From contig CAJXEB010000006.1 in assembly GCA_913052585.1 (NCBI GenBank), positions 1 to 63,715 on the forward strand: DNA of 63,715 bases, in the 5' to 3' direction. A model generated the notes under the pieces. It saw nothing but the letters and a program-made list of their open reading frames with translations, was not told the DNA's origin and did no database searches. The DNA is from an uncultured Flavobacteriaceae bacterium. Its GTDB lineage: Bacteria > Bacteroidota > Bacteroidia > Flavobacteriales > Flavobacteriaceae. The translations under genes were made by a program, and so were the position numbers. Below, piece by piece: positions 1 through 63,715 of this stretch (the first letter of the stretch is position 1; each line of letters opens with the position of its first letter).

Positions 1-606
1 AAAATCACCACCTCTAATACCTCCAATGGATAACACTGCTATAATTATAATTGCTAAAGTAGAAGTTGAATAATAATATTTTGGACTTATAAAGTTACTG
101 GAAGCTACTACCTTATATTTTTTATAAAGATAAATCCATAAATACGCGGCAAGGACAAATAACAATAACACGTGCCAATAGGTAAATAGAAACCTAAATA
201 ACATTCCTGAAACATTGGATTCATCTTTCAAAACATCTAAAACGGTAATGGTAGTTCTGCTATAATTGTATTTATAGTAGATGAAATCAACAAAATTTAA
301 TGAATAAGCAATTAGGTTGGTGATGAAATAAGTATACAACAGCATTTTTTGATACTTAATTGATGCTGTAAACCTTATCGGAATTATGGAAAGCAATATA
401 AAAAGGGAGTTTACATATAAGATCGCAGTGGTATCAAATGCCAAACCGTAATAATACAATCTAAAAAATTCTGAAATGGAATCAACACCTAAAAGCGAAA
501 AATTATAAAAAAGAAAAAGCGCTCTAGCAACAAAATAGAATACATAAACTAATAATATTCTATAAAGTAAAACTTTGTATTCCCGCACTCTAAAAATAGT
601 ATTCAT
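1..606 (-). CDS. LTA synthase-like sulfatase, N-terminal part (cut by window edge)
   Basis: This is an open frame of 202 codons from an ATG at 606 that runs off the left edge, so the C-terminus is missing. The translation starts MNTIFRVREYKVLLYRIL and has about five hydrophobic segments (near residues 12-30, 50-75, 85-105, 140-165 and 185-200). This is the membrane half seen in flavobacterial LTA synthase/phosphoglycerol transferase-type sulfatases. The periplasmic alkaline-phosphatase-fold catalytic half should lie beyond base 1. The substrate in Gram-negative flavobacteria is not established. The family call rests on remembered similarity of the N-terminal region, because no catalytic residue is visible. 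Confidence 0.72.
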   Translation of the reverse strand, partial: MNTIFRVREYKVLLYRILLVYVFYFVARALFLFYNFSLLGVDSISEFFRLYYYGLAFDTTAILYVNSLFILLSIIPIRFTASIKYQKMLLYTYFITNLIAYSLNFVDFIYYKYNYSRTTITVLDVLKDESNVSGMLFRFLFTYWHVLLLFVLAAYLWIYLYKKYKVVASSNFISPKYYYSTSTLAIIIIAVLSIGGIRGGDF

Positions 607-662
607 TAAATCAGTTTTAATCTAGAATTATTTGAATTTATTTCAAAAAAAATAACTTTACA

Positions 663-687
663 AAATAACATCTTTTTTATGTTATTT
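663..687 (-). terminator. Rho-independent terminator after the 476-aa gene
   Basis: A perfect 9-bp stem (663-671 with 679-687) has a 7-base loop. On the minus strand it is followed by a T-rich run. It lies about 80 bases past the stop codon of the gene ending at 767. Confidence 0.5.
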
Positions 688-766
688 AATAAAATTAATA
701 ATTTAAAAAAACCAGTATAATTTTATAGTAAATCTTCTTTATATATTTTGTTTTTAAATTTTAATA

Positions 767-2197
767 TTACTTAATAATTACATTGCTAAATGAAGCGTTA
801 ATATTAATTGACTTTTCATTTGTATTAGTATAATTATAACCTTTCTGAATGATTAAATCTCCAACAACAGATTTATTCAACTTTAAATTAGAAGATACCG
901 GAATTTTCAACTTTGTTTTTTTTCCGTTATAATAAAATGAATGAGCCGTTTTAGGTAAATTTAAAATAGCGTCTGAATTTTCTAAAACAATATGCAAATC
1001 TGAAAAATTATTAGAAACTGAATTTATTTGTAAGTTTCCTATAGATCCAGAAACAATAGCTATTTTGTTAATCGTTCCAATGAGTACATCGCTAGAAATC
1101 GCTTGGAGATTAATTTTTTCAACATTTTTAATACTACAATCCTCCACATAATTTACATTTATGGAGCCATCAATCCAATTCTCAACAGAAACAGGTGCAT
1201 AAGCAGCATTGATGAAGGTTTCACCCCCATCAATACTATTTGCAGTAAAAGTTGAATAATTCAATGTTGCTTTTATATTATAAGCATTTGCCATTTTTAA
1301 CTCACCATGCCGAACATTAACTTCCGTTTTAGTGTTTTTAGGCATTTTTATAATGATTGTCTTTTTAACGTTTTTAAGTTTATGATGATTACGACTTGCT
1401 GCTTCGTAATCTTCCCCTATTTTCTCAGCCATAATTTCTATTTCTCTTGCTTGTTTTTCAAATTCCTCAGAGTTTTTTTCGAATTGTTTTGCGAAATTTT
1501 CTCCCCATTCTTCCATATCTTCTCCAAACTTCTCACCCCATACTTCCATTTTAGCTTCCCACTCTGGACCATGTTTTTCTTCCCATTCCTTACCAAATTT
1601 TTCTCCCCAAGCTTCTATTTTCGCTTCAAATTCAGGTCCAAAATTATCTTCCATTTGCTTTTCAAATTTCTTCATGTATTCCTCTTCATTTTCTTGATAT
1701 GCTTCATAATCAAAGTTGATGTTTCCCACACCTTTAATTAATTTATCAGACATCACAGACATCTCAGGCATCTCAGGAATCTTAGGCAACTCAGGAATCT
1801 CAGGAATAATTATAGTTTCCAATAAAGGGCCTAAAAATTCCATATTAAATTGCATTTCGTCAGAATTATAATCGTAATTATAATGACTCATATCTCCGTG
1901 AGCGTTGGAAGTTACTACAACCTTTTTACTATTTCCTAGAACATTAAATTTCCAAACATCAAATAATTCCTTTTTTTCTGATTCCGATAAGGTATCATCG
2001 TCAATAAATGCTACTACTTCCACTTTGTTTTTATTCCACGTTTCAAAGACTACATTGGTATAAGAAGTATTAACTTCCACCACCATATCTTTTGATGCGT
2101 TAAAAGATTCAACATATTTTGTTTGACCGTAAAATATACTCGTAGTCAATAATAAAACTATTACTAAGCTGTTTTTAAATATTATTACTTGTTTCAT
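767..2197 (-). CDS. Secreted repeat protein of the ECF sigma operon (unknown function)
   Basis: The 476-aa protein has a signal peptide (residues 1-24). A Pro-rich stretch lies at 131-147. Residues about 175-265 form a highly charged Trp/Phe-rich segment with a near-perfect tandem repeat of about 24 residues (GPE-F/W-EAK...WGEKFG at 187-202 and 210-225). The C-terminal 200 residues are beta-rich with regularly spaced turns, like DUF4097-type adhesin repeats. It is the last gene of the sigma / anti-sigma operon, so it is probably an envelope protein controlled by that sigma factor. A 92-base repeated leader lies directly before the start. Function is unknown. Confidence 0.8.
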   Translation of the reverse strand: MKQVIIFKNSLVIVLLLTTSIFYGQTKYVESFNASKDMVVEVNTSYTNVVFETWNKNKVEVVAFIDDDTLSESEKKELFDVWKFNVLGNSKKVVVTSNAHGDMSHYNYDYNSDEMQFNMEFLGPLLETIIIPEIPELPKIPEMPEMSVMSDKLIKGVGNINFDYEAYQENEEEYMKKFEKQMEDNFGPEFEAKIEAWGEKFGKEWEEKHGPEWEAKMEVWGEKFGEDMEEWGENFAKQFEKNSEEFEKQAREIEIMAEKIGEDYEAASRNHHKLKNVKKTIIIKMPKNTKTEVNVRHGELKMANAYNIKATLNYSTFTANSIDGGETFINAAYAPVSVENWIDGSINVNYVEDCSIKNVEKINLQAISSDVLIGTINKIAIVSGSIGNLQINSVSNNFSDLHIVLENSDAILNLPKTAHSFYYNGKKTKLKIPVSSNLKLNKSVVGDLIIQKGYNYTNTNEKSININASFSNVIIK

Positions 2198-2286
2198 GTG
2201 TTTTAATTTTTAAAAAAAATCGGTCACCTGCTGTACGCTATTAGTCATTTTATTTAAATGATAGCATTAAAGCACGCTCGGTTCAT
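2198..2286 (-). repeat. Leader element copy 1 (upstream of the 476-aa gene)
   Basis: This is one of four homologous leaders in the window. Its core (2217-2248) reads ATGACTAATAGCGTACAGCA on the minus strand and then continues to CCGATTT. It ends 20 bases before the ATG at 2197. The outer part begins ATGAACCGAGCGTGC at 2286, inside the last codons of the anti-sigma gene but in another frame. That outer part could encode the peptide MNRACFNAII. Confidence 0.75.
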
Positions 2287-2857
2287 TTTCTTGTGTTTTA
2301 AATTCGTTTATTTTGCTTTTAAGTTTGAACAGCAATTCCAAACGTAATTTTAAATTATCAATTAATGCAGTGATAGTTTCTTCTGTAGGCCCTACTTTAT
2401 TTAGCTCAAGGCTAAGATTTTTATATTCTTTATCTAAGGCACTTAATTGCTTCATATAACCTTTGACTAATTCTTTATTTTTATTATCAATTTTTAAAGA
2501 AGCAAGCTGAACATTGATTCCTGCTAAATAGTATTCTTCTATTTTTTTTAAATCTGGCGATAAATCTCCTAAAGAAATTTGATTCGGTTTTGGTTTTGGT
2601 TTTTCAGTTGTATTTACAATAGGATTGCTAGTGTTATTTATAGTATTCCCTGTAAAGTCTAATGAATATTGGTATCCGAAAATTGATACACTAATCAAAA
2701 CCAATGCAATAGCTGCCACCTTAAACCAAGGAAAAGAATTCTTTTCTATGGGCATTTTTTTATTTAGCATTGCTTCAAAACGTTTCTCATGTCCTTTTGA
2801 AAGCAGTACTTTCTCTGGGTTTTCTCCCTTCAATAATTCTCTAAAATCCTGTGCCAT
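2267..2857 (-). CDS. Membrane anti-sigma factor-like protein
   Basis: The 196-aa protein has a short cytoplasmic N-terminus with a start typical of flavobacterial anti-sigma proteins (MAQDFRELLKGENPEKV). One membrane helix lies at about residues 44-62, followed by a Pro/Lys-rich linker and a helical periplasmic domain rich in Leu and Lys. It overlaps the preceding sigma gene by 17 bases, so the two are translationally coupled. The expected role is to hold the sigma factor at the membrane until an envelope signal arrives. The gene's last codons overlap the repeated leader of the next gene. Confidence 0.7.
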   Translation of the reverse strand: MAQDFRELLKGENPEKVLLSKGHEKRFEAMLNKKMPIEKNSFPWFKVAAIALVLISVSIFGYQYSLDFTGNTINNTSNPIVNTTEKPKPKPNQISLGDLSPDLKKIEEYYLAGINVQLASLKIDNKNKELVKGYMKQLSALDKEYKNLSLELNKVGPTEETITALIDNLKLRLELLFKLKSKINEFKTQENEPSVL

Positions 2858-3386
2858 ATTGCAAATGTTTTAAGGTTTTTTTTAATATTGTTTTCCCACG
2901 ATGTAAATTAGTTCTAGAAGCATTTTCAGAAATACAAAGCACCTCTGAGATCTCTTGATGATCATAACCTTCCAATAAAAATAATTGTACTACTACTTGA
3001 TAGTTTTCTGGTAAATCTTTAATTGCTGATAAAATTTCGGTTACCGTAGTTTCATCACTTACTTCCCAGTCATAATCATCTTGAACTATTTCAAAAACAG
3101 AATCATCAATCAATTCTGTTTCTAATTTTTTACTTTTAATTGTGTCTAAACATCTATTTATTACTATTCTTTTTAACCAAGCTCCAAAGGTGACGTCCCC
3201 TTTAAACTGATCCAATTTACTAAAAGCCTTTACAAAAGCTTCTTGCATTGCATCTTCTGCTGCGTGCTTGTCTTTTAAATAACGCTGTGCTACGATAAAC
3301 ATACCATCACAGTATTGACTGTATAATGTCATTTGTGCCTTCCTACTATTATTTTTGCATTGTTCAACGAGTAATTTATCCGACAA
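2841..3386 (-). CDS. RNA polymerase sigma-70 factor, ECF subfamily
   Basis: The 181-aa protein has sigma region 2 at about residues 18-88, including the conserved DAMQEAFVKAF helix and the FGAWLKRIVINRCLD segment. Sigma region 4 lies at about 115-170 (LPENYQVVVQLFLLEGYDHQ, then an HTH ending in NASRTNLHRGK). The length is typical of ECF sigma factors. It is the first gene of a three-gene minus-strand operon with an anti-sigma factor and a secreted repeat protein. It most likely directs RNA polymerase to envelope-stress or surface genes and probably to its own operon. Confidence 0.93.
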   Translation of the reverse strand: MSDKLLVEQCKNNSRKAQMTLYSQYCDGMFIVAQRYLKDKHAAEDAMQEAFVKAFSKLDQFKGDVTFGAWLKRIVINRCLDTIKSKKLETELIDDSVFEIVQDDYDWEVSDETTVTEILSAIKDLPENYQVVVQLFLLEGYDHQEISEVLCISENASRTNLHRGKTILKKTLKHLQYGTGF

Positions 3387-3496
3387 TTTTGATGGTTTTT
3401 TAGTTGCTGTTCAGTTTAAAGACGACATAAAAATACTATTGTTGCAGAATTCAATATTTTTATTTCAGTATCTTTAACACTTCTAAATATAAAGCT

Positions 3497-4069
3497 ATGA
3501 GTAAGTTTAAAAAAAGATTTTTCTGGATATTTGGTATCTTATTAGTAATCATACTGCTTTTTAGATTTGTAATAGGGCCCGTTATGAAAACACAAACCAA
3601 AAAACATAGCCCCGAACAGCATATAACCCATCATCAAGGAGATCTTGAACTAAATGTATTTTATTGCAGTCCAAGTAAAAAAGAGCGTGTTATTTTTGGT
3701 GAATTGATTCCATACGGCGAAGTTTGGCGAACGGGTGCAAACGAAGCATCTACTTTCACTACCAATAAAGATCTTATAATAGATGGAAAAGAACTTCCAA
3801 CAGGTACCTATAGTTTATGGACTATTCCTGGTGAAGATTCATGGCAAGTTATTTTTAATACTGAAATGTATGAATGGGGAGTTAAATATACAGATCAAAC
3901 CGCATCTCGAGATCCAGAAACTGATGCTTTACTGGTAACAGTTTCGGTTTCAAAAAGTTTAACGGTTACCGAAAGCTTTACCATTTCATTTTCTGAAACT
4001 GAAGCAGGTACTTTAATGATGTTAGCCTGGGATGCTACTGTAGTACCAGTTTTATTACAAGAAAAATAA
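3497..4069 (+). CDS. DUF2911 domain-containing protein
   Basis: The 190-aa protein has an N-terminal membrane helix at about residues 8-27 with a Lys/Arg-rich N-terminus, so it is probably anchored facing the periplasm. The rest matches the DUF2911 pattern: VIFGELIPYGEVWRTGANEA, a TFTTNKDL strand, LPTGTYSLWTIP, and a final beta-rich part. The biochemical role of the family is unknown. It is the first gene of a plus-strand operon, and meaB starts one base after its stop codon. Confidence 0.88.
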   Translation: MSKFKKRFFWIFGILLVIILLFRFVIGPVMKTQTKKHSPEQHITHHQGDLELNVFYCSPSKKERVIFGELIPYGEVWRTGANEASTFTTNKDLIIDGKELPTGTYSLWTIPGEDSWQVIFNTEMYEWGVKYTDQTASRDPETDALLVTVSVSKSLTVTESFTISFSETEAGTLMMLAWDATVVPVLLQEK

Positions 4070-4070
4070 A

Positions 4071-5153
4071 ATGAAAAAAAAAGAGGCTAATAAATCCGCT
4101 TTAATTGAAAAAGAAGGAGTGCCACAACCTAAATCCATAAGTGTAAAGGTTGCTACTACCCTTAAAAAAAGACGTATAAAGGTTCCTGCTACAAAAGAAT
4201 TAATAAAAGGAATATTAAATAAAGATAAAACTGCTTTAAGTCGTGCTATCACACTAGTAGAAAGCACTACCCAAAAGCATCAAAATCAAGCAAGAAAAAT
4301 AATTGAAGCCTGCTTACCTCATGCAAACAATTCTATACGAATAGGGATTACCGGAGTTCCAGGTGTTGGAAAAAGTACTTTTATAGAACAGTTTGGAAAA
4401 CTTCTTGCTCAAAAAAACTATAAAGTAGCAGTATTGGCTGTAGACCCTAGTAGCTCCATTAGTGGAGGAAGTATATTAGGAGACAAAACACGTATGGAAG
4501 ATTTAGTAAGAGAGCCCAATGCTTTTATACGCCCTTCCGCATCAAGAGATTCATTAGGTGGTGTTGCAAGAAATACTAGAGAAGCCATTATTTTATGTGA
4601 GGCTGCTGGTTATAATGTGATTCTAATTGAAACAGTGGGCGTTGGACAAAGTGAAACTGTTGTACATTCAATGACCGATTTCTTTTTATTATTAAAACTA
4701 GCTGGTGCTGGAGATGAATTACAAGGTATTAAAAGAGGTATTATTGAAATGGCTGATTGCATTGTTATAAATAAAGCTGATGGAAATAATATAACTGCAG
4801 CAAAACTAGCTAAAACCGAATTTAACAGAGCGCTTCATTTGTATCCAGATAAAGGAAATGACTGGACTCCAAAAACACTAACTTGCAGTGCTATTAACAA
4901 TGAAGGGGTATCTGAAATTTGGGAGCTAATTCAAAAGTATAATTCCATCACTAAGGAAAATGGATATTTTCAGCAAAAAAGAAACGAACAAAATAAATAT
5001 TGGTTGCTTCAAACAATTGAAAGCGCTTTAAAAAGTAACTTTTACAATCACCCAAGAATTAAAGAAGAATTAAAAAAACAGTTAATTTTAATTAGTGAGA
5101 ATAAAGTAACTCCTTTTGAAGCTGCTAATTATTTATTAAATATAGATGACTAA
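4071..5153 (+). CDS. meaB: MeaB, methylmalonyl-CoA mutase-associated GTPase
   Basis: The 360-aa protein is a P-loop G3E-type GTPase that loads and protects B12-dependent acyl-CoA mutases. The Walker A motif GVPGVGKS is at residues 95-102. The family hallmarks AVDPSSS, RPSASRDSLGGVA, ETVGVGQSE and NKADG follow in order, and the C-terminal dimerisation helices are present. A Lys-rich N-terminal extension of about 35 residues precedes the usual start. No separate MCM subunits are in the window, but the fused mutase IcmF is at 29474-32923. The neighbours on both sides are separated by 1-3 bases, so it is cotranscribed with envelope genes. Confidence 0.95.
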   Translation: MKKKEANKSALIEKEGVPQPKSISVKVATTLKKRRIKVPATKELIKGILNKDKTALSRAITLVESTTQKHQNQARKIIEACLPHANNSIRIGITGVPGVGKSTFIEQFGKLLAQKNYKVAVLAVDPSSSISGGSILGDKTRMEDLVREPNAFIRPSASRDSLGGVARNTREAIILCEAAGYNVILIETVGVGQSETVVHSMTDFFLLLKLAGAGDELQGIKRGIIEMADCIVINKADGNNITAAKLAKTEFNRALHLYPDKGNDWTPKTLTCSAINNEGVSEIWELIQKYNSITKENGYFQQKRNEQNKYWLLQTIESALKSNFYNHPRIKEELKKQLILISENKVTPFEAANYLLNIDD

Positions 5154-5156
5154 AGA

Positions 5157-5867
5157 ATGTCTGAGTTTACCATTATAGTTCCTGTTTACAATGAAGAATT
5201 AAACTTAGAACGAGTTGAGAAGGAATTGGTTTCTTATTTGAAAATTGCTAAAAAAGAAACTTCAATTCTATTTATAAACGATGGATCTACCGATGCTAGT
5301 CAGCAATTAATTGAAGGTATTTGTTCTAGAAATGAAAACTTCAATTTTATAAATTTCAAAGAAAACAAAGGGTTAAGCGCTGCATTAAAAGCTGGTTTTG
5401 ATTATGTAGAAACTCCTTTACTAGGATATATAGATTCCGACCTACAAACTTCTCCAAAAGATTTTAATATTCTCTTAAGCCAAATAGACAAATACGATTT
5501 GGTTACTGGTATTCGTACCCAAAGAAAAGATTCATTTATTAAGAGTTTTTCTTCTAAAGTATCTAATAATATCAGAAATGCTTTCACACATGACGGCATG
5601 GAAGATACCTGTTGTCCTTTAAAAGTTATTAAAACGGAATATGCAAAAAAAATCCCTATGTTTAAAGGCTTACACCGGTTTTTACCTGCGATGATTTTAT
5701 TGCAAAAAGGTACTGTTTTACAAGTACCTGTTCAACATTTCCCAAGAATTGCAGGAGAAACAAAGTTTGGAATTAGAAATCGTTTATTCGCATCCATCAC
5801 AGATTGTTTTGCGTATTTATGGATGAAAAAGAAATATATAAACTATGAAGTAATCAAAAAAGGGTGA
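5157..5867 (+). CDS. Glycosyltransferase family 2 (DPM1/ArnC-like)
   Basis: The 236-aa GT-A fold enzyme has the VPVYNEELNL N-terminal strand, INDGSTDAS, and a metal/sugar-nucleotide motif in GYIDSDLQTSP near residue 92. There is no C-terminal membrane pair, as in soluble dolichyl- or polyprenyl-phosphate sugar synthases. It probably transfers a sugar from a nucleotide donor to a polyprenyl phosphate at the inner membrane. The stop codon overlaps the GTG start of the LAB_N gene in a GTGA overlap, so the two are coupled and probably act in one pathway. Confidence 0.88.
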   Translation: MSEFTIIVPVYNEELNLERVEKELVSYLKIAKKETSILFINDGSTDASQQLIEGICSRNENFNFINFKENKGLSAALKAGFDYVETPLLGYIDSDLQTSPKDFNILLSQIDKYDLVTGIRTQRKDSFIKSFSSKVSNNIRNAFTHDGMEDTCCPLKVIKTEYAKKIPMFKGLHRFLPAMILLQKGTVLQVPVQHFPRIAGETKFGIRNRLFASITDCFAYLWMKKKYINYEVIKKG

Positions 5868-6481
5868 ACGATTACCTTATATATTCCATTGGCTTAATAG
5901 CACAAATCTTTTTTTCAATTAGACTATTAGTGCAATGGATTTCTTCAGAAAAAGAAAAAAAAGTGGTCGCTCCTACTTTATTTTGGAGCTTAAGTTTAAT
6001 CGCTTCTTTTCTTCTTTTTATTTACGGATATTTTAGAAATGATTTTGCAATTATGCTAGGTCAATTTATAACGTATTATATCTATATTAGAAATTTACAA
6101 TTACAACATCAATGGAAAAAACTACCAAAAGGGATTCGGATCTTTTTTATTTATTTTCCTATTTCCGTATTGTTATTTACTTTCCTGAAAGGAGAATACG
6201 ATATCACACAACTTTTTAAAAAAGATTACATTTCTAGTTGGTTATTGGTTTTAGGAATTGTTTCACAACTAGTATTTACATTCCGATTTATATACCAGTG
6301 GGTTTTGTCAGTAAGAATTAAAACTTCAGAACTTCCATCTGGATTTTGGATTATAAGTTTATTGGGAGCAATGTTAATTCTAATATATGCGATTTTCAGA
6401 AAAGACCCTATTTTGTTTATTGGCCAAGTTTTTGGGCTGGTAATTTATATTAGAAATCTAATGATCCTGAAAAGACAATAA
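5864..6481 (+). CDS. LAB_N (lipid-A-disaccharide synthase N-terminal) membrane protein
   Basis: The 205-aa, all-membrane protein is made of two similar halves of three helices. Each half has the LAB_N signature (SIRLLVQW...APTLFWSLSL and FRFIYQWV...LPSGFWIISL, each followed by a YIRNL motif). It starts at a GTG overlapping the TGA of the glycosyltransferase. The domain resembles PQ-loop/flippase-like proteins. In many genomes it sits beside DPM1-like transferases, so a role in moving or handling a polyprenyl-linked sugar is a reasonable inference. It is not lipid-A disaccharide synthase itself, because the catalytic GT-B domain is absent. Confidence 0.85.
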   Translation: MNDYLIYSIGLIAQIFFSIRLLVQWISSEKEKKVVAPTLFWSLSLIASFLLFIYGYFRNDFAIMLGQFITYYIYIRNLQLQHQWKKLPKGIRIFFIYFPISVLLFTFLKGEYDITQLFKKDYISSWLLVLGIVSQLVFTFRFIYQWVLSVRIKTSELPSGFWIISLLGAMLILIYAIFRKDPILFIGQVFGLVIYIRNLMILKRQ

Positions 6482-7042
6482 TTAAAGCTTTTTCTGAGCG
6501 ATTAATTGTAGTTTGTAAAATCCCCACCCGATTATGCTTCCAAAGAAAAACCCGGTAAGCACATCTAAAGGATAATGAACGCCTACATAAATTCTGCTAT
6601 AGCCCACTAAAAATGCCCAAAACAATAAGATAAAAGGTAAATAATAATACTTGTGACGCAACAATAAACCTAAATAAACTGCTATTCCCATAGAGTTGAT
6701 CGCATGTCCAGAAAAATAACTAAAAACGCCTCTTTTTTCAACCACCATTCTCATTAATCCATCTAAATCTTGATTAGCCCAAGGACGCATTCTCTGAAAA
6801 CCATTTTTAAATAAATTAGCCAATTGATCTGAAGTGGTAATCATTAAAGCAGCACCAACTAAAACAATTAATGTTCCTTTTAATCCATAATTTTTATAAA
6901 TTAAATATAAAAGAAATGCATATAAAGGAATAAATGTCAGCTTGTTAGTAATAACCCTCCACAGATTATCCCAAGGTTCACTTCCTAGATTATTAAGGAA
7001 AAGAAAAAGATCAGTATCATATTTTATTAATTCCTCAATCAT
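6482..7042 (-). CDS. PAP2 family phosphatase
   Basis: The 186-aa integral membrane phosphatase carries the three PAP2 motifs: KNGFQRMRP near residue 95, the SGHA core near 117, and SRIYVGVHYPLD near 150. The expected activity is dephosphorylation of a lipid phosphate (undecaprenyl pyrophosphate, phosphatidic acid or phosphatidylglycerophosphate) at the periplasmic face. It is the last gene of a four-gene minus-strand operon and its start overlaps the preceding small gene by 8 bases. It converges on the LAB_N gene with no intergenic space. Confidence 0.92.
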   Translation of the reverse strand: MIEELIKYDTDLFLFLNNLGSEPWDNLWRVITNKLTFIPLYAFLLYLIYKNYGLKGTLIVLVGAALMITTSDQLANLFKNGFQRMRPWANQDLDGLMRMVVEKRGVFSYFSGHAINSMGIAVYLGLLLRHKYYYLPFILLFWAFLVGYSRIYVGVHYPLDVLTGFFFGSIIGWGFYKLQLIAQKKL

Positions 7043-7265
7043 TTTCGTATTGCGCTACTTCGCTATCGTAAAACTTACTAGCTTCTTCGATGGCTATTTC
7101 GGTTTCTTCCTCTAACTCCTTTTGATCTTCTTTATCAAATTCCTCTAACCATTCTACCTCATCATTTTGAAGATTGATGATAAAACGAGGAAATTCTGTA
7201 TGTATCACAAAAATAGCTTCAGGAAATTCGGTGTTATCGCCTAATATAAATTTTGGGAGTGTCAT
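7035..7265 (-). CDS. Small acidic conserved protein
   Basis: The 76-aa soluble protein is very rich in Glu and Asp, with a beta-rich first half (FPRFIINLQNDEVEWLEEF) and an acidic helical second half. It overlaps both neighbours, by 4 bases upstream and 8 downstream, which supports a real translated gene. I recognise it only as a conserved flavobacterial hypothetical protein and see no catalytic motif. Confidence 0.75.
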   Translation of the reverse strand: MTLPKFILGDNTEFPEAIFVIHTEFPRFIINLQNDEVEWLEEFDKEDQKELEEETEIAIEEASKFYDSEVAQYEND

Positions 7266-7915
7266 GATTGCTGATTTAATTTAAGCACAAATCTACAAAT
7301 TAAATATTGAGCTAAAACATAAGTTATCATGATTAATAATGGATAAAATGATTGCTTTTTATAAAATAAATTTAATGCTAATATTGTATCTGAAGTAATG
7401 AAGACAAGAACTCCTAACACTAAAAGCAGTGAAGTTTTTGTTTTGGTTTGCAGGTATAGAATTAATGAAACAATTCCAAAAAATGAAATAGTCATTGCAT
7501 AAACGAATACAGGAATTTTCATGGAACCCAATCCAGCATATAAAACATTTATTAATACTATAAATAACATTAGGAATGGAATACTCGCAATTATAACCTC
7601 TTTTGGTTTGGTATGTCGAATCATTTTAAGCACCATAATTATATAAAACACATGGGCAATTAAAAAAAATAACAATCCAAAAATAAAATATGTCTCTCCA
7701 GTTCCTAACAATAAAACATCTCCCAGAAAACTAAAAAAGAGTCCTAACGCAAAATGTATATTGATCTTTTTGGTATTTGAATAATAGTACCAAAACAAAG
7801 TGATCATCAACATGGGTTTGGCAAAATTTATCATCATTTGTTTTTCTAAATAGATCCCAAAAAAATCTACTAAGCAAAATATAATAAAAGCTATTAATGG
7901 AATAATTTTATTCAT
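7262..7915 (-). CDS. Lysoplasmalogenase (YhhN/TMEM86 family)
   Basis: The 217-aa protein has about eight membrane helices. It shows the YhhN pattern, with an FALGLFFSFLGDVLLL segment and a later VFITSDTILALNLF segment that carry the conserved acidic residues of the family. The family hydrolyses the vinyl-ether bond of lysoplasmalogens, but the physiological substrate in flavobacteria is uncertain. It overlaps the upstream MATE gene by 8 bases and the downstream small gene by 4. Confidence 0.85.
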   Translation of the reverse strand: MNKIIPLIAFIIFCLVDFFGIYLEKQMMINFAKPMLMITLFWYYYSNTKKINIHFALGLFFSFLGDVLLLGTGETYFIFGLLFFLIAHVFYIIMVLKMIRHTKPKEVIIASIPFLMLFIVLINVLYAGLGSMKIPVFVYAMTISFFGIVSLILYLQTKTKTSLLLVLGVLVFITSDTILALNLFYKKQSFYPLLIMITYVLAQYLICRFVLKLNQQS

Positions 7916-9299
7916 TTTGTAATGAAGAGTTTTGTGCGATTAATTTATTGGAAAGGTAATTAAATCGAATAAACAATAATATTCCAGAAGCGGTTAAGCC
8001 TGCTAATAATCCAATCCAAATTCCAGCACTTTTATAATCTGTATATAAACTTAAGTAATAGGAAATAGGAAAACCAATAACCCAATACGAAATAAAAGTC
8101 ATAATCGTTGGTATTTTAACGTCTTGCATTCCTCTTAAAGCTCCTAGAGCAACCACTTGTATGGTATCTGTAATTTGAAAAACGGCAGCGATCAACAATA
8201 ATTTAGAGGCGATGGTAATAACTTCATAATTATCAACCATTTTTGTTGGGTCATTTAAATCTAAATAAATTTTTGGAAGCATTCCGCTAAAAAGAAAAAA
8301 TAAAATTGCAAAAACGACACCCAATAAAGTAGCAATCATAAAAATTGAAAAAGCAATTCTTCGCAATTCAATATACCGTTTTAATCCTTTTTGATTTCCA
8401 ACTCTTATCATTGCAGTTACACTTAATCCCATAGCAACCATAAAAGTCATTGAGGACAGATTTAAAGCAATTTGATTAGCAGCTTGAGGGTTTTTACCCA
8501 AAATTCCTGAAAGCCAGATAGCAGCGGTAAAAATAGCAACCTCAAAAAACATTTGCATCGCAGAAGGAAAACCTAAGCTATACAGTTTTTTAATCATTTT
8601 TTTAGAAAGTGTGAAAATCTTAATATTTAAAACAAATGCTCTTGATTTATGATGTTGGGATAATAAATACCATAAGTAAATAACCATGACAACCCTCGCA
8701 ACCAGGGTGCCAATTGCAGCTCCTACAATTCCCATTTCTGGGAATCCAAATTTTCCAAATATGAATAAATAATTTAATACTATGTTGATTACATTCCCAA
8801 TTAAAGTAGCATACATAGGGTATTTGGTCATCGACATTCCATCACTAAATTGCTTGAATGCCTGAAAAATAACTAATGGAATCAAGGATACTGCTACTAA
8901 ATTTAAATAAGGTATTGCTAATTCAACTACTTCGGGAGGTTGTTTCATTAAATGCAGAATTGGTTCTGCTAAAAACACACCTAAAAACAAAAGGATACTT
9001 ATCACGCTACATAGAAAAAGGCCGTGTTTAAAAGTAGATTTTCCAACCTCAAAGTTTCCTTCCCCATCAGCTTCAGCGATTAAGGGTGTTATTGCCGTAG
9101 AAAAACCGATACCTAAAGACATAGCAATAAACATAAAACTATTTGCAAGGGATACTGCTGCAAGCTCTGCCGTACCTATTTGACCAACCATAATATTGTC
9201 TACAAACGCAACCATGGTATGGCCTAACATTCCTAAGATTACAGGGTATGATAGTTTTAAATTGTATTTAAATTCTTTTGTATAATCGGTTAATATCAA
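7908..9299 (-). CDS. MATE family efflux transporter
   Basis: The 463-aa protein has 12 predicted membrane helices in two homologous halves. The N-terminal half has the family sequence LSYPVILGMLGHTMVAFVDN and GTAELAAVSLANS. The C-terminal half has FQITDTIQVVALGALRGMQD. MATE proteins export cationic compounds using Na+ or H+ gradients, and the substrate here cannot be read from sequence. It is the first gene of an operon with lysoplasmalogenase, a small acidic protein and PAP2. Confidence 0.94.
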   Translation of the reverse strand: MILTDYTKEFKYNLKLSYPVILGMLGHTMVAFVDNIMVGQIGTAELAAVSLANSFMFIAMSLGIGFSTAITPLIAEADGEGNFEVGKSTFKHGLFLCSVISILLFLGVFLAEPILHLMKQPPEVVELAIPYLNLVAVSLIPLVIFQAFKQFSDGMSMTKYPMYATLIGNVINIVLNYLFIFGKFGFPEMGIVGAAIGTLVARVVMVIYLWYLLSQHHKSRAFVLNIKIFTLSKKMIKKLYSLGFPSAMQMFFEVAIFTAAIWLSGILGKNPQAANQIALNLSSMTFMVAMGLSVTAMIRVGNQKGLKRYIELRRIAFSIFMIATLLGVVFAILFFLFSGMLPKIYLDLNDPTKMVDNYEVITIASKLLLIAAVFQITDTIQVVALGALRGMQDVKIPTIMTFISYWVIGFPISYYLSLYTDYKSAGIWIGLLAGLTASGILLFIRFNYLSNKLIAQNSSLQNE

Positions 9300-9383
9300 T
9301 TAATTATATTTTGAGGGCTAAGGTAAAAAACACATTTAATAAAAAACAAAATGTTTGCTATTTTTAGAAAATAAAATCATGTA

Positions 9384-9706
9384 ATGAATTACGACGTTAC
9401 TACTATAGAAGAATATATTGCTCAATTATCTGAAGAACGAATTAATCCATTTAATAAATTAAACAAATAATTTTAGAAAATTTACCTGAAGGTTTTGAAG
9501 AAGGATTGGGTTATAGTATGCCTGCATATTATGTGCTTTTTACCATATGGGAATTTATAGCGATCTAAAATTATTAAATTGGTTCACTAAAGAATACCCT
9601 AAATACAAAAAAAATAGATATGGGTAAAAGTTGTATTCGGTTTAAAATAACGGATCAGATTCCTTATGATTTATTAGGTGAATTAGTTTCAAAAATAACG
9701 TCTTAA
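9384..9706 (+). pseudogene. DUF1801-family gene remnant (frameshifts plus internal deletion)
   Basis: Reading across frames gives MNYDVTTIEEYIAQLSEER, then a frame break near 9467, then ENLPEGFEEGLGYSMPAY. The conserved middle of the family is missing, and the sequence resumes at YHMGIYSDLKLLNWFTKEYP, breaks frame again near 9613, and ends with MGKSCIRF and DLLGELVSKIT. This is a DUF1801 protein with at least two small frameshifts and one deletion of tens of codons. It cannot make a normal protein. Confidence 0.85.
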
Positions 9707-9993
9707 AAATGGACTAACATTTATGAACAGAACATAAAAAAATAGAGGGTTTAAACTTTTAAAGCATATTCTTAACAAAACATTTTTTTTATAATGAAAC
9801 AAAAAATTAAGAATATTTTAATTAAATATTAAAACTAAATTATTGATTGCTTAGTTTAATTAAAGAATCTAATTATAGCAACCCTAATTACATTATTGTT
9901 TTTTTTGAATCTATTTTAAATAAAAATAAAATAAATATATGATTGGTTAATACCTATCATAATTAACAATACCGGAGAATAGTTACTTAGATT
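9707..9993. other. AT-rich gene-free stretch
   Basis: The region between the DUF1801 remnant and the AraC gene is very AT-rich. Apart from one hairpin at 9938-9961 I see no ORF, RNA gene or repeat. Confidence 0.6.
9938..9961 (-). terminator. Candidate terminator of the AraC-type gene
   Basis: The arms TATGATTGG and CCTATCATA pair with one mismatch around a 6-base loop. On the minus strand a T/A-rich run follows. The hairpin lies about 30 bases after the gene's stop. Confidence 0.4.
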
Positions 9994-11508
9994 TTACGCG
10001 CTTAATGAAGCTATATATTGGGAAGGTGTTTGAGAAAGTATCTTTTTAAAAGATTTATTAAAAGTTACCTTATTATTAAAACCTACCTCATAAGCAATAT
10101 CAATAATATTCATGTTTTTATGAATATCATTTTTAATAATTGATAATGCTTCTTCTATTCTGTATTTATTAATTAATTCGAAAAAGTTTAAATCGAAATG
10201 TTCATTAATGACTTGAGAAGTATTATGCCTATTTGTATCTAATTTTAAAGATAATATTTCTAGGCTAATATTATTTTGTCTATAAATCCTATCCTCTTCT
10301 AAAAGGTAAATTAATTTTTCTTTTAGATCTTTTGAAAAACTAAAAGTTAATCCAGATTTATTATACTTATTCTTAATTTCTTCAAAAAACCCTTGAGCGA
10401 ATAATGTAGGCGATAAATAAGCCATAGATCCAACATACAAAACCATTAAAGCCATTGCAATAATTTGTAAATGAAATAAAAATTCAATTCTAGGAATACT
10501 ATCAGAAGAAACGATAACACCATAAACACAATAAAAAACAACATATGAAGAAACTAAATATGCAATGCCTTTTAACCAATTGTACTTTTCTATTGAAATT
10601 TTATTATCATTTTTTACTTGTAATAAATAAATCTTCATTACTAAAATCGCATATATCAATAAGGATGAAAATTTGAATATGATTGTAAAATCATGGATTT
10701 TATCTAAAGACAAAGAGCTAACATCCAGCATGATTTTTAGTTTTTCTTCAGCTGAAATAAAATAATAAGGATAAACATTATAAATTATAATAGCCGTTGG
10801 AATAATATGTAATAAATCAATTTTTCTAAAAGAATAATTAAGTGCAATTTTTTTGTAATAAAAATAAATTAAGGGTCCATATAGTAATGAAAATGAAATA
10901 GATAATAAATAGGTATGTGGATAGCTATATCTAAGGTTTGTTAAAAAGAAAAATAAATCTAAAATAAAAATAGAGTGCATTAACACAAATAAACTTATTA
11001 GTAACGTAGAAGTATTATTGTTCTTGTTTTTTAAATTTAAAATTGCGAATATAAAAAACCCTATTAATGAGGTAAATAAATAGAATAAGTTTATTAAACT
11101 AAAGTTCACTTTATACTTTGATTGCAATTCTTTAAACTCTTGAAAATCTGCAATTTTTTCAAAAAAATCGTTATTTACAAAGCCTACATGAAATGAAGAT
11201 TTTATGAATTTTTCAATAAATATAGAAGCATTTTTCACATCTCCTTTTTGTGCATAGTCAATTGCTTTCGATCTAAAAGTTTGGACAGAATCATTTGAAA
11301 AAGATATTTGAGAAATATCTTTATTTATTGCAGCTGTATAAATTGACAACTCTTCATTATCAAATGAATGAAAATTACCTAAGTTGCTATCATTAAATTC
11401 TAGTAAACTTTCTTCGGCAAAAACATTGCTGAAATTTGAATTAAATACTAGAATCACTACAATAATAACAAACCTAAGTTCTATCAATATTTTAACTAGT
11501 GATCTCAA
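9994..11508 (-). CDS. Membrane-anchored AraC-family transcription regulator
   Basis: The 504-aa protein begins with a hydrophobic segment (about 10-30), followed by a periplasmic region of about 100 residues. Seven or eight membrane helices (about 135-375) come next, and the protein ends with a cytoplasmic AraC/XylS DNA-binding domain (about 395-500). That domain contains IDIAYEVGFNNKVTFNKSFKK and the PSQYI signature. The layout, a sensor fused directly to a HTH through the membrane, recurs in flavobacterial regulators. The signal and targets are unknown. Neighbouring genes do not reveal the regulon. Confidence 0.88.
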   Translation of the reverse strand: MRSLVKILIELRFVIIVVILVFNSNFSNVFAEESLLEFNDSNLGNFHSFDNEELSIYTAAINKDISQISFSNDSVQTFRSKAIDYAQKGDVKNASIFIEKFIKSSFHVGFVNNDFFEKIADFQEFKELQSKYKVNFSLINLFYLFTSLIGFFIFAILNLKNKNNNTSTLLISLFVLMHSIFILDLFFFLTNLRYSYPHTYLLSISFSLLYGPLIYFYYKKIALNYSFRKIDLLHIIPTAIIIYNVYPYYFISAEEKLKIMLDVSSLSLDKIHDFTIIFKFSSLLIYAILVMKIYLLQVKNDNKISIEKYNWLKGIAYLVSSYVVFYCVYGVIVSSDSIPRIEFLFHLQIIAMALMVLYVGSMAYLSPTLFAQGFFEEIKNKYNKSGLTFSFSKDLKEKLIYLLEEDRIYRQNNISLEILSLKLDTNRHNTSQVINEHFDLNFFELINKYRIEEALSIIKNDIHKNMNIIDIAYEVGFNNKVTFNKSFKKILSQTPSQYIASLSA

Positions 11509-11613
11509 TCTATTGTTAAATTTTAATAAATATACAATCCGATTGCCAATAAAAAAAGAAAACTGTGTGTCCCGATAAAAGTTTACCTCTGTATTTATGA
11601 AAGGCTTGCTTTG

Positions 11614-11660
11614 AAAAAAAGGCTTGTAAATTGAATAAACTCAATATAAATAAGCCTTTT
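11614..11660 (-). terminator. Terminator of the ppk2-M28 operon
   Basis: The arms AAAAGGCTT and AAGCCTTTT enclose a smaller inner stem (TTGA/TCAA). On the minus strand a run of seven T follows. It lies about 110 bases past the M28 stop codon. Confidence 0.65.
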
Positions 11661-11772
11661 AATACTATTGTTAAAGATTAATCAACTATCATTTTCTTCA
11701 AAATGAAACAGCTTAAATTAACTGCCATAAAACGTGTGATTAAAATAAACGATGCCGTAAATTGAGTGAAAA

Positions 11773-13167
11773 CTATTTTACATCATACTTATCCATCAAA
11801 TAAATAATACTTGTCATAGCTGCTGCACCTAATTCTAATTCACGCTTATTTACTTTGTCAAAAGTATCATTAGCAGCATGATGATAATCAAAATAACGTT
11901 GTGAGTCAGGTCTTAATCCTGCTAAAACAGTAGCCATTCCTTCTTTTTTTAATGGACCTATATCTGCTCCACTGCCTCCTTTTACAAACCTATTAATTAA
12001 ATAAGGTTCAAATAAAACATCCCAAGATTTAATTTGAGCAAAATTTGTGTCACTTACATCAAAAGAAAAACCTCTTGGAGTAAATCCACCAGAATCACTT
12101 TCTAAAGCAAATACATGTTGTTCGTTTTTTCTTTTTGCTTCTGCTGCATATTTATTCCCTCCTCTTAATCCATTTTCTTCATTCATAAACATGACTGCTC
12201 TTATCGTATGTTTTGGCTTATATCCAATTTTCTTCAAAATTCGTAATACTTCCATTGACTGTACACAACCTGCTCCGTCGTCGTGTGATCCATCTCCTAA
12301 ATCCCAAGAATCTAAATGACCTCCAACTACAATAAATTTATCTGGATTTTCACTTCCTGTAATTTCACCTATCACATTATAAGACTGAACATCTGGAAAA
12401 GTTCTACAATTCTGGTTAAAATAAAATAATAAATCGGGTTGCAATTTTAGTGTTACACTTAAATAATTTGCTCCATTTGTACTTATTGCACAAGCAGGAA
12501 TGCGAAGATTTTCTGGCGTGTCACCATAACTCATTGCTCCCGTATGAGGAAAGTCATCTTGTCGTAAACTCATAGATCTAACGATAACTCCTGCTGCTCC
12601 ATATTTTGCAGCTTCAGCAGCTCCAGAATACCGTTGACCAACTGCACCTCCATAAGCGCGCATAGTTTGAATTAAATCGTCTTGCATTGGCCGATTATAA
12701 AAAACAATTTTTCCTTCAATTTTTTCTCTACCTAAACCCTCTAATTCTTCAAAGCTTTTAACCTCAACAACTCCTGTTTTTAATCCCCCATAAGGAGTAG
12801 GTACAGATCCTCCTAATGCACAAATATCTGCCAATGAAGTTACTCCTGGAGATGTTTCGATATAAGAATATTCTTTTGCTCCTCTTGTCCATTTAGGAAC
12901 CATCACGGGTTGTAACCAAACTTTGTCAACTCCCAATGCTTCCATTTCTTCCTTAGTATAGGTAACTGCTAATTCTGCACCTAAAGATCCTGAAAGTCTA
13001 CTGCCAATATTATTAGACATATAATCTAGCCATTCATAACTAGCACCATCAGATAAAGAAGTATCGAATATTTGCTTTATTACCGTTGAATCTTCCTTAT
13101 TTACTTTTTGAGAAACCCCTGTAGTAGTAATAGAAATTAATAAAATTAATAATAATGATTTTTTCAT
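11773..13167 (-). CDS. Secreted M28-family metallopeptidase (carboxypeptidase Q-like)
   Basis: The 464-aa protein has a signal peptide (1-19). A PA-like insert lies at about 130-260. The zinc-binding peptidase core has GGHLDSWDLGDGSHDDGAG (first His and bridging Asp), MNEENGLRGG (catalytic Glu plus metal Glu), ALESDSGG (Asp) and the last His in DYHHAANDT. The layout matches plasma glutamate carboxypeptidase-like enzymes that trim peptides in the periplasm or outside. It follows ppk2 by 18 bases and probably shares its transcript. Confidence 0.92.
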   Translation of the reverse strand: MKKSLLLILLISITTTGVSQKVNKEDSTVIKQIFDTSLSDGASYEWLDYMSNNIGSRLSGSLGAELAVTYTKEEMEALGVDKVWLQPVMVPKWTRGAKEYSYIETSPGVTSLADICALGGSVPTPYGGLKTGVVEVKSFEELEGLGREKIEGKIVFYNRPMQDDLIQTMRAYGGAVGQRYSGAAEAAKYGAAGVIVRSMSLRQDDFPHTGAMSYGDTPENLRIPACAISTNGANYLSVTLKLQPDLLFYFNQNCRTFPDVQSYNVIGEITGSENPDKFIVVGGHLDSWDLGDGSHDDGAGCVQSMEVLRILKKIGYKPKHTIRAVMFMNEENGLRGGNKYAAEAKRKNEQHVFALESDSGGFTPRGFSFDVSDTNFAQIKSWDVLFEPYLINRFVKGGSGADIGPLKKEGMATVLAGLRPDSQRYFDYHHAANDTFDKVNKRELELGAAAMTSIIYLMDKYDVK

Positions 13168-13185
13168 ATGATGGTTTTAAGGTGG

Positions 13186-14064
13186 TTATTCGTTTTCTAG
13201 TTGTTTTTTATATTCTGTTATATTAGCTTCTATTTTAGGTGCCAATTCAGGTTCTCTAATATTTTTATATTTCTTTAACTCTTGAAGCAATATTGAAGCA
13301 ACAATAAATCTAGCTGCAGGTTTATTGTCTGCAGGAATAATGTACCAAGGAGCATGATTTTTCGAAGTTTGGTTGATAGCATCCTGATAACAATCCATAT
13401 AATGTTCCCAAAGCTTTCTTTCTTTTAAATCACCGGCTGAAAACTTCCAATTTTTATGAGGTAAGTCCAATCTCCTCAATAAACGTTTTTTTTGTTCCTC
13501 TTTTGAAAGATTCATATAAAACTTAAAGATTAGCGTCCCATTAGCTGCTAGTGTTTTTTCAAAAGCATTTATTTGATCGAAACGATTATTCCAAAAGGTT
13601 TCATCTACATCTTCAATAGTAGTAATACCAGGTAATTTTTCTCCTAAAATATAATTTGGATGAACTCGAGTCACCAAAACATTTTCATAATGTGTTCTAT
13701 TAAAGACTCCAAATTTACCTCTGGCAGGCAATGCTAAATAATGACGCCATAAAAAGTCATGATTTTTTTCTAGCTCTGTTGGAACTTTAAAGCTAATTAC
13801 ATCTACTCCACTTACATTAAAATCTTTAAAGACCTCTCTTATTAAACTGTCTTTACCAGAAGTATCCATACCCTGTAAACAAACTAAAACTGCATATTTA
13901 CCATGAGCAAAAAGGGTGTTTTGTAATTTTCCTAATTTTAATCTTTCCTTTTCTAGGTATTTCTCTAATTTTTTATCTGATTTACTAAAGTCCTCAAAGG
14001 TTTTGCTATCTCTAATAGAAAATGAATCTGCAACTTTATAATCTGATATCAAGATCTCTTTCAT
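13186..14064 (-). CDS. Polyphosphate kinase 2 family enzyme (PPK2)
   Basis: The 292-aa protein has a Walker A-like motif GMDTSGKDSLI near residue 66 and the PPK2 signature RTHYENVLVTRVHP near residue 123. The lid region EEQKKRLLRRLDLPHKNWKFS follows. It transfers phosphate between polyphosphate and nucleotides in the cytoplasm. The subclass (ADP versus AMP acceptor) cannot be set by eye. Leader element copy 2 lies directly upstream and the M28 gene follows 18 bases downstream. Confidence 0.9.
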   Translation of the reverse strand: MKEILISDYKVADSFSIRDSKTFEDFSKSDKKLEKYLEKERLKLGKLQNTLFAHGKYAVLVCLQGMDTSGKDSLIREVFKDFNVSGVDVISFKVPTELEKNHDFLWRHYLALPARGKFGVFNRTHYENVLVTRVHPNYILGEKLPGITTIEDVDETFWNNRFDQINAFEKTLAANGTLIFKFYMNLSKEEQKKRLLRRLDLPHKNWKFSAGDLKERKLWEHYMDCYQDAINQTSKNHAPWYIIPADNKPAARFIVASILLQELKKYKNIREPELAPKIEANITEYKKQLENE

Positions 14065-14146
14065 GTGCCTATGATTATTATTTTAATGGTTGCATGCTAT
14101 TCGCTTTTAGTCACCTTCTTGAGTGTGAAAAAACTGAACGTGCCAT
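14065..14146 (-). repeat. Leader element copy 2 (upstream of ppk2)
   Basis: The core at 14085-14114 reads GTGACTAAAAGCGAATAGCA on the minus strand, is more diverged than the others, and ends 21 bases before the ppk2 ATG. It begins with ATGGCACG at 14146, which opens an 11-codon reading frame (MARSVFSHSRR). It starts 11 bases after the sigma-54 regulator's stop. Confidence 0.65.
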
Positions 14147-14156
14147 TTTATAGATT

Positions 14157-15320
14157 TTATTTACTAGCAAATAAATTTACATCCTTTTCAGAAACCTCAT
14201 CTCCACCTAATATAATTAATCGTTCGACTACATTTCTAAGTTCTCTAATATTTCCAGTCCAATCATATTCTTGCAATAATAAAATTGCTTTTTTGGAGAA
14301 GTTTTTATAAGCAATACCTTGTTCTTCTGTGATTTTATTACTAAAATGTTCAATTAGTAAAGGAATATCATTTCTTCGATCATTTAATGCTGGAACTTCA
14401 ATTAATATCACAGCTAATCTATGAAACAAGTCTTCTCTAAAGTTTCCTTCTGCAATTTCCTTTTTTAAATTTTTATTTGTTGCTGCTAATACCCTAACAT
14501 TTACTTTAATATCTTGATCACTACCAACTCTGCTTATTTTATTTTCTTGAAGAGCCCTTAAAACTTTTGCTTGTGCAGATAGACTCATATCTCCTATTTC
14601 ATCTAAAAAAATAGTCCCGTTATTGGCTGCTTCAAATTTTCCAGCTCTATCTTTTATTGCTCCTGTAAAACTTCCTTTTCTATGACCAAACAACTCACTT
14701 TCAATCAACTCACTTGGTATTGCCGCGCAATTCACTTCTATTAAAGGGCCTTTAGATCGATCACTTTTTTCGTGGAGCCAATGAGCAACCAACTCTTTTC
14801 CAGTACCATTTGCTCCTGTAATTAATACTCTTGCTTCGCTTGGAGCTACTTTCTCTATCATTTCTTTAATATGAATAATAGAAGGAGACGCTCCTATCAT
14901 TTCATATTTCTTACTAACTTTTTTCTTTAGTCGCGTGTTTTCAACTACCAATTCTTTACTATCTAAAGCAATGCGAACTGTATTTAATAAACGATTTAAA
15001 TCTGGTGGTTTAGATATATAATCAAAAGCACCTAATCGCATAGCGTTTACTGCAGTATCTAAATCACCGTGACCAGATATCATAACAATTGGTATTTCTG
15101 GTTTTATTTTTTTTGAAGCTGTTAACACTTCAATACCATCCATTTTAGGCATTTTTATATCACATAAAACAAGGTCAAAGTCTTCATTTTTAATTAACTC
15201 AATTCCTTTTAGTCCATCTTCAGCTTCCGAAACTTTATAATTAGTGCTTTCTTCAGAAAGTATTTTAACCAATACTCTTCGTATTGCAGCTTCATCTTCT
15301 ATGATTAATATTTTTGACAT
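14157..15320 (-). CDS. NtrC-type sigma-54 response regulator lacking a DNA-binding domain
   Basis: The 387-aa protein has a receiver domain at 1-120 with phospho-acceptor Asp54 (LVLCDIKMPKMDG). A sigma-54 AAA+ ATPase domain lies at about 140-375 with Walker A GANGTGKE, the sigma-54 contact loop GSFTGA, Walker B IFLDEIGD and an arginine-finger region. It stops right after the C-terminal ATPase subdomain (RNVVERLIILGGDEV), so the usual Fis-type HTH of about 60 residues is absent. It should activate sigma-54 RNA polymerase on phosphorylation, probably without binding an enhancer itself. No partner histidine kinase is adjacent. It is the last gene of the ABC/MscS cluster. Confidence 0.93.
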   Translation of the reverse strand: MSKILIIEDEAAIRRVLVKILSEESTNYKVSEAEDGLKGIELIKNEDFDLVLCDIKMPKMDGIEVLTASKKIKPEIPIVMISGHGDLDTAVNAMRLGAFDYISKPPDLNRLLNTVRIALDSKELVVENTRLKKKVSKKYEMIGASPSIIHIKEMIEKVAPSEARVLITGANGTGKELVAHWLHEKSDRSKGPLIEVNCAAIPSELIESELFGHRKGSFTGAIKDRAGKFEAANNGTIFLDEIGDMSLSAQAKVLRALQENKISRVGSDQDIKVNVRVLAATNKNLKKEIAEGNFREDLFHRLAVILIEVPALNDRRNDIPLLIEHFSNKITEEQGIAYKNFSKKAILLLQEYDWTGNIRELRNVVERLIILGGDEVSEKDVNLFASK

Positions 15321-15346
15321 ATTTTTTTTAGTAAATGTAGAATTAA

Positions 15347-16264
15347 TTAAGATTTTTGATTGGTTTGATAAAGATGAACATCTCTTTGTGGAAAAGGGAT
15401 AGTGATGTTATTCTCTTTAAATATTTGATCAATTTTAAACCTTATTTCACTTTTTGTTCGTGGAGAGTTAAAGCTTTCATTAACGAATATATTTAAATTA
15501 AAAATTAATGCAGAATCTCCAAAATCATCAAAAGTTACAAACGCTTTTGGTCTTTTTAAAACATTGGAATGTGAACTTGCACAGGACAACAATAATTCCT
15601 CTACTTTTTTTGTATCACTTCCGTAAGCTACTCCAATTGTTATGGATTCTCTTGTTGTATTACCATTTTGAGTGAAATTATAGATGGAGTTTCTAATAAG
15701 TATATGATTTGGGATAATTATTATTTTATCATCTCTTGTAATAGCTCTAGTAGTACGTAGTTTAATTTCTATTACTTTACCTACTTTATCTTCTACTTCA
15801 ATAACATCACCCACTAATAAAGATTTATCTAAAATTATAAAGATTCCTCCAATTACATCCTGAAAAAGATCTTGAAGCGCTAATCCCAATCCAACTAATA
15901 GTGCAGCAGAAGCGGCTAAAACTGGTGTGATATTTATACCAGAATGGCTTAAAATAAAAAAGAATACAATTATGTAGGTGATATATGATATAAACCTAAA
16001 TATACTTATAAACTTATTTTTATCAGCTAAGTCTAATTTCCGAGTAACTAGTTTTCTTGTCCATTTAAGTATAAAATTTGCTATTAATAAAGAAAATAAC
16101 AAGGCTAAAATTAATCCTACTGTAATTTGAATTTTATGTTCCCCTTCGCCAAAATGAATTCCATAATCTAGAAATTTTTCTATATTACCCAATATATCTT
16201 CTTTTACAACTTCTTCAACACTAGTTGCAACCTTTTCTAACTTTCCAACTACCTTTTCCTGCAT
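15347..16264 (-). CDS. MscS-family mechanosensitive channel
   Basis: The 305-aa protein has three membrane helices (about 48-70, 88-108 and 113-135). The third contains the Ala/Gly-rich pore helix ASAALLVGLGLALQDLFQD. The beta domain follows with the GDVIEVEDKVGKV signature and the C-terminal alpha/beta domain. It opens under membrane tension to release osmolytes. It starts 2 bases after the ABC permease, so it is cotranscribed with the exporter, and the sigma-54 regulator follows 26 bases later. Confidence 0.92.
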   Translation of the reverse strand: MQEKVVGKLEKVATSVEEVVKEDILGNIEKFLDYGIHFGEGEHKIQITVGLILALLFSLLIANFILKWTRKLVTRKLDLADKNKFISIFRFISYITYIIVFFFILSHSGINITPVLAASAALLVGLGLALQDLFQDVIGGIFIILDKSLLVGDVIEVEDKVGKVIEIKLRTTRAITRDDKIIIIPNHILIRNSIYNFTQNGNTTRESITIGVAYGSDTKKVEELLLSCASSHSNVLKRPKAFVTFDDFGDSALIFNLNIFVNESFNSPRTKSEIRFKIDQIFKENNITIPFPQRDVHLYQTNQKS

Positions 16265-16266
16265 AA

Positions 16267-17571
16267 TTAATATTTAAGCCATTTAATGATTTCTCTATAG
16301 CTTGCTTTTTTACCATACATTAATATCCCTACTCTATATATCTTTGAAGCAAACCAAACAGTTGCCATAAAAGTAGCAAATAAAATCACTAAAGATAAAA
16401 TTTGTTGCCATAAAGGTACTCCAAATGGTATACGCATTAACATAACAACTGGTGATGTTAAAGGAATATATGAAAACACCTGTGATACAATACCGTGTGG
16501 ATTATCAATAACAGTGAAAAAACCAACATAAATCCCCAATATTAATGGCATTAAAATAGGCAACATAAACTGCTGTGTATCAGTTTCATTATCAACTGCT
16601 GCGCCTATGGCTGCATATAATGAGCTATAAAGTAAATACCCACCTATAAAAAAGAATATAAACATCATTATTAGATTAGAAATTGGCAAATTATTTATTT
16701 CTACTAATACATCTGTAATCATTTGTTGCGACTTAGAAGTTTCGCTTAAAAGTTCTTGTTGTTGAGAAGGTATTGCAGAAGGGTCAATTCCAAAAATAGA
16801 AGAAATTGCCGTACTCAAAACTAACATGATAACTATCCAAACAGCCAATTGAGTTATTCCTGCTAGGGTAGTTCCAAATATTTTTCCTAATAATAATTTA
16901 AAAGGTTTGACAGAAGATATAATAATCTCAATAATTCTGCTTGTCTTTTCTTCAATGACACTTCTCATTATCATATTACCGTAAATAATAATGAACATAA
17001 AGAGTAAATACCCTGCAATTCCTCCAAATATTAATTTTAAGAATGATCCTAATTTTGAAGTTTTCTTGCCCTCAAAGGTTTCAATTTTTGCGTCTATATT
17101 TATTTTTAATTCCTCAATCTGTTTGGCATCAATTCCAGATTCTTCCAATTTTAAAACATTTACTTTATCCTCTATTTTATTTTCAATACTTCTCATAATA
17201 CTTATGGAAGGAGAATCTTCTGAATAAAAGGTTATAGATTCTGAAAGATCATCTAACACTGATGCTTTTGGAATATATAAGAGCCCATATATTTGAGATG
17301 TTTCGGTTACTAATTTTGCTTGATTTAATGAAACATTTTCTAAGTGGGTATAATTTATAGTTTTAGAATCCTCAAAATAATTAGCAAACAAACCACTTTC
17401 GTCAAGAATATTTATGGTATTCACAGTTTCGTTATTTAATTGAGATAAATACGCCACTAGGGTAAAAATACCGACCATAATAATGGGGCTTAAAAAAGTC
17501 ATTATTATAAAAGACTTATTACGAACCTTATTTAAATATTCTCTTTTTATAATTAATTGTAAATGATTCAT
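16267..17571 (-). CDS. ABC exporter permease (NatB/YhaP-like)
   Basis: The 434-aa ABC-2 type permease has one N-terminal helix (about 22-42) and a large extracytoplasmic loop of about 140 residues. Five to six C-terminal helices (about 180-420) contain the conserved VIEEKTSRIIEIIISSVKPF segment. It pairs with the ATPase gene 8 bases upstream. The family includes Na+ exporters (NatAB) and drug/peptide exporters, and the substrate is not known. Confidence 0.9.
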   Translation of the reverse strand: MNHLQLIIKREYLNKVRNKSFIIMTFLSPIIMVGIFTLVAYLSQLNNETVNTINILDESGLFANYFEDSKTINYTHLENVSLNQAKLVTETSQIYGLLYIPKASVLDDLSESITFYSEDSPSISIMRSIENKIEDKVNVLKLEESGIDAKQIEELKINIDAKIETFEGKKTSKLGSFLKLIFGGIAGYLLFMFIIIYGNMIMRSVIEEKTSRIIEIIISSVKPFKLLLGKIFGTTLAGITQLAVWIVIMLVLSTAISSIFGIDPSAIPSQQQELLSETSKSQQMITDVLVEINNLPISNLIMMFIFFFIGGYLLYSSLYAAIGAAVDNETDTQQFMLPILMPLILGIYVGFFTVIDNPHGIVSQVFSYIPLTSPVVMLMRIPFGVPLWQQILSLVILFATFMATVWFASKIYRVGILMYGKKASYREIIKWLKY

Positions 17572-17579
17572 GAGGCTTC

Positions 17580-18506
17580 TTAATTATTTTGAATAGTTTC
17601 AATGAATATATCGCTAACTGAAGGAATTACTTCTTCAAAATGAGACAGTTGACCAATGGAGGTAAGGTAACTAACTAAATCGTTTGTAGAAGAGGCTTCT
17701 GGTAATTTTATTTTATACTGTTTTTCATCATTAATACTCTTAAAATAGATTGGTACTGCATCAAATTTTTCTTTTAATATTCCTTGAATACTATCTGGGT
17801 TATTTGGTGAAATACCCACCTTAAATGTATTGGATTTATATGCTCTTTTAATATCTATTAATTTTCCATCTAATATTTTATTTGACTTATCTATTAATGC
17901 AATATGATCGCACATTTCCTCAACCGATTCCATACGATGTGTAGAAAAGATTACTGTCGCTCCTTCATCTTTTAATCGCAAAATTTCATCCTTTATTAAA
18001 TTGGCATTAATAGGGTCAAAACCACTAAAAGGTTCGTCAAATATCAACAGTTTTGGCTGGTGTAAAACCGTAACTACAAACTGTATTTTTTGAGCCATTC
18101 CTTTAGATAATTCTTGAATTTTTTTATTCCACCAACCATCAATTTCCAATCTATCAAACCAAAATTTAAGTCTTTCTTTAGCTTCTGTTTTAGAAAGCCC
18201 TTTTAATTGAGCTAAATACATTGCTTGTTCTCCAACTTTCATAGATTTATACAAACCTCTTTCTTCGGGTAAGTATCCTATATTTTTAATATCGTTTGGA
18301 TGTAATGGTTTTCCATCTAACAATATAGACCCTGAGTCTGGCATTATTATTTGATTAATAATTCTAATTAATGTAGTTTTTCCTGCGCCGTTAGGACCTA
18401 ACAATCCAAACACAGAACCTTTTGGTACTTCAATACTTACATTATTTAATGCTTTAAAGGATCCGAAAGATTTAGACACATTATTAGCTACTAATAGATT
18501 ATTCAT
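17580..18506 (-). CDS. ABC exporter ATP-binding protein (NatA-like)
   Basis: The 308-aa ATPase has Walker A GPNGAGKTT near residue 38, Q-loop region GYLPEERGLY, signature LSKGMAQKIQ, Walker B KLLIFDEPFSGFDP, and switch His in STHRM. A C-terminal extension of about 80 residues is typical of the NatA/YhaQ group. It forms an exporter with the following permease. It lies downstream of dnaJ, from which it is separated by two terminator hairpins and a lipoprotein-like fragment. Confidence 0.93.
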   Translation of the reverse strand: MNNLLVANNVSKSFGSFKALNNVSIEVPKGSVFGLLGPNGAGKTTLIRIINQIIMPDSGSILLDGKPLHPNDIKNIGYLPEERGLYKSMKVGEQAMYLAQLKGLSKTEAKERLKFWFDRLEIDGWWNKKIQELSKGMAQKIQFVVTVLHQPKLLIFDEPFSGFDPINANLIKDEILRLKDEGATVIFSTHRMESVEEMCDHIALIDKSNKILDGKLIDIKRAYKSNTFKVGISPNNPDSIQGILKEKFDAVPIYFKSINDEKQYKIKLPEASSTNDLVSYLTSIGQLSHFEEVIPSVSDIFIETIQNN

Positions 18507-18509
18507 AGT

Positions 18510-18620
18510 TTAATTTTGAAGAGAGTAAATATATTGATTTTCAAATGAAGCTTTATAGCTATTAAGGTTTGTTGTTAAATCAACTGGATTGTTACAAGAA
18601 GTTAATAAACAAAAAAAACT
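18510..18620 (-). pseudogene. Lipoprotein N-terminus-like fragment
   Basis: On the minus strand an open frame without any start codon reads SFFCLLTSCNNPVDLTTNLN and ends in TAA three bases before the ABC ATPase ATG. LLTSC is a good lipobox. A stop codon directly precedes the fragment in frame, so it cannot begin normally. It looks like the remains of a small lipoprotein gene. The call rests on a short match, so a chance ORF is possible. Confidence 0.35.
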
Positions 18621-18622
18621 TT

Positions 18623-18660
18623 AAAAACAAAACCCACCCTTTAAATTAATAAAGGATGGG
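18623..18660 (-). terminator. dnaJ terminator, distal hairpin
   Basis: The arms CCCACCCTTTA (18633-18643) and TAAAGGATGGG (18650-18660) pair with one mismatch. On the minus strand TTTTGTTTTT follows. Confidence 0.65.
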
Positions 18661-18680
18661 AAAAAATTGCTATGAAAAAG

Positions 18681-18708
18681 AAAAAATCACTACTACTTAA
18701 TAGTGATT
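18681..18708 (-). terminator. dnaJ terminator, proximal hairpin
   Basis: A perfect 8-bp stem (AATCACTA at 18685-18692 with TAGTGATT at 18701-18708) is followed on the minus strand by six T. It lies 35 bases past the dnaJ stop. Confidence 0.65.
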
Positions 18709-18743
18709 CTCAAATATAATAAAATTATTCAATAAACGTTACT

Positions 18744-19877
18744 TTATGAAAACATATCTTTCACTTTTTCAAAAAACGATTTATCTTCTTTCTCAGGTTT
18801 AGGTTCAAAATTATCGTCATCAGTCATTTTCTTAAAAAACTCTGTTTGTTCTTTACTCAATGTTTTTGGTGTCCAAACATTTATATGAACTAGTAAGTCT
18901 CCAGTTCCATAGTTGTTTATACTCGGAATACCTTTATTACGCAGACGTAATATTTTTCCACTTTGTACTCCTTGCTCTATTTTAATTCTTACTTTTCCGT
19001 TAACGGTATCAATTTCTTTGGACGTTCCTAAAACAGCATCTGAAATACTAATGTATAAATCATAATGAAGATTATCTCCTTCTCTTTGAAGAGTATTGTG
19101 AGGTTTTTCTTCTATTGCCACCAATAAGTCACCTGAAATTCCATTTCCTGGAGCTTCATTTCCTTTTCCAGAAACTTTTAATTGCATTCCTTCTACAACT
19201 CCAGCAGGTATTTTAATAGAAACAGTTTCTTCGTTCTGAAGCATTCCGTGATCATCTGCGTTAGCAGGTTTCTTATCTATTGATTGTCCAGAACCACCAC
19301 AAACATTACAAGGAGCAGATGTTTGCATTCTACCCAAAATAGTATTTTGAATACGGGTTACTTGACCACTACCACCACAAGTAGTACACGTTTTATAGGT
19401 AGTTCCTTGTGCTACTTTTTTACGCTTTACTTTAATTTTTTTCTCTACTCCATTAGCAATCTCTTCTAGCGTTAATCTAACTCTAATTCTTAAATTACTC
19501 CCTTTTACTTGAGCTCTTCTACCACCTCCACTAAAACCACTAAAGCCGCCTCCACCGCCGCCAAAAATATCACCAAACTGACTGAATATGTCATCCATAT
19601 TCATACCGCCTCCGCCAAAGCCTCCACCGCCAAAGCCTCCGCCTCCGCCTCCGCCTTCAAAGGCTTGGTGACCAAAACGATCGTACTTAGCTTTTTTGTC
19701 TGCATCGCTTAAAACTTCATAAGCTTCTGCAGCTTGTTTAAATTTTTCTTCAGCTTTTGCATTTCCAGGATTTTTATCTGGATGAAATTCAATAGCTTTT
19801 TTACGATATGCTTTTTTAATTTCTGTACCAGATGCTTCTTTAGAAACTCCTAATATTGTGTAAAAATCTTCCTTCAC
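18744..19877 (-). CDS. dnaJ: Chaperone DnaJ with a reduced zinc-finger region
   Basis: This 377-aa Hsp40 co-chaperone of DnaK has a J domain at 1-70 with HPD at residues 32-34. A long Gly/Phe-rich linker spans about 75-118. The zinc region has only two CxxCxGxG motifs (CTTCGGSG and CNVCGGSG, around 160-195), where E. coli DnaJ has four. The flanking positions that normally hold the other two read [10 protein letters not shown] and [15 protein letters not shown]-terminal substrate-binding domains follow. From memory, this shortened zinc module is common in Flavobacteriaceae. The gene lies 31 bases behind grpE in one operon. Confidence 0.96.
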
Positions 19878-19908
19878 GTGATTTTGTTATTTTTTTTAAT
19901 TATTTTGA

Positions 19909-20454
19909 CTATTGTCCAATAACTACTTTTGGGAAACGTATTATTTTATCACCCAAACTATATCCTTTTTCAACTATATCAATCAATTTACCCTTTAAAT
20001 CTTTACTTGGGGCAGGAATTTGAGTAATAGCTTCATGAATATCTGCATTAAAAACATCACCTTTATTAGTCTCAACAACCTGTAATCCTTTAGCCTTTAA
20101 GTTTTCACGTAGCTTGTTATTAATTAGAACAATCCCTTCTAAATGTCCTACAGCATCAGATTTTTCAATCTCTAAAAGAGCCCTATCAAAATCATCCAAT
20201 ACCGGAAGTAAAGAGATCATAACTCCTTCACTAGCTGTTGAAAATAACTCTATGCGTTCTTTACTAGTACGTTTTTTGAAATTTTCGAATTCTGCAAAAA
20301 GACGAAGATTCCTGTCTTTTTCTTTTTCTAAATTAGATTTTAATTCCTCAATAGGATCAATATCAGCAATTGCTTCCTCTGTAGTTGTTTCGTTTTCGGC
20401 AGTTAATACTTCCTCTTCAACAACTTCATTTTCTTCTTTATTTTTTTTGCTCAT
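19909..20454 (-). CDS. grpE: GrpE nucleotide exchange factor
   Basis: The 181-aa protein has an acidic N-terminal tail (about 1-40) and a long coiled coil (LKSNLEKEKDRNLRLFAEFE) with the GrpE hallmark ENFKKRTSKER. The beta domain near the C-terminus contains NADIHEAITQIP and the ending GYSLGDKIIRFPKVVIGQ. It releases ADP from DnaK. It is the first gene of the grpE-dnaJ operon, and the promoter at 20498-20514 fits the sigma-54 consensus. Confidence 0.96.
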   Translation of the reverse strand: MSKKNKEENEVVEEEVLTAENETTTEEAIADIDPIEELKSNLEKEKDRNLRLFAEFENFKKRTSKERIELFSTASEGVMISLLPVLDDFDRALLEIEKSDAVGHLEGIVLINNKLRENLKAKGLQVVETNKGDVFNADIHEAITQIPAPSKDLKGKLIDIVEKGYSLGDKIIRFPKVVIGQ

Positions 20455-20497
20455 AAATGAGAGTATTTAATTTTTATAATATTCTAAAAATAATGTT

Positions 20498-20514
20498 TGC
20501 AAAAGTACTGCCAA
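20498..20514 (-). promoter_or_regulatory. grpE promoter with sigma-54-like -24/-12 (overlaps a TAnnTTTG box)
   Basis: The minus strand reads TTGGCAGTACTTTTGCA. GG and GC have the exact sigma-54 spacing. The same bases contain TACTTTTG, a perfect Bacteroidota -7 box, so the sigma factor is ambiguous. A direct repeat of ATGACATT (about 20525-20540) lies just upstream. The element is 44 bases from the grpE start. Confidence 0.55.
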
Positions 20515-20603
20515 TTATGATTAAATGTCATAATGTCATTCAAAAATTAAAATGATTTTTAGGGTTTTTATTGAGTTAAAAAAAGATTAAAACTAAGAAA
20601 AGA

Positions 20604-21272
20604 TTAAATTTTACTAGCTCGTAACATTTCCCTTTTACCAGGAGGTCCAGGAAGTCTTTCGACAACAAAACCAACAGCTTGCATTGCTCTCCTAACACTC
20701 CCTTTTGCAGAATAGGTTACTAAAACCCCACCTTTTTTTAAAGCAATATACATTTTTTTAAAAATGTGTTCGGTCCATAATTCTGGTTGAACTCTAGCTC
20801 CAAAGGCATCAAAATAAATTAAATGAAAATTATTTATATCATTAATTTCTAAAAAGAACTGCTTTCTTTTTAAGAATGAAAAATGAGTTGATATGTTAAT
20901 CTGTTTTTCCCATTCACTTTTATGTAATTTTTTAAAATATTCATCAGGACTATTTAATTGCAAAGGGTAGTTAAGTTTTTCAATTTCTGAAGATGATATT
21001 GGATATGCTTCAACTCCAGTAAAACTTATTGGAACTTTATTTTTATCGGCTTCTAATAAAGTAATAAAAGCATTAAGCCCGGTGCCAAATCCAATTTCTA
21101 ATATTTTTAATGGCTTGGGTTGTAATTGTTTCAAAAAATATTCCAATCCCGTTTTAATAAAAACATGGTAAGCTTCTTGAATAGCACCATGCTTTGAATG
21201 GTATTGCTCATCCAAATCGGGTAAATGGATGGTTGTAGAGCCATCATCGGTGATGATTATTTCACGTTTCAA
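20604..21272 (-). CDS. mnmD: tRNA mnm5s2U34 methyltransferase MnmD
   Basis: The 222-aa SAM-dependent methyltransferase has the SAM-binding motif ILEIGFGTGLNAF near residue 57. The MnmD/MnmC1 features IYFDAFGARVQPELWT and LVTYSAKGSVRRAMQAVGF follow, ending with LPGPPGKREMLRA. It methylates aminomethyl-2-thiouridine in the wobble position of tRNA. The FAD-dependent MnmC2 half is absent, as usual outside gamma-proteobacteria. It overlaps the upstream cytochrome-like frame by 4 bases (ATGA). Confidence 0.92.
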   Translation of the reverse strand: MKREIIITDDGSTTIHLPDLDEQYHSKHGAIQEAYHVFIKTGLEYFLKQLQPKPLKILEIGFGTGLNAFITLLEADKNKVPISFTGVEAYPISSSEIEKLNYPLQLNSPDEYFKKLHKSEWEKQINISTHFSFLKRKQFFLEINDINNFHLIYFDAFGARVQPELWTEHIFKKMYIALKKGGVLVTYSAKGSVRRAMQAVGFVVERLPGPPGKREMLRASKI

Positions 21273-21739
21273 GAGATATAGTTAATTAATGATTTTTTAA
21301 TTCTTGGTATGGGTCCAGTAGACTGTGTTGTATGACAATAAACACAAGAAATGATAGCATTATCGTATCGATTCCTTAAAGGTAGTGTACTAGTTGAATC
21401 ATATATTACTCTAACGTTATCTATATACACTTTTGAATAAGCTATAAAAGTTTCGTTATGCGGTTTATTATCTGTTAATTTTGCTGTAAAAATTACAAGA
21501 AAATATTTCGGAAATTCTTCTGGTGTATTACAAGTAACAATATCTTTTTTAATCAGTTCATTAACATCATACATATTCTTCATTATTAAAGTCATCTCAG
21601 AGGCTTCATATAGCTCTGGTACAAATTTTTATTTGTTTTTATTTAAAGAATCAACTTCTGGTTTTTTGGACTCTGAAGTGTTACAAGAAAGTAAAGAAAC
21701 AAAAGACAGTAAAAAAATAATTAAAATATATCGAATCAT
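21269..21739 (-). pseudogene. Cytochrome c-like lipoprotein gene interrupted by an in-frame TAA
   Basis: The natural start is the ATG at 21739, which overlaps the DUF4920 stop (TAATG). From there the frame reads a lipoprotein signal peptide with Cys19 (SLLSC). At codon 37 (21629-21631) it hits TAA, and it continues in the same frame as KFVPELYEASEMTLIMKNMY to the stop at 21269. The downstream part contains CVYCH, a CxxCH heme-binding motif, and STGPIPRIKK. Apart from the one stop the gene looks intact (156 codons). It is either a fresh nonsense mutation, a sequencing error, or a gene now starting at Met49 (21595), which would lose export. Confidence 0.8.
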
Positions 21740-22251
21740 TATTCAATTAATAAGACACCATCTGCTTCAAATGACAATGTTCTTTCAACTTGAATTATTG
21801 CAGTAATCTCTTCTTCACTTTTCCCAGCATCTTCTGCATAATGACGTTGCTCTTCAATTGATACTTCTGCAACAAATGCTTTACCATGAACGATCACTTC
21901 TTTATCAGCAATGTTTTTTGGCATAAAAAAACCATAATCTTTAAATTTCACCATTGCTTCACTATCACCAATATCTAAACGCATCCAACAGCCTTTAGCC
22001 TGACAAACTTCATTTACTTTTGCTATAAATTTCACAATTACAGTATCACCTGCTTTTAAATTTTTATAGGTCTCTATTATTTTAACTTTAGGTAGTACGT
22101 TTACATCTGTAATTTTGTCTCCAAATGACAGATAAACTAATTCGACTTCTGTTTTTGTTTCAGCTGCATCAATAGTTTTGTTTTTTTCATCTTCAGATTT
22201 GCAAGCAAATAATAATACAAAAATGCTCAATAATAGGATTAGTTTTTTCAC
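21739..22251 (-). CDS. DUF4920 domain-containing lipoprotein
   Basis: The 170-aa lipoprotein has lipobox LLFAC (Cys17). Residues about 45-165 match DUF4920, an OB-like domain: GDTVIVKFIAKVNEVCQAKG, CWMRL, MVKFKDYGFFMP and DKEVIVHGKA. The Cys residues in VCQAKGCW are conserved in the family as I remember it. Its stop overlaps the start of the interrupted heme lipoprotein (TAATG), so the two are a coupled pair and may act together in the periplasm. Confidence 0.87.
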   Translation of the reverse strand: MKKLILLLSIFVLLFACKSEDEKNKTIDAAETKTEVELVYLSFGDKITDVNVLPKVKIIETYKNLKAGDTVIVKFIAKVNEVCQAKGCWMRLDIGDSEAMVKFKDYGFFMPKNIADKEVIVHGKAFVAEVSIEEQRHYAEDAGKSEEEITAIIQVERTLSFEADGVLLIE

Positions 22252-22274
22252 AGTAATTCGATTTTAAATATATA

Positions 22275-22282
22275 CAAAATTA
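22275..22282 (-). promoter_or_regulatory. -7 box of the DUF4920 gene
   Basis: TAATTTTG on the minus strand is a perfect match to the Bacteroidota TAnnTTTG box, 24 bases before the ATG. Confidence 0.5.
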
Positions 22283-22316
22283 AGACTTTTTTAAGGAAAA
22301 ATAGTCTGATTTTAAT

Positions 22317-22324
22317 TACTTTTG
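22317..22324 (+). promoter_or_regulatory. -7 box of ilvE
   Basis: TACTTTTG matches TAnnTTTG exactly, 22 bases before the ATG at 22346. It is divergent from the DUF4920 promoter 35 bases away. Its position argues against a TTG start at 22322, which lies inside the box. Confidence 0.55.
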
Positions 22325-22345
22325 TGCAACGAAAAAATTACGTTC

Positions 22346-23416
22346 ATGAGCACAAAAATTAGTCACACAATTTCAGTAAAACATATTGAAAAATCACGTA
22401 TAAATGAGGTCGATTTCAATAATCTAATATTTGGCAATGATTTTACCGATTATATGTTTGAGTGTGATTTTAGAAATGGTTCATGGGGAAATCCTACAAT
22501 TAAACCTTTTGGGAATTTATCAATTTCACCAGCTGCAAAAGTATTTCACTATGGACAAGCGGTTTTTGAAGGAATGAAGGCTTATAAAGATGAACAAGGT
22601 AAAATATGGCTATTTAGACCCGAAGATAATTTTAATAGAATTAATAAATCATCCAAAAGATTAGCGATTCCCGAATTTCCAAAAGAAATCTTTTTTGAAG
22701 CATTGGAGTCTATGCTTCTTCTAGATAAAGATTGGATCAAGCCAGGATTTGGAAACTCACTTTATATTCGCCCTTTTGTAATTGCTACAGAATCTGGTGT
22801 ATCTGCATCTCCTTCTAGCGAATATAAATTTATGATATTATTTTCTCCAGCTCAAGCTTATTATAGTGGAGATGTTAAAGTAGTTATTGCTGAGCACTTT
22901 AGTCGATCTGCTGATGGTGGTGTTGGTGCTGCAAAAGCTGCCGGAAATTATGCTGCTCAATTTTACCCTACTAATCTTGCAAAAGAACAAGGGTTTCATC
23001 AAGTAATTTGGACCGATTCTAATGAACATAAATATTTAGAGGAAGCTGGAACCATGAATGTGTTTTTCAGAATAAACGACACCTTAATAACTGCTCCAAT
23101 TAGTGATCGTATTTTGGATGGAATCACTAGAAAGAGTTTAATCGCTCTTGCAAAAAGAGATGGTATAACTGTGGAAGAACGTCGCATAACAATCCAAGAG
23201 TTAATTGAAGCTTCTAAAAATAATGCTTTAAAAGAAATATTTGGTACGGGAACAGCAGCAGTAATTAGTCCTGTAAGTGATTTTAGTCATCAACAAGTAG
23301 TGTATCATTTACCAAAAATCTCCAATAGTTTTGCAACTATCTTTAAAACTAAACTAATGGAGATACAGTATAATAAATCTGAAGATACATTTGGCTGGAG
23401 ATATCCAGTAGAATAA
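22346..23416 (+). CDS. ilvE: Branched-chain amino acid aminotransferase
   Basis: The 356-aa PLP enzyme of fold type IV catalyses the last step of Leu, Ile and Val synthesis and the first step of their breakdown. Visible family motifs are FHYGQAVFEGMKAYKDEQG and the PLP-lysine region GVGAAKAAGNYAAQFYPT. Downstream are EEAGTMNVFF, ILDGITRKS and the C-terminal GTGTAAVISPV loop. I chose the ATG at 22346 (MSTKISHTIS) because the promoter box overlaps the longer TTG start. Confidence 0.94.
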   Translation: MSTKISHTISVKHIEKSRINEVDFNNLIFGNDFTDYMFECDFRNGSWGNPTIKPFGNLSISPAAKVFHYGQAVFEGMKAYKDEQGKIWLFRPEDNFNRINKSSKRLAIPEFPKEIFFEALESMLLLDKDWIKPGFGNSLYIRPFVIATESGVSASPSSEYKFMILFSPAQAYYSGDVKVVIAEHFSRSADGGVGAAKAAGNYAAQFYPTNLAKEQGFHQVIWTDSNEHKYLEEAGTMNVFFRINDTLITAPISDRILDGITRKSLIALAKRDGITVEERRITIQELIEASKNNALKEIFGTGTAAVISPVSDFSHQQVVYHLPKISNSFATIFKTKLMEIQYNKSEDTFGWRYPVE

Positions 23417-23418
23417 AA

Positions 23419-23805
23419 TTATTTATCTAAAATAGTTTTAAGGTCAGGCTTAAAATAATTAGGTCCTTTTAATACCTTACCATCTTCTCTAAAAATAGGC
23501 TTACCATTTGCGCCTAATTTACTCATATTACTCCTTTGTATTTCATTAAATACTTCTTCAATTTTATCCTGCATTCCGTGCTCGATAATGGTCCCGCACA
23601 AAATATATAGCATGTCTCCTAAAGCATCAGCAACCTCAACTAAATCATCATTATTGGCAGCCTCTAAGTACTCTTCGTTTTCTTCGCGCATTAATTCGTA
23701 ACGCAATAAATTCTTCTTAATTCCTAAAGCTACAGTTGGGCTGTTTTCTATACCCAGACCAAAAGCTGAATGAAATTTATTAACGGCTGCTATTTTGTTT
23801 TTCAT
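23419..23805 (-). CDS. MazG-like nucleoside triphosphate pyrophosphohydrolase
   Basis: This 128-aa all-alpha NTP-PPase-like protein shows the metal-binding pattern of the MazG/PRA-PH superfamily, with EENEEYLEA (ExxE) and DLVEVADALGDMLYILCG (ExxD). Expected chemistry is cleavage of an NTP or (d)NTP to NMP and pyrophosphate. The substrate is unknown. It ends 3 bases from the convergent ilvE stop. A decayed second copy of its N-terminal half lies at 24718-24851, part of a tandem duplication. Confidence 0.85.
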   Translation of the reverse strand: MKNKIAAVNKFHSAFGLGIENSPTVALGIKKNLLRYELMREENEEYLEAANNDDLVEVADALGDMLYILCGTIIEHGMQDKIEEVFNEIQRSNMSKLGANGKPIFREDGKVLKGPNYFKPDLKTILDK

Positions 23806-23875
23806 AGTATATAAACCTTAGCGGTTATTATTTTAGATTAGTATTCTATTTTTTCGACTATAAAATTACAAATTT

Positions 23876-23910
23876 ATGTTTAGTTTGGGTCTATGAACTT
23901 TTGTTTATAT
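23876..23910 (+). pseudogene. Remnant start of a duplicate of the 62-aa membrane gene
   Basis: The bases from ATGTTTAGTTTGGGTCTATG onward align with the start of the intact gene at 24922 at about 26 of 31 positions, and the upstream bases also match. Codon 7 is a stop (MFSLGL*TFV). Only about 10 codons remain. Confidence 0.65.
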
Positions 23911-23941
23911 ATATTTACGAGTAAAACAAAAACTATCCAAA

Positions 23942-24646
23942 ATGCGAAAAATTACGATACTCTTATTAGCCATCACATTTATTCTGACAACTAAAGTTAC
24001 TGCAACCAATTTTTCAGTCCTAGACGCTACTGTAGAAGTTGGTAAAAAGAAAATTCAACTTGGCGTCTCTGAAAGCGATGCAGAAATACATATAAACGGG
24101 CGATTGGTTGGAAAAGGTTCTACCGAAGTTTTGGTTCCTAAAGACGCATGTGTGACAGTAATTGTGAAAAAAAACGGTTTCCTAGAAGAAAAAATTGAGT
24201 TCTGTAATAAAAAAGGAATGACAGTTCCTCCGAAGACTTATTATATTGAAATGAAAGCAGATGATTCTTATGACGCATCTATTCAAACAGACATCGCTAA
24301 TATTGATATTGCAATCCCCATTAATGTAATGAACAAGGATACAGCATGGAAGCTAATTAATCAGATCGTTCTAAATTATATCGATGTGATTGAAATGACC
24401 GATAAAGAAACTGGATACCTTCGAACTGCTTGGTCTCTTAAAACGTTTATGCAAAATACGATTCGAACACGACTTATTATAAAAGAATCATCTTCAGAAC
24501 CTTTAGTTTTTAAAGTTAAACTGATAAGTGAAGAATCGAATTTACCATTAACAAGTGTCAAAAGCGACGAATTATATAAAGAATGGGACAGAGTCCTTCG
24601 TAGTTATTCAGATATTATATCTGAATTGCAGGCCCGATTGAAATAG
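23942..24646 (+). CDS. Secreted PEGA-like domain protein
   Basis: The 234-aa protein has a signal peptide (1-21). Residues about 30-90 look like a PEGA domain (SDAEIHINGRLVGKGSTEV, then VTVIVKKNGFLEE), a beta fold that often packs against other envelope modules. The second half is helical/beta with no motif I recognise. It is a single-gene unit ending in a strong terminator. It sits between the two halves of a tandem duplication, so it may have been placed there after or during that event. Confidence 0.7.
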   Translation: MRKITILLLAITFILTTKVTATNFSVLDATVEVGKKKIQLGVSESDAEIHINGRLVGKGSTEVLVPKDACVTVIVKKNGFLEEKIEFCNKKGMTVPPKTYYIEMKADDSYDASIQTDIANIDIAIPINVMNKDTAWKLINQIVLNYIDVIEMTDKETGYLRTAWSLKTFMQNTIRTRLIIKESSSEPLVFKVKLISEESNLPLTSVKSDELYKEWDRVLRSYSDIISELQARLK

Positions 24647-24661
24647 TAATTTAGGACGAAT

Positions 24662-24697
24662 AAAAAAGCCTCTTAGTTTACGCTAAGAGGCTTTTTT
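24662..24697 (+). terminator. Strong rho-independent terminator
   Basis: A perfect 15-bp stem (AAAAAAGCCTCTTAG with CTAAGAGGCTTTTTT) around TTTACG lies 15 bases after the PEGA gene stop. A-tract and T-tract on the two sides make it bidirectional. Confidence 0.9.
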
Positions 24698-24717
24698 ATT
24701 AAAGAAATATCCAAATA

Positions 24718-24851
24718 ATCTTCATTCCCTTTGCGCATTAATTTATAACACAATAAATTTTTATTAGCATCTAAATTTGCAGATGGTAAATATTTTATAC
24801 CTTATCCAAAGGCCTTATAAAATTTTGTACTGCAGTAATTTTCTTTTTAAA
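24718..24851 (-). pseudogene. Decayed copy of the MazG-like gene (N-terminal half)
   Basis: The bases align with 23671-23805 of the intact gene over about 130 positions. The minus-strand translation across frames reads KKKITAVQNF, then ANLDANKNLLCYKLMRKGNE, then DYL, against KNKIAAVNKF, ALGIKKNLLRYELMREENE and EYL in the intact copy. The start codon is lost (TTT), and at least one frameshift and one stop are present. Confidence 0.8.
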
Positions 24852-24921
24852 AAAGAGAAAGACAAAATAATTCAATAACTAAATTTAATGATTATTTTTA
24901 CACTTATAAATTCACATAATT

Positions 24922-25110
24922 ATGTTTAGTTCTGGTCAATGGACTTTTGTTGTTTTTTTTGTTATTGCTTTTGTAATCGCATTGTTTTTTAGCTATAGAA
25001 AAGATAAAGTTTTACATAAAAAATATTACAAAGGAAGTATTTGGGTATTAGTCGGTTTTATTGTTTTTGTATTTCTTCTTGTATTATTCAAAAATTGGAT
25101 AAAACAATAA
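24922..25110 (+). CDS. Small two-helix membrane protein
   Basis: The 62-aa protein starts MFSSGQWTFVVFFVIAFVIA and has helices at about 7-24 and 40-58. Between them is a basic stretch (SYRKDKVLHKKYYKG). I recognise it only as a small conserved flavobacterial membrane protein of unknown function. Its upstream region and first codons are duplicated at 23860-23910, next to the intact MazG-like gene. The ancestral order was therefore probably this gene divergent from the MazG-like gene. Confidence 0.7.
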   Translation: MFSSGQWTFVVFFVIAFVIALFFSYRKDKVLHKKYYKGSIWVLVGFIVFVFLLVLFKNWIKQ

Positions 25111-25143
25111 AAAAAGCTTTTTGAATTAACAAAAAGCTTTTTT
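25111..25143. terminator. Bidirectional terminator between convergent genes
   Basis: AAAAAGCTTTTTG pairs with CAAAAAGCTTTTT around AATTAA, with A- and T-tracts outside. It lies between the convergent 62-aa gene and the DPP III gene. Confidence 0.8.
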
Positions 25144-25164
25144 GAGTTTGATATACTTCTATTC

Positions 25165-27210
25165 TTAATTCACTTCTGGCAAGAAGTTATAACTTTTAGA
25201 ATAGTTAATCATTTGCTCTTTAAATGTAGCTGGTTGCTCAATAGTAAAACCTTCTATTTCTCCGGCATCATTCATTTCAGGAACAATAACAGGGTTTACA
25301 AATCCACTATATGGAGCAGCTGTAAATTGCTCATTTCTTTCTAATACTTCTTTATGTAAATCTTGATTTACTTTTACACCGTATCCTTCAACCAAAGCTT
25401 CTACTGCTTCATAATCACCTTCAGATTTTATACGTTGTGTTTCTTTCAATAATTGACCAAATATATCTTGAAGTTTTTCATAATCATTAATCTTGAAATA
25501 TGTTTTTCCATCACGAGTAACTTTTTCAATTACATTATCGGCTGCACCTTTTTCAAAAGCCCAAGCAGAAACCCATTGTCTATTTCTCATATGTGATTCT
25601 TCTACATCATCTCCTAATTGTAATCTAATAAGCTGTGTCATTAAACCATTTCTAATATAACCATCATAAGCAGTTTTTCCAACAGCCTTCCAATCATCTA
25701 CTAATCCTAATTCCTGCAGTTTTGGATTATATAAATAGTACAACCCAACTAAATCTGCTCTTCCTTCTTCTAAAGTAGAAGCATAGGTTTTTAGTGTTTC
25801 TTTAGTTTCACCAACACCTGGATTTAATTGTCCTGAAGCATGTCCTATTACTTCATGAAGTGCAGTATGCAATTTATCTCCTAATTGACCATACTTTTTT
25901 TCTAATTCGTATTCTTCATTATTATAAACATATTCTCTTAAACGTCCTGAACTTCCTGCATTATTATAAGCATGGATGATATTTCCTAATGAAACTGATT
26001 TAGATCCAACTGCGGCACGAATCCAGTTTGCATTTGGTAAATTTACTCCTATTGGAGTACTTGGTGAAGCATCACCGGCTTCTCCAGCAACATTTACTAC
26101 TTTATAGGTAACACCTACTACGTTTTTCTTTTTATGTTCTTCCATTAATGGAGAGTTATCTTCAAACCACTGTGCGTTTTCAGATAATACTGCCATTTTT
26201 TTAGACATATCAAAATCTTTAATTTGTACTACGGTCTCATACGAGCCTTTATAACCTAAAGGATCGTTATATACTTCAATAAAACTATTGATATAATCTA
26301 TATTTCCTTCTGTTGCTCCTGTCCATGTTACATTATAATCATCCCAAGTTTGAAGGTCTCCTGTTTTGTAATATTCAATTAATAAACCTAGCGCTTTTCC
26401 TTGTGCGTCATTTTCAGCAACACCCTGAGCCAATGCTAACCATTTAGTTATTTCATCGATAGCAGCGCCGTATAATCCTCCAGATTTATAAACTCGTTCT
26501 TTTAATACACCATCAACTTTTACCAATTGTGTGTTTAAGCCATAAGACAATGGTTTTAAAGGATCAGGTGATTTTAAATTTCCATAAAAAAGACCAACAT
26601 CGTTATTAGTTACATTAGGTCCGTAAAAATTAACTGCACTTTTAAGAACATTATCAACACCCTTTGCTTGATTTACTTTTTTAGCATCCTTATCGCTAAA
26701 AATAATATCAAAAGCTTCTCCTTCTAATTTAGTATTTGTAGCAGCTAATAATTCACTTAAATATTCTGAAGTAAAACTTACTGGAAGTTTAGCATTCGAA
26801 TAATGGTGATGGATACCATTTGAAAACCAAACTCTTTTTAAATAGGTTTCGAAATTTTTCCAATCTTCTGAAGACGTATCACCTTCATAGGTGTTATAAA
26901 CATTTTCTAACGCTTTACGAATTGTAAGGTTATGACGGTAATTTTGATCCCAAATTATATCACGACCAGATAATCCTGCTTGTGTTAAATAATAAACTAA
27001 TTTTTGTTCTTTTAAAGTTAAATTTTCCCAACCTGGTATTTGATATCTTAAAACCTTGATATCTGCAAATTGCTCCACATTATAATCAAACTCACCAGAT
27101 TTTTCAACCTGATTTGTTTCTGCAGAAAGCTCCGATGCCTTTTTTTCATCTGCACATGATATTACAATCATAGTTGCTAGAAGCAACCCTATTAAATACT
27201 TTTTTTTCAT
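25165..27210 (-). CDS. Dipeptidyl peptidase III-type metallopeptidase (M49), lipoprotein
   Basis: The 681-aa protein has a lipoprotein signal peptide ending at Cys19. The zinc motif is HEVIGH (residues 452-457), the five-residue HExxGH form found in bacterial members in place of the eukaryotic HExxxGH. The second zinc ligand is in EEGRAD (481-486). DPP III enzymes remove dipeptides from the N-terminus of short peptides. Membrane anchoring suggests action on imported peptides in the periplasm or at the cell surface. It is a monocistronic gene with a TATTTTTG box upstream. Confidence 0.92.
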   Translation of the reverse strand: MKKKYLIGLLLATMIVISCADEKKASELSAETNQVEKSGEFDYNVEQFADIKVLRYQIPGWENLTLKEQKLVYYLTQAGLSGRDIIWDQNYRHNLTIRKALENVYNTYEGDTSSEDWKNFETYLKRVWFSNGIHHHYSNAKLPVSFTSEYLSELLAATNTKLEGEAFDIIFSDKDAKKVNQAKGVDNVLKSAVNFYGPNVTNNDVGLFYGNLKSPDPLKPLSYGLNTQLVKVDGVLKERVYKSGGLYGAAIDEITKWLALAQGVAENDAQGKALGLLIEYYKTGDLQTWDDYNVTWTGATEGNIDYINSFIEVYNDPLGYKGSYETVVQIKDFDMSKKMAVLSENAQWFEDNSPLMEEHKKKNVVGVTYKVVNVAGEAGDASPSTPIGVNLPNANWIRAAVGSKSVSLGNIIHAYNNAGSSGRLREYVYNNEEYELEKKYGQLGDKLHTALHEVIGHASGQLNPGVGETKETLKTYASTLEEGRADLVGLYYLYNPKLQELGLVDDWKAVGKTAYDGYIRNGLMTQLIRLQLGDDVEESHMRNRQWVSAWAFEKGAADNVIEKVTRDGKTYFKINDYEKLQDIFGQLLKETQRIKSEGDYEAVEALVEGYGVKVNQDLHKEVLERNEQFTAAPYSGFVNPVIVPEMNDAGEIEGFTIEQPATFKEQMINYSKSYNFLPEVN

Positions 27211-27240
27211 TTTTGATAGTTTTTATTTATTTGAAGTACA

Positions 27241-27248
27241 CAAAAATA
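27241..27248 (-). promoter_or_regulatory. -7 box of the DPP III gene
   Basis: TATTTTTG on the minus strand matches TAnnTTTG, 31 bases before the ATG. Confidence 0.5.
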
Positions 27249-27378
27249 ACAAATAATACTTTAGAAATGGGAGAATTAGCTTGGGAGTTATTCTTAAGTA
27301 GTCTCATTAAAATAGAATTAGAACAAATACAAATTGTTTTTGCAATAAATAAAATAATCAATATTAACCGTCAATATT

Positions 27379-27416
27379 AAAATCCTCATAAGTAATTTAC
27401 TCATAGGGATTTTTTT
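27379..27416 (+). terminator. Hairpin with T-tract before crcB leader
   Basis: AAAATCC at 27379-27385 pairs with GGATTTT at about 27407-27413, with an imperfect inner stem, and TTTTTT follows. No plus-strand gene precedes it, so it may guard the crcB leader from read-through or be a remnant. Confidence 0.35.
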
Positions 27417-27427
27417 ATATTAGCTTT

Positions 27428-27516
27428 ATGAAACGAGTATGTTAAAACTTTTAAAACTCAATGGAATGACTAATAGCGAACAGCATGTGACCGATTTAAT
27501 AAAATAACATAGACAT
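27428..27516 (+). repeat. Leader element copy 4 (upstream of crcB)
   Basis: The core at 27466-27497 reads ATGACTAATAGCGAACAGCA and then continues to CCGATTT, ending 20 bases before the crcB ATG. The 5' part begins ATGAAACGAGTATGTTAA, which is a complete 5-codon ORF (MKRVC). It is closest to copy 3 over its whole length. The gene-free gap here (27211-27516) otherwise holds only the DPP III promoter and one hairpin. Confidence 0.75.
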
Positions 27517-27888
27517 ATGAAACAATTATTATTGGTTTTTATTGGCGGCGGATTAGGGAGTTCACTTCGTTATTGGATTGGCACTTATCTAAACAGTTAT
27601 AAATCTGGTATCCCATACGGAACATTTGCAGCTAATATTATTGGTAGTTTAATAATTGGAATGGTTCTCGGGTTATCTTTAAAGAATAATTATTTATCAA
27701 ATAACACCATTTTATTTATAGCAACAGGGTTTTGCGGAGGTTTTACTACCTTTTCAGCTTTTGCCTATGAAAATCACTTGTTTTTAAAATCTGGAGATTT
27801 TATGAGCTTTGCTATTTATACCATTCTAAGCTTTATTATTGGATTCGCAGCTGTATTTTTTGGAATGTGGATAGTTAAATTTCTTTAA
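27517..27888 (+). CDS. crcB: Fluoride ion channel CrcB/Fluc
   Basis: The 123-aa protein has four membrane helices and the family motifs GGGLGSSLRYWIG (N-terminus), FAANIIGSLIIG (helix 2, with the conserved Asn) and GFCGGFTTFSAFAYE (helix 3, the TFSTF-like fluoride path). It exports fluoride as a dual-topology dimer. There is no fluoride riboswitch upstream. Instead the gene carries the repeated leader at 27428-27516. Its stop overlaps the convergent DUF1684 gene end by 4 bases. Confidence 0.95.
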   Translation: MKQLLLVFIGGGLGSSLRYWIGTYLNSYKSGIPYGTFAANIIGSLIIGMVLGLSLKNNYLSNNTILFIATGFCGGFTTFSAFAYENHLFLKSGDFMSFAIYTILSFIIGFAAVFFGMWIVKFL

Positions 27889-28493
27889 TGCTTTCCATAA
27901 TCCTTCACTCCTGCTTCAATTCTAACTAACATATCATTTTCTTCAGGAGGTACAGGACAAGAGTATCTATGACTATATGCACAATATGGATTGTATGTTT
28001 TATTAAAATCTATAATTATCGTATTCCCATCTGGGATTTTTAAATCTAAATATTTTCCTCCGCCATAGGATCCATCTCCACTCGTTAAATCGGTATAAGG
28101 TAAAAACAAATAATCTTCATATCCTTCCTCTTTTTCATGATTTGTACTTTGATAAATACTTAGTTTTAGCTCTTTTTCATCTAAAGAAAAATGAGCCTCA
28201 CCGTATTTCACATATTCAGGTAAACGATCTGTAGAAGTTTTCATTAAAAAAGGTTTTTCATCAGGGGTCCTTACAAATTTTGCTTTAATATAAAAATTAG
28301 TGTTGATAGGATAAAATGCTAGGCCTTTAAAAGTAATTTGATCTAAAGAATCTAATATGGAAGTTTCAGGATTTAGAAATTCTTTATTTAATTCCGATTG
28401 AACTTTTTTAATTTGTTTTATTATTTTTCTATTGGATTGTGCAATTGCTATAAAAGAAATAAATAAGAAGAAAATTAAAAATTTAAATTTCAT
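27885..28493 (-). CDS. DUF1684 domain-containing secreted protein
   Basis: The 202-aa protein runs from the ATG at 28493, chosen because it gives a clean signal peptide (MKFKFLIFFLFISFIAIAQS). The DUF1684 core contains EDYLFLPYTDLTSGDGSYGG, then GKYLDL, and the C-terminal FNKTYNPYCAYSHRYSCPVPP. Its function is unknown. It overlaps the end of the Lrp-type regulator gene by 11 bases, so the two share an operon. Confidence 0.87.
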   Translation of the reverse strand: MKFKFLIFFLFISFIAIAQSNRKIIKQIKKVQSELNKEFLNPETSILDSLDQITFKGLAFYPINTNFYIKAKFVRTPDEKPFLMKTSTDRLPEYVKYGEAHFSLDEKELKLSIYQSTNHEKEEGYEDYLFLPYTDLTSGDGSYGGGKYLDLKIPDGNTIIIDFNKTYNPYCAYSHRYSCPVPPEENDMLVRIEAGVKDYGKH

Positions 28494-28932
28494 ATAATTT
28501 TGTTTTTGTAATTGCATTATTTTCTATTACATTAGAGAGTACAATTTGTGTTTTTGTTTCTCCATAGCTTATTAATTGATCTATAAATTGTTCTAAATGC
28601 TTTTGGTTTTTAAGCATTACTTCCATCACAATATTTTCATTTCCAGTAATTCGATAGCAATTAAGTACTTCATCAAACGTTTTAACCTTGATTAAAAAGG
28701 GCTTTAATTTTCCCATAAAAGCTCTTATCGTAATTATAGCTTTTAATTGATAACCCACCTCATAAGGTGAAACTATTGTCTTATAACCATTAATAACCCC
28801 AACATCTTCCATTTTTTTAATTCTTTCTGAAACTGCAGGAGAACTGATACCCACTACCCTACCAATCTCAGCATTAGATTGTCTAGCATTTTTCTGCAAG
28901 CATTTTAAAATATTCCAATTCAAAGCATCCAT
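28483..28932 (-). CDS. Lrp/AsnC family transcription regulator
   Basis: The 149-aa protein has an N-terminal HTH (LNWNILKCLQKNARQSNAEI, then SSPAVSERIKKMEDVGVING) and a C-terminal RAM ligand-binding domain (about 70-145). A second ATG at 28938 is possible. Lrp-type regulators usually sense an amino acid, but none is indicated here. It is coupled to the DUF1684 gene. Confidence 0.92.
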   Translation of the reverse strand: MDALNWNILKCLQKNARQSNAEIGRVVGISSPAVSERIKKMEDVGVINGYKTIVSPYEVGYQLKAIITIRAFMGKLKPFLIKVKTFDEVLNCYRITGNENIVMEVMLKNQKHLEQFIDQLISYGETKTQIVLSNVIENNAITKTKLYEI

Positions 28933-29064
28933 TAACATATTAAAGTATATTTAATAATAAAACATTCATTTTAAAGTAAATATACACAATTACCTTAAAT
29001 ATTAAAGCATACAAAAACAATTAGTTGCTAATTTTGTATAAAATCCTGCTATAAAAAATTGAGA

Positions 29065-29460
29065 ATGAACTCTGTTAGCCCAAACAAGAAGCATATTTCG
29101 CCTATTCACAAAAAGGCTATAGAAATATTTACGCTTTCTAGTCAGATATCTAAATATTTAGTTCCAGATTTAGCTTGTTTACAATCTGATGGATTTGAAG
29201 ATCCAAACATTTATTTTACGGGTGATATTATTCAACAATCTAACTCATTAGCTCCGGAAATAGTTCAGGCTGAAAGCAAAACTTTTTCTGAAGAACGACA
29301 TCAACATATCTTATCAATTTCACATTTAACAAATGTATTAGATAAAAACTGTGACCGTTTGGAGCGTATTAATAGCGATGGAAAAGAATTCCTTCCTCTT
29401 TTAAGAAAAGAATTAAAAAAGTTTCGAAAACTGCAACATATTTGGATGTTGACATTGTAA
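29065..29460 (+). CDS. Conserved hypothetical protein, alpha-helical
   Basis: The 131-aa soluble protein from the ATG at 29065 has mixed charge and is mostly helical, ending KEFLPLLRKELKKFRKLQHIW. It has no signal peptide and no motif I recognise. It stands alone between the divergent Lrp gene and the convergent IcmF gene. From memory it resembles a conserved flavobacterial hypothetical protein. Confidence 0.65.
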   Translation: MNSVSPNKKHISPIHKKAIEIFTLSSQISKYLVPDLACLQSDGFEDPNIYFTGDIIQQSNSLAPEIVQAESKTFSEERHQHILSISHLTNVLDKNCDRLERINSDGKEFLPLLRKELKKFRKLQHIWMLTL

Positions 29461-29473
29461 TCTAAACAATTTC

Positions 29474-32400
29474 TTACATATTTCTTCGATACTGTCCTCC
29501 TACTTCAAATAATGCGCTTGTAATTTGTCCTAACGTACACGTTTTACAAACCTCCATTAAAGCTTCAAATATATTTTCATTATTAATTGCCTTATTTTGT
29601 AGTTCAATTAATAACGCAGAAGATTGGTTCTTGTTTGATTTATGGATACTTTCAATTAAATTAATTTGATATTGCTTTTCTTCTTCCGTAGCTCTAATAA
29701 CTTCTCCTGGAATAACTGTTGGAGAACCTTTACTACTTAAAAAAGTATTAACACCAATTATAGGAAACTCCCCATTGTGCTTTAAAGTTTCATAATACAA
29801 ACTTTCTTCTTGTATCATACTTCTTTGATACATCGTTTCCATTGCGCCTAAAACTCCACCACGTTCGGTAATTCTATCAAATTCTTTTAAAACTGCATCT
29901 TCAACAAGATCTGTAAGTTCTTCAATAATAAAGGAACCTTGGATAGGGTTTTCATTTTTTGCCAATCCTAATTCCTTATTAATTATAAGTTGAATTGCCA
30001 TTGCTCTACGAACACTTTCCTCTGTTGGTGTTGTTATGGCCTCATCATATGCATTGGTATGTAGCGAATTACAGTTATCGTTGATAGCGTAAAGTGCTTG
30101 TAGGGTAGTTCTTATATCATTAAAGTCAATTTCTTGAGCATGCAATGATCTTCCTGAAGTCTGAATATGATATTTCAACATTTGTGCTCTTGGATTCGCA
30201 CCATATTTATGCTTTAATGCTTTTGCCCAAATTTTACGAGCTACACGTCCAATTACCGAATACTCAGGATCGACACCATTACTAAAGAAAAAAGAGAGGT
30301 TTGGACCAAATTTATTTATATCCATCCCTCTTGAAAGATAATACTCCACATACGTAAAACCGTTAGCTAGCGTAAATGCTAACTGAGTTATAGGATTGGC
30401 TCCAGCTTCCGCAATGTGATACCCAGAAATTGAAACTGAATAAAAGTTACGCACTTGCTTTTCAATAAAATATTCTTGAACATCTCCCATTAAACGCAAA
30501 GCAAATTCAGTAGAGAAAATACACGTATTTTGAGCTTGATCTTCTTTTAAAATATCTGCTTGCACAGTTCCTCTAACTTGTTTAAGCGTATCGTACTTAA
30601 TTTGAGTATACACATTTTCTGGCAATACTAAATCACCTGTAACACCCAATAACATCAAACCTAAACCATCATTTCCTGCAGGAATAGCTCCTTGATATTT
30701 TGGACGGTTAATTCCTTTTTGTTTATAGATTTCTACTATTTTATTTTCAACCGCTGTTTCAAGATTGTTTTCTTTAATATATTTTTCACAATTTTGATCG
30801 ATTGCTGCATTCATAAAGAACCCTAAAAGCATCGGTGCCGGACCATTAATAGTCATACTTACCGATGTCATGGCATGACTTAAATCGAATCCAGAATAAA
30901 GCTTTTTTGCATCGTCCAAACAACAAATAGAAACACCAGCATTACCTATTTTTCCATAAATATCTGGTCGTTTATCTGGGTCATTTCCGTAAAGCGTAAC
31001 ACTATCAAAAGCAGTAGATAATCGTTTAGCTGGCATCCCCAAACTTACATAATGGAAACGTCTATTGGTTCTCTCTGGTCCACCTTCTCCGGCAAACATT
31101 CTAGTTGGATCTTCCCCAGTACGTTTAAAAGGATATAATCCTGAAGTATATGGAAATTCACCTGGTACATTTTCTTGTAAAACCCAATGCAATATGTCAC
31201 CCCAAGCTTCGTATTTTGGTAGGGCAACTTTTGGGATTTGTGAGTGGGATAATGATTCGGTATGTGTCTGAATATTAATTTCCTTGTCTCTTACTTTAAA
31301 TGAATAAACAGGCTCTTTATAACGATTAACCTTATCTGACCAACCTAAAATCACTTCCCAGTTATATGGGTCGAAATCCATTTTAACTCGATCAAACTCT
31401 TTAAGTAGTAATTCTAAAAAGCTTTTATCATTATCATTCTGAGCTAAGCTAAGAATCTCCTCATGATCCAATCCAAACTTATTTAAATGGGATCTCTCAC
31501 TTTCTTTCGAAATTACAGCAACAGAACATATGGTTTTATAAATACCAAATAATTTTTGAGCGACTTCAACTTGAGTTAATGCTTTAGCATCATAACTTCT
31601 ATTGCTTTCTGAAATCTCAGACAAATAACGAACTCTAGCAGGTGGAATTATAAATATTTTCTCAGACATTACTTCTGAAATTTCATACTTTGAAATCAAG
31701 TCACTACCTGTTTTATTTACCAACTCATCCATTATAGATTTATAAAGTTGATTCATTCCTGGATCGTTAAATTGTGAAGCTATCGTACCATAGACTGGTA
31801 ATTTATCTTGTGGGATATCCCATAAATTATTATTACGCATGTACTGTTTCTTGACATCACGTAAGGCATCTAAAGATCCTCGTTTATCAAATTTATTGAT
31901 CGCAACCAAATCGGCAAAATCTAACATATCGATTTTTTCTAATTGTGTTGCTGCTCCAAATTCTGGGGTCATTACATATAATGAAACATCACTATGTTCT
32001 AATATTTCGGTATCACTTTGACCAATTCCAGAAGTTTCCAAAATGATAATATCATATTCTGCAGCTTTTAAAACTTCGATCGCTTCAGAAACATATTTAG
32101 ATAAAGCTAAATTACTTTGACGAGTTGCTAATGAACGCATATAAACCCTATCAGAATTAATTGCATTCATACGAATACGATCTCCTAATAAAGCTCCTCC
32201 CGTCTTTCTTTTCGAAGGATCTACAGAAATTAAACCAATTGTTTTTTCAGGGAAGTCAATTAAAAAACGCCTCACCAATTCATCCACTAAAGATGATTTT
32301 CCAGCACCACCTGTACCCGTAATCCCAAGAACAGGAACTTTTGAAGTTTTATTTTTTTGATGAATAGACGCTAGTGCTTCCTTAGCAATTTCGGGGAAAT

Positions 32401-32923
32401 TTTCGGCTGCAGAAATTACTCTTGCTATTGCACCGGGTATCTTTTTTGATAGTAATGATACTTCATTTGTTAATGACTCACCTATTGGATAATCTGCTCT
32501 TTCAACTAAATCGTTGATCATTCCTTGCAGTCCTAATTCTCTACCATCATCTGGCGAATAAATTCTTTCAATCCCATAATCCTCTAATTCTTTTATTTCA
32601 GAAGGAAGAATTACACCACCACCACCACCAAAAATCTTTATTTGAGAAGCTCCCTTTTCCTTTAACAAATCATACATATACTTAAAGTACTCATTGTGAC
32701 CTCCTTGATAAGAAGTTAATGCAATGGCATTTGCATCTTCTTGTATAGCAGTATTTACGACCTCTTCTACACTTCTATCGTGACCTAAATGAATAACCTC
32801 AACACCCGTAGATTGAATGATACGACGCATAATATTAATAGATGCGTCATGTCCATCAAATAAGGAAGCTGCTGTAACTATCCGTATTTTATTTTTAGGC
32901 TGATATATAGGTGTTGGTTGCAT
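29474..32923 (-). CDS. icmF: Fused B12-dependent acyl-CoA mutase (isobutyryl-CoA mutase IcmF type)
   Basis: The 1149-aa three-part protein starts with a B12-binding domain (about 12-145; DGHDAS at 23-28, with the cobalt-ligand His25). A MeaB-type GTPase domain follows (about 195-420; Walker A GTGGAGKS at 203-210, [35 protein letters not shown]). The C-terminal TIM-barrel mutase domain has [20 protein letters not shown] and [15 protein letters not shown]. This order is the IcmF layout, which interconverts isobutyryl- and n-butyryl-CoA or related acyl-CoAs. It is not the MCM layout. It ends with a Cys/Leu-rich tail ([20 protein letters not shown]). Confidence 0.94.
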
Positions 32924-32948
32924 AAATGATTGTTTTGTTTTAAGGCTG

Positions 32949-32956
32949 CAAATTTA
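32949..32956 (-). promoter_or_regulatory. -7 box of icmF
   Basis: TAAATTTG on the minus strand matches TAnnTTTG, 26 bases before the start codon. Confidence 0.5.
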
Positions 32957-33075
32957 CAAAAAAGGCAGTATATATTTTTATTTATTATTCGTTTAGAAGT
33001 TCAATAAAATTATAGCCTCCATTGTTTATTATTTTATTTAAATAAATCACATCTTTGTAACATAATAAAACCGCT

Positions 33076-33783
33076 ATGTATTTAAAAAAAATTACGCTAA
33101 TTTGCTTATCCATTTTCACTTTCTCTTGTGCAGAATTACAAAATGTTGTCAACTCTCTTCCTACCGAAACTACTAACGGAGCATTAGATATTGCTGGTGG
33201 ATTACGTCAAGCTTTGGACTTGGGAATTGATAAACAAGTTAGTAAATTAACACAAACAGACGGGTTTTATAAAAATAATTTAGTAAAAATTTTATTACCA
33301 GAAGAACTCCAAAAAGTAGACAAAACGTTAAGAAGTATAGGTTTAGGGAACTTAGCAGATGAAGGTATTAAAGTTTTAAACCGTGCTGCTGAAGATGCTG
33401 TTAAAGAAGCAACACCTGTATTTGTAGATGCTGTTAAACAGATTACGTTTTCAGATGCTAAAAACATATTATTAGGCTCTGATAACTCAGCAACAAATTA
33501 TTTACAAAGCAAAACGAATACTGCACTTTATAGTAAATTTAATCCTGTTATAGAAAACTCATTTCAAAAGGTAGGAGCGGATCAAATTTGGGAAACAATT
33601 ATTAACAAATACAACACCGTTCCATTTGTAAATAAGGTAAATCCAGATCTTACAGATTACGTGACTACTGAAGCTTTAAAAGGGGTATATAAAATGATTG
33701 CTGTTGAAGAAAAGGAAATTAGAACTAAAATTGGTTCAAGATCTACAACGCTTTTACAACAAGTTTTTGCATTACAAGATTAA
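33076..33783 (+). CDS. DUF4197 domain-containing lipoprotein
   Basis: The 235-aa lipoprotein has lipobox FTFSC (Cys18). The rest matches DUF4197: GGLRQALDLGIDKQVSKLTQ, the FYKNNLVKILLPEELQKVDKT region, and the ending of about 60 residues with FVNKVNPDLTDYVTTEALKG and IRTKIGSRSTTLLQQVF. The protein is helical and anchored in the periplasm or outer membrane. Function is unknown. It abuts the convergent BtuF-like gene (1 base). Confidence 0.88.
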   Translation: MYLKKITLICLSIFTFSCAELQNVVNSLPTETTNGALDIAGGLRQALDLGIDKQVSKLTQTDGFYKNNLVKILLPEELQKVDKTLRSIGLGNLADEGIKVLNRAAEDAVKEATPVFVDAVKQITFSDAKNILLGSDNSATNYLQSKTNTALYSKFNPVIENSFQKVGADQIWETIINKYNTVPFVNKVNPDLTDYVTTEALKGVYKMIAVEEKEIRTKIGSRSTTLLQQVFALQD

Positions 33784-33784
33784 G

Positions 33785-34561
33785 CTATATTGGTAGTGAT
33801 TTAAAATAGTTAAAAGCATATTTTAACCGAGATCCATACCAACTAAAATATTCACCATCTACTAGAATTACTTTTTTATCCAGCACATTTTCAAGTTGTT
33901 CCACATCTTTTTCTTTGAAAGGAAATGGTTCTGTTGATAAGAGAATTATAGCTGCTTTTTTAAGTTCTAATTCTGAAACTTCAGGATATCTAGAATTTAA
34001 GTCTAAACTTATATTTTCAAGTTTATTAAGTTTTAACAACTCATCAATAAAGGTGTTTTGGCCAGCAATCATATATGGATTTTTCCAAATAAGGTAAGCT
34101 ACTTTTTGAGGTTTTTTATTTTTAATAAATTCCAAAAAAGAATCTCTTTCTATAACAACACCTTCAATTAAACTAGTTGCTTTGTTTTCTTTATCAAACA
34201 AACATCCAAGTTTAGAAATCATATCTAAACTATCTTCAATACTAACAATATCACTAATCCAAACCGGAGCTATTTTTTGTAGTTCAGTTACCATTTCTTT
34301 GGTATTCTCTTCTTTATTACAAATTATAACATCGGGAAGAAGTGCTTTTATTTTTTGAAAATTTACTTTTTTTGTACCGCCAACGATCGTTTTATCTTTT
34401 CTTAAATGTGCCGGGTGTACGCAAAATTTTGTGACGCCAATTATTTCAGCTTCTAAACCTAAATCTACCAATAATTCGGTTTGAGAAGGAACTAAAGATA
34501 TAATTCGTCTAGGAGTTTGATTAAAAGTTAATGATTGTTTAAGCTGATCGACTATTTTCAT
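33785..34561 (-). CDS. BtuF-like helical-backbone metal/cobalamin-binding protein, no signal peptide
   Basis: The 258-aa protein has two Rossmann-like lobes joined by a helix. The BtuF/FepB-type N-terminus [20 protein letters not shown] is visible, then [20 protein letters not shown] and [17 protein letters not shown]. This is the class III periplasmic binding protein fold used for cobalamin and siderophores. No signal peptide or lipobox is visible and the first residues are polar, so the site of action is unclear. It overlaps pyrF by 23 bases and has no transporter partner nearby. IcmF and MeaB in the window use B12, but a direct link is inference. Confidence 0.82.
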
Positions 34562-35369
34562 CTAAAATATCTTTCATTTGTTTCTGTAAGGCCTCTGCTT
34601 CATAAGCAGCAGCTTCAGCGAAATCTAATTGATTAGAAGCATAAATAATTCCTCTTGAAGAATTGATAAGTAAACCTACATCTTTACTCATTCCATATTT
34701 ACATACATCTTGCAAATTCCCTCCCTGTGCCCCTACTCCAGGAACTAACAGAAAACTATTTGGAACGATGTTTCTTATTTCTTTAAAATATTCAGCTTTT
34801 GTAGCACCAACCACATACATTAATTGATCACTATGCTCCCAAGATTTTGAAGTTCTTAAAACCTTTTTATATAATTCTTCATCATCGATTATTTGAGTTT
34901 GAAAATCGAATGCTCCTTTATTTGAAGTTAAGGCTAGTAATATAGTATGCTTGTTTTTAAAAGATAAAAATGGCTCTACAGAATCTTTACCCATATAAGG
35001 AGCAACCGTAACAGCATCGAAGCCTAAATCTTCAAAAAAAGCTTTCGCATACATCGAAGAAGTATTTCCAATATCGCCACGTTTTGCATCAGCTATGGTA
35101 AAAATTTCTGGATGATTGGTATTTAAATAATCAATCGTCTTTTCTAAAGCTTTCCAACCTTTAATTCCGTAGGCTTCATAAAATGCAGTATTCGGTTTAT
35201 AAGCAACCGCTAAATGATGTGTAGCATCAATTATTGCTTTATTAAAAGCAAAAATTGGATCTTCCTCTTCTAGTAAATGTTTTGGAATTTTATTTAAATC
35301 AACATCCAAACCAATACATAGAAAAGAATTCTTTTTTCTGATTTCGGAAATTAGCTGGTCATTCGTCAT
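34539..35369 (-). CDS. pyrF: Orotidine 5'-phosphate decarboxylase
   Basis: The 276-aa enzyme catalyses the last step of UMP synthesis. It belongs to the longer type: [13 protein letters not shown] at the N-terminus, the catalytic [14 protein letters not shown] segment near residue 95, [16 protein letters not shown] and the C-terminal [10 protein letters not shown]. It lies 8 bases after prfA and overlaps the BtuF-like gene by 23 bases, forming a three-gene operon. Confidence 0.95.
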
Positions 35370-35377
35370 TGCTTCTT

Positions 35378-36454
35378 TTAAAAAGTTTCTCCTGATTCCT
35401 TTAACTTTTCGGTATTGTTTACCAATTGCAATTCATCAATTATTTTTTGAATATCACCATTTATGATATTACCTAAATCATATAATGTTAGATTAATTCT
35501 ATGATCAGTAACTCTACCTTGAGAATAATTATAGGTTCTAATTTTAGCACTACGGTCTCCACTTGTTACCATAGAACCTCTTTTAATAGCATCTTCTGCT
35601 TGTTTTTTAGCTAATTCTAAATCATACAATCTAGAACGAAGCACTTTAAAAGCTTTCTCTTTATTTTTATGTTGAGATTTTTGATCCTGACACTGTGCTA
35701 CTAATCCAGTTGGTGTGTGTGTTAACCGTACCGCCGAATAAGTAGTATTTACCGATTGCCCTCCTGGACCTGAGGAACAAAAATAATCCACACGTACATC
35801 TTTCATTTCAATTTGCACATCAAACTCTTCTGCTTCTGGGAACACCATAACAGTTGCAGCACTGGTATGAACTCTACCTTGTGTTTCAGTTTGTGGAACT
35901 CTTTGAACTCGATGCACTCCTGCTTCAAATTTTAAAACCCCATAAACATCATCTCCATTAATTTCCAATTGAATTTCTTTAAAACCACCATTAGTACCTT
36001 CACTAAAATCTACTACACTCGTTTTCCATCCTCTTCCTTCACAATACCTGGTGTACATTCTAAAAAGGTCTCCAGCAAAAATACTCGCTTCATCTCCTCC
36101 AGCTCCTGCACGAATTTCCATCACAGCATTTTTAGCATCTTCTGGATCTTTTGGGATTAATAAAAACTTAATTTCCTCATCTAATTCTGGAAGTCGGCCT
36201 TTAGCTTCATCCATTTCCATTTTTGCCATTTCAACCATTTCGGCATCACTACCGTCAGAAATAATTTCTTCAGCTTCATTAATATTATCTGTCAACGTAA
36301 CATATTCCTCACGTTTATCCATTAATAATCTTAAGTCTTTATATTCTTTATTTAATTGAATATAACGCTTTTGGTCTGTAATTATATCTGGTTGAATGAT
36401 TAAATCACTTACCTCATCAAAGCGTTGTTTTACTATTTGAAGTTTTTCTAACAT
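35378..36454 (-). CDS. prfA: Peptide chain release factor 1
   Basis: The 358-aa protein is of normal RF1 length. It has the catalytic GGQ in [13 protein letters not shown] near residue 230. The stop-codon recognition region [18 protein letters not shown] has PQT where E. coli has PAT. It terminates translation at UAA and UAG. It is the first gene of the prfA-pyrF-btuF-like operon, with a TAGATTTG box 18 bases upstream. Confidence 0.96.
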
Positions 36455-36471
36455 AAAATTTTATTGTCTTA

Positions 36472-36479
36472 CAAATCTA
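36472..36479 (-). promoter_or_regulatory. -7 box of the prfA operon
   Basis: TAGATTTG on the minus strand matches TAnnTTTG. Confidence 0.5.
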
Positions 36480-36547
36480 CAATCTTTCTAATTACTTAAG
36501 TAAACAGAATAAGAAAAACTAAGTCCTTCTTTTTTAGAAAATGTTAT

Positions 36548-37726
36548 TTAATAAAGGAACTCTCCAAATTCACTTTTAATAGTCAACTTTTTTGTTTCTG
36601 AAGCTTCTACCCTTCCAACAACCTTTGCATCTACATTAAAAGATTTAGAAATTTCGATGATATCATCTGCTATTTCTTGAGGAACATATAATTCCATACG
36701 ATGTCCCATATTAAATACTTGGTACATTTCTTTCCAATCCGTCTCACTTTCCTCTTGTATTAATTTAAATAAAGGTGGTACTTCAAATAAATTATCTTTT
36801 ATAATATGAAGATTTTTTACAAAATGAAGAATCTTAGTTTGAGCCCCACCACTGCAATGAACCATTCCATGTATCTCTTTATTAGTAAATTTTGAAAGGA
36901 TGTTTTTAATAATTGGAGCGTACGTTCTCGTTGGTGACAGCACCAACTTTCCAGCATCCAAAGCAGTATCATCAACTGAATCTGTTAATTTTTTAGATCC
37001 TGAATATACCAAGTCTTCTGGAACTTCTTGATCAAAACTCTCTGGATATTTTTTAGCTAAATATTTATCAAAAACATCGTGACGTGCAGAAGTAAGCCCG
37101 TTACTTCCCATACCTCCATTATATGTTGTTTCGTATGTAGCTTGCCCAAAAGATTCTAAACCAACGATTACATCTCCAGCTTTAATGTTCGCATTATTGA
37201 TTACATCACTACGTTTGATTCGAGCTGTTACGGTAGAATCTACAATTATGGTTCTTACCAAGTCTCCTACATCTGCAGTTTCTCCACCAGTTGAGTGAAT
37301 AGTTACTCCGAATTCTTTTAAGTCTTTTAGTAATTCTTCAGAACCATTTATAATAGCAGAAATTACCTCACCAGGAATTTTATTTTTATTACGACCTATA
37401 GTAGAAGATAACATAATATTATCTGTTGCACCCACACATAATAAATCGTCAATATTCATAATTAATGCGTCTTGCGCTATCCCTTTCCAAACAGATAAAT
37501 CCCCTGTTTCCTTCCAGTACATATAAGCTAATGAAGATTTTGTTCCTGCACCATCTGCATGCATCACCAAACAATAATCAGCATCACCAGTTAGATAGTC
37601 GGGAACAATTTTACAAAATGCTTGAGGAAACAATCCTTTATCTACATTTTTAATAGCATTATGCACATCTTCTTTTGAGGCAGAAACACCTCTTTGTGCA
37701 TATCTCTTTGAAATTTCTTGGTCCAT
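36548..37726 (-). CDS. purM: Phosphoribosylformylglycinamidine cyclo-ligase (AIR synthase)
   Basis: The 392-aa enzyme is of the longer Bacteroidota form and makes AIR from FGAM and ATP in purine synthesis. Recognisable parts are MHADGAGTKSSLAY (ATP/phosphate region), NIDDLLCVGATDN, HSTGGETADVGD and MVHCSGGAQTKI. The C-terminal MGHRMELYV segment follows. It is a single gene between the prfA operon and the glnN terminator. Confidence 0.94.
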   Translation of the reverse strand: MDQEISKRYAQRGVSASKEDVHNAIKNVDKGLFPQAFCKIVPDYLTGDADYCLVMHADGAGTKSSLAYMYWKETGDLSVWKGIAQDALIMNIDDLLCVGATDNIMLSSTIGRNKNKIPGEVISAIINGSEELLKDLKEFGVTIHSTGGETADVGDLVRTIIVDSTVTARIKRSDVINNANIKAGDVIVGLESFGQATYETTYNGGMGSNGLTSARHDVFDKYLAKKYPESFDQEVPEDLVYSGSKKLTDSVDDTALDAGKLVLSPTRTYAPIIKNILSKFTNKEIHGMVHCSGGAQTKILHFVKNLHIIKDNLFEVPPLFKLIQEESETDWKEMYQVFNMGHRMELYVPQEIADDIIEISKSFNVDAKVVGRVEASETKKLTIKSEFGEFLY

Positions 37727-37755
37727 AATATCAAAATATTACTGCAAAAATAGTT

Positions 37756-37789
37756 AAAAAAAAGTCGCTCAATAATTATTAAGCGACTT
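37756..37789 (-). terminator. Terminator of glutamine synthetase III gene
   Basis: AAGTCGCT (37762-37769) pairs with AGCGACTT (37782-37789), and an inner AT stem extends it. On the minus strand a run of at least seven T follows. Confidence 0.8.
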
Positions 37790-37809
37790 ATATAAATTCT
37801 TATTAAAGT

Positions 37810-39996
37810 TTATTTTAACATGATCATTTCTCGATACTTAGATAATGGCCAAAGTTCATCATCGACCAATAATTCTAATTTATCACAATGATATCTTATT
37901 GTATCAAAATATGGCTTAACTTTTTCACAATAAGCTTCTGCACACTTCTCTGAAGAATCAATTTTATTAGCTTTTTTGCGTTCTTCAATCATATCGGTAA
38001 TACCCATATTAATTTTTTCGATATGCTCAGAAATTTTCTCTATCAGTTTTAATTGCTCTTTTGATAACCTCTTAAAGTCACTACCATAAATATCTTTTAA
38101 CCCTTGGACATTTTTAATTAAAACATTTTGATACTTAATAGCTGTAGGAATTACATGATTTCTTGCAATATCTCCAAGCACTCTTCCTTCAATTTGAATA
38201 CGCATGCTGTATTCTTCTACTTTAATTTCATAACGAGCTTCAATTTCTACTCTGCTCATAATGTTAAGTTCTTCATATAAAGCAATAGTTTTTTCAGCTA
38301 CTTTTGCTTTTAAAGCTTCTGGAGTACTTCTATGATTACTAAGCCCTCTCTTTTTTGCTTCTATTTCCCAGGCTTTTCCATAACCATCCCCTTCAAATCT
38401 GATACGCTTAGAGTCTTTAACATACTCTCTAAGTACATTAAAAATCGCATCATCTTTTTTCATTTCCTTTTCTTCAATAAGCGTATCCACACTTTTCTTA
38501 AATTCTATTAATTGTTTTGCAACAATAGCATTTAACACTGTCATTGGCGTAGCACAGTTCGCAGTAGACCCAACAGCTCTAAACTCAAACTTATTACCTG
38601 TAAAAGCAAATGGAGATGTTCTATTACGATCCGTATTATCTAATAATATTTCAGGTATTTTTCCAACTACATTTAATTTAAGATCTGTCTTTTCTTCTGG
38701 AGACAATTTACCATTAGTTACTTTCTCTAACTCATCTAATGCTTTTGTAAGCTGAGTTCCAATAAATACAGAAATAATAGCTGGCGGCGCTTCATTAGCG
38801 CCTAAACGATGATCGTTATTAGCACTTGCAATAGAAGAACGCATTAACTCTTCGTAATCATTTACAGCCTTAATTGTATTGATAAAAAACGTTAGAAACT
38901 GAAGGTTACGCTTTGGAGTTTTACTAGGACTTAATAAGTTAATCCCCGTATTGGTACTTAGAGACCAATTATTATGTTTTCCACTTCCGTTAATTCCTTT
39001 AAATGGTTTTTCATGAAACAATACTTTAAAATGGTGTCTCTCTGCAACTTTTTCCATTATATCCATTAATAAGGAATTATGATCAACTGCAAGATTGGCT
39101 TCTTCAAAAATCGGAGCTAATTCAAATTGATTAGGAGCCACTTCATTATGTCGTGTTTTAACAGGAATACCTAATAACATGCATTCTGTTTCTAAATCAC
39201 GCATATAATCCAATGCCCTAGTAGGAATAGATCCAAAATAATGATCGTCTAATTGCTGACCTTTTGCAACTTCATGACCCAACAGGGTTCTACCTGTTAA
39301 CGTTATATCTGGCCTAGAAGATGCCATAGCCTTATCTATAAGAAAATATTCTTGCTCCCAACCTAAGGTTGCTATCGTTTTGGTAACATTTTTATCAAAA
39401 TACTTAGCTACTGAAGTTGCAGCAGTATCCAAAACTTGTAATGACCTTAACAATGGTGTTTTATTATCTAATGCTTCTCCTGTATAAGAAACAAAAACTG
39501 TCGGTATACAAAGTGTTGTACCGTATATAAATGCAGGTGACGTCGGATCCCAAGCGGTATAACCTCTTGCTTCAAAAGTATTTCTAATTCCACCATTTGG
39601 AAAACTAGATGCATCAGGTTCTTGTTGCACTAGTTGTCCACCTCCAAATTTTTCAATTGCTTGGCCATCTTCTGTAGTTTCAAAAAAAGCATCATGCTTT
39701 TCGGCAGTAGACCCAGTTAAAGGCTGAAACCAATGCGTATAATGTGTCGCACCTTTTGTTATTGCCCATTCTTTCATTCCTGTTGAAATGTGATCAGCGA
39801 TATTTCGATTAATTTTTGAACCATTAACAGTGGCATCAATCACACTATCATAAGAATCTTTCGTTAAAAACTGACGCATCGCCAATTCATTAAAAACGTT
39901 TTTTCCAAAAATTGAAGAACGTCTTGCTGGTTCTTCTACCGGAATAGGTTTTCTACTTAATGCTTCATTGATTGCCCGAAATCTAAGAGTTGCCAT
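37810..39996 (-). CDS. glnN: Glutamine synthetase type III
   Basis: The 728-aa enzyme has the length and layout of GSIII. It shows FGKNVFNELAMRQFL, HWFQPLTGSTAEKHDAF, LGWEQEYFLIDK (metal Glu residues), KTRHNEVAPNQFELAP and GSGKHNNWSLSTNTGINLL. The ATP-binding GANEAPPAIISVF and the ENTDRNRTSPFAF-like DNTDRNRTSPFAFTGNKFE follow. It makes glutamine from glutamate, ammonia and ATP. It is monocistronic with its own terminator. Upstream are a TATTTTTG box and two phased G-rich repeats that may be operator sites. Confidence 0.97.
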   Translation of the reverse strand: MATLRFRAINEALSRKPIPVEEPARRSSIFGKNVFNELAMRQFLTKDSYDSVIDATVNGSKINRNIADHISTGMKEWAITKGATHYTHWFQPLTGSTAEKHDAFFETTEDGQAIEKFGGGQLVQQEPDASSFPNGGIRNTFEARGYTAWDPTSPAFIYGTTLCIPTVFVSYTGEALDNKTPLLRSLQVLDTAATSVAKYFDKNVTKTIATLGWEQEYFLIDKAMASSRPDITLTGRTLLGHEVAKGQQLDDHYFGSIPTRALDYMRDLETECMLLGIPVKTRHNEVAPNQFELAPIFEEANLAVDHNSLLMDIMEKVAERHHFKVLFHEKPFKGINGSGKHNNWSLSTNTGINLLSPSKTPKRNLQFLTFFINTIKAVNDYEELMRSSIASANNDHRLGANEAPPAIISVFIGTQLTKALDELEKVTNGKLSPEEKTDLKLNVVGKIPEILLDNTDRNRTSPFAFTGNKFEFRAVGSTANCATPMTVLNAIVAKQLIEFKKSVDTLIEEKEMKKDDAIFNVLREYVKDSKRIRFEGDGYGKAWEIEAKKRGLSNHRSTPEALKAKVAEKTIALYEELNIMSRVEIEARYEIKVEEYSMRIQIEGRVLGDIARNHVIPTAIKYQNVLIKNVQGLKDIYGSDFKRLSKEQLKLIEKISEHIEKINMGITDMIEERKKANKIDSSEKCAEAYCEKVKPYFDTIRYHCDKLELLVDDELWPLSKYREMIMLK

Positions 39997-40029
39997 ATAA
40001 TATACTTTTAGTTAATACTATTAAAAGCA

Positions 40030-40037
40030 CAAAAATA
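40030..40037 (-). promoter_or_regulatory. -7 box of glnN
   Basis: TATTTTTG on the minus strand matches TAnnTTTG, 34 bases before the ATG. Confidence 0.5.
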
Positions 40038-40053
40038 CTACTTTTATTAAAAG

Positions 40054-40119
40054 ACCCCCTATTTTTTTATTAGATTTTAAAAAAAAACAAGTTTTTTTAT
40101 CAACACCCCCTGTTTTTTT
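40054..40119 (-). promoter_or_regulatory. Two phased G-rich repeats upstream of glnN (candidate operators)
   Basis: On the minus strand AAAAAAACAGGGGGT (40105-40119) and AAAAAAATAGGGGGT (40054-40068) differ at one of 15 positions and lie 51 bases apart, five helical turns. The near one falls at about the -33 region. The far one is enclosed by the inverted repeat ATCAACA/TGTTGAT. Confidence 0.5.
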
Positions 40120-40155
40120 GTTGATAGCTTGAGTGTAATTTACTCAAAAGTTATA

Positions 40156-41121
40156 TTAATCGAAATTTAGGAAGATTAAGCCCATAAAAATGGTATATCC
40201 AATAAATAGAATAATTCCTTTATACCTAGTTAAAATAAAACGTTTGGGAAGTTGTGCCAATATATAGATGGTAGCAGAAAAACATATCATCCAAATAACA
40301 TCTGTTAACACTAAAGACATACTAGACTCTAAAACAGTAATTGGATGTATGATAGCAGTAATACCTAAAACAGATGCAATGTTAAAAATATTTGAACCAA
40401 TAATATTACCTATTAACAATGCCTTTTCATGTTTTAAGGCAGCAGCCACAGAGGCTGCTAATTCAGGTACACTTGTTCCAATTGCAATCATAGTTACTGC
40501 AATAACACGGTTACTTACATCAAAATAACGAGCAACATTAACCGCTCCTTTAACTAACAATTCACTTCCACCCCATAATGCAGTTCCTCCTATTAATAGC
40601 CAAATAAAAATTTTAACATTAGAGGTAATTTCCACATCGCCTTCAATAGGGTTTTTAGCCTTTTTAATCTTTCTATTTTTTTGAGCTTTTCTAATTAACA
40701 TCCATAAATAAACAGCTAACGCAAGGATTAATCCAACTCCTTCTGTTCTTCCTATACCATTTCCAAATTTTAAAATAAAATACAAGGCCACAGAAAACAA
40801 CATCATTACAGGCCAATTAAATCTATAAAAATCTTTATCTAAAAACAATGGAGAAATGATAGCAGTTATTCCTAAAACCAAACCAATATTTGCAATATTA
40901 GATCCAACGACATTTCCTAAAGCTATAAAGGGATACCCATCTAAGGCGGCTTGAACACTTACAAATAATTCTGGAGCAGAAGTAGCAAATGAAACTACTG
41001 TTAACCCAATTACCATTCTTGATAAATGAAATTTTAATGAAATCGCTACAGACGAACGAACCAAAAACTCACCTCCTATTACCAACAAAGTCAATCCCAA
41101 TAGGATAAAAACAATATTCAT
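40156..41121 (-). CDS. Calcium/sodium antiporter (YrbG/CaCA family)
   Basis: The 321-aa protein runs from the ATG at 41121 (an ATG two codons earlier is possible). It has ten membrane helices in two inverted repeats, each with the CaCA ion-binding motif: VSFATSAPELFVS plus ALGNVVGSNIANIG in the first half, and AIGTSVPELAASV plus LIGNIIGSNIFNIA in the second. It exchanges Ca2+ for Na+ across the inner membrane. It is a single gene. Confidence 0.95.
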   Translation of the reverse strand: MNIVFILLGLTLLVIGGEFLVRSSVAISLKFHLSRMVIGLTVVSFATSAPELFVSVQAALDGYPFIALGNVVGSNIANIGLVLGITAIISPLFLDKDFYRFNWPVMMLFSVALYFILKFGNGIGRTEGVGLILALAVYLWMLIRKAQKNRKIKKAKNPIEGDVEITSNVKIFIWLLIGGTALWGGSELLVKGAVNVARYFDVSNRVIAVTMIAIGTSVPELAASVAAALKHEKALLIGNIIGSNIFNIASVLGITAIIHPITVLESSMSLVLTDVIWMICFSATIYILAQLPKRFILTRYKGIILFIGYTIFMGLIFLNFD

Positions 41122-41227
41122 ATACATTAATATTATGTCGCGAAGATACTATTTAAAACACATTTTAAGAATTCAGTAAATACTAATCGCTACTAAAAAA
41201 AATTAAATCCAACCAAATTCAGAAAAA

Positions 41228-41260
41228 TCTCATTTTATACTATTAGAATGAGACTTTTTT
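41228..41260 (+). other. Hairpin with T-tract in front of the 50-aa gene
   Basis: TCTCATT (41228-41234) pairs with AATGAGA (41247-41253) and CTTTTTTT follows. It looks like an intrinsic terminator, but no plus-strand gene precedes it. It could act as a 5' attenuator of the small gene or be the end of an unseen RNA. Confidence 0.4.
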
Positions 41261-41278
41261 TATTTGTATTTTTAAAGC

Positions 41279-41431
41279 ATGGAAAAGACATTTTTTAAAT
41301 CACTTGCTAAAATTAACAAGATGCTACTACCCAGTTTTACTAAAAAACGATTGGATTTAGCTACAGCAAAGAAATGGCAATTGGCATTATTTGGATATCG
41401 TCTATGGGTAACTAAAAAAGCTTTGAATTAG
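41279..41431 (+). CDS. Small conserved basic protein (50 aa)
   Basis: This short ATG-to-TAG frame encodes 50 residues: MEKTFFKSLAKINKMLLPSF at the start and a C-terminal WQLALFGYRLWVTKKALN. It is basic and amphipathic. From memory, similar tiny proteins (LAKINKxLLPSF...) are common in Flavobacteriaceae and sometimes carry the misleading label SsrA-binding protein. I find no functional motif. The start ATG is unambiguous. Confidence 0.6.
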   Translation: MEKTFFKSLAKINKMLLPSFTKKRLDLATAKKWQLALFGYRLWVTKKALN

Positions 41432-41466
41432 AAATATTTTTTTTTAATTTTGCAAAAAAATAAACT

Positions 41467-42012
41467 ATGATTAAGAATTTAATACTATTATCAATAACAG
41501 TTTTTCTTTTTGGATGTAATCAAAATAAAGAAAAATCGAAAAGCGTTAATAATACAACTTCAAATAATAAATCAATAATCTTCACGGATTCTACTACCAC
41601 AAATAAAGTATATAAACATGATGAAATTATCAGCATCAATAGATTTGCATGCCATAAAAAAGATTCAACGTTAATTACTGGAGAGGTGAAATATTTTCAT
41701 GAAAATGGACAAGTAAAACAAGTAAAAACCTTCAAGGACGGCAAATTAGACGGGGCTCGTATATTATGGGATTTAAACGGTCAATTAACACAAGAAGGAG
41801 CTTTTAAAAATGGAAAAAACATAGGCACTAGAAAAGCATGGTATGACAATGGTCAATTAAGAGCTGAAGCAACTTATAAGGATGGTGTATTAGATGGCTC
41901 TAAAAAAGGATGGTGGAAGAATGGTCAACTAAAGTCCGAATCTAATTATAAACTTGGCAAACTAGATGGTGTTAAAAAAACATATACAGAAGAAGGTATT
42001 TTAAAAGAATAA
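41467..42012 (+). CDS. MORN/YwqK-repeat lipoprotein
   Basis: The 181-aa lipoprotein has lipobox FLFGC (Cys17), a Ser/Asn/Lys-rich linker, and then five or so repeats of about 24 residues (VKYFHENGQVKQVKTFKDGK, ILWDLNGQLTQEGAFKNGK, AWYDNGQLRAEATYKDG, GWWKNGQLKSESNYKLGK). These are MORN-like variants named after the YwqK antitoxin family. That name is historical and no toxin is nearby. Its location is probably the outer membrane. Confidence 0.88.
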   Translation: MIKNLILLSITVFLFGCNQNKEKSKSVNNTTSNNKSIIFTDSTTTNKVYKHDEIISINRFACHKKDSTLITGEVKYFHENGQVKQVKTFKDGKLDGARILWDLNGQLTQEGAFKNGKNIGTRKAWYDNGQLRAEATYKDGVLDGSKKGWWKNGQLKSESNYKLGKLDGVKKTYTEEGILKE

Positions 42013-42072
42013 AAAATATTTAAGGATGGTAAAATTAATAATTTCACCATCTATTCTATGTACTTGCAAATA

Positions 42073-42108
42073 AAAAAAAGGAGTTACGTTTCTGTAACTC
42101 CTTTTTTT
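42073..42108 (+). terminator. Terminator of the MORN-repeat gene
   Basis: AAAAAAAGGAGTTAC pairs with GTAACTCCTTTTTTT around GTTTCT, about 60 bases past the stop codon. It is preceded by another hairpin (42024-42051). Confidence 0.85.
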
Positions 42109-42150
42109 ATTTGTAATCATATTAAGGCTGACTATGTCCTTATCATTGAA

Positions 42151-42233
42151 CTCCGTTTTGAAAATTAAAAACCCGTACATATTTTCAAGCGAGCTTGATT
42201 TTACGTAGGGTTTTAAAACTTATTTGTGACCTC
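42151..42233. repeat. Palindromic dispersed repeat, copy A
   Basis: The centre reads TTCAAGCGAGCTTGA, flanked by AACCCGTAC and the diverged GTAGGGTT arm. About 80% of positions match copy B at 53131-53214. Weaker inverted similarity extends outwards to about 42128-42272. It lies between the convergent MORN-repeat and DUF6686-like genes and fills most of the 313-base gap. Confidence 0.75.
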
Positions 42234-42325
42234 AAGCGGACAGAGTTCAAACTTTTTAGACAAGGATATTGTGCTAATAACCTCTAAATCAGCTAATATG
42301 ATGATACTATCAAATTAAAAAATTA

Positions 42326-42679
42326 TTAATTCAAAAACAAAGTATAATCAATATCTAATACAGTAAGACTATCGTTTACTTTTTTTGTGTTCTCAGATAA
42401 TAAATCTTTAAAGGAATCTAACTCTGACCGATTGAATAACATCGATAGACCACTATGTAATGTATTGATTACTACTTTTCGTTTTATAGGCATTGAATCA
42501 TATTTCGTTTCCCAATACTCAACATCTATTTCTGAAACATACTTTTGAAAAGATAACATGTCTTGTTTTCTTAGTTCCAGATAGATGTTATTAAAGGTCA
42601 GATGATATATTTTACATTCTTCACAAAAGGAAAGCTGACCATTACAATTTTTAGCGATAGTTTTAATTTGATGACACAT
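42326..42679 (-). CDS. Small protein, DUF6686-like
   Basis: The 117-aa soluble protein starts MCHQIKTIAKNCNGQLSFCE with a Cys-rich first part (C2, C12, C19, C22). ECKIYHLTFNNIYLELRKQD and the later WETKYDSMPIKRKVVINTLH follow. I believe this is the DUF6686 family, often found beside iron/heme uptake genes. The Cys cluster could bind a metal, but this is not shown. It is the last gene of the heme operon, 12 bases after the PepSY reductase. Confidence 0.65.
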   Translation of the reverse strand: MCHQIKTIAKNCNGQLSFCEECKIYHLTFNNIYLELRKQDMLSFQKYVSEIDVEYWETKYDSMPIKRKVVINTLHSGLSMLFNRSELDSFKDLLSENTKKVNDSLTVLDIDYTLFLN

Positions 42680-42691
42680 TAAAGTTTCTTT

Positions 42692-44887
42692 TTAGTAGCA
42701 ATCTACTAGGAGTTGCCCATTATTTTCAAAATCACTTAAGGGTTGTTGTAAATTAGTCCTCGTAATTTCCTCTAAAGTATCTAACACAGCATGCTGCATT
42801 GCCATAGAGCCGCACAACATAAAAACCCCACCGTTTTTGAGTGTTTTCGATACTTCAGCTTGTTGGTCTAGTAAAACATCTTGTACATACATTTTTTCTT
42901 CTGTCTGTGATAATGCTAATTGATAAGTAATTACTTGTTTTCGCAAAAGTTTATTTTCTAAAAATACTCGATAACAATCAAAAGAAGTTTCTATTCTTCC
43001 TCCCCAGGTTAATTGCACAGGTGTTTTATGGTGTTCATTGAGCATCCCTAAATAAGGAGCAATTCCAGTGCCATTAGCAATCAGCCATACCGATGAAGCT
43101 TGTTTTGGAAAATGAAACTTCACATTCTTTTCAATACGTGCCGAGATGGTATCACCTTTTTTTAAGGTGCAGAGGTAGGTTGAGCAAATCCCTTTCGGAT
43201 GCCATTTAATACTTAACAGAATATCACCATCTATTTTTGCGATTGAATATTGTCGAGCATACGTATCACCTGGCGGAATAATATGCAGTAAATCTCCCGA
43301 TTGGAAACGGCCTTTCTTATTTGGTCGCAATCTAATAAGGGCTGTATTGTCAACATTTAGAGATGTTCGCGCTATCACTTTATAAGACTGTTCTTTTTTA
43401 GCTTTCTTTTTTTGATGAGGCAATATAACTTTCAAGTTCATCCCTGTTCGTTCGTTCCAAGTTTTCACCCAATTTAAAAAAGCAATTTCTGATTGTTCAT
43501 TTATTTTAACTAATGGGTTTATTGGCTTAAAACTGGAATGACCGTGAAATAACGCATCCACTTTTATTGCAAAGCGACAGTAATGCGGGTATAGTAAAGA
43601 ACCAAAACCTAGTATAGAAAACTGTACGTTTCTTTTAGGTTGTATTGTACTGAATAATGATTCAAACTTTCGAGCATTACTTGGTGCATCTCCATCGCCA
43701 TAAGTTGCAGCAAACACAATTAAATGAGTAGCATTTTCATAAGAGGTGTATTCATTTAAAGTAGACATATAGACCTTCTTTCCCTCATTTTTCAATGCAG
43801 TATAGTATGCTTTCGCAAAAGTGTGCGTACTTCCAGTTTCAGAACCTACAAGAAGAATATAATGGGCTTCATCTTTTGTCCATTTCGCAGTTATAGACGT
43901 ACTCTTTCTTCTACGCTTAAAGCTCATTGAAAAACCTGAAAACATAAAAAACAATAAACTCAAACTAGCTAATAATAAAACAACAGACCATAGCACACTG
44001 CCTTGACCTGTATGCAATTGCATACTTAATCGGGAAGCTAGTTGAACAAACGGATAGGGTACTTCACTTATTATTTCTCCAGTATATTGATGCACTAGAA
44101 GCTCTCTATCGTCTAGCGCTATTTCAAAATAGTCTTCTGAATCTTCAGAAAAAGGAAATATAAATTTTCGAACCTCATTTAAAGTTAGATTCTGAAATAG
44201 GATGAATTCTGAAATAGGCTGTTTTGTTTCTATTTTAGATGGTGTTGCACTCCAATTATGCTCCATAGAATTACTTGGCAACAAAGAGAATTTCTCTGCT
44301 GAAAGATAAACACCCGTAACCGCTACAATGATAATGGGCACTAAAAACCATCTACCTAAAATAACGTGATACTGCTGTACAAAATCTGCTTCTTGAACCT
44401 TAGTAAACCATTTTTTAAATCCGCCTTGTCGTTGTGCTAATAAAAACAATCCTGTAACTGCTATAAAACATAGTAAGAATGAAACAACACCCACAAAACC
44501 ACGTCCTAAACTCTTTAAAAACAAAGACCTGTGTAGGTTTGTGATAAAGCTAAAAAAAGGTAGTTGAGATTGTACATCGCTTAACTTATCTCCGGTAATA
44601 GGATGGACATAGATAATTTCATTAGTACCATCCTCAGTAATAACTGATGCTTTTACAAAATCTTCTGGGGTAACTTCTAAGGCTAAAACTTCGCTATACG
44701 TATCCTTTAAAACTTTCACCGTTTCAGAAAGGTAAACATCACTTAAATTAGTAACTGCATATCGTTGTGAAACCTCAGCTATAGGTTCTATTGCAAGTAT
44801 CGCACCCGTAACTGACGCTACAATGATAAATAGTGCTGAAACTAAAGCAAGTATGAAGTGGCTATATCGCCATAGTGAACCTATCAT
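42692..44887 (-). CDS. PepSY/flavodoxin/FAD reductase (probable ferric or heme-iron reductase)
   Basis: The 731-aa fusion has an N-terminal PepSY-type membrane region (about 1-335; four helices, with LHRSLF and MQLHTGQGS segments carrying conserved His). A flavodoxin domain follows (about 343-480; VGSETGSTHTFAKA, FAATYGDGDAPSNA). The last part is a FAD/NADPH-binding reductase of sulfite-reductase type (RQYSIAK for FAD, NGTGIAPYLGML for NADPH, C-terminal aromatic Tyr). It should move electrons from NADPH through FMN/FAD across the inner membrane. In this operon the likely acceptor is ferric iron or heme. Confidence 0.88.
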   Translation of the reverse strand: MIGSLWRYSHFILALVSALFIIVASVTGAILAIEPIAEVSQRYAVTNLSDVYLSETVKVLKDTYSEVLALEVTPEDFVKASVITEDGTNEIIYVHPITGDKLSDVQSQLPFFSFITNLHRSLFLKSLGRGFVGVVSFLLCFIAVTGLFLLAQRQGGFKKWFTKVQEADFVQQYHVILGRWFLVPIIIVAVTGVYLSAEKFSLLPSNSMEHNWSATPSKIETKQPISEFILFQNLTLNEVRKFIFPFSEDSEDYFEIALDDRELLVHQYTGEIISEVPYPFVQLASRLSMQLHTGQGSVLWSVVLLLASLSLLFFMFSGFSMSFKRRRKSTSITAKWTKDEAHYILLVGSETGSTHTFAKAYYTALKNEGKKVYMSTLNEYTSYENATHLIVFAATYGDGDAPSNARKFESLFSTIQPKRNVQFSILGFGSLLYPHYCRFAIKVDALFHGHSSFKPINPLVKINEQSEIAFLNWVKTWNERTGMNLKVILPHQKKKAKKEQSYKVIARTSLNVDNTALIRLRPNKKGRFQSGDLLHIIPPGDTYARQYSIAKIDGDILLSIKWHPKGICSTYLCTLKKGDTISARIEKNVKFHFPKQASSVWLIANGTGIAPYLGMLNEHHKTPVQLTWGGRIETSFDCYRVFLENKLLRKQVITYQLALSQTEEKMYVQDVLLDQQAEVSKTLKNGGVFMLCGSMAMQHAVLDTLEEITRTNLQQPLSDFENNGQLLVDCY

Positions 44888-44893
44888 AATGAG

Positions 44894-45382
44894 TTATTGT
44901 GGCATCATGCGTACGTAGCGAATAAATCCTTTTCCTTCTACTTTACTTTTCACACTTTCTGAAGTCAATTCAAATTGAACATCATCTGTGTAATACTCTT
45001 GGTCTTCTACTGAAGTTTCAAACCGAATGCTATACCCTTGATCTATTTTTTCTGAAGGGATTTTAATAACACTAATGGTACGTTCTCCTCCTGCAATTGT
45101 TTCTCCTGAGATAGCATCAACATCAGGACGTTGTTTTCCATAGAATTTCCACCATTCTGAAATTTCGCTATACCATTCGTTGTCCTTTCCCTGCACGTAT
45201 AAAGTCTCTTCATACGCTCCTTCAGGATCTATTAAAGAGATAATTACATAAGCACCTTCCCCTGTATAATTAACCATTTGGATCATACATTTTACAGGAA
45301 CTTTATCCATGCTAGAAAAAGCAGTTAAAAGGACAGTGGTGAGTACTAAAATTGGAAAGATTCTAATAAAGTGTTTCATCAT
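44894..45382 (-). CDS. DUF2271 domain-containing periplasmic protein
   Basis: The 162-aa protein has a signal peptide (about 1-22). The DUF2271 fold is visible in VKCMIQMVNYTGEGAYVIIS, the SEWWKFYGKQRPDVDAISG loop and TISVIKIPSEKI. Family members usually sit beside PepSY proteins, as here (6 bases upstream of the PepSY reductase), so it probably helps that redox module in the periplasm. The precise role is unknown. Confidence 0.85.
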   Translation of the reverse strand: MMKHFIRIFPILVLTTVLLTAFSSMDKVPVKCMIQMVNYTGEGAYVIISLIDPEGAYEETLYVQGKDNEWYSEISEWWKFYGKQRPDVDAISGETIAGGERTISVIKIPSEKIDQGYSIRFETSVEDQEYYTDDVQFELTSESVKSKVEGKGFIRYVRMMPQ

Positions 45383-45479
45383 TAATTAAGTTATAAAATT
45401 AAGGCTCGCCCAAACACTACTAAGGAACGAGCCTAACATTCCTATTGAATAATTAATTTCCTTATTTAGAAATAGCTTA

Positions 45480-46973
45480 TTACTCATGAAGGAATTGTAA
45501 TTCTTTGTTTTTTAATAATTCGTTCTCGCTGGCGAGATCAAATATTGTTTCGTCAAAATCGGTCATCACTGTTTTATCTGCACCTTGTGCTAATAGATAT
45601 TTAATAATGGCATCATCTTCTGCTTTCATTGCAGCAATTTGTAAAGCAGTGTAGCCTTCGCTATTCTTTATATTAACATCGATATCAAAATTCGCTAATC
45701 GCTCTAGTAAGGCAAGATTATTTCTTTGGGTTGCAACATGAAATAACGTATTGCCATCACTTTGAGTTTGGTTCAAAGACAAACCGTATTCTTGTAATAG
45801 CATCAATTTTGCATCAAACTCCTTTGGATCTTTTTTGTTAAATGTATCCAACAAATAATACGTTAAGCTATTCCCTTTCGCATCTTTTGTATGAATATCC
45901 GCACCTTTATCCAATAGAAATTTTACAATAGCAACGGTATTTCTATTTACAGCCATCGCTAATGCGGAGCGCCCATTTTCATCTTTTGTATTGAAATCTT
46001 TTACATAAGCTGAAAGAAATTGGACCACTTTCAAATCATTGCTATTTGCAGCATTCATAAATGGCGTGTCGCCTCCATTATCTTGTAAATTTACAACTAC
46101 GCCTTTGTCGATAAAATACTTGAAAACAGAAATGTCTTTGCTCTTATAAGCAATAGCGTGCAATGGATTACGTCCACGATCTCCAACTACATTTACCTTT
46201 ACGCCTACAGCTTCTAAAAATTGATAAGTGCCTATAGTATTTTGATGTTTACGGGTTCCCTGACTAGCATATAAAATTGCGTTCCCACCTTCTTTGTTTA
46301 AAACTGTTGGACTCAGACCTTTTTTAATCAACAGTTTTAGGAAATCTATATTCCCACTTTTAGCTGCATGATTAAAAATAGTGTTTCCTTTTGGGTCTTT
46401 GTCGTGTATTATAAAACCTTTGTTTTGAAAATAGGCAAGCTTGCTTTCATTTTCCAAGTATGGAGCAATAAGAAATAATACCCCAACTTCATCCTCGTTT
46501 TTTTCTTGATATAATACCGCACCATTTTTTTCAAACAAATCATACACGGTTTCACTTTTCTGCCCCGTTGCCGCAGCAAAAGTTACAGGTGTATTACCGT
46601 GACTATCTCTACTATTTATGACTGCTCCTTTATCAAGGAGATACTGCATTATGTTAATATTTCCTTTATAAGCTGCCCAGAAAATATACGTCCGACTATC
46701 GTGTGTTCGTTTTTCTATTCCATTGCCTTCTAATGATAAAAGATATTTTATAGTTGTAGCATCTGTTTTTTCTAGTAAAGCAAACACCACACCATCAAAG
46801 GCGTTTTCATTTAAAGCCGAAGGGTCATTCCCTTCGGCTATGGCTAAATCTATCTGCTCCAAAGAAGGGTTTGCCTTCCAGAAATCTCTTGAATGGAAGA
46901 CATTTTCTTGCGCTACCATTTCCGAAGAAAATAGGAACACAACAATTACATTTAAAAAGAACTGCTTTATCAT
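45480..46973 (-). CDS. Secreted ankyrin-repeat protein
   Basis: The 497-aa protein has a signal peptide (1-21). From about residue 60 to the end it is a continuous solenoid of about a dozen ankyrin repeats (for example GNTPVTFAAATGQ, GGDTPFMNAANSNDLKVVQF, GRSALAMAVNRNTVAIVKFL, GYTALQIAAMKAEDDAIIKY). Ankyrin repeats bind other proteins, and a periplasmic one in a heme operon may scaffold or shield a partner. Its start is 4 bases after the DUF6607 stop. Confidence 0.9.
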   Translation of the reverse strand: MIKQFFLNVIVVFLFSSEMVAQENVFHSRDFWKANPSLEQIDLAIAEGNDPSALNENAFDGVVFALLEKTDATTIKYLLSLEGNGIEKRTHDSRTYIFWAAYKGNINIMQYLLDKGAVINSRDSHGNTPVTFAAATGQKSETVYDLFEKNGAVLYQEKNEDEVGVLFLIAPYLENESKLAYFQNKGFIIHDKDPKGNTIFNHAAKSGNIDFLKLLIKKGLSPTVLNKEGGNAILYASQGTRKHQNTIGTYQFLEAVGVKVNVVGDRGRNPLHAIAYKSKDISVFKYFIDKGVVVNLQDNGGDTPFMNAANSNDLKVVQFLSAYVKDFNTKDENGRSALAMAVNRNTVAIVKFLLDKGADIHTKDAKGNSLTYYLLDTFNKKDPKEFDAKLMLLQEYGLSLNQTQSDGNTLFHVATQRNNLALLERLANFDIDVNIKNSEGYTALQIAAMKAEDDAIIKYLLAQGADKTVMTDFDETIFDLASENELLKNKELQFLHE

Positions 46974-46977
46974 ATTA

Positions 46978-47883
46978 TTACTTTTTTACAAAAGATTCTA
47001 TAACAGGATTTATCTGTGCTTCTTCAGTGATTTCGTCATCAAATAGATGCTTATAGAGCGCTTTGTTATCTACTTTTTCTTCAAGGTTTAAATCTTGATT
47101 ACGCCCATAAATCTCATTCCATTTTGAGCGTACTGTTGCCCATTTATTAGTATGATCTTCCCACCATTGAGCGGCAGCTGCACAGCGACTATCATCTACT
47201 TTTACATAGGTATTATACCCTTTCTCTTTAGCGAGAAGCAAGTCTTCTTTTCCTTTTTCACGGATGATTTTACTATTGTTTTGATCGTGTAACCAACCGT
47301 AATCTTTAATCTCATGACGGTTCCCGCGCATTAACAAGTTATAATCACTTCTAGTGGTGTATTCGCGTCTAGCTAATGGCGCTGTAGTAGTGTTCTCCCA
47401 ATAACTTTTTCCGTCTACGTGCACCCAACTACCAGAACCCTCGTAGCGTGGACTGTCATCTACTTGATAGACCTTTTGGGTCCATTGATTTTTTACTTCT
47501 CTCTTTGATTTTTCTTCAAAAGTCCATTGATTATCTGCGTTATACATGTAAAAATCTGTATTCTCAAATAACCAATCTTGACGCCAGTGCTTGATAATCA
47601 TTGGCTCGGCTGGATTCCCAACTTGCAATAAGTGTTGAATAGAAACCTTATCATTTTCATCTAGCACTAATCCTGCGTATTCTAAAGCCTTGTCTTGTTT
47701 AACTTTAGAAGGTTTGTACAATGAATCACTACTATAATTAAAAGTCTCAGCAAAGTTGAACGTCACTTCATAACAGCCACACATTTTTTTAATGGCTTCT
47801 GCATCTTGTTTCTGTTTTTTCTTTTGCGCCGTTATAGAAAATGTAAGACCAAACGCAAGGAGTGTTAATGCTATATTTTTCAT
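46978..47883 (-). CDS. DUF6607 family secreted protein
   Basis: The 301-aa protein has a signal peptide (1-19). It contains CGCYEVTFNFAETF, LLQVGNPAEPMIIKHWRQDW and EGSGSWVHVDGKSYWENTTT. The C-terminal AAQWWEDHTNKWATVRSKW follows. I recognise this as DUF6607, a family seen in iron/heme operons of Bacteroidota. It has many Trp and His residues, but I can name no ligand site. It lies between the T9SS protein (10 bases) and the ankyrin protein (4 bases). Confidence 0.78.
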   Translation of the reverse strand: MKNIALTLLAFGLTFSITAQKKKQKQDAEAIKKMCGCYEVTFNFAETFNYSSDSLYKPSKVKQDKALEYAGLVLDENDKVSIQHLLQVGNPAEPMIIKHWRQDWLFENTDFYMYNADNQWTFEEKSKREVKNQWTQKVYQVDDSPRYEGSGSWVHVDGKSYWENTTTAPLARREYTTRSDYNLLMRGNRHEIKDYGWLHDQNNSKIIREKGKEDLLLAKEKGYNTYVKVDDSRCAAAAQWWEDHTNKWATVRSKWNEIYGRNQDLNLEEKVDNKALYKHLFDDEITEEAQINPVIESFVKK

Positions 47884-47893
47884 TTCAGAATTA

Positions 47894-49123
47894 TTATTTT
47901 ATAATTAATTTTTTAGTCACTTTAGCATCTCCAGATTGAAAAGCCACCATATACACACCGCTTTGTAATGAAGAAACATCTAGTGATTTGTTATAAAAAC
48001 CATTACTGTTTGAAACCGTTGTAACGAGTACTTCGGCACCAGTCATTGCATAAATTTTCACTACGTTGTTCTCTGTTACTGAGCCTGTGTTTTCATATAC
48101 AATAGTTACTTTTCCATCTATTGAAGGGTTTGGATACATTCCGAAGGAAACATTTCCTGTTACATTTTCAAAGCCTAACTGACCTGATACATCTTCAAAC
48201 TCAAAGGTTAAGTTACCCGTTGACTGACCTTCAAAGTCTGTGAAGAATAACCTGTACACCACATTGTTATCTTGTTTCACATAATACTTTTGGTCGCTGT
48301 ATATTGTCCAATTACCCGTAAATTGTTTCCAGTCAAATCCAATCGTATTCATTTCTTCTAAATAGTCTAAACCATTAGGATTTGCAGTTCCAGTTTCTTC
48401 GTTTTGAGCAACGGTAACATTAGGATTGTGTAATACACCAGTAACATTGTAAAACTGCCCTGGAGGGTCTAAAAATGTAGTGTATTTTCTAAAAACGAAA
48501 TCCCAGTCTCCTGCTGCAGGTTCTGCAATTACTTCTTCTTCATTTTGTAAACTGTAATAGTTGTATCTGTTATCTGGATTAGAGGCGTTAGCAACGATAG
48601 CGTTTATATCTGTAGACCAATTGGCACCATCCCAAGTAGCATATTTAAAATTATAAGCTCCAAAATAAGACTCGATAAAGAATTTTCTAAAGGTTCCGTC
48701 TGCATATTCTAATACGAATACAATCGTTCCTTCTACTGTGCTTGATGCTCCATTATACTCGCCAAAACCATAAGTAGCTGAAGCTCTCATAAATGCTCCA
48801 TCCTTCCATTCTGTATCACTATTAATTAATTCTATCCAGGCGACTTGATCTGTAACATCGACCGTATCGTAGCCTCCTGGTGTATTTGCCACCTCATATA
48901 CTTTAATCCCAATACCGTCATTTACGCGTACCCCAAGATCCATATTATTGTTTCTTAAAAAGGCAACATCCCAGCTAGCAGCCGTAAATATAGTTTCGGC
49001 TTGTGTATCAAGTTTATAGTATACTTCATTTGAATATCCTGCTCCCATAGATATGCTTACTGCTTCTTGAGCGAACATTAGTGTCGTGGCTAATAACATA
49101 GCCGATAGTAATAAATTTTTCAT
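47894..49123 (-). CDS. HmuY-like secreted protein with T9SS type A sorting domain
   Basis: The 409-aa protein has a signal peptide (1-18). The long beta-rich central region resembles the neighbouring HmuY protein (WDVAFLRNNNMDLGV and a later DWDFVFRKY). The C-terminal domain of about 80 residues (about 330-409) is the type A T9SS signal: FGMYPNPSIDGKVTIVYEN, VKIYAMTGAEV, SLQSGVYMVAF and the KLIIK tail. It is therefore exported to the surface by the type IX system and may capture heme there. Confidence 0.88.
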   Translation of the reverse strand: MKNLLLSAMLLATTLMFAQEAVSISMGAGYSNEVYYKLDTQAETIFTAASWDVAFLRNNNMDLGVRVNDGIGIKVYEVANTPGGYDTVDVTDQVAWIELINSDTEWKDGAFMRASATYGFGEYNGASSTVEGTIVFVLEYADGTFRKFFIESYFGAYNFKYATWDGANWSTDINAIVANASNPDNRYNYYSLQNEEEVIAEPAAGDWDFVFRKYTTFLDPPGQFYNVTGVLHNPNVTVAQNEETGTANPNGLDYLEEMNTIGFDWKQFTGNWTIYSDQKYYVKQDNNVVYRLFFTDFEGQSTGNLTFEFEDVSGQLGFENVTGNVSFGMYPNPSIDGKVTIVYENTGSVTENNVVKIYAMTGAEVLVTTVSNSNGFYNKSLDVSSLQSGVYMVAFQSGDAKVTKKLIIK

Positions 49124-49162
49124 TGTAATTAATTTTTATTGTTAGTTTATAATTGATCTGAT

Positions 49163-50566
49163 TTATAATAAATTGTATTTAAATTCTGGGAAACCACGCA
49201 CACCACTGTCACTTAGTAATGCCGTAAATTTTAGTTTATAAAAGTTTCCATTAGGATCTTTTATGATGTAAAAAATGGTGTCAATAAGCACCTTATCTGC
49301 ATTAATAACATTACGCCAAGAACTACCTATAGTACGTTGGTCTGATAAAAATGCGCCACTATTAACACTTGTTGCATCAAAAGCGTCATAAGCAATATCT
49401 TCTGTGTTCACTGTATAAGCGGTAACCCCTCCTTTTCGATTATGGAGTACGCCATCTGAGAAACCATAAGATCCCGCTCCAGTTAGAACATTAGTGAAAA
49501 CGGTGAAATTGATGTCCCAATTCTCAGCCTCTGGTTCTACTAAAAGTGTGTTATTGGTGTCAAAACTGAAAAAGGTAAAGTTGTAATTAATGTCTTTTTC
49601 GATGAAAACTTCTTGGTGTGAGCTATCATTAATATTTGCATACTGCAACAAATAGCCGCCCTCTTGACGTAGCACTCTAATTTTTTTCCAACCTCTTTCA
49701 TCTCCTGCAACTGCCGCACTTCCTGGCGCTGGAGTTTCTGTTCCTACTTCATAGCCTAAATTGACTAGGTACACTTTGTTATCTGTAGCAGTTGCACTTA
49801 CTGTTGCAATTGCAGTTTTTGTGATGTCCCCATCTGGATTATCAATATAGACTTCATTTGCAGGATCAAAAGTTCCCACGGCGACTTGCGCTTGTAAATC
49901 ACTAACATCTGCTTGTGTAACTGCATCAATATTTGTGCTTTCTAAAGCCGCTGCAGCCATATAAATAGATCCATTAATCCCAACACGAAATTCTGATCCT
50001 CCATAAAAACCTAAATCCCAAGTGTCTCTCTTGATAGGTGACTGTGTCTCTGTACTTAAATCTATATATACTTGGTTTTGTTGGTTAGGGCCACCTACCA
50101 TTGGTATAAAACCACGTCCTAATGATGCAGCGCTGTTTAGAGTGAAGGTACTGTTACCCTGTATCACAGCATTGGGATAGTCTACCTCTAGAATGTTAAA
50201 GTTAATCTCAACTGTTTCGTCTAATGATCCATTCAGTTTTACAAATGAAAATGCTGTTCCATTTTCCCCGGGATTTATTGCTAATGACACAGCACCCTCT
50301 TCTAAGGGTGGATTTGTTATAAAATCTATTCCATATACAGCATTAATAGCGTCTATTGAAAATTTCATTGATCCATTAGTAGTAGTCGTTTCAGAATACA
50401 CTAGGTTAATGTCTTGTGTAGTTTCTATCTCTCCAAGATTTGCTGAAAGGCTCTCAAATGCTACTACAAATGGATCTGACATAATTTCATTTGCATCATC
50501 ACTACTACAAGAAAATAGTAGAAATGATAATACCAAAAGAGATGAAAATAATTTTAAATGTTTCAT
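49163..50566 (-). CDS. HmuY family heme-binding lipoprotein
   Basis: The 467-aa lipoprotein has lipobox LLFSC (Cys20). HmuY-type elements are RDTWDLGFYGGSEFRVGING and ENWDINFTVFTN. The C-terminus reads RTIGSSWRNVINADKVLIDTI and then FYIIKDPNGNFYKLKF. HmuY proteins take heme from host or environmental proteins and hand it to the outer-membrane receptor. The receptor gene ends 2 bases upstream. It is longer than Porphyromonas HmuY (about 215 aa), with an extra N-terminal beta domain. Confidence 0.87.
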   Translation of the reverse strand: MKHLKLFSSLLVLSFLLFSCSSDDANEIMSDPFVVAFESLSANLGEIETTQDINLVYSETTTTNGSMKFSIDAINAVYGIDFITNPPLEEGAVSLAINPGENGTAFSFVKLNGSLDETVEINFNILEVDYPNAVIQGNSTFTLNSAASLGRGFIPMVGGPNQQNQVYIDLSTETQSPIKRDTWDLGFYGGSEFRVGINGSIYMAAAALESTNIDAVTQADVSDLQAQVAVGTFDPANEVYIDNPDGDITKTAIATVSATATDNKVYLVNLGYEVGTETPAPGSAAVAGDERGWKKIRVLRQEGGYLLQYANINDSSHQEVFIEKDINYNFTFFSFDTNNTLLVEPEAENWDINFTVFTNVLTGAGSYGFSDGVLHNRKGGVTAYTVNTEDIAYDAFDATSVNSGAFLSDQRTIGSSWRNVINADKVLIDTIFYIIKDPNGNFYKLKFTALLSDSGVRGFPEFKYNLL

Positions 50567-50568
50567 TT

Positions 50569-52698
50569 TTATAGTGTTAAATTATAGGTTAGTTTTAAAA
50601 AATAAGAGCGTCCATAACCCAATGGTATTTGTGCTGGCGGACCGCTATGAGTTCCTCCTTCTAAGGCTGTAGTATTTACGGCTGTTACATCAAAAAGGTT
50701 TCTACATCCTGCGGTAGCTATAAATGCTCCATCAAAAAATGATTTATTTAACGTGGCGTCTAACCAACTGTATGGATCAGTCTCTCCTGCTCTAAATTCT
50801 TGTTCCCCTTGCTCATTAGCTTTTTCCACAAATTGTTGTTGTCTGCCTATATGCTTATAAAAAAGTGAGAACGTACTAGTGTATTTAGGAATCGTATAAG
50901 AAAGGTTTGAATTGATTTGTAGGTTGAATAAGAAATCATCATTAGTTTGAGTCCTGCTATCGAGCACTTTAGAAACCCCTTGTAATGAGGCACCTATTTG
51001 ACCTTTAAAATTTCCGATGTAAATTTCGTTTTCAGAAAAAACACCTGCCGATTTAAAACTATCAATGTTACTATACTGAAATGCCAAAGGACTTTGATTA
51101 ACCACAATTAATTCAATACGATCTTGTAATCCTAAATAGTTGAAACTCAATTTATTTTTTAATCGAATTGAGCCATCGGCAAACGAGCTCTTCTTTTTAA
51201 TATGCAGGAAAGCAGAGACTCCTTTTTCAGCTTCTAAAGCAGGGTTTCCCTGTACATCGTGATTTACATCTACAAAGAAGGTATACAACTCATCATAGTT
51301 AGGTGTTCTATTTGCAGAACCTAGTATGGCGCGTAACTCCCAATCTTCTCCGATGGTTTGCTTAGCACTTAATGATCCTATTAATTGTGTGTCAAATAAA
51401 TTACTGAAAGAAATCCTTGCACCAGGACGAAATGAGAAACGATCTGTTAGTTGAATTTCTGAAGCTACAAAAAAGTCGTAATTATTAAGCGATTGTGTAA
51501 CGGCATCTACACCAGGAGTGATAACTATAGAAAGCGAAGAACCAGACCCTTTTTCATTAGTAAGTTCATACCCAAATTGCAGATTAGCTTTTTCTGTATT
51601 TAGGATATTACTAAACGTCCCACGAGAGAAAAAAGCACTTCGACTTTGATACACACCTTCTTCTATATTTTCTTTTTCTTGACTTCGTATTCTGTAGGTG
51701 TATTGCTCTAAGTCTTTTGTTTGCTGCTGATAAGAAAGTGAAATATTAACTCCTATTTTTTTTAAGAGTGTTCCTGTACCATTGAGATGATGATAGAACC
51801 TATTATTGCGATATATCTCATCTACTGCTGAAGGGTTTGTGGTACCTGTAGCGGGGTTTTCATTTATATCTATATTTTCAGCAAAGCGCTCAATACGTTC
51901 GTTTAAGTAATCAAAACGATAGAAAACATTCAAGGCTTCCGTTTTGTAAGCTACTAAAGATTTTGCGTTCAGTTGTAATTTAGGTAACCATTCGTGTCCT
52001 CTTAAACCGTCATTAACATCATAATTTTCTCCCTGTTTCTTGTTAAAAAATCCTGCGAAGTCATTACGTGTAAACACAACATTTGCATAAAGCTTTTCTG
52101 TTAAGTTGTGCCCCACCTTCAACGATTGGATATGACGACCTCTATCAAACCATTCATATTCGCTACCAATAGTCTCTTCTTGAACATAGACGTTAATATC
52201 CCAATCGTTGCGAGAAGACTTTTTTGAAATAATGTTAATGATTCCTGAGACTGCATTAGATCCATACTGGACACCCATAGCTCCCTCAACAATTTCTATT
52301 CTTTCAATATCGTCTAGATTGATAAGCGTTAGGTCTGTATTATTACCAACACCTTCTTCATTAATTATTGGCACATTGTCAATTAGCACTTTAAAATATT
52401 GACTATCCAATCCAAATAGACTTACGCCACTTTTTCCCGTAGAAGTGTTAGGTGTAATATTTAAATTTAAAGTAGTGTTGAGAACATCTGCTAGGGTATT
52501 ACCTGCTTGACGTTCAATGTCATTTCTGGTAATCACTTTTACCTCAACTACAGATTTTGAAACCGATTGCGGATTAATTTGCCCAGTAACTACAACTTCC
52601 TTTAGTTTTTCTGTGTGGATAGAATCATTTTTCTGCTGAGTTTGACCAAAAACAGTAGCTAGAAAAAATAAAAATAAAATAGTATTTATTGTTCGCAT
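50569..52698 (-). CDS. TonB-dependent outer-membrane receptor (probable heme receptor, HmuR-like)
   Basis: The 709-aa protein runs from the ATG at 52698, chosen because it starts the signal peptide MRTINTILFLFFLATVFGQ. The plug domain spans about 45-160 (KSVVEVKVITRNDIERQAGN, FKVLIDNVPI, IERIEIVEGAMGVQYGSNAV). The rest is a 22-strand barrel ending in a long aromatic C-terminus (YGRSYFLKLTYNL). The carboxypeptidase-like N-terminal domain of SusC proteins is absent, as expected for iron or heme receptors. It heads the heme operon. Confidence 0.93.
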   Translation of the reverse strand: MRTINTILFLFFLATVFGQTQQKNDSIHTEKLKEVVVTGQINPQSVSKSVVEVKVITRNDIERQAGNTLADVLNTTLNLNITPNTSTGKSGVSLFGLDSQYFKVLIDNVPIINEEGVGNNTDLTLINLDDIERIEIVEGAMGVQYGSNAVSGIINIISKKSSRNDWDINVYVQEETIGSEYEWFDRGRHIQSLKVGHNLTEKLYANVVFTRNDFAGFFNKKQGENYDVNDGLRGHEWLPKLQLNAKSLVAYKTEALNVFYRFDYLNERIERFAENIDINENPATGTTNPSAVDEIYRNNRFYHHLNGTGTLLKKIGVNISLSYQQQTKDLEQYTYRIRSQEKENIEEGVYQSRSAFFSRGTFSNILNTEKANLQFGYELTNEKGSGSSLSIVITPGVDAVTQSLNNYDFFVASEIQLTDRFSFRPGARISFSNLFDTQLIGSLSAKQTIGEDWELRAILGSANRTPNYDELYTFFVDVNHDVQGNPALEAEKGVSAFLHIKKKSSFADGSIRLKNKLSFNYLGLQDRIELIVVNQSPLAFQYSNIDSFKSAGVFSENEIYIGNFKGQIGASLQGVSKVLDSRTQTNDDFLFNLQINSNLSYTIPKYTSTFSLFYKHIGRQQQFVEKANEQGEQEFRAGETDPYSWLDATLNKSFFDGAFIATAGCRNLFDVTAVNTTALEGGTHSGPPAQIPLGYGRSYFLKLTYNLTL

Positions 52699-52719
52699 CA
52701 AATATTTATTATTACAGTG

Positions 52720-52727
52720 CAAAACTA
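52720..52727 (-). promoter_or_regulatory. -7 box candidate of the heme operon
   Basis: TAGTTTTG on the minus strand matches TAnnTTTG, 22 bases before the receptor start. A good -33 partner is not obvious. Confidence 0.4.
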
Positions 52728-52746
52728 GTTATTTTTATTCAATCTA

Positions 52747-52811
52747 AATAAGAATAATTAATTATTTATACAACTATTAAGAACCATTCTTATTAGTTAT
52801 TTAACTAATAA
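52747..52811 (-). promoter_or_regulatory. Palindromes upstream of the heme operon (candidate operator)
   Basis: A perfect inverted repeat TTATTAGTTA/TAACTAATAA (52790-52799 and 52802-52811) overlaps a second pair, AATAAGAAT (52747-52755) with ATTCTTATT (52786-52794). Both lie 20-90 bases upstream of the -7 box. They may bind an iron-responsive repressor such as Fur, but neither matches the classic Fur box. Confidence 0.4.
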
Positions 52812-53091
52812 TCTGTTTACCAGCTATTTATTAATTAAAATATTATATAAAGGATACTATAATGGTGAGATTAAAGTACTAGCTACCACTAAACCAAAGC
52901 GATACGAATCCTACTAACGTAAGTAAATACACATTAACTATGCATATAACGCTAATGGCTTAACGCTTCTTTATAAAATATTTAACCAAGGAGTTAGTCT
53001 AATTTTTAGAAGGCTCATCTGTAATGGATAATTTAAAAAAAAACTAAATTTTATCTAAAAAAACATCGTAATCTATTAATTATGAGGTTTT
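52812..53091. other. Gene-free AT-rich stretch
   Basis: Between the candidate operator and the first tRNA 3'-end copy I see no ORF with coding character and no RNA gene. There is only a weak AT hairpin near 53026-53056. Confidence 0.6.
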
Positions 53092-53108
53092 GTGACCACG
53101 GCAAGATT
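53092..53108 (-). repeat. Copy of the tRNA-Arg 3' end (17/17)
   Basis: GTGACCACGGCAAGATT is identical to 53382-53398, which is the 3' end of the tRNA-Arg gene plus two following bases. The copy lies 290 bases downstream of the tRNA in its own direction. A weaker copy (ATGACTACAGCAAGATT) is at 53208-53224. Confidence 0.75.
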
Positions 53109-53130
53109 GACTGTGCCATTCTTAACAAAG

Positions 53131-53214
53131 CTCCGCTTTGAAAATTAAATACCCGTACTCAAAAATTCAAGCAAGCTTGATTTTATGTACGGGTATTAAA
53201 TTTATTCATGACTA
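53131..53214. repeat. Palindromic dispersed repeat, copy B
   Basis: The arms ATACCCGTAC (53149-53158) and GTACGGGTAT (53188-53197) surround TTCAAGCAAGCTTGA. Copy A is at 42151-42233. The element is flanked by the two tRNA-3'-end-like repeats at 53092-53108 and 53208-53224. Confidence 0.8.
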
Positions 53215-53340
53215 CAGCAAGATTAGCACTGGTGTTCTTTTGTATTCCCTTTTGTAAATAGAAAGTTTATTTGCTATCGCAAATACTTTTTCGTGGTAGT
53301 TTACTTTCAAAAGATTTCACCTTTTTTCGTTTTATACCAT

Positions 53341-53372
53341 AAAAAAAGTCCATTACTTTCGTAATAGACTTT
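53341..53372 (-). terminator. Terminator of tRNA-Arg
   Basis: On the minus strand AAAGTCTATTAC, loop GAAA and GTAATGGACTTT form a 12-bp stem with one G-U pair, followed by T residues. It starts 12 bases after the tRNA. Confidence 0.85.
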
Positions 53373-53383
53373 CTGCTTGTAGT

Positions 53384-53456
53384 GACCACGGCAAGATTCA
53401 AACTTGCAACCTCCTGAGCCGTAATCAGGTGCGCTATTCAGTTGCGCCACGTGGCC
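53384..53456 (-). tRNA. tRNA-Arg (anticodon ACG)
   Basis: The 73-base minus-strand gene folds into a full cloverleaf. The acceptor stem is GGCCACG/CGTGGTC with one G-U pair. The D arm is GCGC/GCGC and the anticodon stem is CCTGA/TCAGG with loop TTACGGC (anticodon ACG). The variable loop has five bases and the T arm is GCAAG/CTTGC with loop TTTGAAT. CCA is not encoded. It reads CGU/CGC/CGA after A34 deamination to inosine. Confidence 0.95.
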
Positions 53457-53528
53457 GTTAATGGGCTGCAAATATAAAAATATATTATTGATAATCTAAT
53501 TAAAAAACTGAAAATATTCCACTGTATT

Positions 53529-53804
53529 TTAAATGATTTCTGCACTTAAATCTGCTTGAATTAATCTGGAACAACGAGGTTCTAAATCCTTAAAAGACCC
53601 TGTCTTAACAGTACATTTTCCTTTATAATGAACAATAATAGAACATTGCTCTGCCTGTTCTAAAGTATGGTCACAAACTCCAATTAATGTTTCTACCACA
53701 TGATCGAAAGTATTTACATCATCATTAAACAAAACAATTTGATGCTCATTAGCTTCCTTTTCTACTACATCAGTTTCTTCTTGTATTTTTTCTTTTGTTC
53801 CCAT
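53529..53804 (-). CDS. clpS: ATP-dependent Clp protease adaptor ClpS
   Basis: The 91-aa protein runs from the ATG at 53804 (MGTKEKIQEE), chosen over an upstream ATG because ClpS proteins start this way. The ClpS core is complete: VLFNDDVNTFDHVVETL, EQAEQCSIIVHYKGKC and SRLIQADLSAEI. It delivers N-end-rule substrates to ClpAP/ClpCP. It is the last gene of the prmA-tpiA cluster, 18 bases after prmA. Confidence 0.95.
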   Translation of the reverse strand: MGTKEKIQEETDVVEKEANEHQIVLFNDDVNTFDHVVETLIGVCDHTLEQAEQCSIIVHYKGKCTVKTGSFKDLEPRCSRLIQADLSAEII

Positions 53805-53822
53805 AAAAAACAAACTTTCTTT

Positions 53823-54656
53823 TTACTTTCTAAATTTAGCCGCAATCCAATTATTGCGTTCTTTGTTTTCAACGAAAGTTAACCCTAAATTATTACAAGT
53901 CTTCGTGATTAATTCCAAATCTTCTTTATAAAAACCACTTAAGTATAAAGTTCCATCCTCTTCCAGACTGTTATAATAGATTCTCATATCCTGTAACAAA
54001 ATATTCCTATTGATATTTGCAATGATTACTTTATACTTTTTTTCTTTAAAAAAAGAAGCATCATCTTGATACACAGAAATATTTTTACAATGGTTTCTTT
54101 CTAAATTTTCAACAGAATTTTCATAACACCATTCATCTATATCAACAGCATCTATTTTAGTTGCTCCTTTCATTTCTGCTAGGATAGCTAAAACAGCAGT
54201 TCCACAACCCATATCTATCACCGATTTTTCTTTAAAGTCATTTTCCAAAATAAACTGAAGCATCATAAAAGTAGTCTCATGGTGTCCTGTGCCAAAAGAC
54301 ATTTTGGGTTCGATGACGATTTCATATTTCACATTAAATGGTGGATGAAATGGTGCTCTCAATGCACATTCTCCATTTACTTCGATAGGATTAAAATTCT
54401 TTTCCCATTCTGAATTCCAATTTACTTGTGGTATTTCAGTAACCAAATAACTTATTTCAAATTCAGATGAATTTAAAATCTGTACTTCATCAACTAATTC
54501 CCTGTTCAAATCTTCTTTTTGAATATATGCTTTCAGACCCGTTTCTGTTTCTGTAAAACTTTCAAAATATAGTTCTCCTAGCTGAGCTACTAAAATTTCA
54601 GAAGCTGGCTGTAAGGGAGTAATTGTAAAATGGTATTCTATATATATTTGAGACAT
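53823..54656 (-). CDS. prmA: Ribosomal protein L11 methyltransferase
   Basis: The 277-aa protein has an N-terminal substrate-recognition domain (1-95) and a SAM-binding domain with MSFGTGHHETTFMML, VIDMGCGTAVLAILAEMKGA and NINRNILLQDM (NPPY-equivalent). It methylates lysines and the N-terminus of L11 in the cytoplasm. It lies one base after tpiA. Confidence 0.94.
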   Translation of the reverse strand: MSQIYIEYHFTITPLQPASEILVAQLGELYFESFTETETGLKAYIQKEDLNRELVDEVQILNSSEFEISYLVTEIPQVNWNSEWEKNFNPIEVNGECALRAPFHPPFNVKYEIVIEPKMSFGTGHHETTFMMLQFILENDFKEKSVIDMGCGTAVLAILAEMKGATKIDAVDIDEWCYENSVENLERNHCKNISVYQDDASFFKEKKYKVIIANINRNILLQDMRIYYNSLEEDGTLYLSGFYKEDLELITKTCNNLGLTFVENKERNNWIAAKFRK

Positions 54657-54657
54657 A

Positions 54658-55407
54658 TTAAAATGCGTTTACTATTGCTATAAAATTATCAGCATTTAAA
54701 GCTGCCCCACCTATTAATCCGCCATCAACATCGTTCTTACCAAAAATTTCTTTGGCATTTTCAGGCTTTACACTCCCACCATAAAGTATAGATACTTCTT
54801 CGGAAATTGCTGAATTGTAATGTTCTTTAACTAGATTACGTATAAAAGCGTGCATTTCTTGTGCTTGTTCAGGGCTTGCAGTTTGTCCTGTACCAATCGC
54901 CCAAACTGGTTCGTATGCTAATACTATAGACTCCCAGTTTTCGTCTTCTAAATGAAATAATGCATTTCTAATTTGGCTTTCAACAACCATAAAGTGATTA
55001 CCTACGCTTCTATCTTCCCATTTTTCACCAAAACAAAAAATGATTTTCATTTCCTCTTCTAATGCTTTATCAACTTTTAGTTTTAACAAATTATCAGCTT
55101 CATTAAAATATTCTCTACGCTCACTATGACCTAGTATCACAGTATTTACACCAACACTTTTAAGCATCGTAGCCGATATTTCGCCAGTATAAGCTCCATT
55201 TTCTGCAAAATGCATGTTTTGTGCAGCAACTATAATACTTGAATCTTTTAATAGTTTAGACGCTTCCAATAAGTTTACAAAAGTTGGTGCAATCATTACC
55301 TCCGCATTGGAGGTTTTTTCTTTTTTCAATAATTCAGAAATCAATGTATTTGTTGCTACCAAATCATTGTTCATTTTCCAATTTCCTGCTACTATCTTTT
55401 TTCTCAT
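54658..55407 (-). CDS. tpiA: Triose-phosphate isomerase
   Basis: The 249-aa TIM-barrel glycolytic enzyme has GNWKMN at residues 7-12, catalytic His in ILGHSERREYF, and catalytic Glu in AYEPVWAIGTG. The phosphate-binding ILYGGSVKPENA and VDGGLIGGAAL segments are present. It interconverts DHAP and glyceraldehyde 3-phosphate. It is complete and of normal length. Confidence 0.97.
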   Translation of the reverse strand: MRKKIVAGNWKMNNDLVATNTLISELLKKEKTSNAEVMIAPTFVNLLEASKLLKDSSIIVAAQNMHFAENGAYTGEISATMLKSVGVNTVILGHSERREYFNEADNLLKLKVDKALEEEMKIIFCFGEKWEDRSVGNHFMVVESQIRNALFHLEDENWESIVLAYEPVWAIGTGQTASPEQAQEMHAFIRNLVKEHYNSAISEEVSILYGGSVKPENAKEIFGKNDVDGGLIGGAALNADNFIAIVNAF

Positions 55408-55450
55408 ACTTTATAACCCCAAGCTAATCAGGGTATATATTTAATTAAAA

Positions 55451-55939
55451 TTAATTACTCAATGCTTTACTAATTCTTTCATCATCAGCTTTTATAGCCT
55501 TATATAACGTTATTTCTCCCTCGGGATTTACCATCAAATATCTTGGAATCCAATCTAAATTTAAACTCGAACAAAAATCACCTTTCCAACCAGATGTAAT
55601 GTAATAATGCTCTCCTTCAATATTTAAAGCTTTTATCGCTTTTTGCCACTTTTTTGTCGATTTATCTAAAGAAAGGAACAAAAACACAGTATTTTTATTG
55701 TTTTTTTGTATTTTTTTAACTTTTTGAATCCCTTTCACGCAGTCACTACACCATCCTGCCCAAATATCGATGAATATAGTTTTACCTTTATATAAATCTA
55801 ATATTTCAAAAAAAGTAATTTCCACTTCTTCATTAGTTAACAATACATCATTTAATGCCTTTTCACTAAATGAATTTTCTTGTGCTTTTACTGAATATAT
55901 AGCAAAAAATAAGATGATTAAGAATAAAAGTTTCTTCAT
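55451..55939 (-). CDS. Secreted thioredoxin-like (TlpA-type) protein
   Basis: The 162-aa protein runs from the ATG at 55939, chosen because it opens the signal peptide MKKLLFLIILFFAIYSVKAQ. The thioredoxin fold has the redox motif WAGWCSDCVKG (CxxC = CSDC). The cis-Pro region is DWIPRYLMVNPEGE. It probably reduces or exchanges disulfides in the periplasm. It sits between the permease gene and tpiA. Confidence 0.87.
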   Translation of the reverse strand: MKKLLFLIILFFAIYSVKAQENSFSEKALNDVLLTNEEVEITFFEILDLYKGKTIFIDIWAGWCSDCVKGIQKVKKIQKNNKNTVFLFLSLDKSTKKWQKAIKALNIEGEHYYITSGWKGDFCSSLNLDWIPRYLMVNPEGEITLYKAIKADDERISKALSN

Positions 55940-55977
55940 AGGTTTTATATTATGTTTCAATATGTATTAGCTCATTT

Positions 55978-57051
55978 TTAATCTCTAATTTTTGGATCCA
56001 ACCATCCATAAATAACATCTACAAAAATATTAATTATTATAAATAAAGATGCTATAACAATAACTGCTCCCATGATAACTGGTAAATCTAAGGTATTTAA
56101 TGCGTCAACTATTTCTTTCCCTAAACCATTCCATCCAAAAATATACTCTACAAAAACTGCTCCCGCTAACATGGAAGCAAACCATCCAGAGATAGCAGTT
56201 ACAACAGGATTCATTGCGTTTTTTAAGGCATGCTTACTAATAACAGCAAACTCACTTAATCCTTTCGCTTTTGCCGTTCGAATATAATCGGTACTCAAAA
56301 CTTCTAATAATGAATTTCGCATTAACTGACTCACTACTGCTAATGGCCTTATTCCTAAAACAATTGCCGGTAATATTAAATTCTTCCATTGAATATAAGT
56401 TCCATTTCCAAAATCATCTACTTCATATAAACTTCCAGTCATATTTAATCCTGTATAATTATGAAGTAAAAAACCAAAGATCCAAGCAAATAAAATAGCA
56501 CTAAAAAAAGAAGGAACACTCATTCCGAAAGTACTTACCAACTGTATTAATTTATCTATCCAACTATCTTTAAATTTAGCCGAAACAATCCCTAAGAACA
56601 CTCCTAAAATCATAGCAATGATAATCGATGATACTGCTAAAACAAAAGTATTGGGTAATGTTTCTGAAATAACAGCACTTACTTTTTTTCCGTTTTTTTG
56701 AAATGATTCTCTTAAATAAGGTGCTTTTATAACAACATTTGTTTCTCCTACATTAAATAATTTTAAACCCGTATATTTTTTATCAGAGAAGTAGGTATAG
56801 TCGTTTTCATTTAAACTATGAAACGATATGGGTGAAAGATCATTTATATAATACACATATTGTTTACTAAGAGGTTGATCAAAACCATACTTCTTTTTTA
56901 CAATTGCAACTTGTTCTGCCGTTTCATTTTGCCCTAGCATCATTCTAGCTGGATCGCCAGGAAGTATATTAAACAACAAGAAAATAACGGTCACAACCCC
57001 AAAAAGAGTAAGAAATGCATATCCTATTTTCTGAAGTAAATAACCAATCAC
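55978..57051 (-). CDS. DppB/OppB-type ABC transporter permease (orphan)
   Basis: The 357-aa protein has an N-terminal membrane helix with the DppB motif FLLFNILPGDPARMMLGQNE. A periplasmic insert of about 80 residues follows (about 70-130). The BPD_transp_1 domain has five helices with the EAA-like loop YIRTAKAKGLSEFAVISKHAL. It would form the channel for peptide or metal-chelate uptake with a DppC partner. No DppC, ATPase or binding protein is in the window. Its ATG overlaps the stop of the BT_3928 gene by one base. Confidence 0.9.
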   Translation of the reverse strand: MIGYLLQKIGYAFLTLFGVVTVIFLLFNILPGDPARMMLGQNETAEQVAIVKKKYGFDQPLSKQYVYYINDLSPISFHSLNENDYTYFSDKKYTGLKLFNVGETNVVIKAPYLRESFQKNGKKVSAVISETLPNTFVLAVSSIIIAMILGVFLGIVSAKFKDSWIDKLIQLVSTFGMSVPSFFSAILFAWIFGFLLHNYTGLNMTGSLYEVDDFGNGTYIQWKNLILPAIVLGIRPLAVVSQLMRNSLLEVLSTDYIRTAKAKGLSEFAVISKHALKNAMNPVVTAISGWFASMLAGAVFVEYIFGWNGLGKEIVDALNTLDLPVIMGAVIVIASLFIIINIFVDVIYGWLDPKIRD

Positions 57052-58154
57052 TATTTATTATTTAATAGTTTTAATTTTGAAATATCGTTCCAATGCAATT
57101 TTTGTTTTATGGTTCCTTTTTGCAATTCAATTAAAGAAGGATTACTTCGAATGATAGTTTTTAAGGCAGTTTCATCACAAAAATAGAAATCAAAATTTAA
57201 CTGATGTTCTTTAGTTAATACCTTGGTTACTTGTGGACTAGAAGCGGAAAGCCCAATAACTTTATATCCATTTTTTATAGCTTTATCGGTTGCTTCTTTA
57301 ATATTAGCAAAACCTTCTGTTTCAGAATTACTGATGCTATAGGCAATAACTACAATTAAATTATCTTCTATTAAAAGTTCAGCAGAAAAATCCTCTCCAT
57401 CACGTTCCATCGTGAAATCATGTATTGGAGGCTCGTAACCCTCTTGGATCATAATGGTTTCTACGGTATACGTTCCTTCTTCTTTTGGAAAATCTCCATT
57501 AGTAACAATTACTTTTTCAGCTCCATTATAAGTAAAAGTCCATCGATATTCAAAAATTGGTTGCTCGGCATTTGGAGGGTACGCCATACCTTCCGTTATA
57601 TTTGCTCCAATTTTATAAGGTCTAAAATCTACTACTGGCAAATGCTGTAACACATAGTAACCAAAAGCCATACAAGCAATAAAAGAAATATAAACTATTA
57701 TTTTACGAAGATTTGCTGTGAAAATTGGTTGAATAAAGTTTCTTCCAAAATATATAATTAGTAATAAAATCAACAATACGATATCTTTAGAGAAAGACTC
57801 CCAAGGTGTTAATTTAATTGCATCTCCAAAACAACCACAATCGGTAACTTTATTAAAATAAGCTGAATAAAAGGTTAGGAATGTAAAAAAGATAATCATT
57901 AGCAAAGAACTCCAAATGGCAAACTTTTTAGCGTATCCTAAAAGAAGCATCACTCCTATCATCACTTCAAAAATAACCACAAAAATGGCAATTAATAAAG
58001 CAAATGGAATAAATACTTCTAGATTCAGTACATCTGGAGCGAAGTAATCTTTTAACTTAAATGAAAACCCAACTGGATCATTCAACTTAATTAATCCGCT
58101 AATAATAAATAACACACCAACTAATATTCTGGAAAGGGTTACAATTTGTTTCAT
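57051..58154 (-). CDS. BT_3928-family protein (DoxX-like membrane domain plus thioredoxin-like part)
   Basis: The 367-aa protein has four to five membrane helices in the first 190 residues with DoxX-like sequence (ILVGVLFIISGLIKLNDPVGF, DCGCFGDAIKLTPWESFSKD; the two Cys resemble MauE/VKOR-like redox sites). The C-terminal half is thioredoxin-like without a CxxC. It probably takes part in disulfide or quinone redox at the membrane. It lies in a conserved flavobacterial cluster after folP/DUF1599. Leader element copy 3 lies directly upstream. Confidence 0.85.
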   Translation of the reverse strand: MKQIVTLSRILVGVLFIISGLIKLNDPVGFSFKLKDYFAPDVLNLEVFIPFALLIAIFVVIFEVMIGVMLLLGYAKKFAIWSSLLMIIFFTFLTFYSAYFNKVTDCGCFGDAIKLTPWESFSKDIVLLILLLIIYFGRNFIQPIFTANLRKIIVYISFIACMAFGYYVLQHLPVVDFRPYKIGANITEGMAYPPNAEQPIFEYRWTFTYNGAEKVIVTNGDFPKEEGTYTVETIMIQEGYEPPIHDFTMERDGEDFSAELLIEDNLIVVIAYSISNSETEGFANIKEATDKAIKNGYKVIGLSASSPQVTKVLTKEHQLNFDFYFCDETALKTIIRSNPSLIELQKGTIKQKLHWNDISKLKLLNNK

Positions 58155-58242
58155 AATTCTATATTATTTAATTAAATCGGACATATGCTGTTCGCTATTA
58201 GTAACCTCTTTTGGTTAAGAAATTTTAACAAGCTCGTTTCAT
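58155..58242 (-). repeat. Leader element copy 3 (upstream of the BT_3928 gene)
   Basis: The core at 58174-58205 reads GTTACTAATAGCGAACAGCA on the minus strand and then continues to CCGATTT, ending 20 bases before the ATG. The 5' part begins ATGAAACGAGCTTGTTAA at 58242, a complete 5-codon ORF (MKRAC). It aligns with copy 4 end to end. Confidence 0.75.
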
Positions 58243-58260
58243 ATATTTAAAATATTGTTT

Positions 58261-58806
58261 TTAAGCTTGCTCTTCCTCTAAAAGTATTAGGGCAAAAATT
58301 GCATAATTAATCATGTCTTGATAATTGGCATCAATACCTTCAGATACTAATGTTTTTCCTTTATTATCTTCTATCTGTTTTACTCTAAGCAATTTTTGTA
58401 ATATTAAATCGGTTAGAGAACTCACTCTCATATCTCTCCAAGCTTCTCCATAATCATGGTTTTTATCCATCATTAATTGCTTCGTAATTTTCACATTTTT
58501 ATCGTATTCACTAACAGAGTCCTCCATGTTTAAGTCAGGTTGTTCGACAACACCTAATTCTAATTGTACTAATGCCATTATAGAATAGTTAATAATACCA
58601 ATAAATTCACTTATTTGACCTTCTGCTACTTTTTGTACTTTGTTTTGTTGCAATCCCCGTATTCGTTGAGTTTTAATAAATATTTGATCCGTTAATGAAG
58701 GCAATCGAAGTATTCGCCAAGCACTTCCGTAATCTCTCATTTTATTGATAAACAGGTTTTTACAAATTTCTATGATTTTATCGTATTGTTTTGAAGTATC
58801 TGCCAT
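58261..58806 (-). CDS. DUF1599 domain-containing protein
   Basis: The 181-aa protein is made of two similar halves, each with the DUF1599 core (FINKMRDYGSAWRILRLPSLTDQI and LMMDKNHDYGEAWRDMRVSSLTDL, followed by QRIRGLQ/LRVKQIED). The repeated DYG-AWR pattern suggests a nucleotide- or metal-binding site per half, similar to NTP pyrophosphohydrolase-like helical folds, but no activity is known. It is divergent from folP. Confidence 0.88.
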   Translation of the reverse strand: MADTSKQYDKIIEICKNLFINKMRDYGSAWRILRLPSLTDQIFIKTQRIRGLQQNKVQKVAEGQISEFIGIINYSIMALVQLELGVVEQPDLNMEDSVSEYDKNVKITKQLMMDKNHDYGEAWRDMRVSSLTDLILQKLLRVKQIEDNKGKTLVSEGIDANYQDMINYAIFALILLEEEQA

Positions 58807-58858
58807 TAGGTCTGTAAGATTTTCCGTAAATTTCGCTTAAATAAATCAATTTAAAAAA

Positions 58859-59689
58859 TTGAAAACAATTAATTGTAAAGGAAACCTTATCGATTTATCA
58901 ACACCCAAAGTAATGGGTATTATAAATTTAACTCCAGATTCGTTTTATGATGGAGGAAAACTAACCTCTGAAAAAGAAATTATTCTTCAAGCTAAAAAAA
59001 TGCTCAATGAAGGAGCAACGTTTTTAGATTTAGGAGGTTACAGCTCTAGGCCTGGAGCCATATTTGTTTCAGAAAAGGAAGAATTAAATCGAGTACTACC
59101 CGTAATTAAAATTCTATTAAATGAATTTCCTGAAACCCTTTTATCAATAGATACCTTTAGAAGCAACGTTGCAAATGAAAGTATTTCTGCTGGCGCTTCT
59201 TTAGTTAATGATATTTCTGCTGGAAAATTAGACGATCAAATGTTTAAAGTCATTGCTCAACATCAAGTACCTTATATCATGATGCATATGCGAGGAACAC
59301 CTCAAACGATGATGCAAAACATCAATTATACAGACTTAACAAAAGAAGTTCTTTATTATTTTTCTGAAAGAATTGCTAAAGCACGATCTTTTGGAATTAA
59401 TGATTTAATTATAGATCCTGGTTTTGGGTTTTCTAAAACATTGGATCAAAACTATGAGCTTTTCAATGATTTGGAACTATTTAAGAATTTGAATGTTCCT
59501 TTTTTGATTGGAATCTCAAGAAAATCAATGATCCAGAGAAAAATAAAAACAACAGCAGCCGATTCATTAAATGGAACTACTGCACTACACGCTATTGCAA
59601 TTCAAAAAGGCACTTCCATACTTAGAGTCCATGACGTAAAAGAAGCTTTCGAAACGATTAATCTATTACAAAATTTGAAGTTTCATTAA
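58859..59689 (+). CDS. folP: Dihydropteroate synthase
   Basis: The 276-aa TIM-barrel enzyme joins p-aminobenzoate to the pterin in folate synthesis. Motifs are VMGIINLTPDSFYDGG, FLDLGGYSSRPGA, SIDTFRSNVA, the LVNDISAG strand, MMHMRGTPQTM and DPGFGFSK. The start is a TTG at 58859 (MKTINCKGN), since the next ATG lies inside the first motif. It is divergent from DUF1599 and followed 32 bases later by cdaA. Confidence 0.95.
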   Translation: MKTINCKGNLIDLSTPKVMGIINLTPDSFYDGGKLTSEKEIILQAKKMLNEGATFLDLGGYSSRPGAIFVSEKEELNRVLPVIKILLNEFPETLLSIDTFRSNVANESISAGASLVNDISAGKLDDQMFKVIAQHQVPYIMMHMRGTPQTMMQNINYTDLTKEVLYYFSERIAKARSFGINDLIIDPGFGFSKTLDQNYELFNDLELFKNLNVPFLIGISRKSMIQRKIKTTAADSLNGTTALHAIAIQKGTSILRVHDVKEAFETINLLQNLKFH

Positions 59690-59721
59690 TAAAAACTACA
59701 TTTACAAAAAGCTTAATCTCA

Positions 59722-60495
59722 TTGGAATTATTAGACATTAGAATCATAGATATCGTTGATATTGTTCTCGTAGCATTTCTATTATATTATATCTATAAAT
59801 TAATAAAAGGTACTGTTGCAATCAATATTTTTATTGGTATCGTTATCATTTATGCTATTTGGAAAATTACTGAACTTTTAGAAATGGAAATGCTTAGTAA
59901 AATTCTAGGAGGATTTTTAGGGGTAGGAATGGTTGCCTTAGTGGTTGTTTTTCAGCAAGAAATTAGACGTTTTTTATTAATGTTAGGATCTACCAATTTC
60001 AGTGTTCGTAAAAAATTATTAAAACAATTTCGAACTACTTCAGATCCAAAATTAATCTCAACAATCGATGCAGTAACTCAAGCTTGTAAAAAAATGAGTA
60101 AATCGAAAACAGGAGCACTCATTGTTTTTAAACGAAATAACAGTTTGGATTTTGTTAAAAGCACAGGTGATAAAATGCTTATGGAAATCAACCAACCTAT
60201 TATTGAAAGTATTTTTTACAAAAACAGTCCTTTACACGATGGAGCTACGTTGATCGAAGATAATGTTATTACTGCTACAAGAGTCGTATTACCAGTTACC
60301 AATGATCATGACATTCCTGAACGATTTGGATTGCGACATAGAGCTGCAGTTAGTATTACTGAAAAAACGGATGCTGTATGTATTACGGTTTCTGAAGAAA
60401 GTGGCCAAATATCCTATATTTTGGATGGAAATTTTGTGCTTTTTAAAGATATTGAAGAGTTAAATGAATTTCTTGAAAGGGATTTATCATCTTAA
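59722..60495 (+). CDS. cdaA: Diadenylate cyclase CdaA
   Basis: The 257-aa protein has three N-terminal membrane helices (about 10-30, 35-52 and 60-80). The DAC catalytic domain (about 110-245) has DGA in NSPLHDGATLI and RHR in GLRHRAAVSI. It makes c-di-AMP from two ATP. The start is a TTG at 59722 giving MELLDIRIIDIVDIV, which fits the flavobacterial family. CdaR and GlmM are not adjacent, unlike in Firmicutes. Confidence 0.94.
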   Translation: MELLDIRIIDIVDIVLVAFLLYYIYKLIKGTVAINIFIGIVIIYAIWKITELLEMEMLSKILGGFLGVGMVALVVVFQQEIRRFLLMLGSTNFSVRKKLLKQFRTTSDPKLISTIDAVTQACKKMSKSKTGALIVFKRNNSLDFVKSTGDKMLMEINQPIIESIFYKNSPLHDGATLIEDNVITATRVVLPVTNDHDIPERFGLRHRAAVSITEKTDAVCITVSEESGQISYILDGNFVLFKDIEELNEFLERDLSS

Positions 60496-60517
60496 AAAAG
60501 ATAAATTTAAAATTTTT

Positions 60518-62281
60518 CTAGCTCGCTTCTTTTTTCAAAAACTGAACCTCATATAAGTTTTTATAATAACCGTTTTCTTTCTTGATTAATTCTTTATGAG
60601 TACCAATTTCAACAATTTTTCCAGCTTCCATTACAATAATTTTATCTGCTTTTTTAATAGTGGCCAGGCGGTGGGCAATAATTATTGAGGTTCTTCCTTT
60701 AGTTATTTTTTCTGTTGCAGTTTGTATCATTTCTTCTGAATAAGAATCGACAGAAGAGGTAGCTTCATCCAATATTAAAATACTTGGATTGCTTACATAC
60801 GCTCTTAAAAAAGCTAATAACTGACGTTGACCAGAAGACAACATAGCTCCCCTTTCTTTAACATTATAATGATAACCATTAGGTAAGGAGCTAATAAATT
60901 TATGAACCCCAATTTTTTTTGCAGCATTCATCACTTCTTCTTCTGAAATAGCAGTATCGTTTAAAGTTATATTATTTAAAACTGAATCTGCAAATAAGAA
61001 AACATCTTGTAATACTACTGCAATATGGCTCCTTAATGATTTTAGCGTATACGCTTTAATAGACTTATTATCTATTAAAATTTCACCACTATTAATTTCA
61101 TAAAAACGAGATAATAAATTAATAATGGTCGATTTCCCAGCTCCTGTCGCTCCAACAATTGCAACAGTTTCTCCAGGAGCTACTTTAAATGAGATGTCTT
61201 TTATTACTTCCTCTTCTTCAACATAGCTAAACTGAACGTTTTTAAATTCAATAGACCCTTTAGTATCCTCTAATAATAAAGCTCCCGAATCATCAATATG
61301 AGACTTGGTGTCCAAAACACCAAACACTCTATGAGCAGCAACCATTCCCATTTGTAAGGTATTAAATTTATCTGCTATTAGGCGTAATGGTCTAAACAAC
61401 ATCTGCGATAGCTCGATAAATGCGACAATAACACCAAGTGTTATTACACCACCTTCAGCAGCATTAAGTCCACCATACCAAACTACCAATCCAATCGCAA
61501 CCGATGATGCCATTTCTGCAATTGGAAAAAATATAGAATTGTACCAAACTGTTTTAATCCAAGCTTTTTTATGCTTTTCATTTATTGCTTTAAACTCTTT
61601 ATATTCCGTTTTTTCACGAGTAAAAATCTGAACGATTTTCATACCTGTTATGCGTTCTTGAACAAAAGAATTTAAATTTGAAATCTGAGCTCGAACCTCT
61701 TCAAATGCAACTTTCATTGCTCTTTGGAAGATTCTTGTTGCATATAATATTATTGGCAAAATAGACATTACGATTAGGGTTAATTGCCAACTTTTATAAA
61801 GCATAACCCCTATAATTACAAGCATTTTAAGCAAGTCACTTATAATCATAAATAACCCTTGACTAAAAATACTCGAGATGGTTTCTATATCATTAACTGC
61901 TCTTGTTGTCAATCTACCAACCGCACTTGTATCGTAATATTTTAACCTAAAGCTTAGCATTAATTTAAAAAGCTTTACCCGTATATCCCTAATAACACTT
62001 TGACCTAACCAATTGGTGAAAAATATAAAAGTCAACATAAATATGACCTCTAACATTAATACTCCTATCATTAACGAAATATAGAAAACAAGGTTTTCCA
62101 TATCCTTTGGAACAATAGACTCATCAATAGTCTTTTGTAATATTAATGGGCGTAACACTCCTAAAACTGACATCAATATAGCCGCAAAAGCAACATATAA
62201 AAATGTACCTCGATAATTATTAGTGTAGCCCAATAATCTTTTAAAGAGTTTTAAATCGAATGCTTTCCCCGAATCTGCCAT
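60518..62281 (-). CDS. ABC exporter, MsbA/multidrug type (fused TM and ATPase)
   Basis: The 587-aa half-transporter has six membrane helices in the first 320 residues. The ATPase domain has Walker A GATGAGKST near residue 373, signature LSSGQRQLLAF, Walker B ILILDEATSSVD and switch His in IAHRLAT. It works as a homodimer and exports lipids or drugs. Identity with lipid-A flippase MsbA is possible but unproven. It converges on cdaA and starts 35 bases after truA. Confidence 0.92.
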   Translation of the reverse strand: MADSGKAFDLKLFKRLLGYTNNYRGTFLYVAFAAILMSVLGVLRPLILQKTIDESIVPKDMENLVFYISLMIGVLMLEVIFMLTFIFFTNWLGQSVIRDIRVKLFKLMLSFRLKYYDTSAVGRLTTRAVNDIETISSIFSQGLFMIISDLLKMLVIIGVMLYKSWQLTLIVMSILPIILYATRIFQRAMKVAFEEVRAQISNLNSFVQERITGMKIVQIFTREKTEYKEFKAINEKHKKAWIKTVWYNSIFFPIAEMASSVAIGLVVWYGGLNAAEGGVITLGVIVAFIELSQMLFRPLRLIADKFNTLQMGMVAAHRVFGVLDTKSHIDDSGALLLEDTKGSIEFKNVQFSYVEEEEVIKDISFKVAPGETVAIVGATGAGKSTIINLLSRFYEINSGEILIDNKSIKAYTLKSLRSHIAVVLQDVFLFADSVLNNITLNDTAISEEEVMNAAKKIGVHKFISSLPNGYHYNVKERGAMLSSGQRQLLAFLRAYVSNPSILILDEATSSVDSYSEEMIQTATEKITKGRTSIIIAHRLATIKKADKIIVMEAGKIVEIGTHKELIKKENGYYKNLYEVQFLKKEAS

Positions 62282-62316
62282 ACTAATTCCCTGTGAAGAC
62301 AGAGATCTTATTTAAA

Positions 62317-63093
62317 TTAATTTTTTATTCGTTCTGGATATACAACTTTAGTTAAATAAAGTCCTTTTGCAGGAGCAGAAGAACCTGCTTTACTCCTATC
62401 CTTACTTTTTAATATTTCATGAAATTGCGAAATAGATGTTTTCTCAAAACCTACGTCTAATAAGGTTCCAACAATTGCCCTTACCATATTTCTTAAAAAA
62501 CGATCTGCTTTAATAGTAAAAATCAATTGTGAGTTTTCAACTTTCCAATATGCTTCTTTCACATCACAATTATACGTTTTTACATCGGTGTTAGAACGAG
62601 AAAAGCATTGAAAATCCTTATAGCTCAATAACACATTAGCAGCCTCATTCATTAAATCTATGTTGGGCTGATGATGAATTAGGTGCGAAAAATCATCTGA
62701 AAAAGGATTTTTTTGTAATGAAATCAAATATTCATATTCTCTTTCTAAAGCATCAAAACGAGCGTGTGCATCATCCTTAACACTAATAATATTTTGTATT
62801 GAAATATCTTTTGGAAGAAAAGAATTTAATTTGAATATTAAATCTGAAATGGAATCAATCGTTACCCTATCAAAATGTGCAAACAATTGTTTTGCATGCA
62901 CTCCAGCATCAGTTCTTCCGGCACCCATTACTTGAATTTTTTCACGTAATAGTGTTGACAAGGCATGCTCTAAAACTTCTTGTACAGTAATAGCATCAGG
63001 CTGATTTTGCCAACCATGATAGTTTTTTCCATTATATGCTAGTTCTATAAAATATCGCAATGAATTCACAGAGCAATTATTTTCATTTGACAA
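62317..63093 (-). CDS. truA: tRNA pseudouridine(38-40) synthase TruA
   Basis: The 258-aa enzyme has the catalytic Asp in MGAGRTDAGVHAK. RYFIELAYNGKNYHGWQ is at the N-terminus and FLRNMVRAIVGTLLDVG near the C-terminus. It isomerises U38-U40 in the tRNA anticodon arm. A TTG at 63057 (MRYFIEL...) is an alternative start that fits the family better than the 12-residue polar leader from the ATG at 63093. Confidence 0.95.
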   Translation of the reverse strand: MSNENNCSVNSLRYFIELAYNGKNYHGWQNQPDAITVQEVLEHALSTLLREKIQVMGAGRTDAGVHAKQLFAHFDRVTIDSISDLIFKLNSFLPKDISIQNIISVKDDAHARFDALEREYEYLISLQKNPFSDDFSHLIHHQPNIDLMNEAANVLLSYKDFQCFSRSNTDVKTYNCDVKEAYWKVENSQLIFTIKADRFLRNMVRAIVGTLLDVGFEKTSISQFHEILKSKDRSKAGSSAPAKGLYLTKVVYPERIKN

Positions 63094-63125
63094 AGATAGG
63101 CGGAGTATAAAAATTAAATTGGAGA

Positions 63126-63650
63126 ATGTTTACTCAGAAGGCGAAAATGACGATGATTTTGAAATTGACTTCTTTTCTTGAAAATCCGATTGACTTGCAA
63201 GAATTTAAGACAAAGAAAAACAGAGATGTTACAATAAGTGTAAATGATGGTTTGGAATATCAGTATCATCTAAACATTAATGATTCAATTTTTTATGGTT
63301 ATAATTTTATAACAGATAATATTGGAACAAAAGGAGTTAATGAAATAGTTGTTTTCAAATATGGAGAAAACAAACACAAATACGAAGACGAAACTGAAAT
63401 ATTGATTGAATTAAGGATTTTTAATAAAGATTAGGATTTAGGAAAAGCGAACCTTATCGGACTTTCGAAAACTGAATTAGAATCGGAATTCGGCAATGAA
63501 TATCTGACTTTGGATAACGAAATTGCATACTCAATTAAAAATAAGGTCTTGATTATTGAGCTTGATAGCTCAAAAGTGAAATCCTGTAGATATATAAAAC
63601 TTAATACGGAAAATGTTGAACAAGATTTAATTCGACAAATAGTGGAATAA
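63126..63650 (+). pseudogene. Hypothetical gene interrupted by an in-frame TAG
   Basis: From the ATG at 63126 the frame runs 102 codons to a TAG at 63432-63434. It then continues in the same frame for 71 more sense codons (DLGKANLIGLSKTELESEFG onward) to TAA at 63648-63650. Both parts have similar composition and regular beta/alpha character, so they look like one 174-residue protein with one nonsense codon. I do not recognise the family. The gene may be dead, truncated or hit by a sequencing error. Confidence 0.65.
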
Positions 63651-63715
63651 AAGTACGATTTGCCAACACCGTGTATAATTCATTACTGGTTCTCGCCTAA
63701 GTGGAAAATCCTGCG
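63651..63715. repeat. Start of a possible dispersed repeat running off the window
   Basis: The last 65 bases contain the small palindrome ACACCGTGT and are less AT-rich than the surroundings. From memory, a similar GCCAACACCGTGTATAATTC sequence recurs between hypothetical genes in flavobacterial genomes. Only one copy is visible here, so this is unproven. Confidence 0.35.

Follow-up and report, generated by a model that had tools for sequence, protein, structure and literature searches.

The window analysed here, the whole stretch of 63,715 nucleotides (positions 1 to 63,715 of contig CAJXEB010000006.1, from an uncultured Flavobacteriaceae bacterium), contains four copies of a short element, each of which ends at the ATG of the gene that follows. 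Copy 1 (27428-27522, plus strand) precedes crcB (PF02537) and runs from a 5' ATGAAA through the ATGAAA with which crcB starts at 27517. Copy 2 (58149-58242, minus strand) precedes a gene for a MauE/DoxX-type membrane protein (PF07291) with its start codon at 58154-58152, copy 3 (2192-2286, minus strand) precedes a gene for a 476-amino-acid protein that has no Pfam match (start codon 2197-2195), and copy 4 (14059-14151, minus strand) precedes ppk2 (PF03976; start codon 14064-14062). The three genes other than crcB are encoded on the minus strand, and their copies therefore need to be reverse-complemented before alignment. A search with the 20-base core, allowing up to three mismatches, returned four sites in the window compared to a mean of 0.01 in shuffled sequences, and a profile search found the same four places with E values from 3e-24 to 1.5e-14. 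The weakest of these profile matches was that of copy 4 (14147-14059), whose 5' end past 14147 was placed by alignment. Both searches confirm the four homologous leaders described in the initial annotation of this DNA, and all four copies point toward the next gene, as it had also reported. The limits given there were too narrow, however, since the homology continues into the ATGAAA of the gene itself.

The edges of the element are sharp. When 45 copies, taken from the window's assembly and its relatives after removal of four chance matches, were aligned, the six ATGAAA columns at each end carried 1.2-1.8 bits per column, compared to 0.2-0.7 bits in the six columns directly outside them. ATGAAA bounds the element at both ends, the second ATGAAA being the start of the next gene, and the 3' end reads ATGAAA in at least 170 of the 197 copies that possess one. 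The usual length, taken from a set restricted to copies of 86-100 bp, is 92-97 bp with both ATGAAA included, and longer copies contain small hairpin inserts. From 5' to 3' the order is ATGAAAC, a first hairpin region (H1), GAACAG or GTTC, CATGTGACC, an AT-rich linker and GACACATGAAA. By eye, the two ends, ATGAAACGAG... and ...GACACATGAAA, are not inverted repeats of each other. On the plus strand of copy 1, the H1 region spans 27437-27477, with a proposed pairing between arms at 27437-27444 (GTATGTTA) and 27471-27477 (TAATAGC) around a variable inner part, while the second hairpin, H2, has its left arm at 27484-27489 (CATGTG) and its right arm at 27514-27519 (CATATG), which includes the start codon of crcB (27517-27519). 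A mini-ORF begins at the 5' ATG; it reads M-K-R-V-C-stop in copy 1 (27428-27445, plus strand) and is typically of the MKRAC type. Exactly five codons are followed by a stop in 109 of 147 copies, a stop within eight codons is found in 117, and in none of the 147 does the mini-ORF read in frame into the gene; the copies of genome G231, with a mini-ORF of 26 codons, are an exception to the five-codon pattern. A peptide translated from the core (MTNSEQHVTDLIK) was ruled out by stop variants (GAATAG) and by the loss of ATGs in several copies.

The relation of the element to gene starts extends well beyond the window. Copies were gathered by DNA pattern, model, similarity or orthologous place, with no use of annotation, giving 210 distinct copies, of which 176 could be judged; 169 stand at the start of an ORF of at least 40 amino acids and seven do not. 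The ORF behind the judged copies has at least 80 amino acids in 166 cases and 40-79 in three, and is shorter in seven. Six of the seven copies that are not at an ORF (L259, L273, L269, L290, L275 and L278) end at ATGAAA and one (L295) at ATGACA. The rest of the 210 run into another element with the ATGAAA shared (15 copies), run off the locus (8), have no 3' end (9) or have TTG in place of ATG (2). Among the copies followed by an ORF of at least 80 amino acids, the upstream frame from the 5' ATG closes within 50 codons in 157 of 158, and no split ORF was found in these 158. The lone exception is RsmB in G007, with 87 open codons upstream, where the start is known from empty orthologues.

Orthologous genes in relatives show the same sites with and without the element. 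A single joined protein query was used to look for 14 leader genes of the window's assembly in eight relatives, and the regions upstream of them were then compared. The clearest pair concerns the 476-amino-acid gene of copy 3, whose orthologue is preceded by a related copy in G017 (L204) and lacks one in G005 (L181): as far as the old start codon, 197 of 200 bases agree between these loci, downstream of the new one 177 of 200 agree, and G017 holds an exact 87-bp insert. Six further genes among the 14 show the same junction, with ungapped identity over the 60 bases up to it of 56 (Pgk), 55 (MoaA), 53 (RsmB), 51 (AroK), 48 (PdhA) and 47 (LpxB), and 87-90 bases of DNA were added per insertion. 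The other seven test genes gave no clean junction; the flanks of CrcB, DoxX, Nif3 and ACR3 are too diverged (28, 21, 37 and 20 of 60, respectively), and KMO, malic enzyme and PPK2 are not among the scored identities, with the region upstream of PPK2 agreeing with insertion by eye. Pfam backs the names Pgk, LpxB, AroK and Nif3, a radical-SAM protein (MoaA) and a dehydrogenase E1 component (PdhA), whereas the first 160 residues of RsmB gave no Pfam match and the names RsmB, KMO, malic enzyme and ACR3 are our assumption. The insertion before the 476-amino-acid gene is common to G000 and G017 and missing from G005, which is nearly identical to G017 there. It is likely that G005 lost its copy precisely, and separate insertions in G000 and G017 are possible.

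Copy number varies widely between genomes. The window's assembly (2.5 Mb in 117 contigs, 84% complete) had 36 matches to a sequence-only model (E 0.01), and matches were present in 14 of 19 genomes of the genus, the window's included, with a range of 0 to 36 overall and 0 to 34 in the 18 relatives. The highest counts in relatives were 34 (G013), 29 (G012), 24 (G007), 19 (G002), 18 (G009), 17 (G014) and 15 (G010), followed by 9 (G017), 6 (G015), 4 (G005) and 0 to 3 in the others. In a sample of the family Flavobacteriaceae, the element was matched in 37 of the 249 genomes and in 35 of the 235 genera at E 1e-8, under stricter filters by which weak matches are lost. A scan of named genomes yielded at least 116 stretches with the element; among the matches listed, 79 of 80 titles are flavobacterial or Bacteroidetes and one is a MAG labelled Rhodobacteraceae, and the carriers include Lutibacter, Winogradskyella, Lacinutrix, Psychroserpens, Bizionia, Kordia, Polaribacter, Mariniflexile and Formosa. 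A contig labelled uncultured Rhodobacteraceae (L292, CALSPC010000001.1) has the core and is perhaps mis-binned. Viral contigs (searched with the exact degenerate core), phages and plasmids gave no match to the element. Tandem copies form arrays in some genomes, such as the three full units and part of a fourth in G046 that precede an amino-acid-kinase gene (PF00696), which we take to be pyrH. The arrays in G046 and G231 reach contig ends, so the real arrays may be longer. Within the G231 arrays, the 26-codon mini-ORF stops a short distance upstream of the next ATG, a layout that would lend itself to translational coupling.

That the element is mobile DNA inserted at start codons is close to certain. 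The reading that best explains the data overall, to which we assign a probability of about 0.8, is a family of non-autonomous miniature mobile elements that target gene starts reading ATG-AAA and become inserted in sense. The empty orthologous sites, the patchy distribution, the variable copy number and the tandem copies all bear out the earlier suggestion of a mobile or copied 5' UTR. An occupied site consists of the host 5' region, ATGAAA, the element, a second ATGAAA and the rest of the gene, such that the mini-ORF begins at the 5' ATG and an ORF at the second ATGAAA. Persistence of copies at start codons probably reflects a safe site, at which the gene is not broken.

The start pattern could also arise from insertion at any ATGAAA, followed by selection alone, through breakage of genes or decay of copies elsewhere, and we consider the chances of this to be evenly balanced. 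Of the 1537 ATGAAA sites outside elements, 1183 (about 77%) are inside predicted genes, where an insertion would break the gene, seven of the judged copies are not at an ORF start, and some old copies are visibly decaying, for example those before the MauE/DoxX gene and before ACR3 of G007. Gene starts are nonetheless over-represented when they are set against gene starts plus sites outside predicted genes. They make up 67% of such ATGAAA in 104 loci, and 52% in the window, where 12 of 59-61 predicted genes start with ATGAAA; 169 of 176 copies are at starts (P 3e-21 against the 67% background). In addition, closely similar and presumably recent copies in G012 and G013 (L073, L075, L085, L089 and L094) all precede ORFs. 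Part of the start-codon bias may come from selective retention. Under the preferred reading of sense insertion at gene starts, integration machinery that recognises the starts themselves, beyond the six bases ATGAAA, appears rather doubtful; such recognition might, for instance, make use of the initiating mRNA, of an R-loop or of single-stranded DNA where the ORF begins, guided by the CAT of H2. The initial annotation had named two patterns that would speak against it, copies with no preferred orientation or distance relative to start codons and a concentration of copies at gene ends, and neither was found.

Movement of the element would occur in trans, by a putative recombinase recognising both the ends of the element and its ATGAAA target. 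No autonomous relative or mobilising enzyme was found among 20 places with a match to the 5' end, where the copies are all short, some of them internally deleted or with small hairpin inserts; one of these places runs off its contig, and some of the 20-mer matches look like chance. One candidate mechanism is that of a REPIN-like element, moved by a RAYT or a Y1 transposase of the IS200-IS605 type working on hairpins in single-stranded DNA. This is consistent with a hairpin near the ends, a short fixed target, tandem copies and the absence of terminal inverted repeats, and 9 of 12 further carrier genomes have Y1_Tnp matches. It nevertheless appears unlikely because no Y1_Tnp match was found in G000, G002, G007 (99% complete), G010, G012 and G014, six of the eight genus genomes with at least 15 copies, nor in the carriers G174, G201 and G241, several of all these genomes being incomplete drafts. 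Furthermore, none of 17 Y1 loci contained a copy of the element (best E 6). In G156, a one-contig genome that carries the element, two clusters of similar 181-192-codon genes with weak Y1_Tnp matches (G156:C1:2298516-2302437 and 2371546-2373316) possibly encode RAYT-like transposases. A reverse transcriptase as the mover, in a retroelement or group II intron derivative, was rejected, as PF00078 was found in just 2 of the 19 genus genomes, one of them high-copy (G007).

The element belongs to no family tested and works most like a MITE, minus the inverted ends and at an unusual site. As with MITEs, it is short, multicopy, dispersed and patchy between relatives, with short direct repeats at its ends (PMC2229807 and PMC10969869), and its dispersed short copies have empty orthologous sites. 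Unlike MITEs, it has no terminal inverted repeats, occurs in one orientation only and uses the start codon ATGAAA as its site; the term 'start codon' is absent from the main text of PMC10969869. The ATGAAA at both ends could be a target-site duplication or sequence carried in with the element, and either fits, since the same six bases almost always serve as target. REP and REPIN sequences are small hairpin elements moved in trans by RAYT transposases. The present element is likewise small, has a hairpin and is proposed to move in trans, but it is fixed at gene starts in one orientation and some of its carriers have no Y1_Tnp match. The TAACTGA direct repeats of Beggiatoaceae also occur in many copies just before start codons with no pattern in gene function (excerpts of PMC4679880), as the element stands before the start codons of functionally unpatterned genes. 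In contrast to the element, these repeats are seven-base tandems, mostly ending 1 nt before the start and not predicted to fold, and no empty orthologous site is shown in those excerpts of PMC4679880. The Flavo-1 RNA motif (RF01705) is, like the element, a repeated motif of Flavobacteriaceae (PMC2864571 and PMC9723704); its sites are sense or antisense, with many outside transcribed regions (PMC9723704), and copy 1 gave no match to it even at E 10. An Rfam scan of the window identified only a tRNA, and the six Rfam matches of copy 1 (E at least 3.9) were all far below gathering thresholds. No description of the element was found among the titles and abstract starts listed for open-access PubMed Central (at most 10 to 20 per list), and four of its sequence strings were absent from open-access PubMed Central papers.

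Compensatory changes support H2 as a predicted hairpin that holds the new start codon. It consists of CATGTG paired with CACATG, along with compensated variants, and encloses the new start codon. Across 178 copies, 94.7% of cells are paired, a level reached in 0 of 500 shuffles, and both-side changes number 13, compared to a shuffle mean of 2.7 and maximum of 7; when only 78 non-redundant copies are considered, the observed pairing and both-side changes are reached by 1 and 2 of 500 shuffles. Sliding the H2 partner reduces pairing to 5-64% and gives 2 to 23 both-side changes, so that count alone is not specific for H2. All six positions pair in 174 of 219 copies (shuffle mean 142, maximum 153, 1000 shuffles), or in 163 of 208 with G231 left out (shuffle maximum 156), these H2 shuffles ignoring the relatedness of copies. 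Twelve copies (those of G231 and L410 of G143) combine CATCTG with CAGATG, in which the two bases of one G-C pair have changed places, and the H2 pair 60-90 is in the top ten of a mutual-information scan of 174 copies.

For the other predicted hairpin, H1, which is close to the 5' end, the support is weaker. Its inner arms match better within a copy than when swapped between copies (-2.29 vs -1.54 kcal/mol, 2 of 400 shuffles, 30 clusters), and this advantage was absent from a control pairing. Pairing the 5' end instead with the stretch that follows TAATAG likewise does better than shuffles (58 copies, 1 of 400), so the exact pairing of H1 is not settled. By eye, whole H1 stems are replaced by subfamily: L267 has ACATCCATA/TATGGATGT, of which L223 and L241 have shorter forms, and L122 has a stem of 14 bp. 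RNAalifold on 37 copies predicted no pair, five single folds were no better than shuffles (z -1.55 to 0.44), and the mutual-information scan of 174 copies returned no H1 helix, alternative linkers being dominant.

Fixed orientation and spacing, compensatory changes in H2 and a start codon within a possible stem would also be expected of a conserved cis-regulatory RNA leader, part of a regulon or riboswitch-like, that is inherited with its genes. Such a leader is very improbable, given that the downstream genes are unrelated, that orthologues in close relatives have no element, and that copies occur in tandem with no Rfam match and weak folds. The conserved RNA leader proposed in the initial annotation is contradicted, as an inherited leader, by the empty sites and unrelated genes, but the compensatory changes leave a role as RNA possible. 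For the mobile element preferred here, H2 would either modulate translation or belong to an end recognised during movement; action in translation is a tentative proposal, which we place somewhat below even odds.

The flavobacterial -7 box is TAnnTTTG, according to PMC9723704, which also gives a median 5' UTR of 24 bases for Flavobacterium psychrophilum, so that a leader of usual length would gain about 89 bases from the element. In 33 of 185 copies, this box lies upstream of the 5' ATG and ends no more than 60 bases from it, whereas 100 mononucleotide shuffles gave 7.7 such copies on average and 15 at most. A mobile promoter that brings transcription along, although the element is directly upstream of genes, is scarcely credible: judged by the -7 consensus only, TAnnTTTG is inside 1 of 185 copies against those 33 in upstream host DNA, and before MoaA and LpxB the upstream reading frame appears by eye to stop at the junction, as within an operon. 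With no promoter consensus inside the element, the gene probably keeps its host promoter or operon and gains a leader. The earlier idea that the leader supplies expression signals therefore holds for the translation start and not for a promoter.

Mobile elements usually harm genes or land between them, whereas this element hits the start codon and the gene stays readable, even in housekeeping carriers such as pgk, lpxB and a pyruvate-dehydrogenase-type E1 gene, sometimes in tandem. The spread of leaders and translation-initiation regions from one bacterial gene to an unrelated one thereby becomes open to direct tests, and the element could serve as a tool for 5' UTR exchange. If the integration machinery does recognise gene starts as such, an element that rebuilds the start codon in a hairpin would be a transposable translational control unit for any ATG-AAA gene. 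Some annotated start codons and 5' UTRs of Flavobacteriaceae may need to be re-read.

Several variants of the element were also identified. Small palindromic inserts of the types CCCGATAnnTATCGGG, CCTGCCTnnGGCAGG and GCTGAGCTTATCGAAG are present in L227, L234, L235, L267, L019, L322, L441 and L444, often between TAATAGC and GACC, and represent other small hairpins nested in the element. The G231 subfamily (L422, L430-L437) has CATCTG/CAGATG as its H2. A second subfamily with a different 3' half (AGCGAACACATATGTTACC...AAACATATG) was found in L364, L372 and L377, with related copies in L369 and L371, and in L364, L372 and L377 an inverted repeat surrounds the start codon here too.
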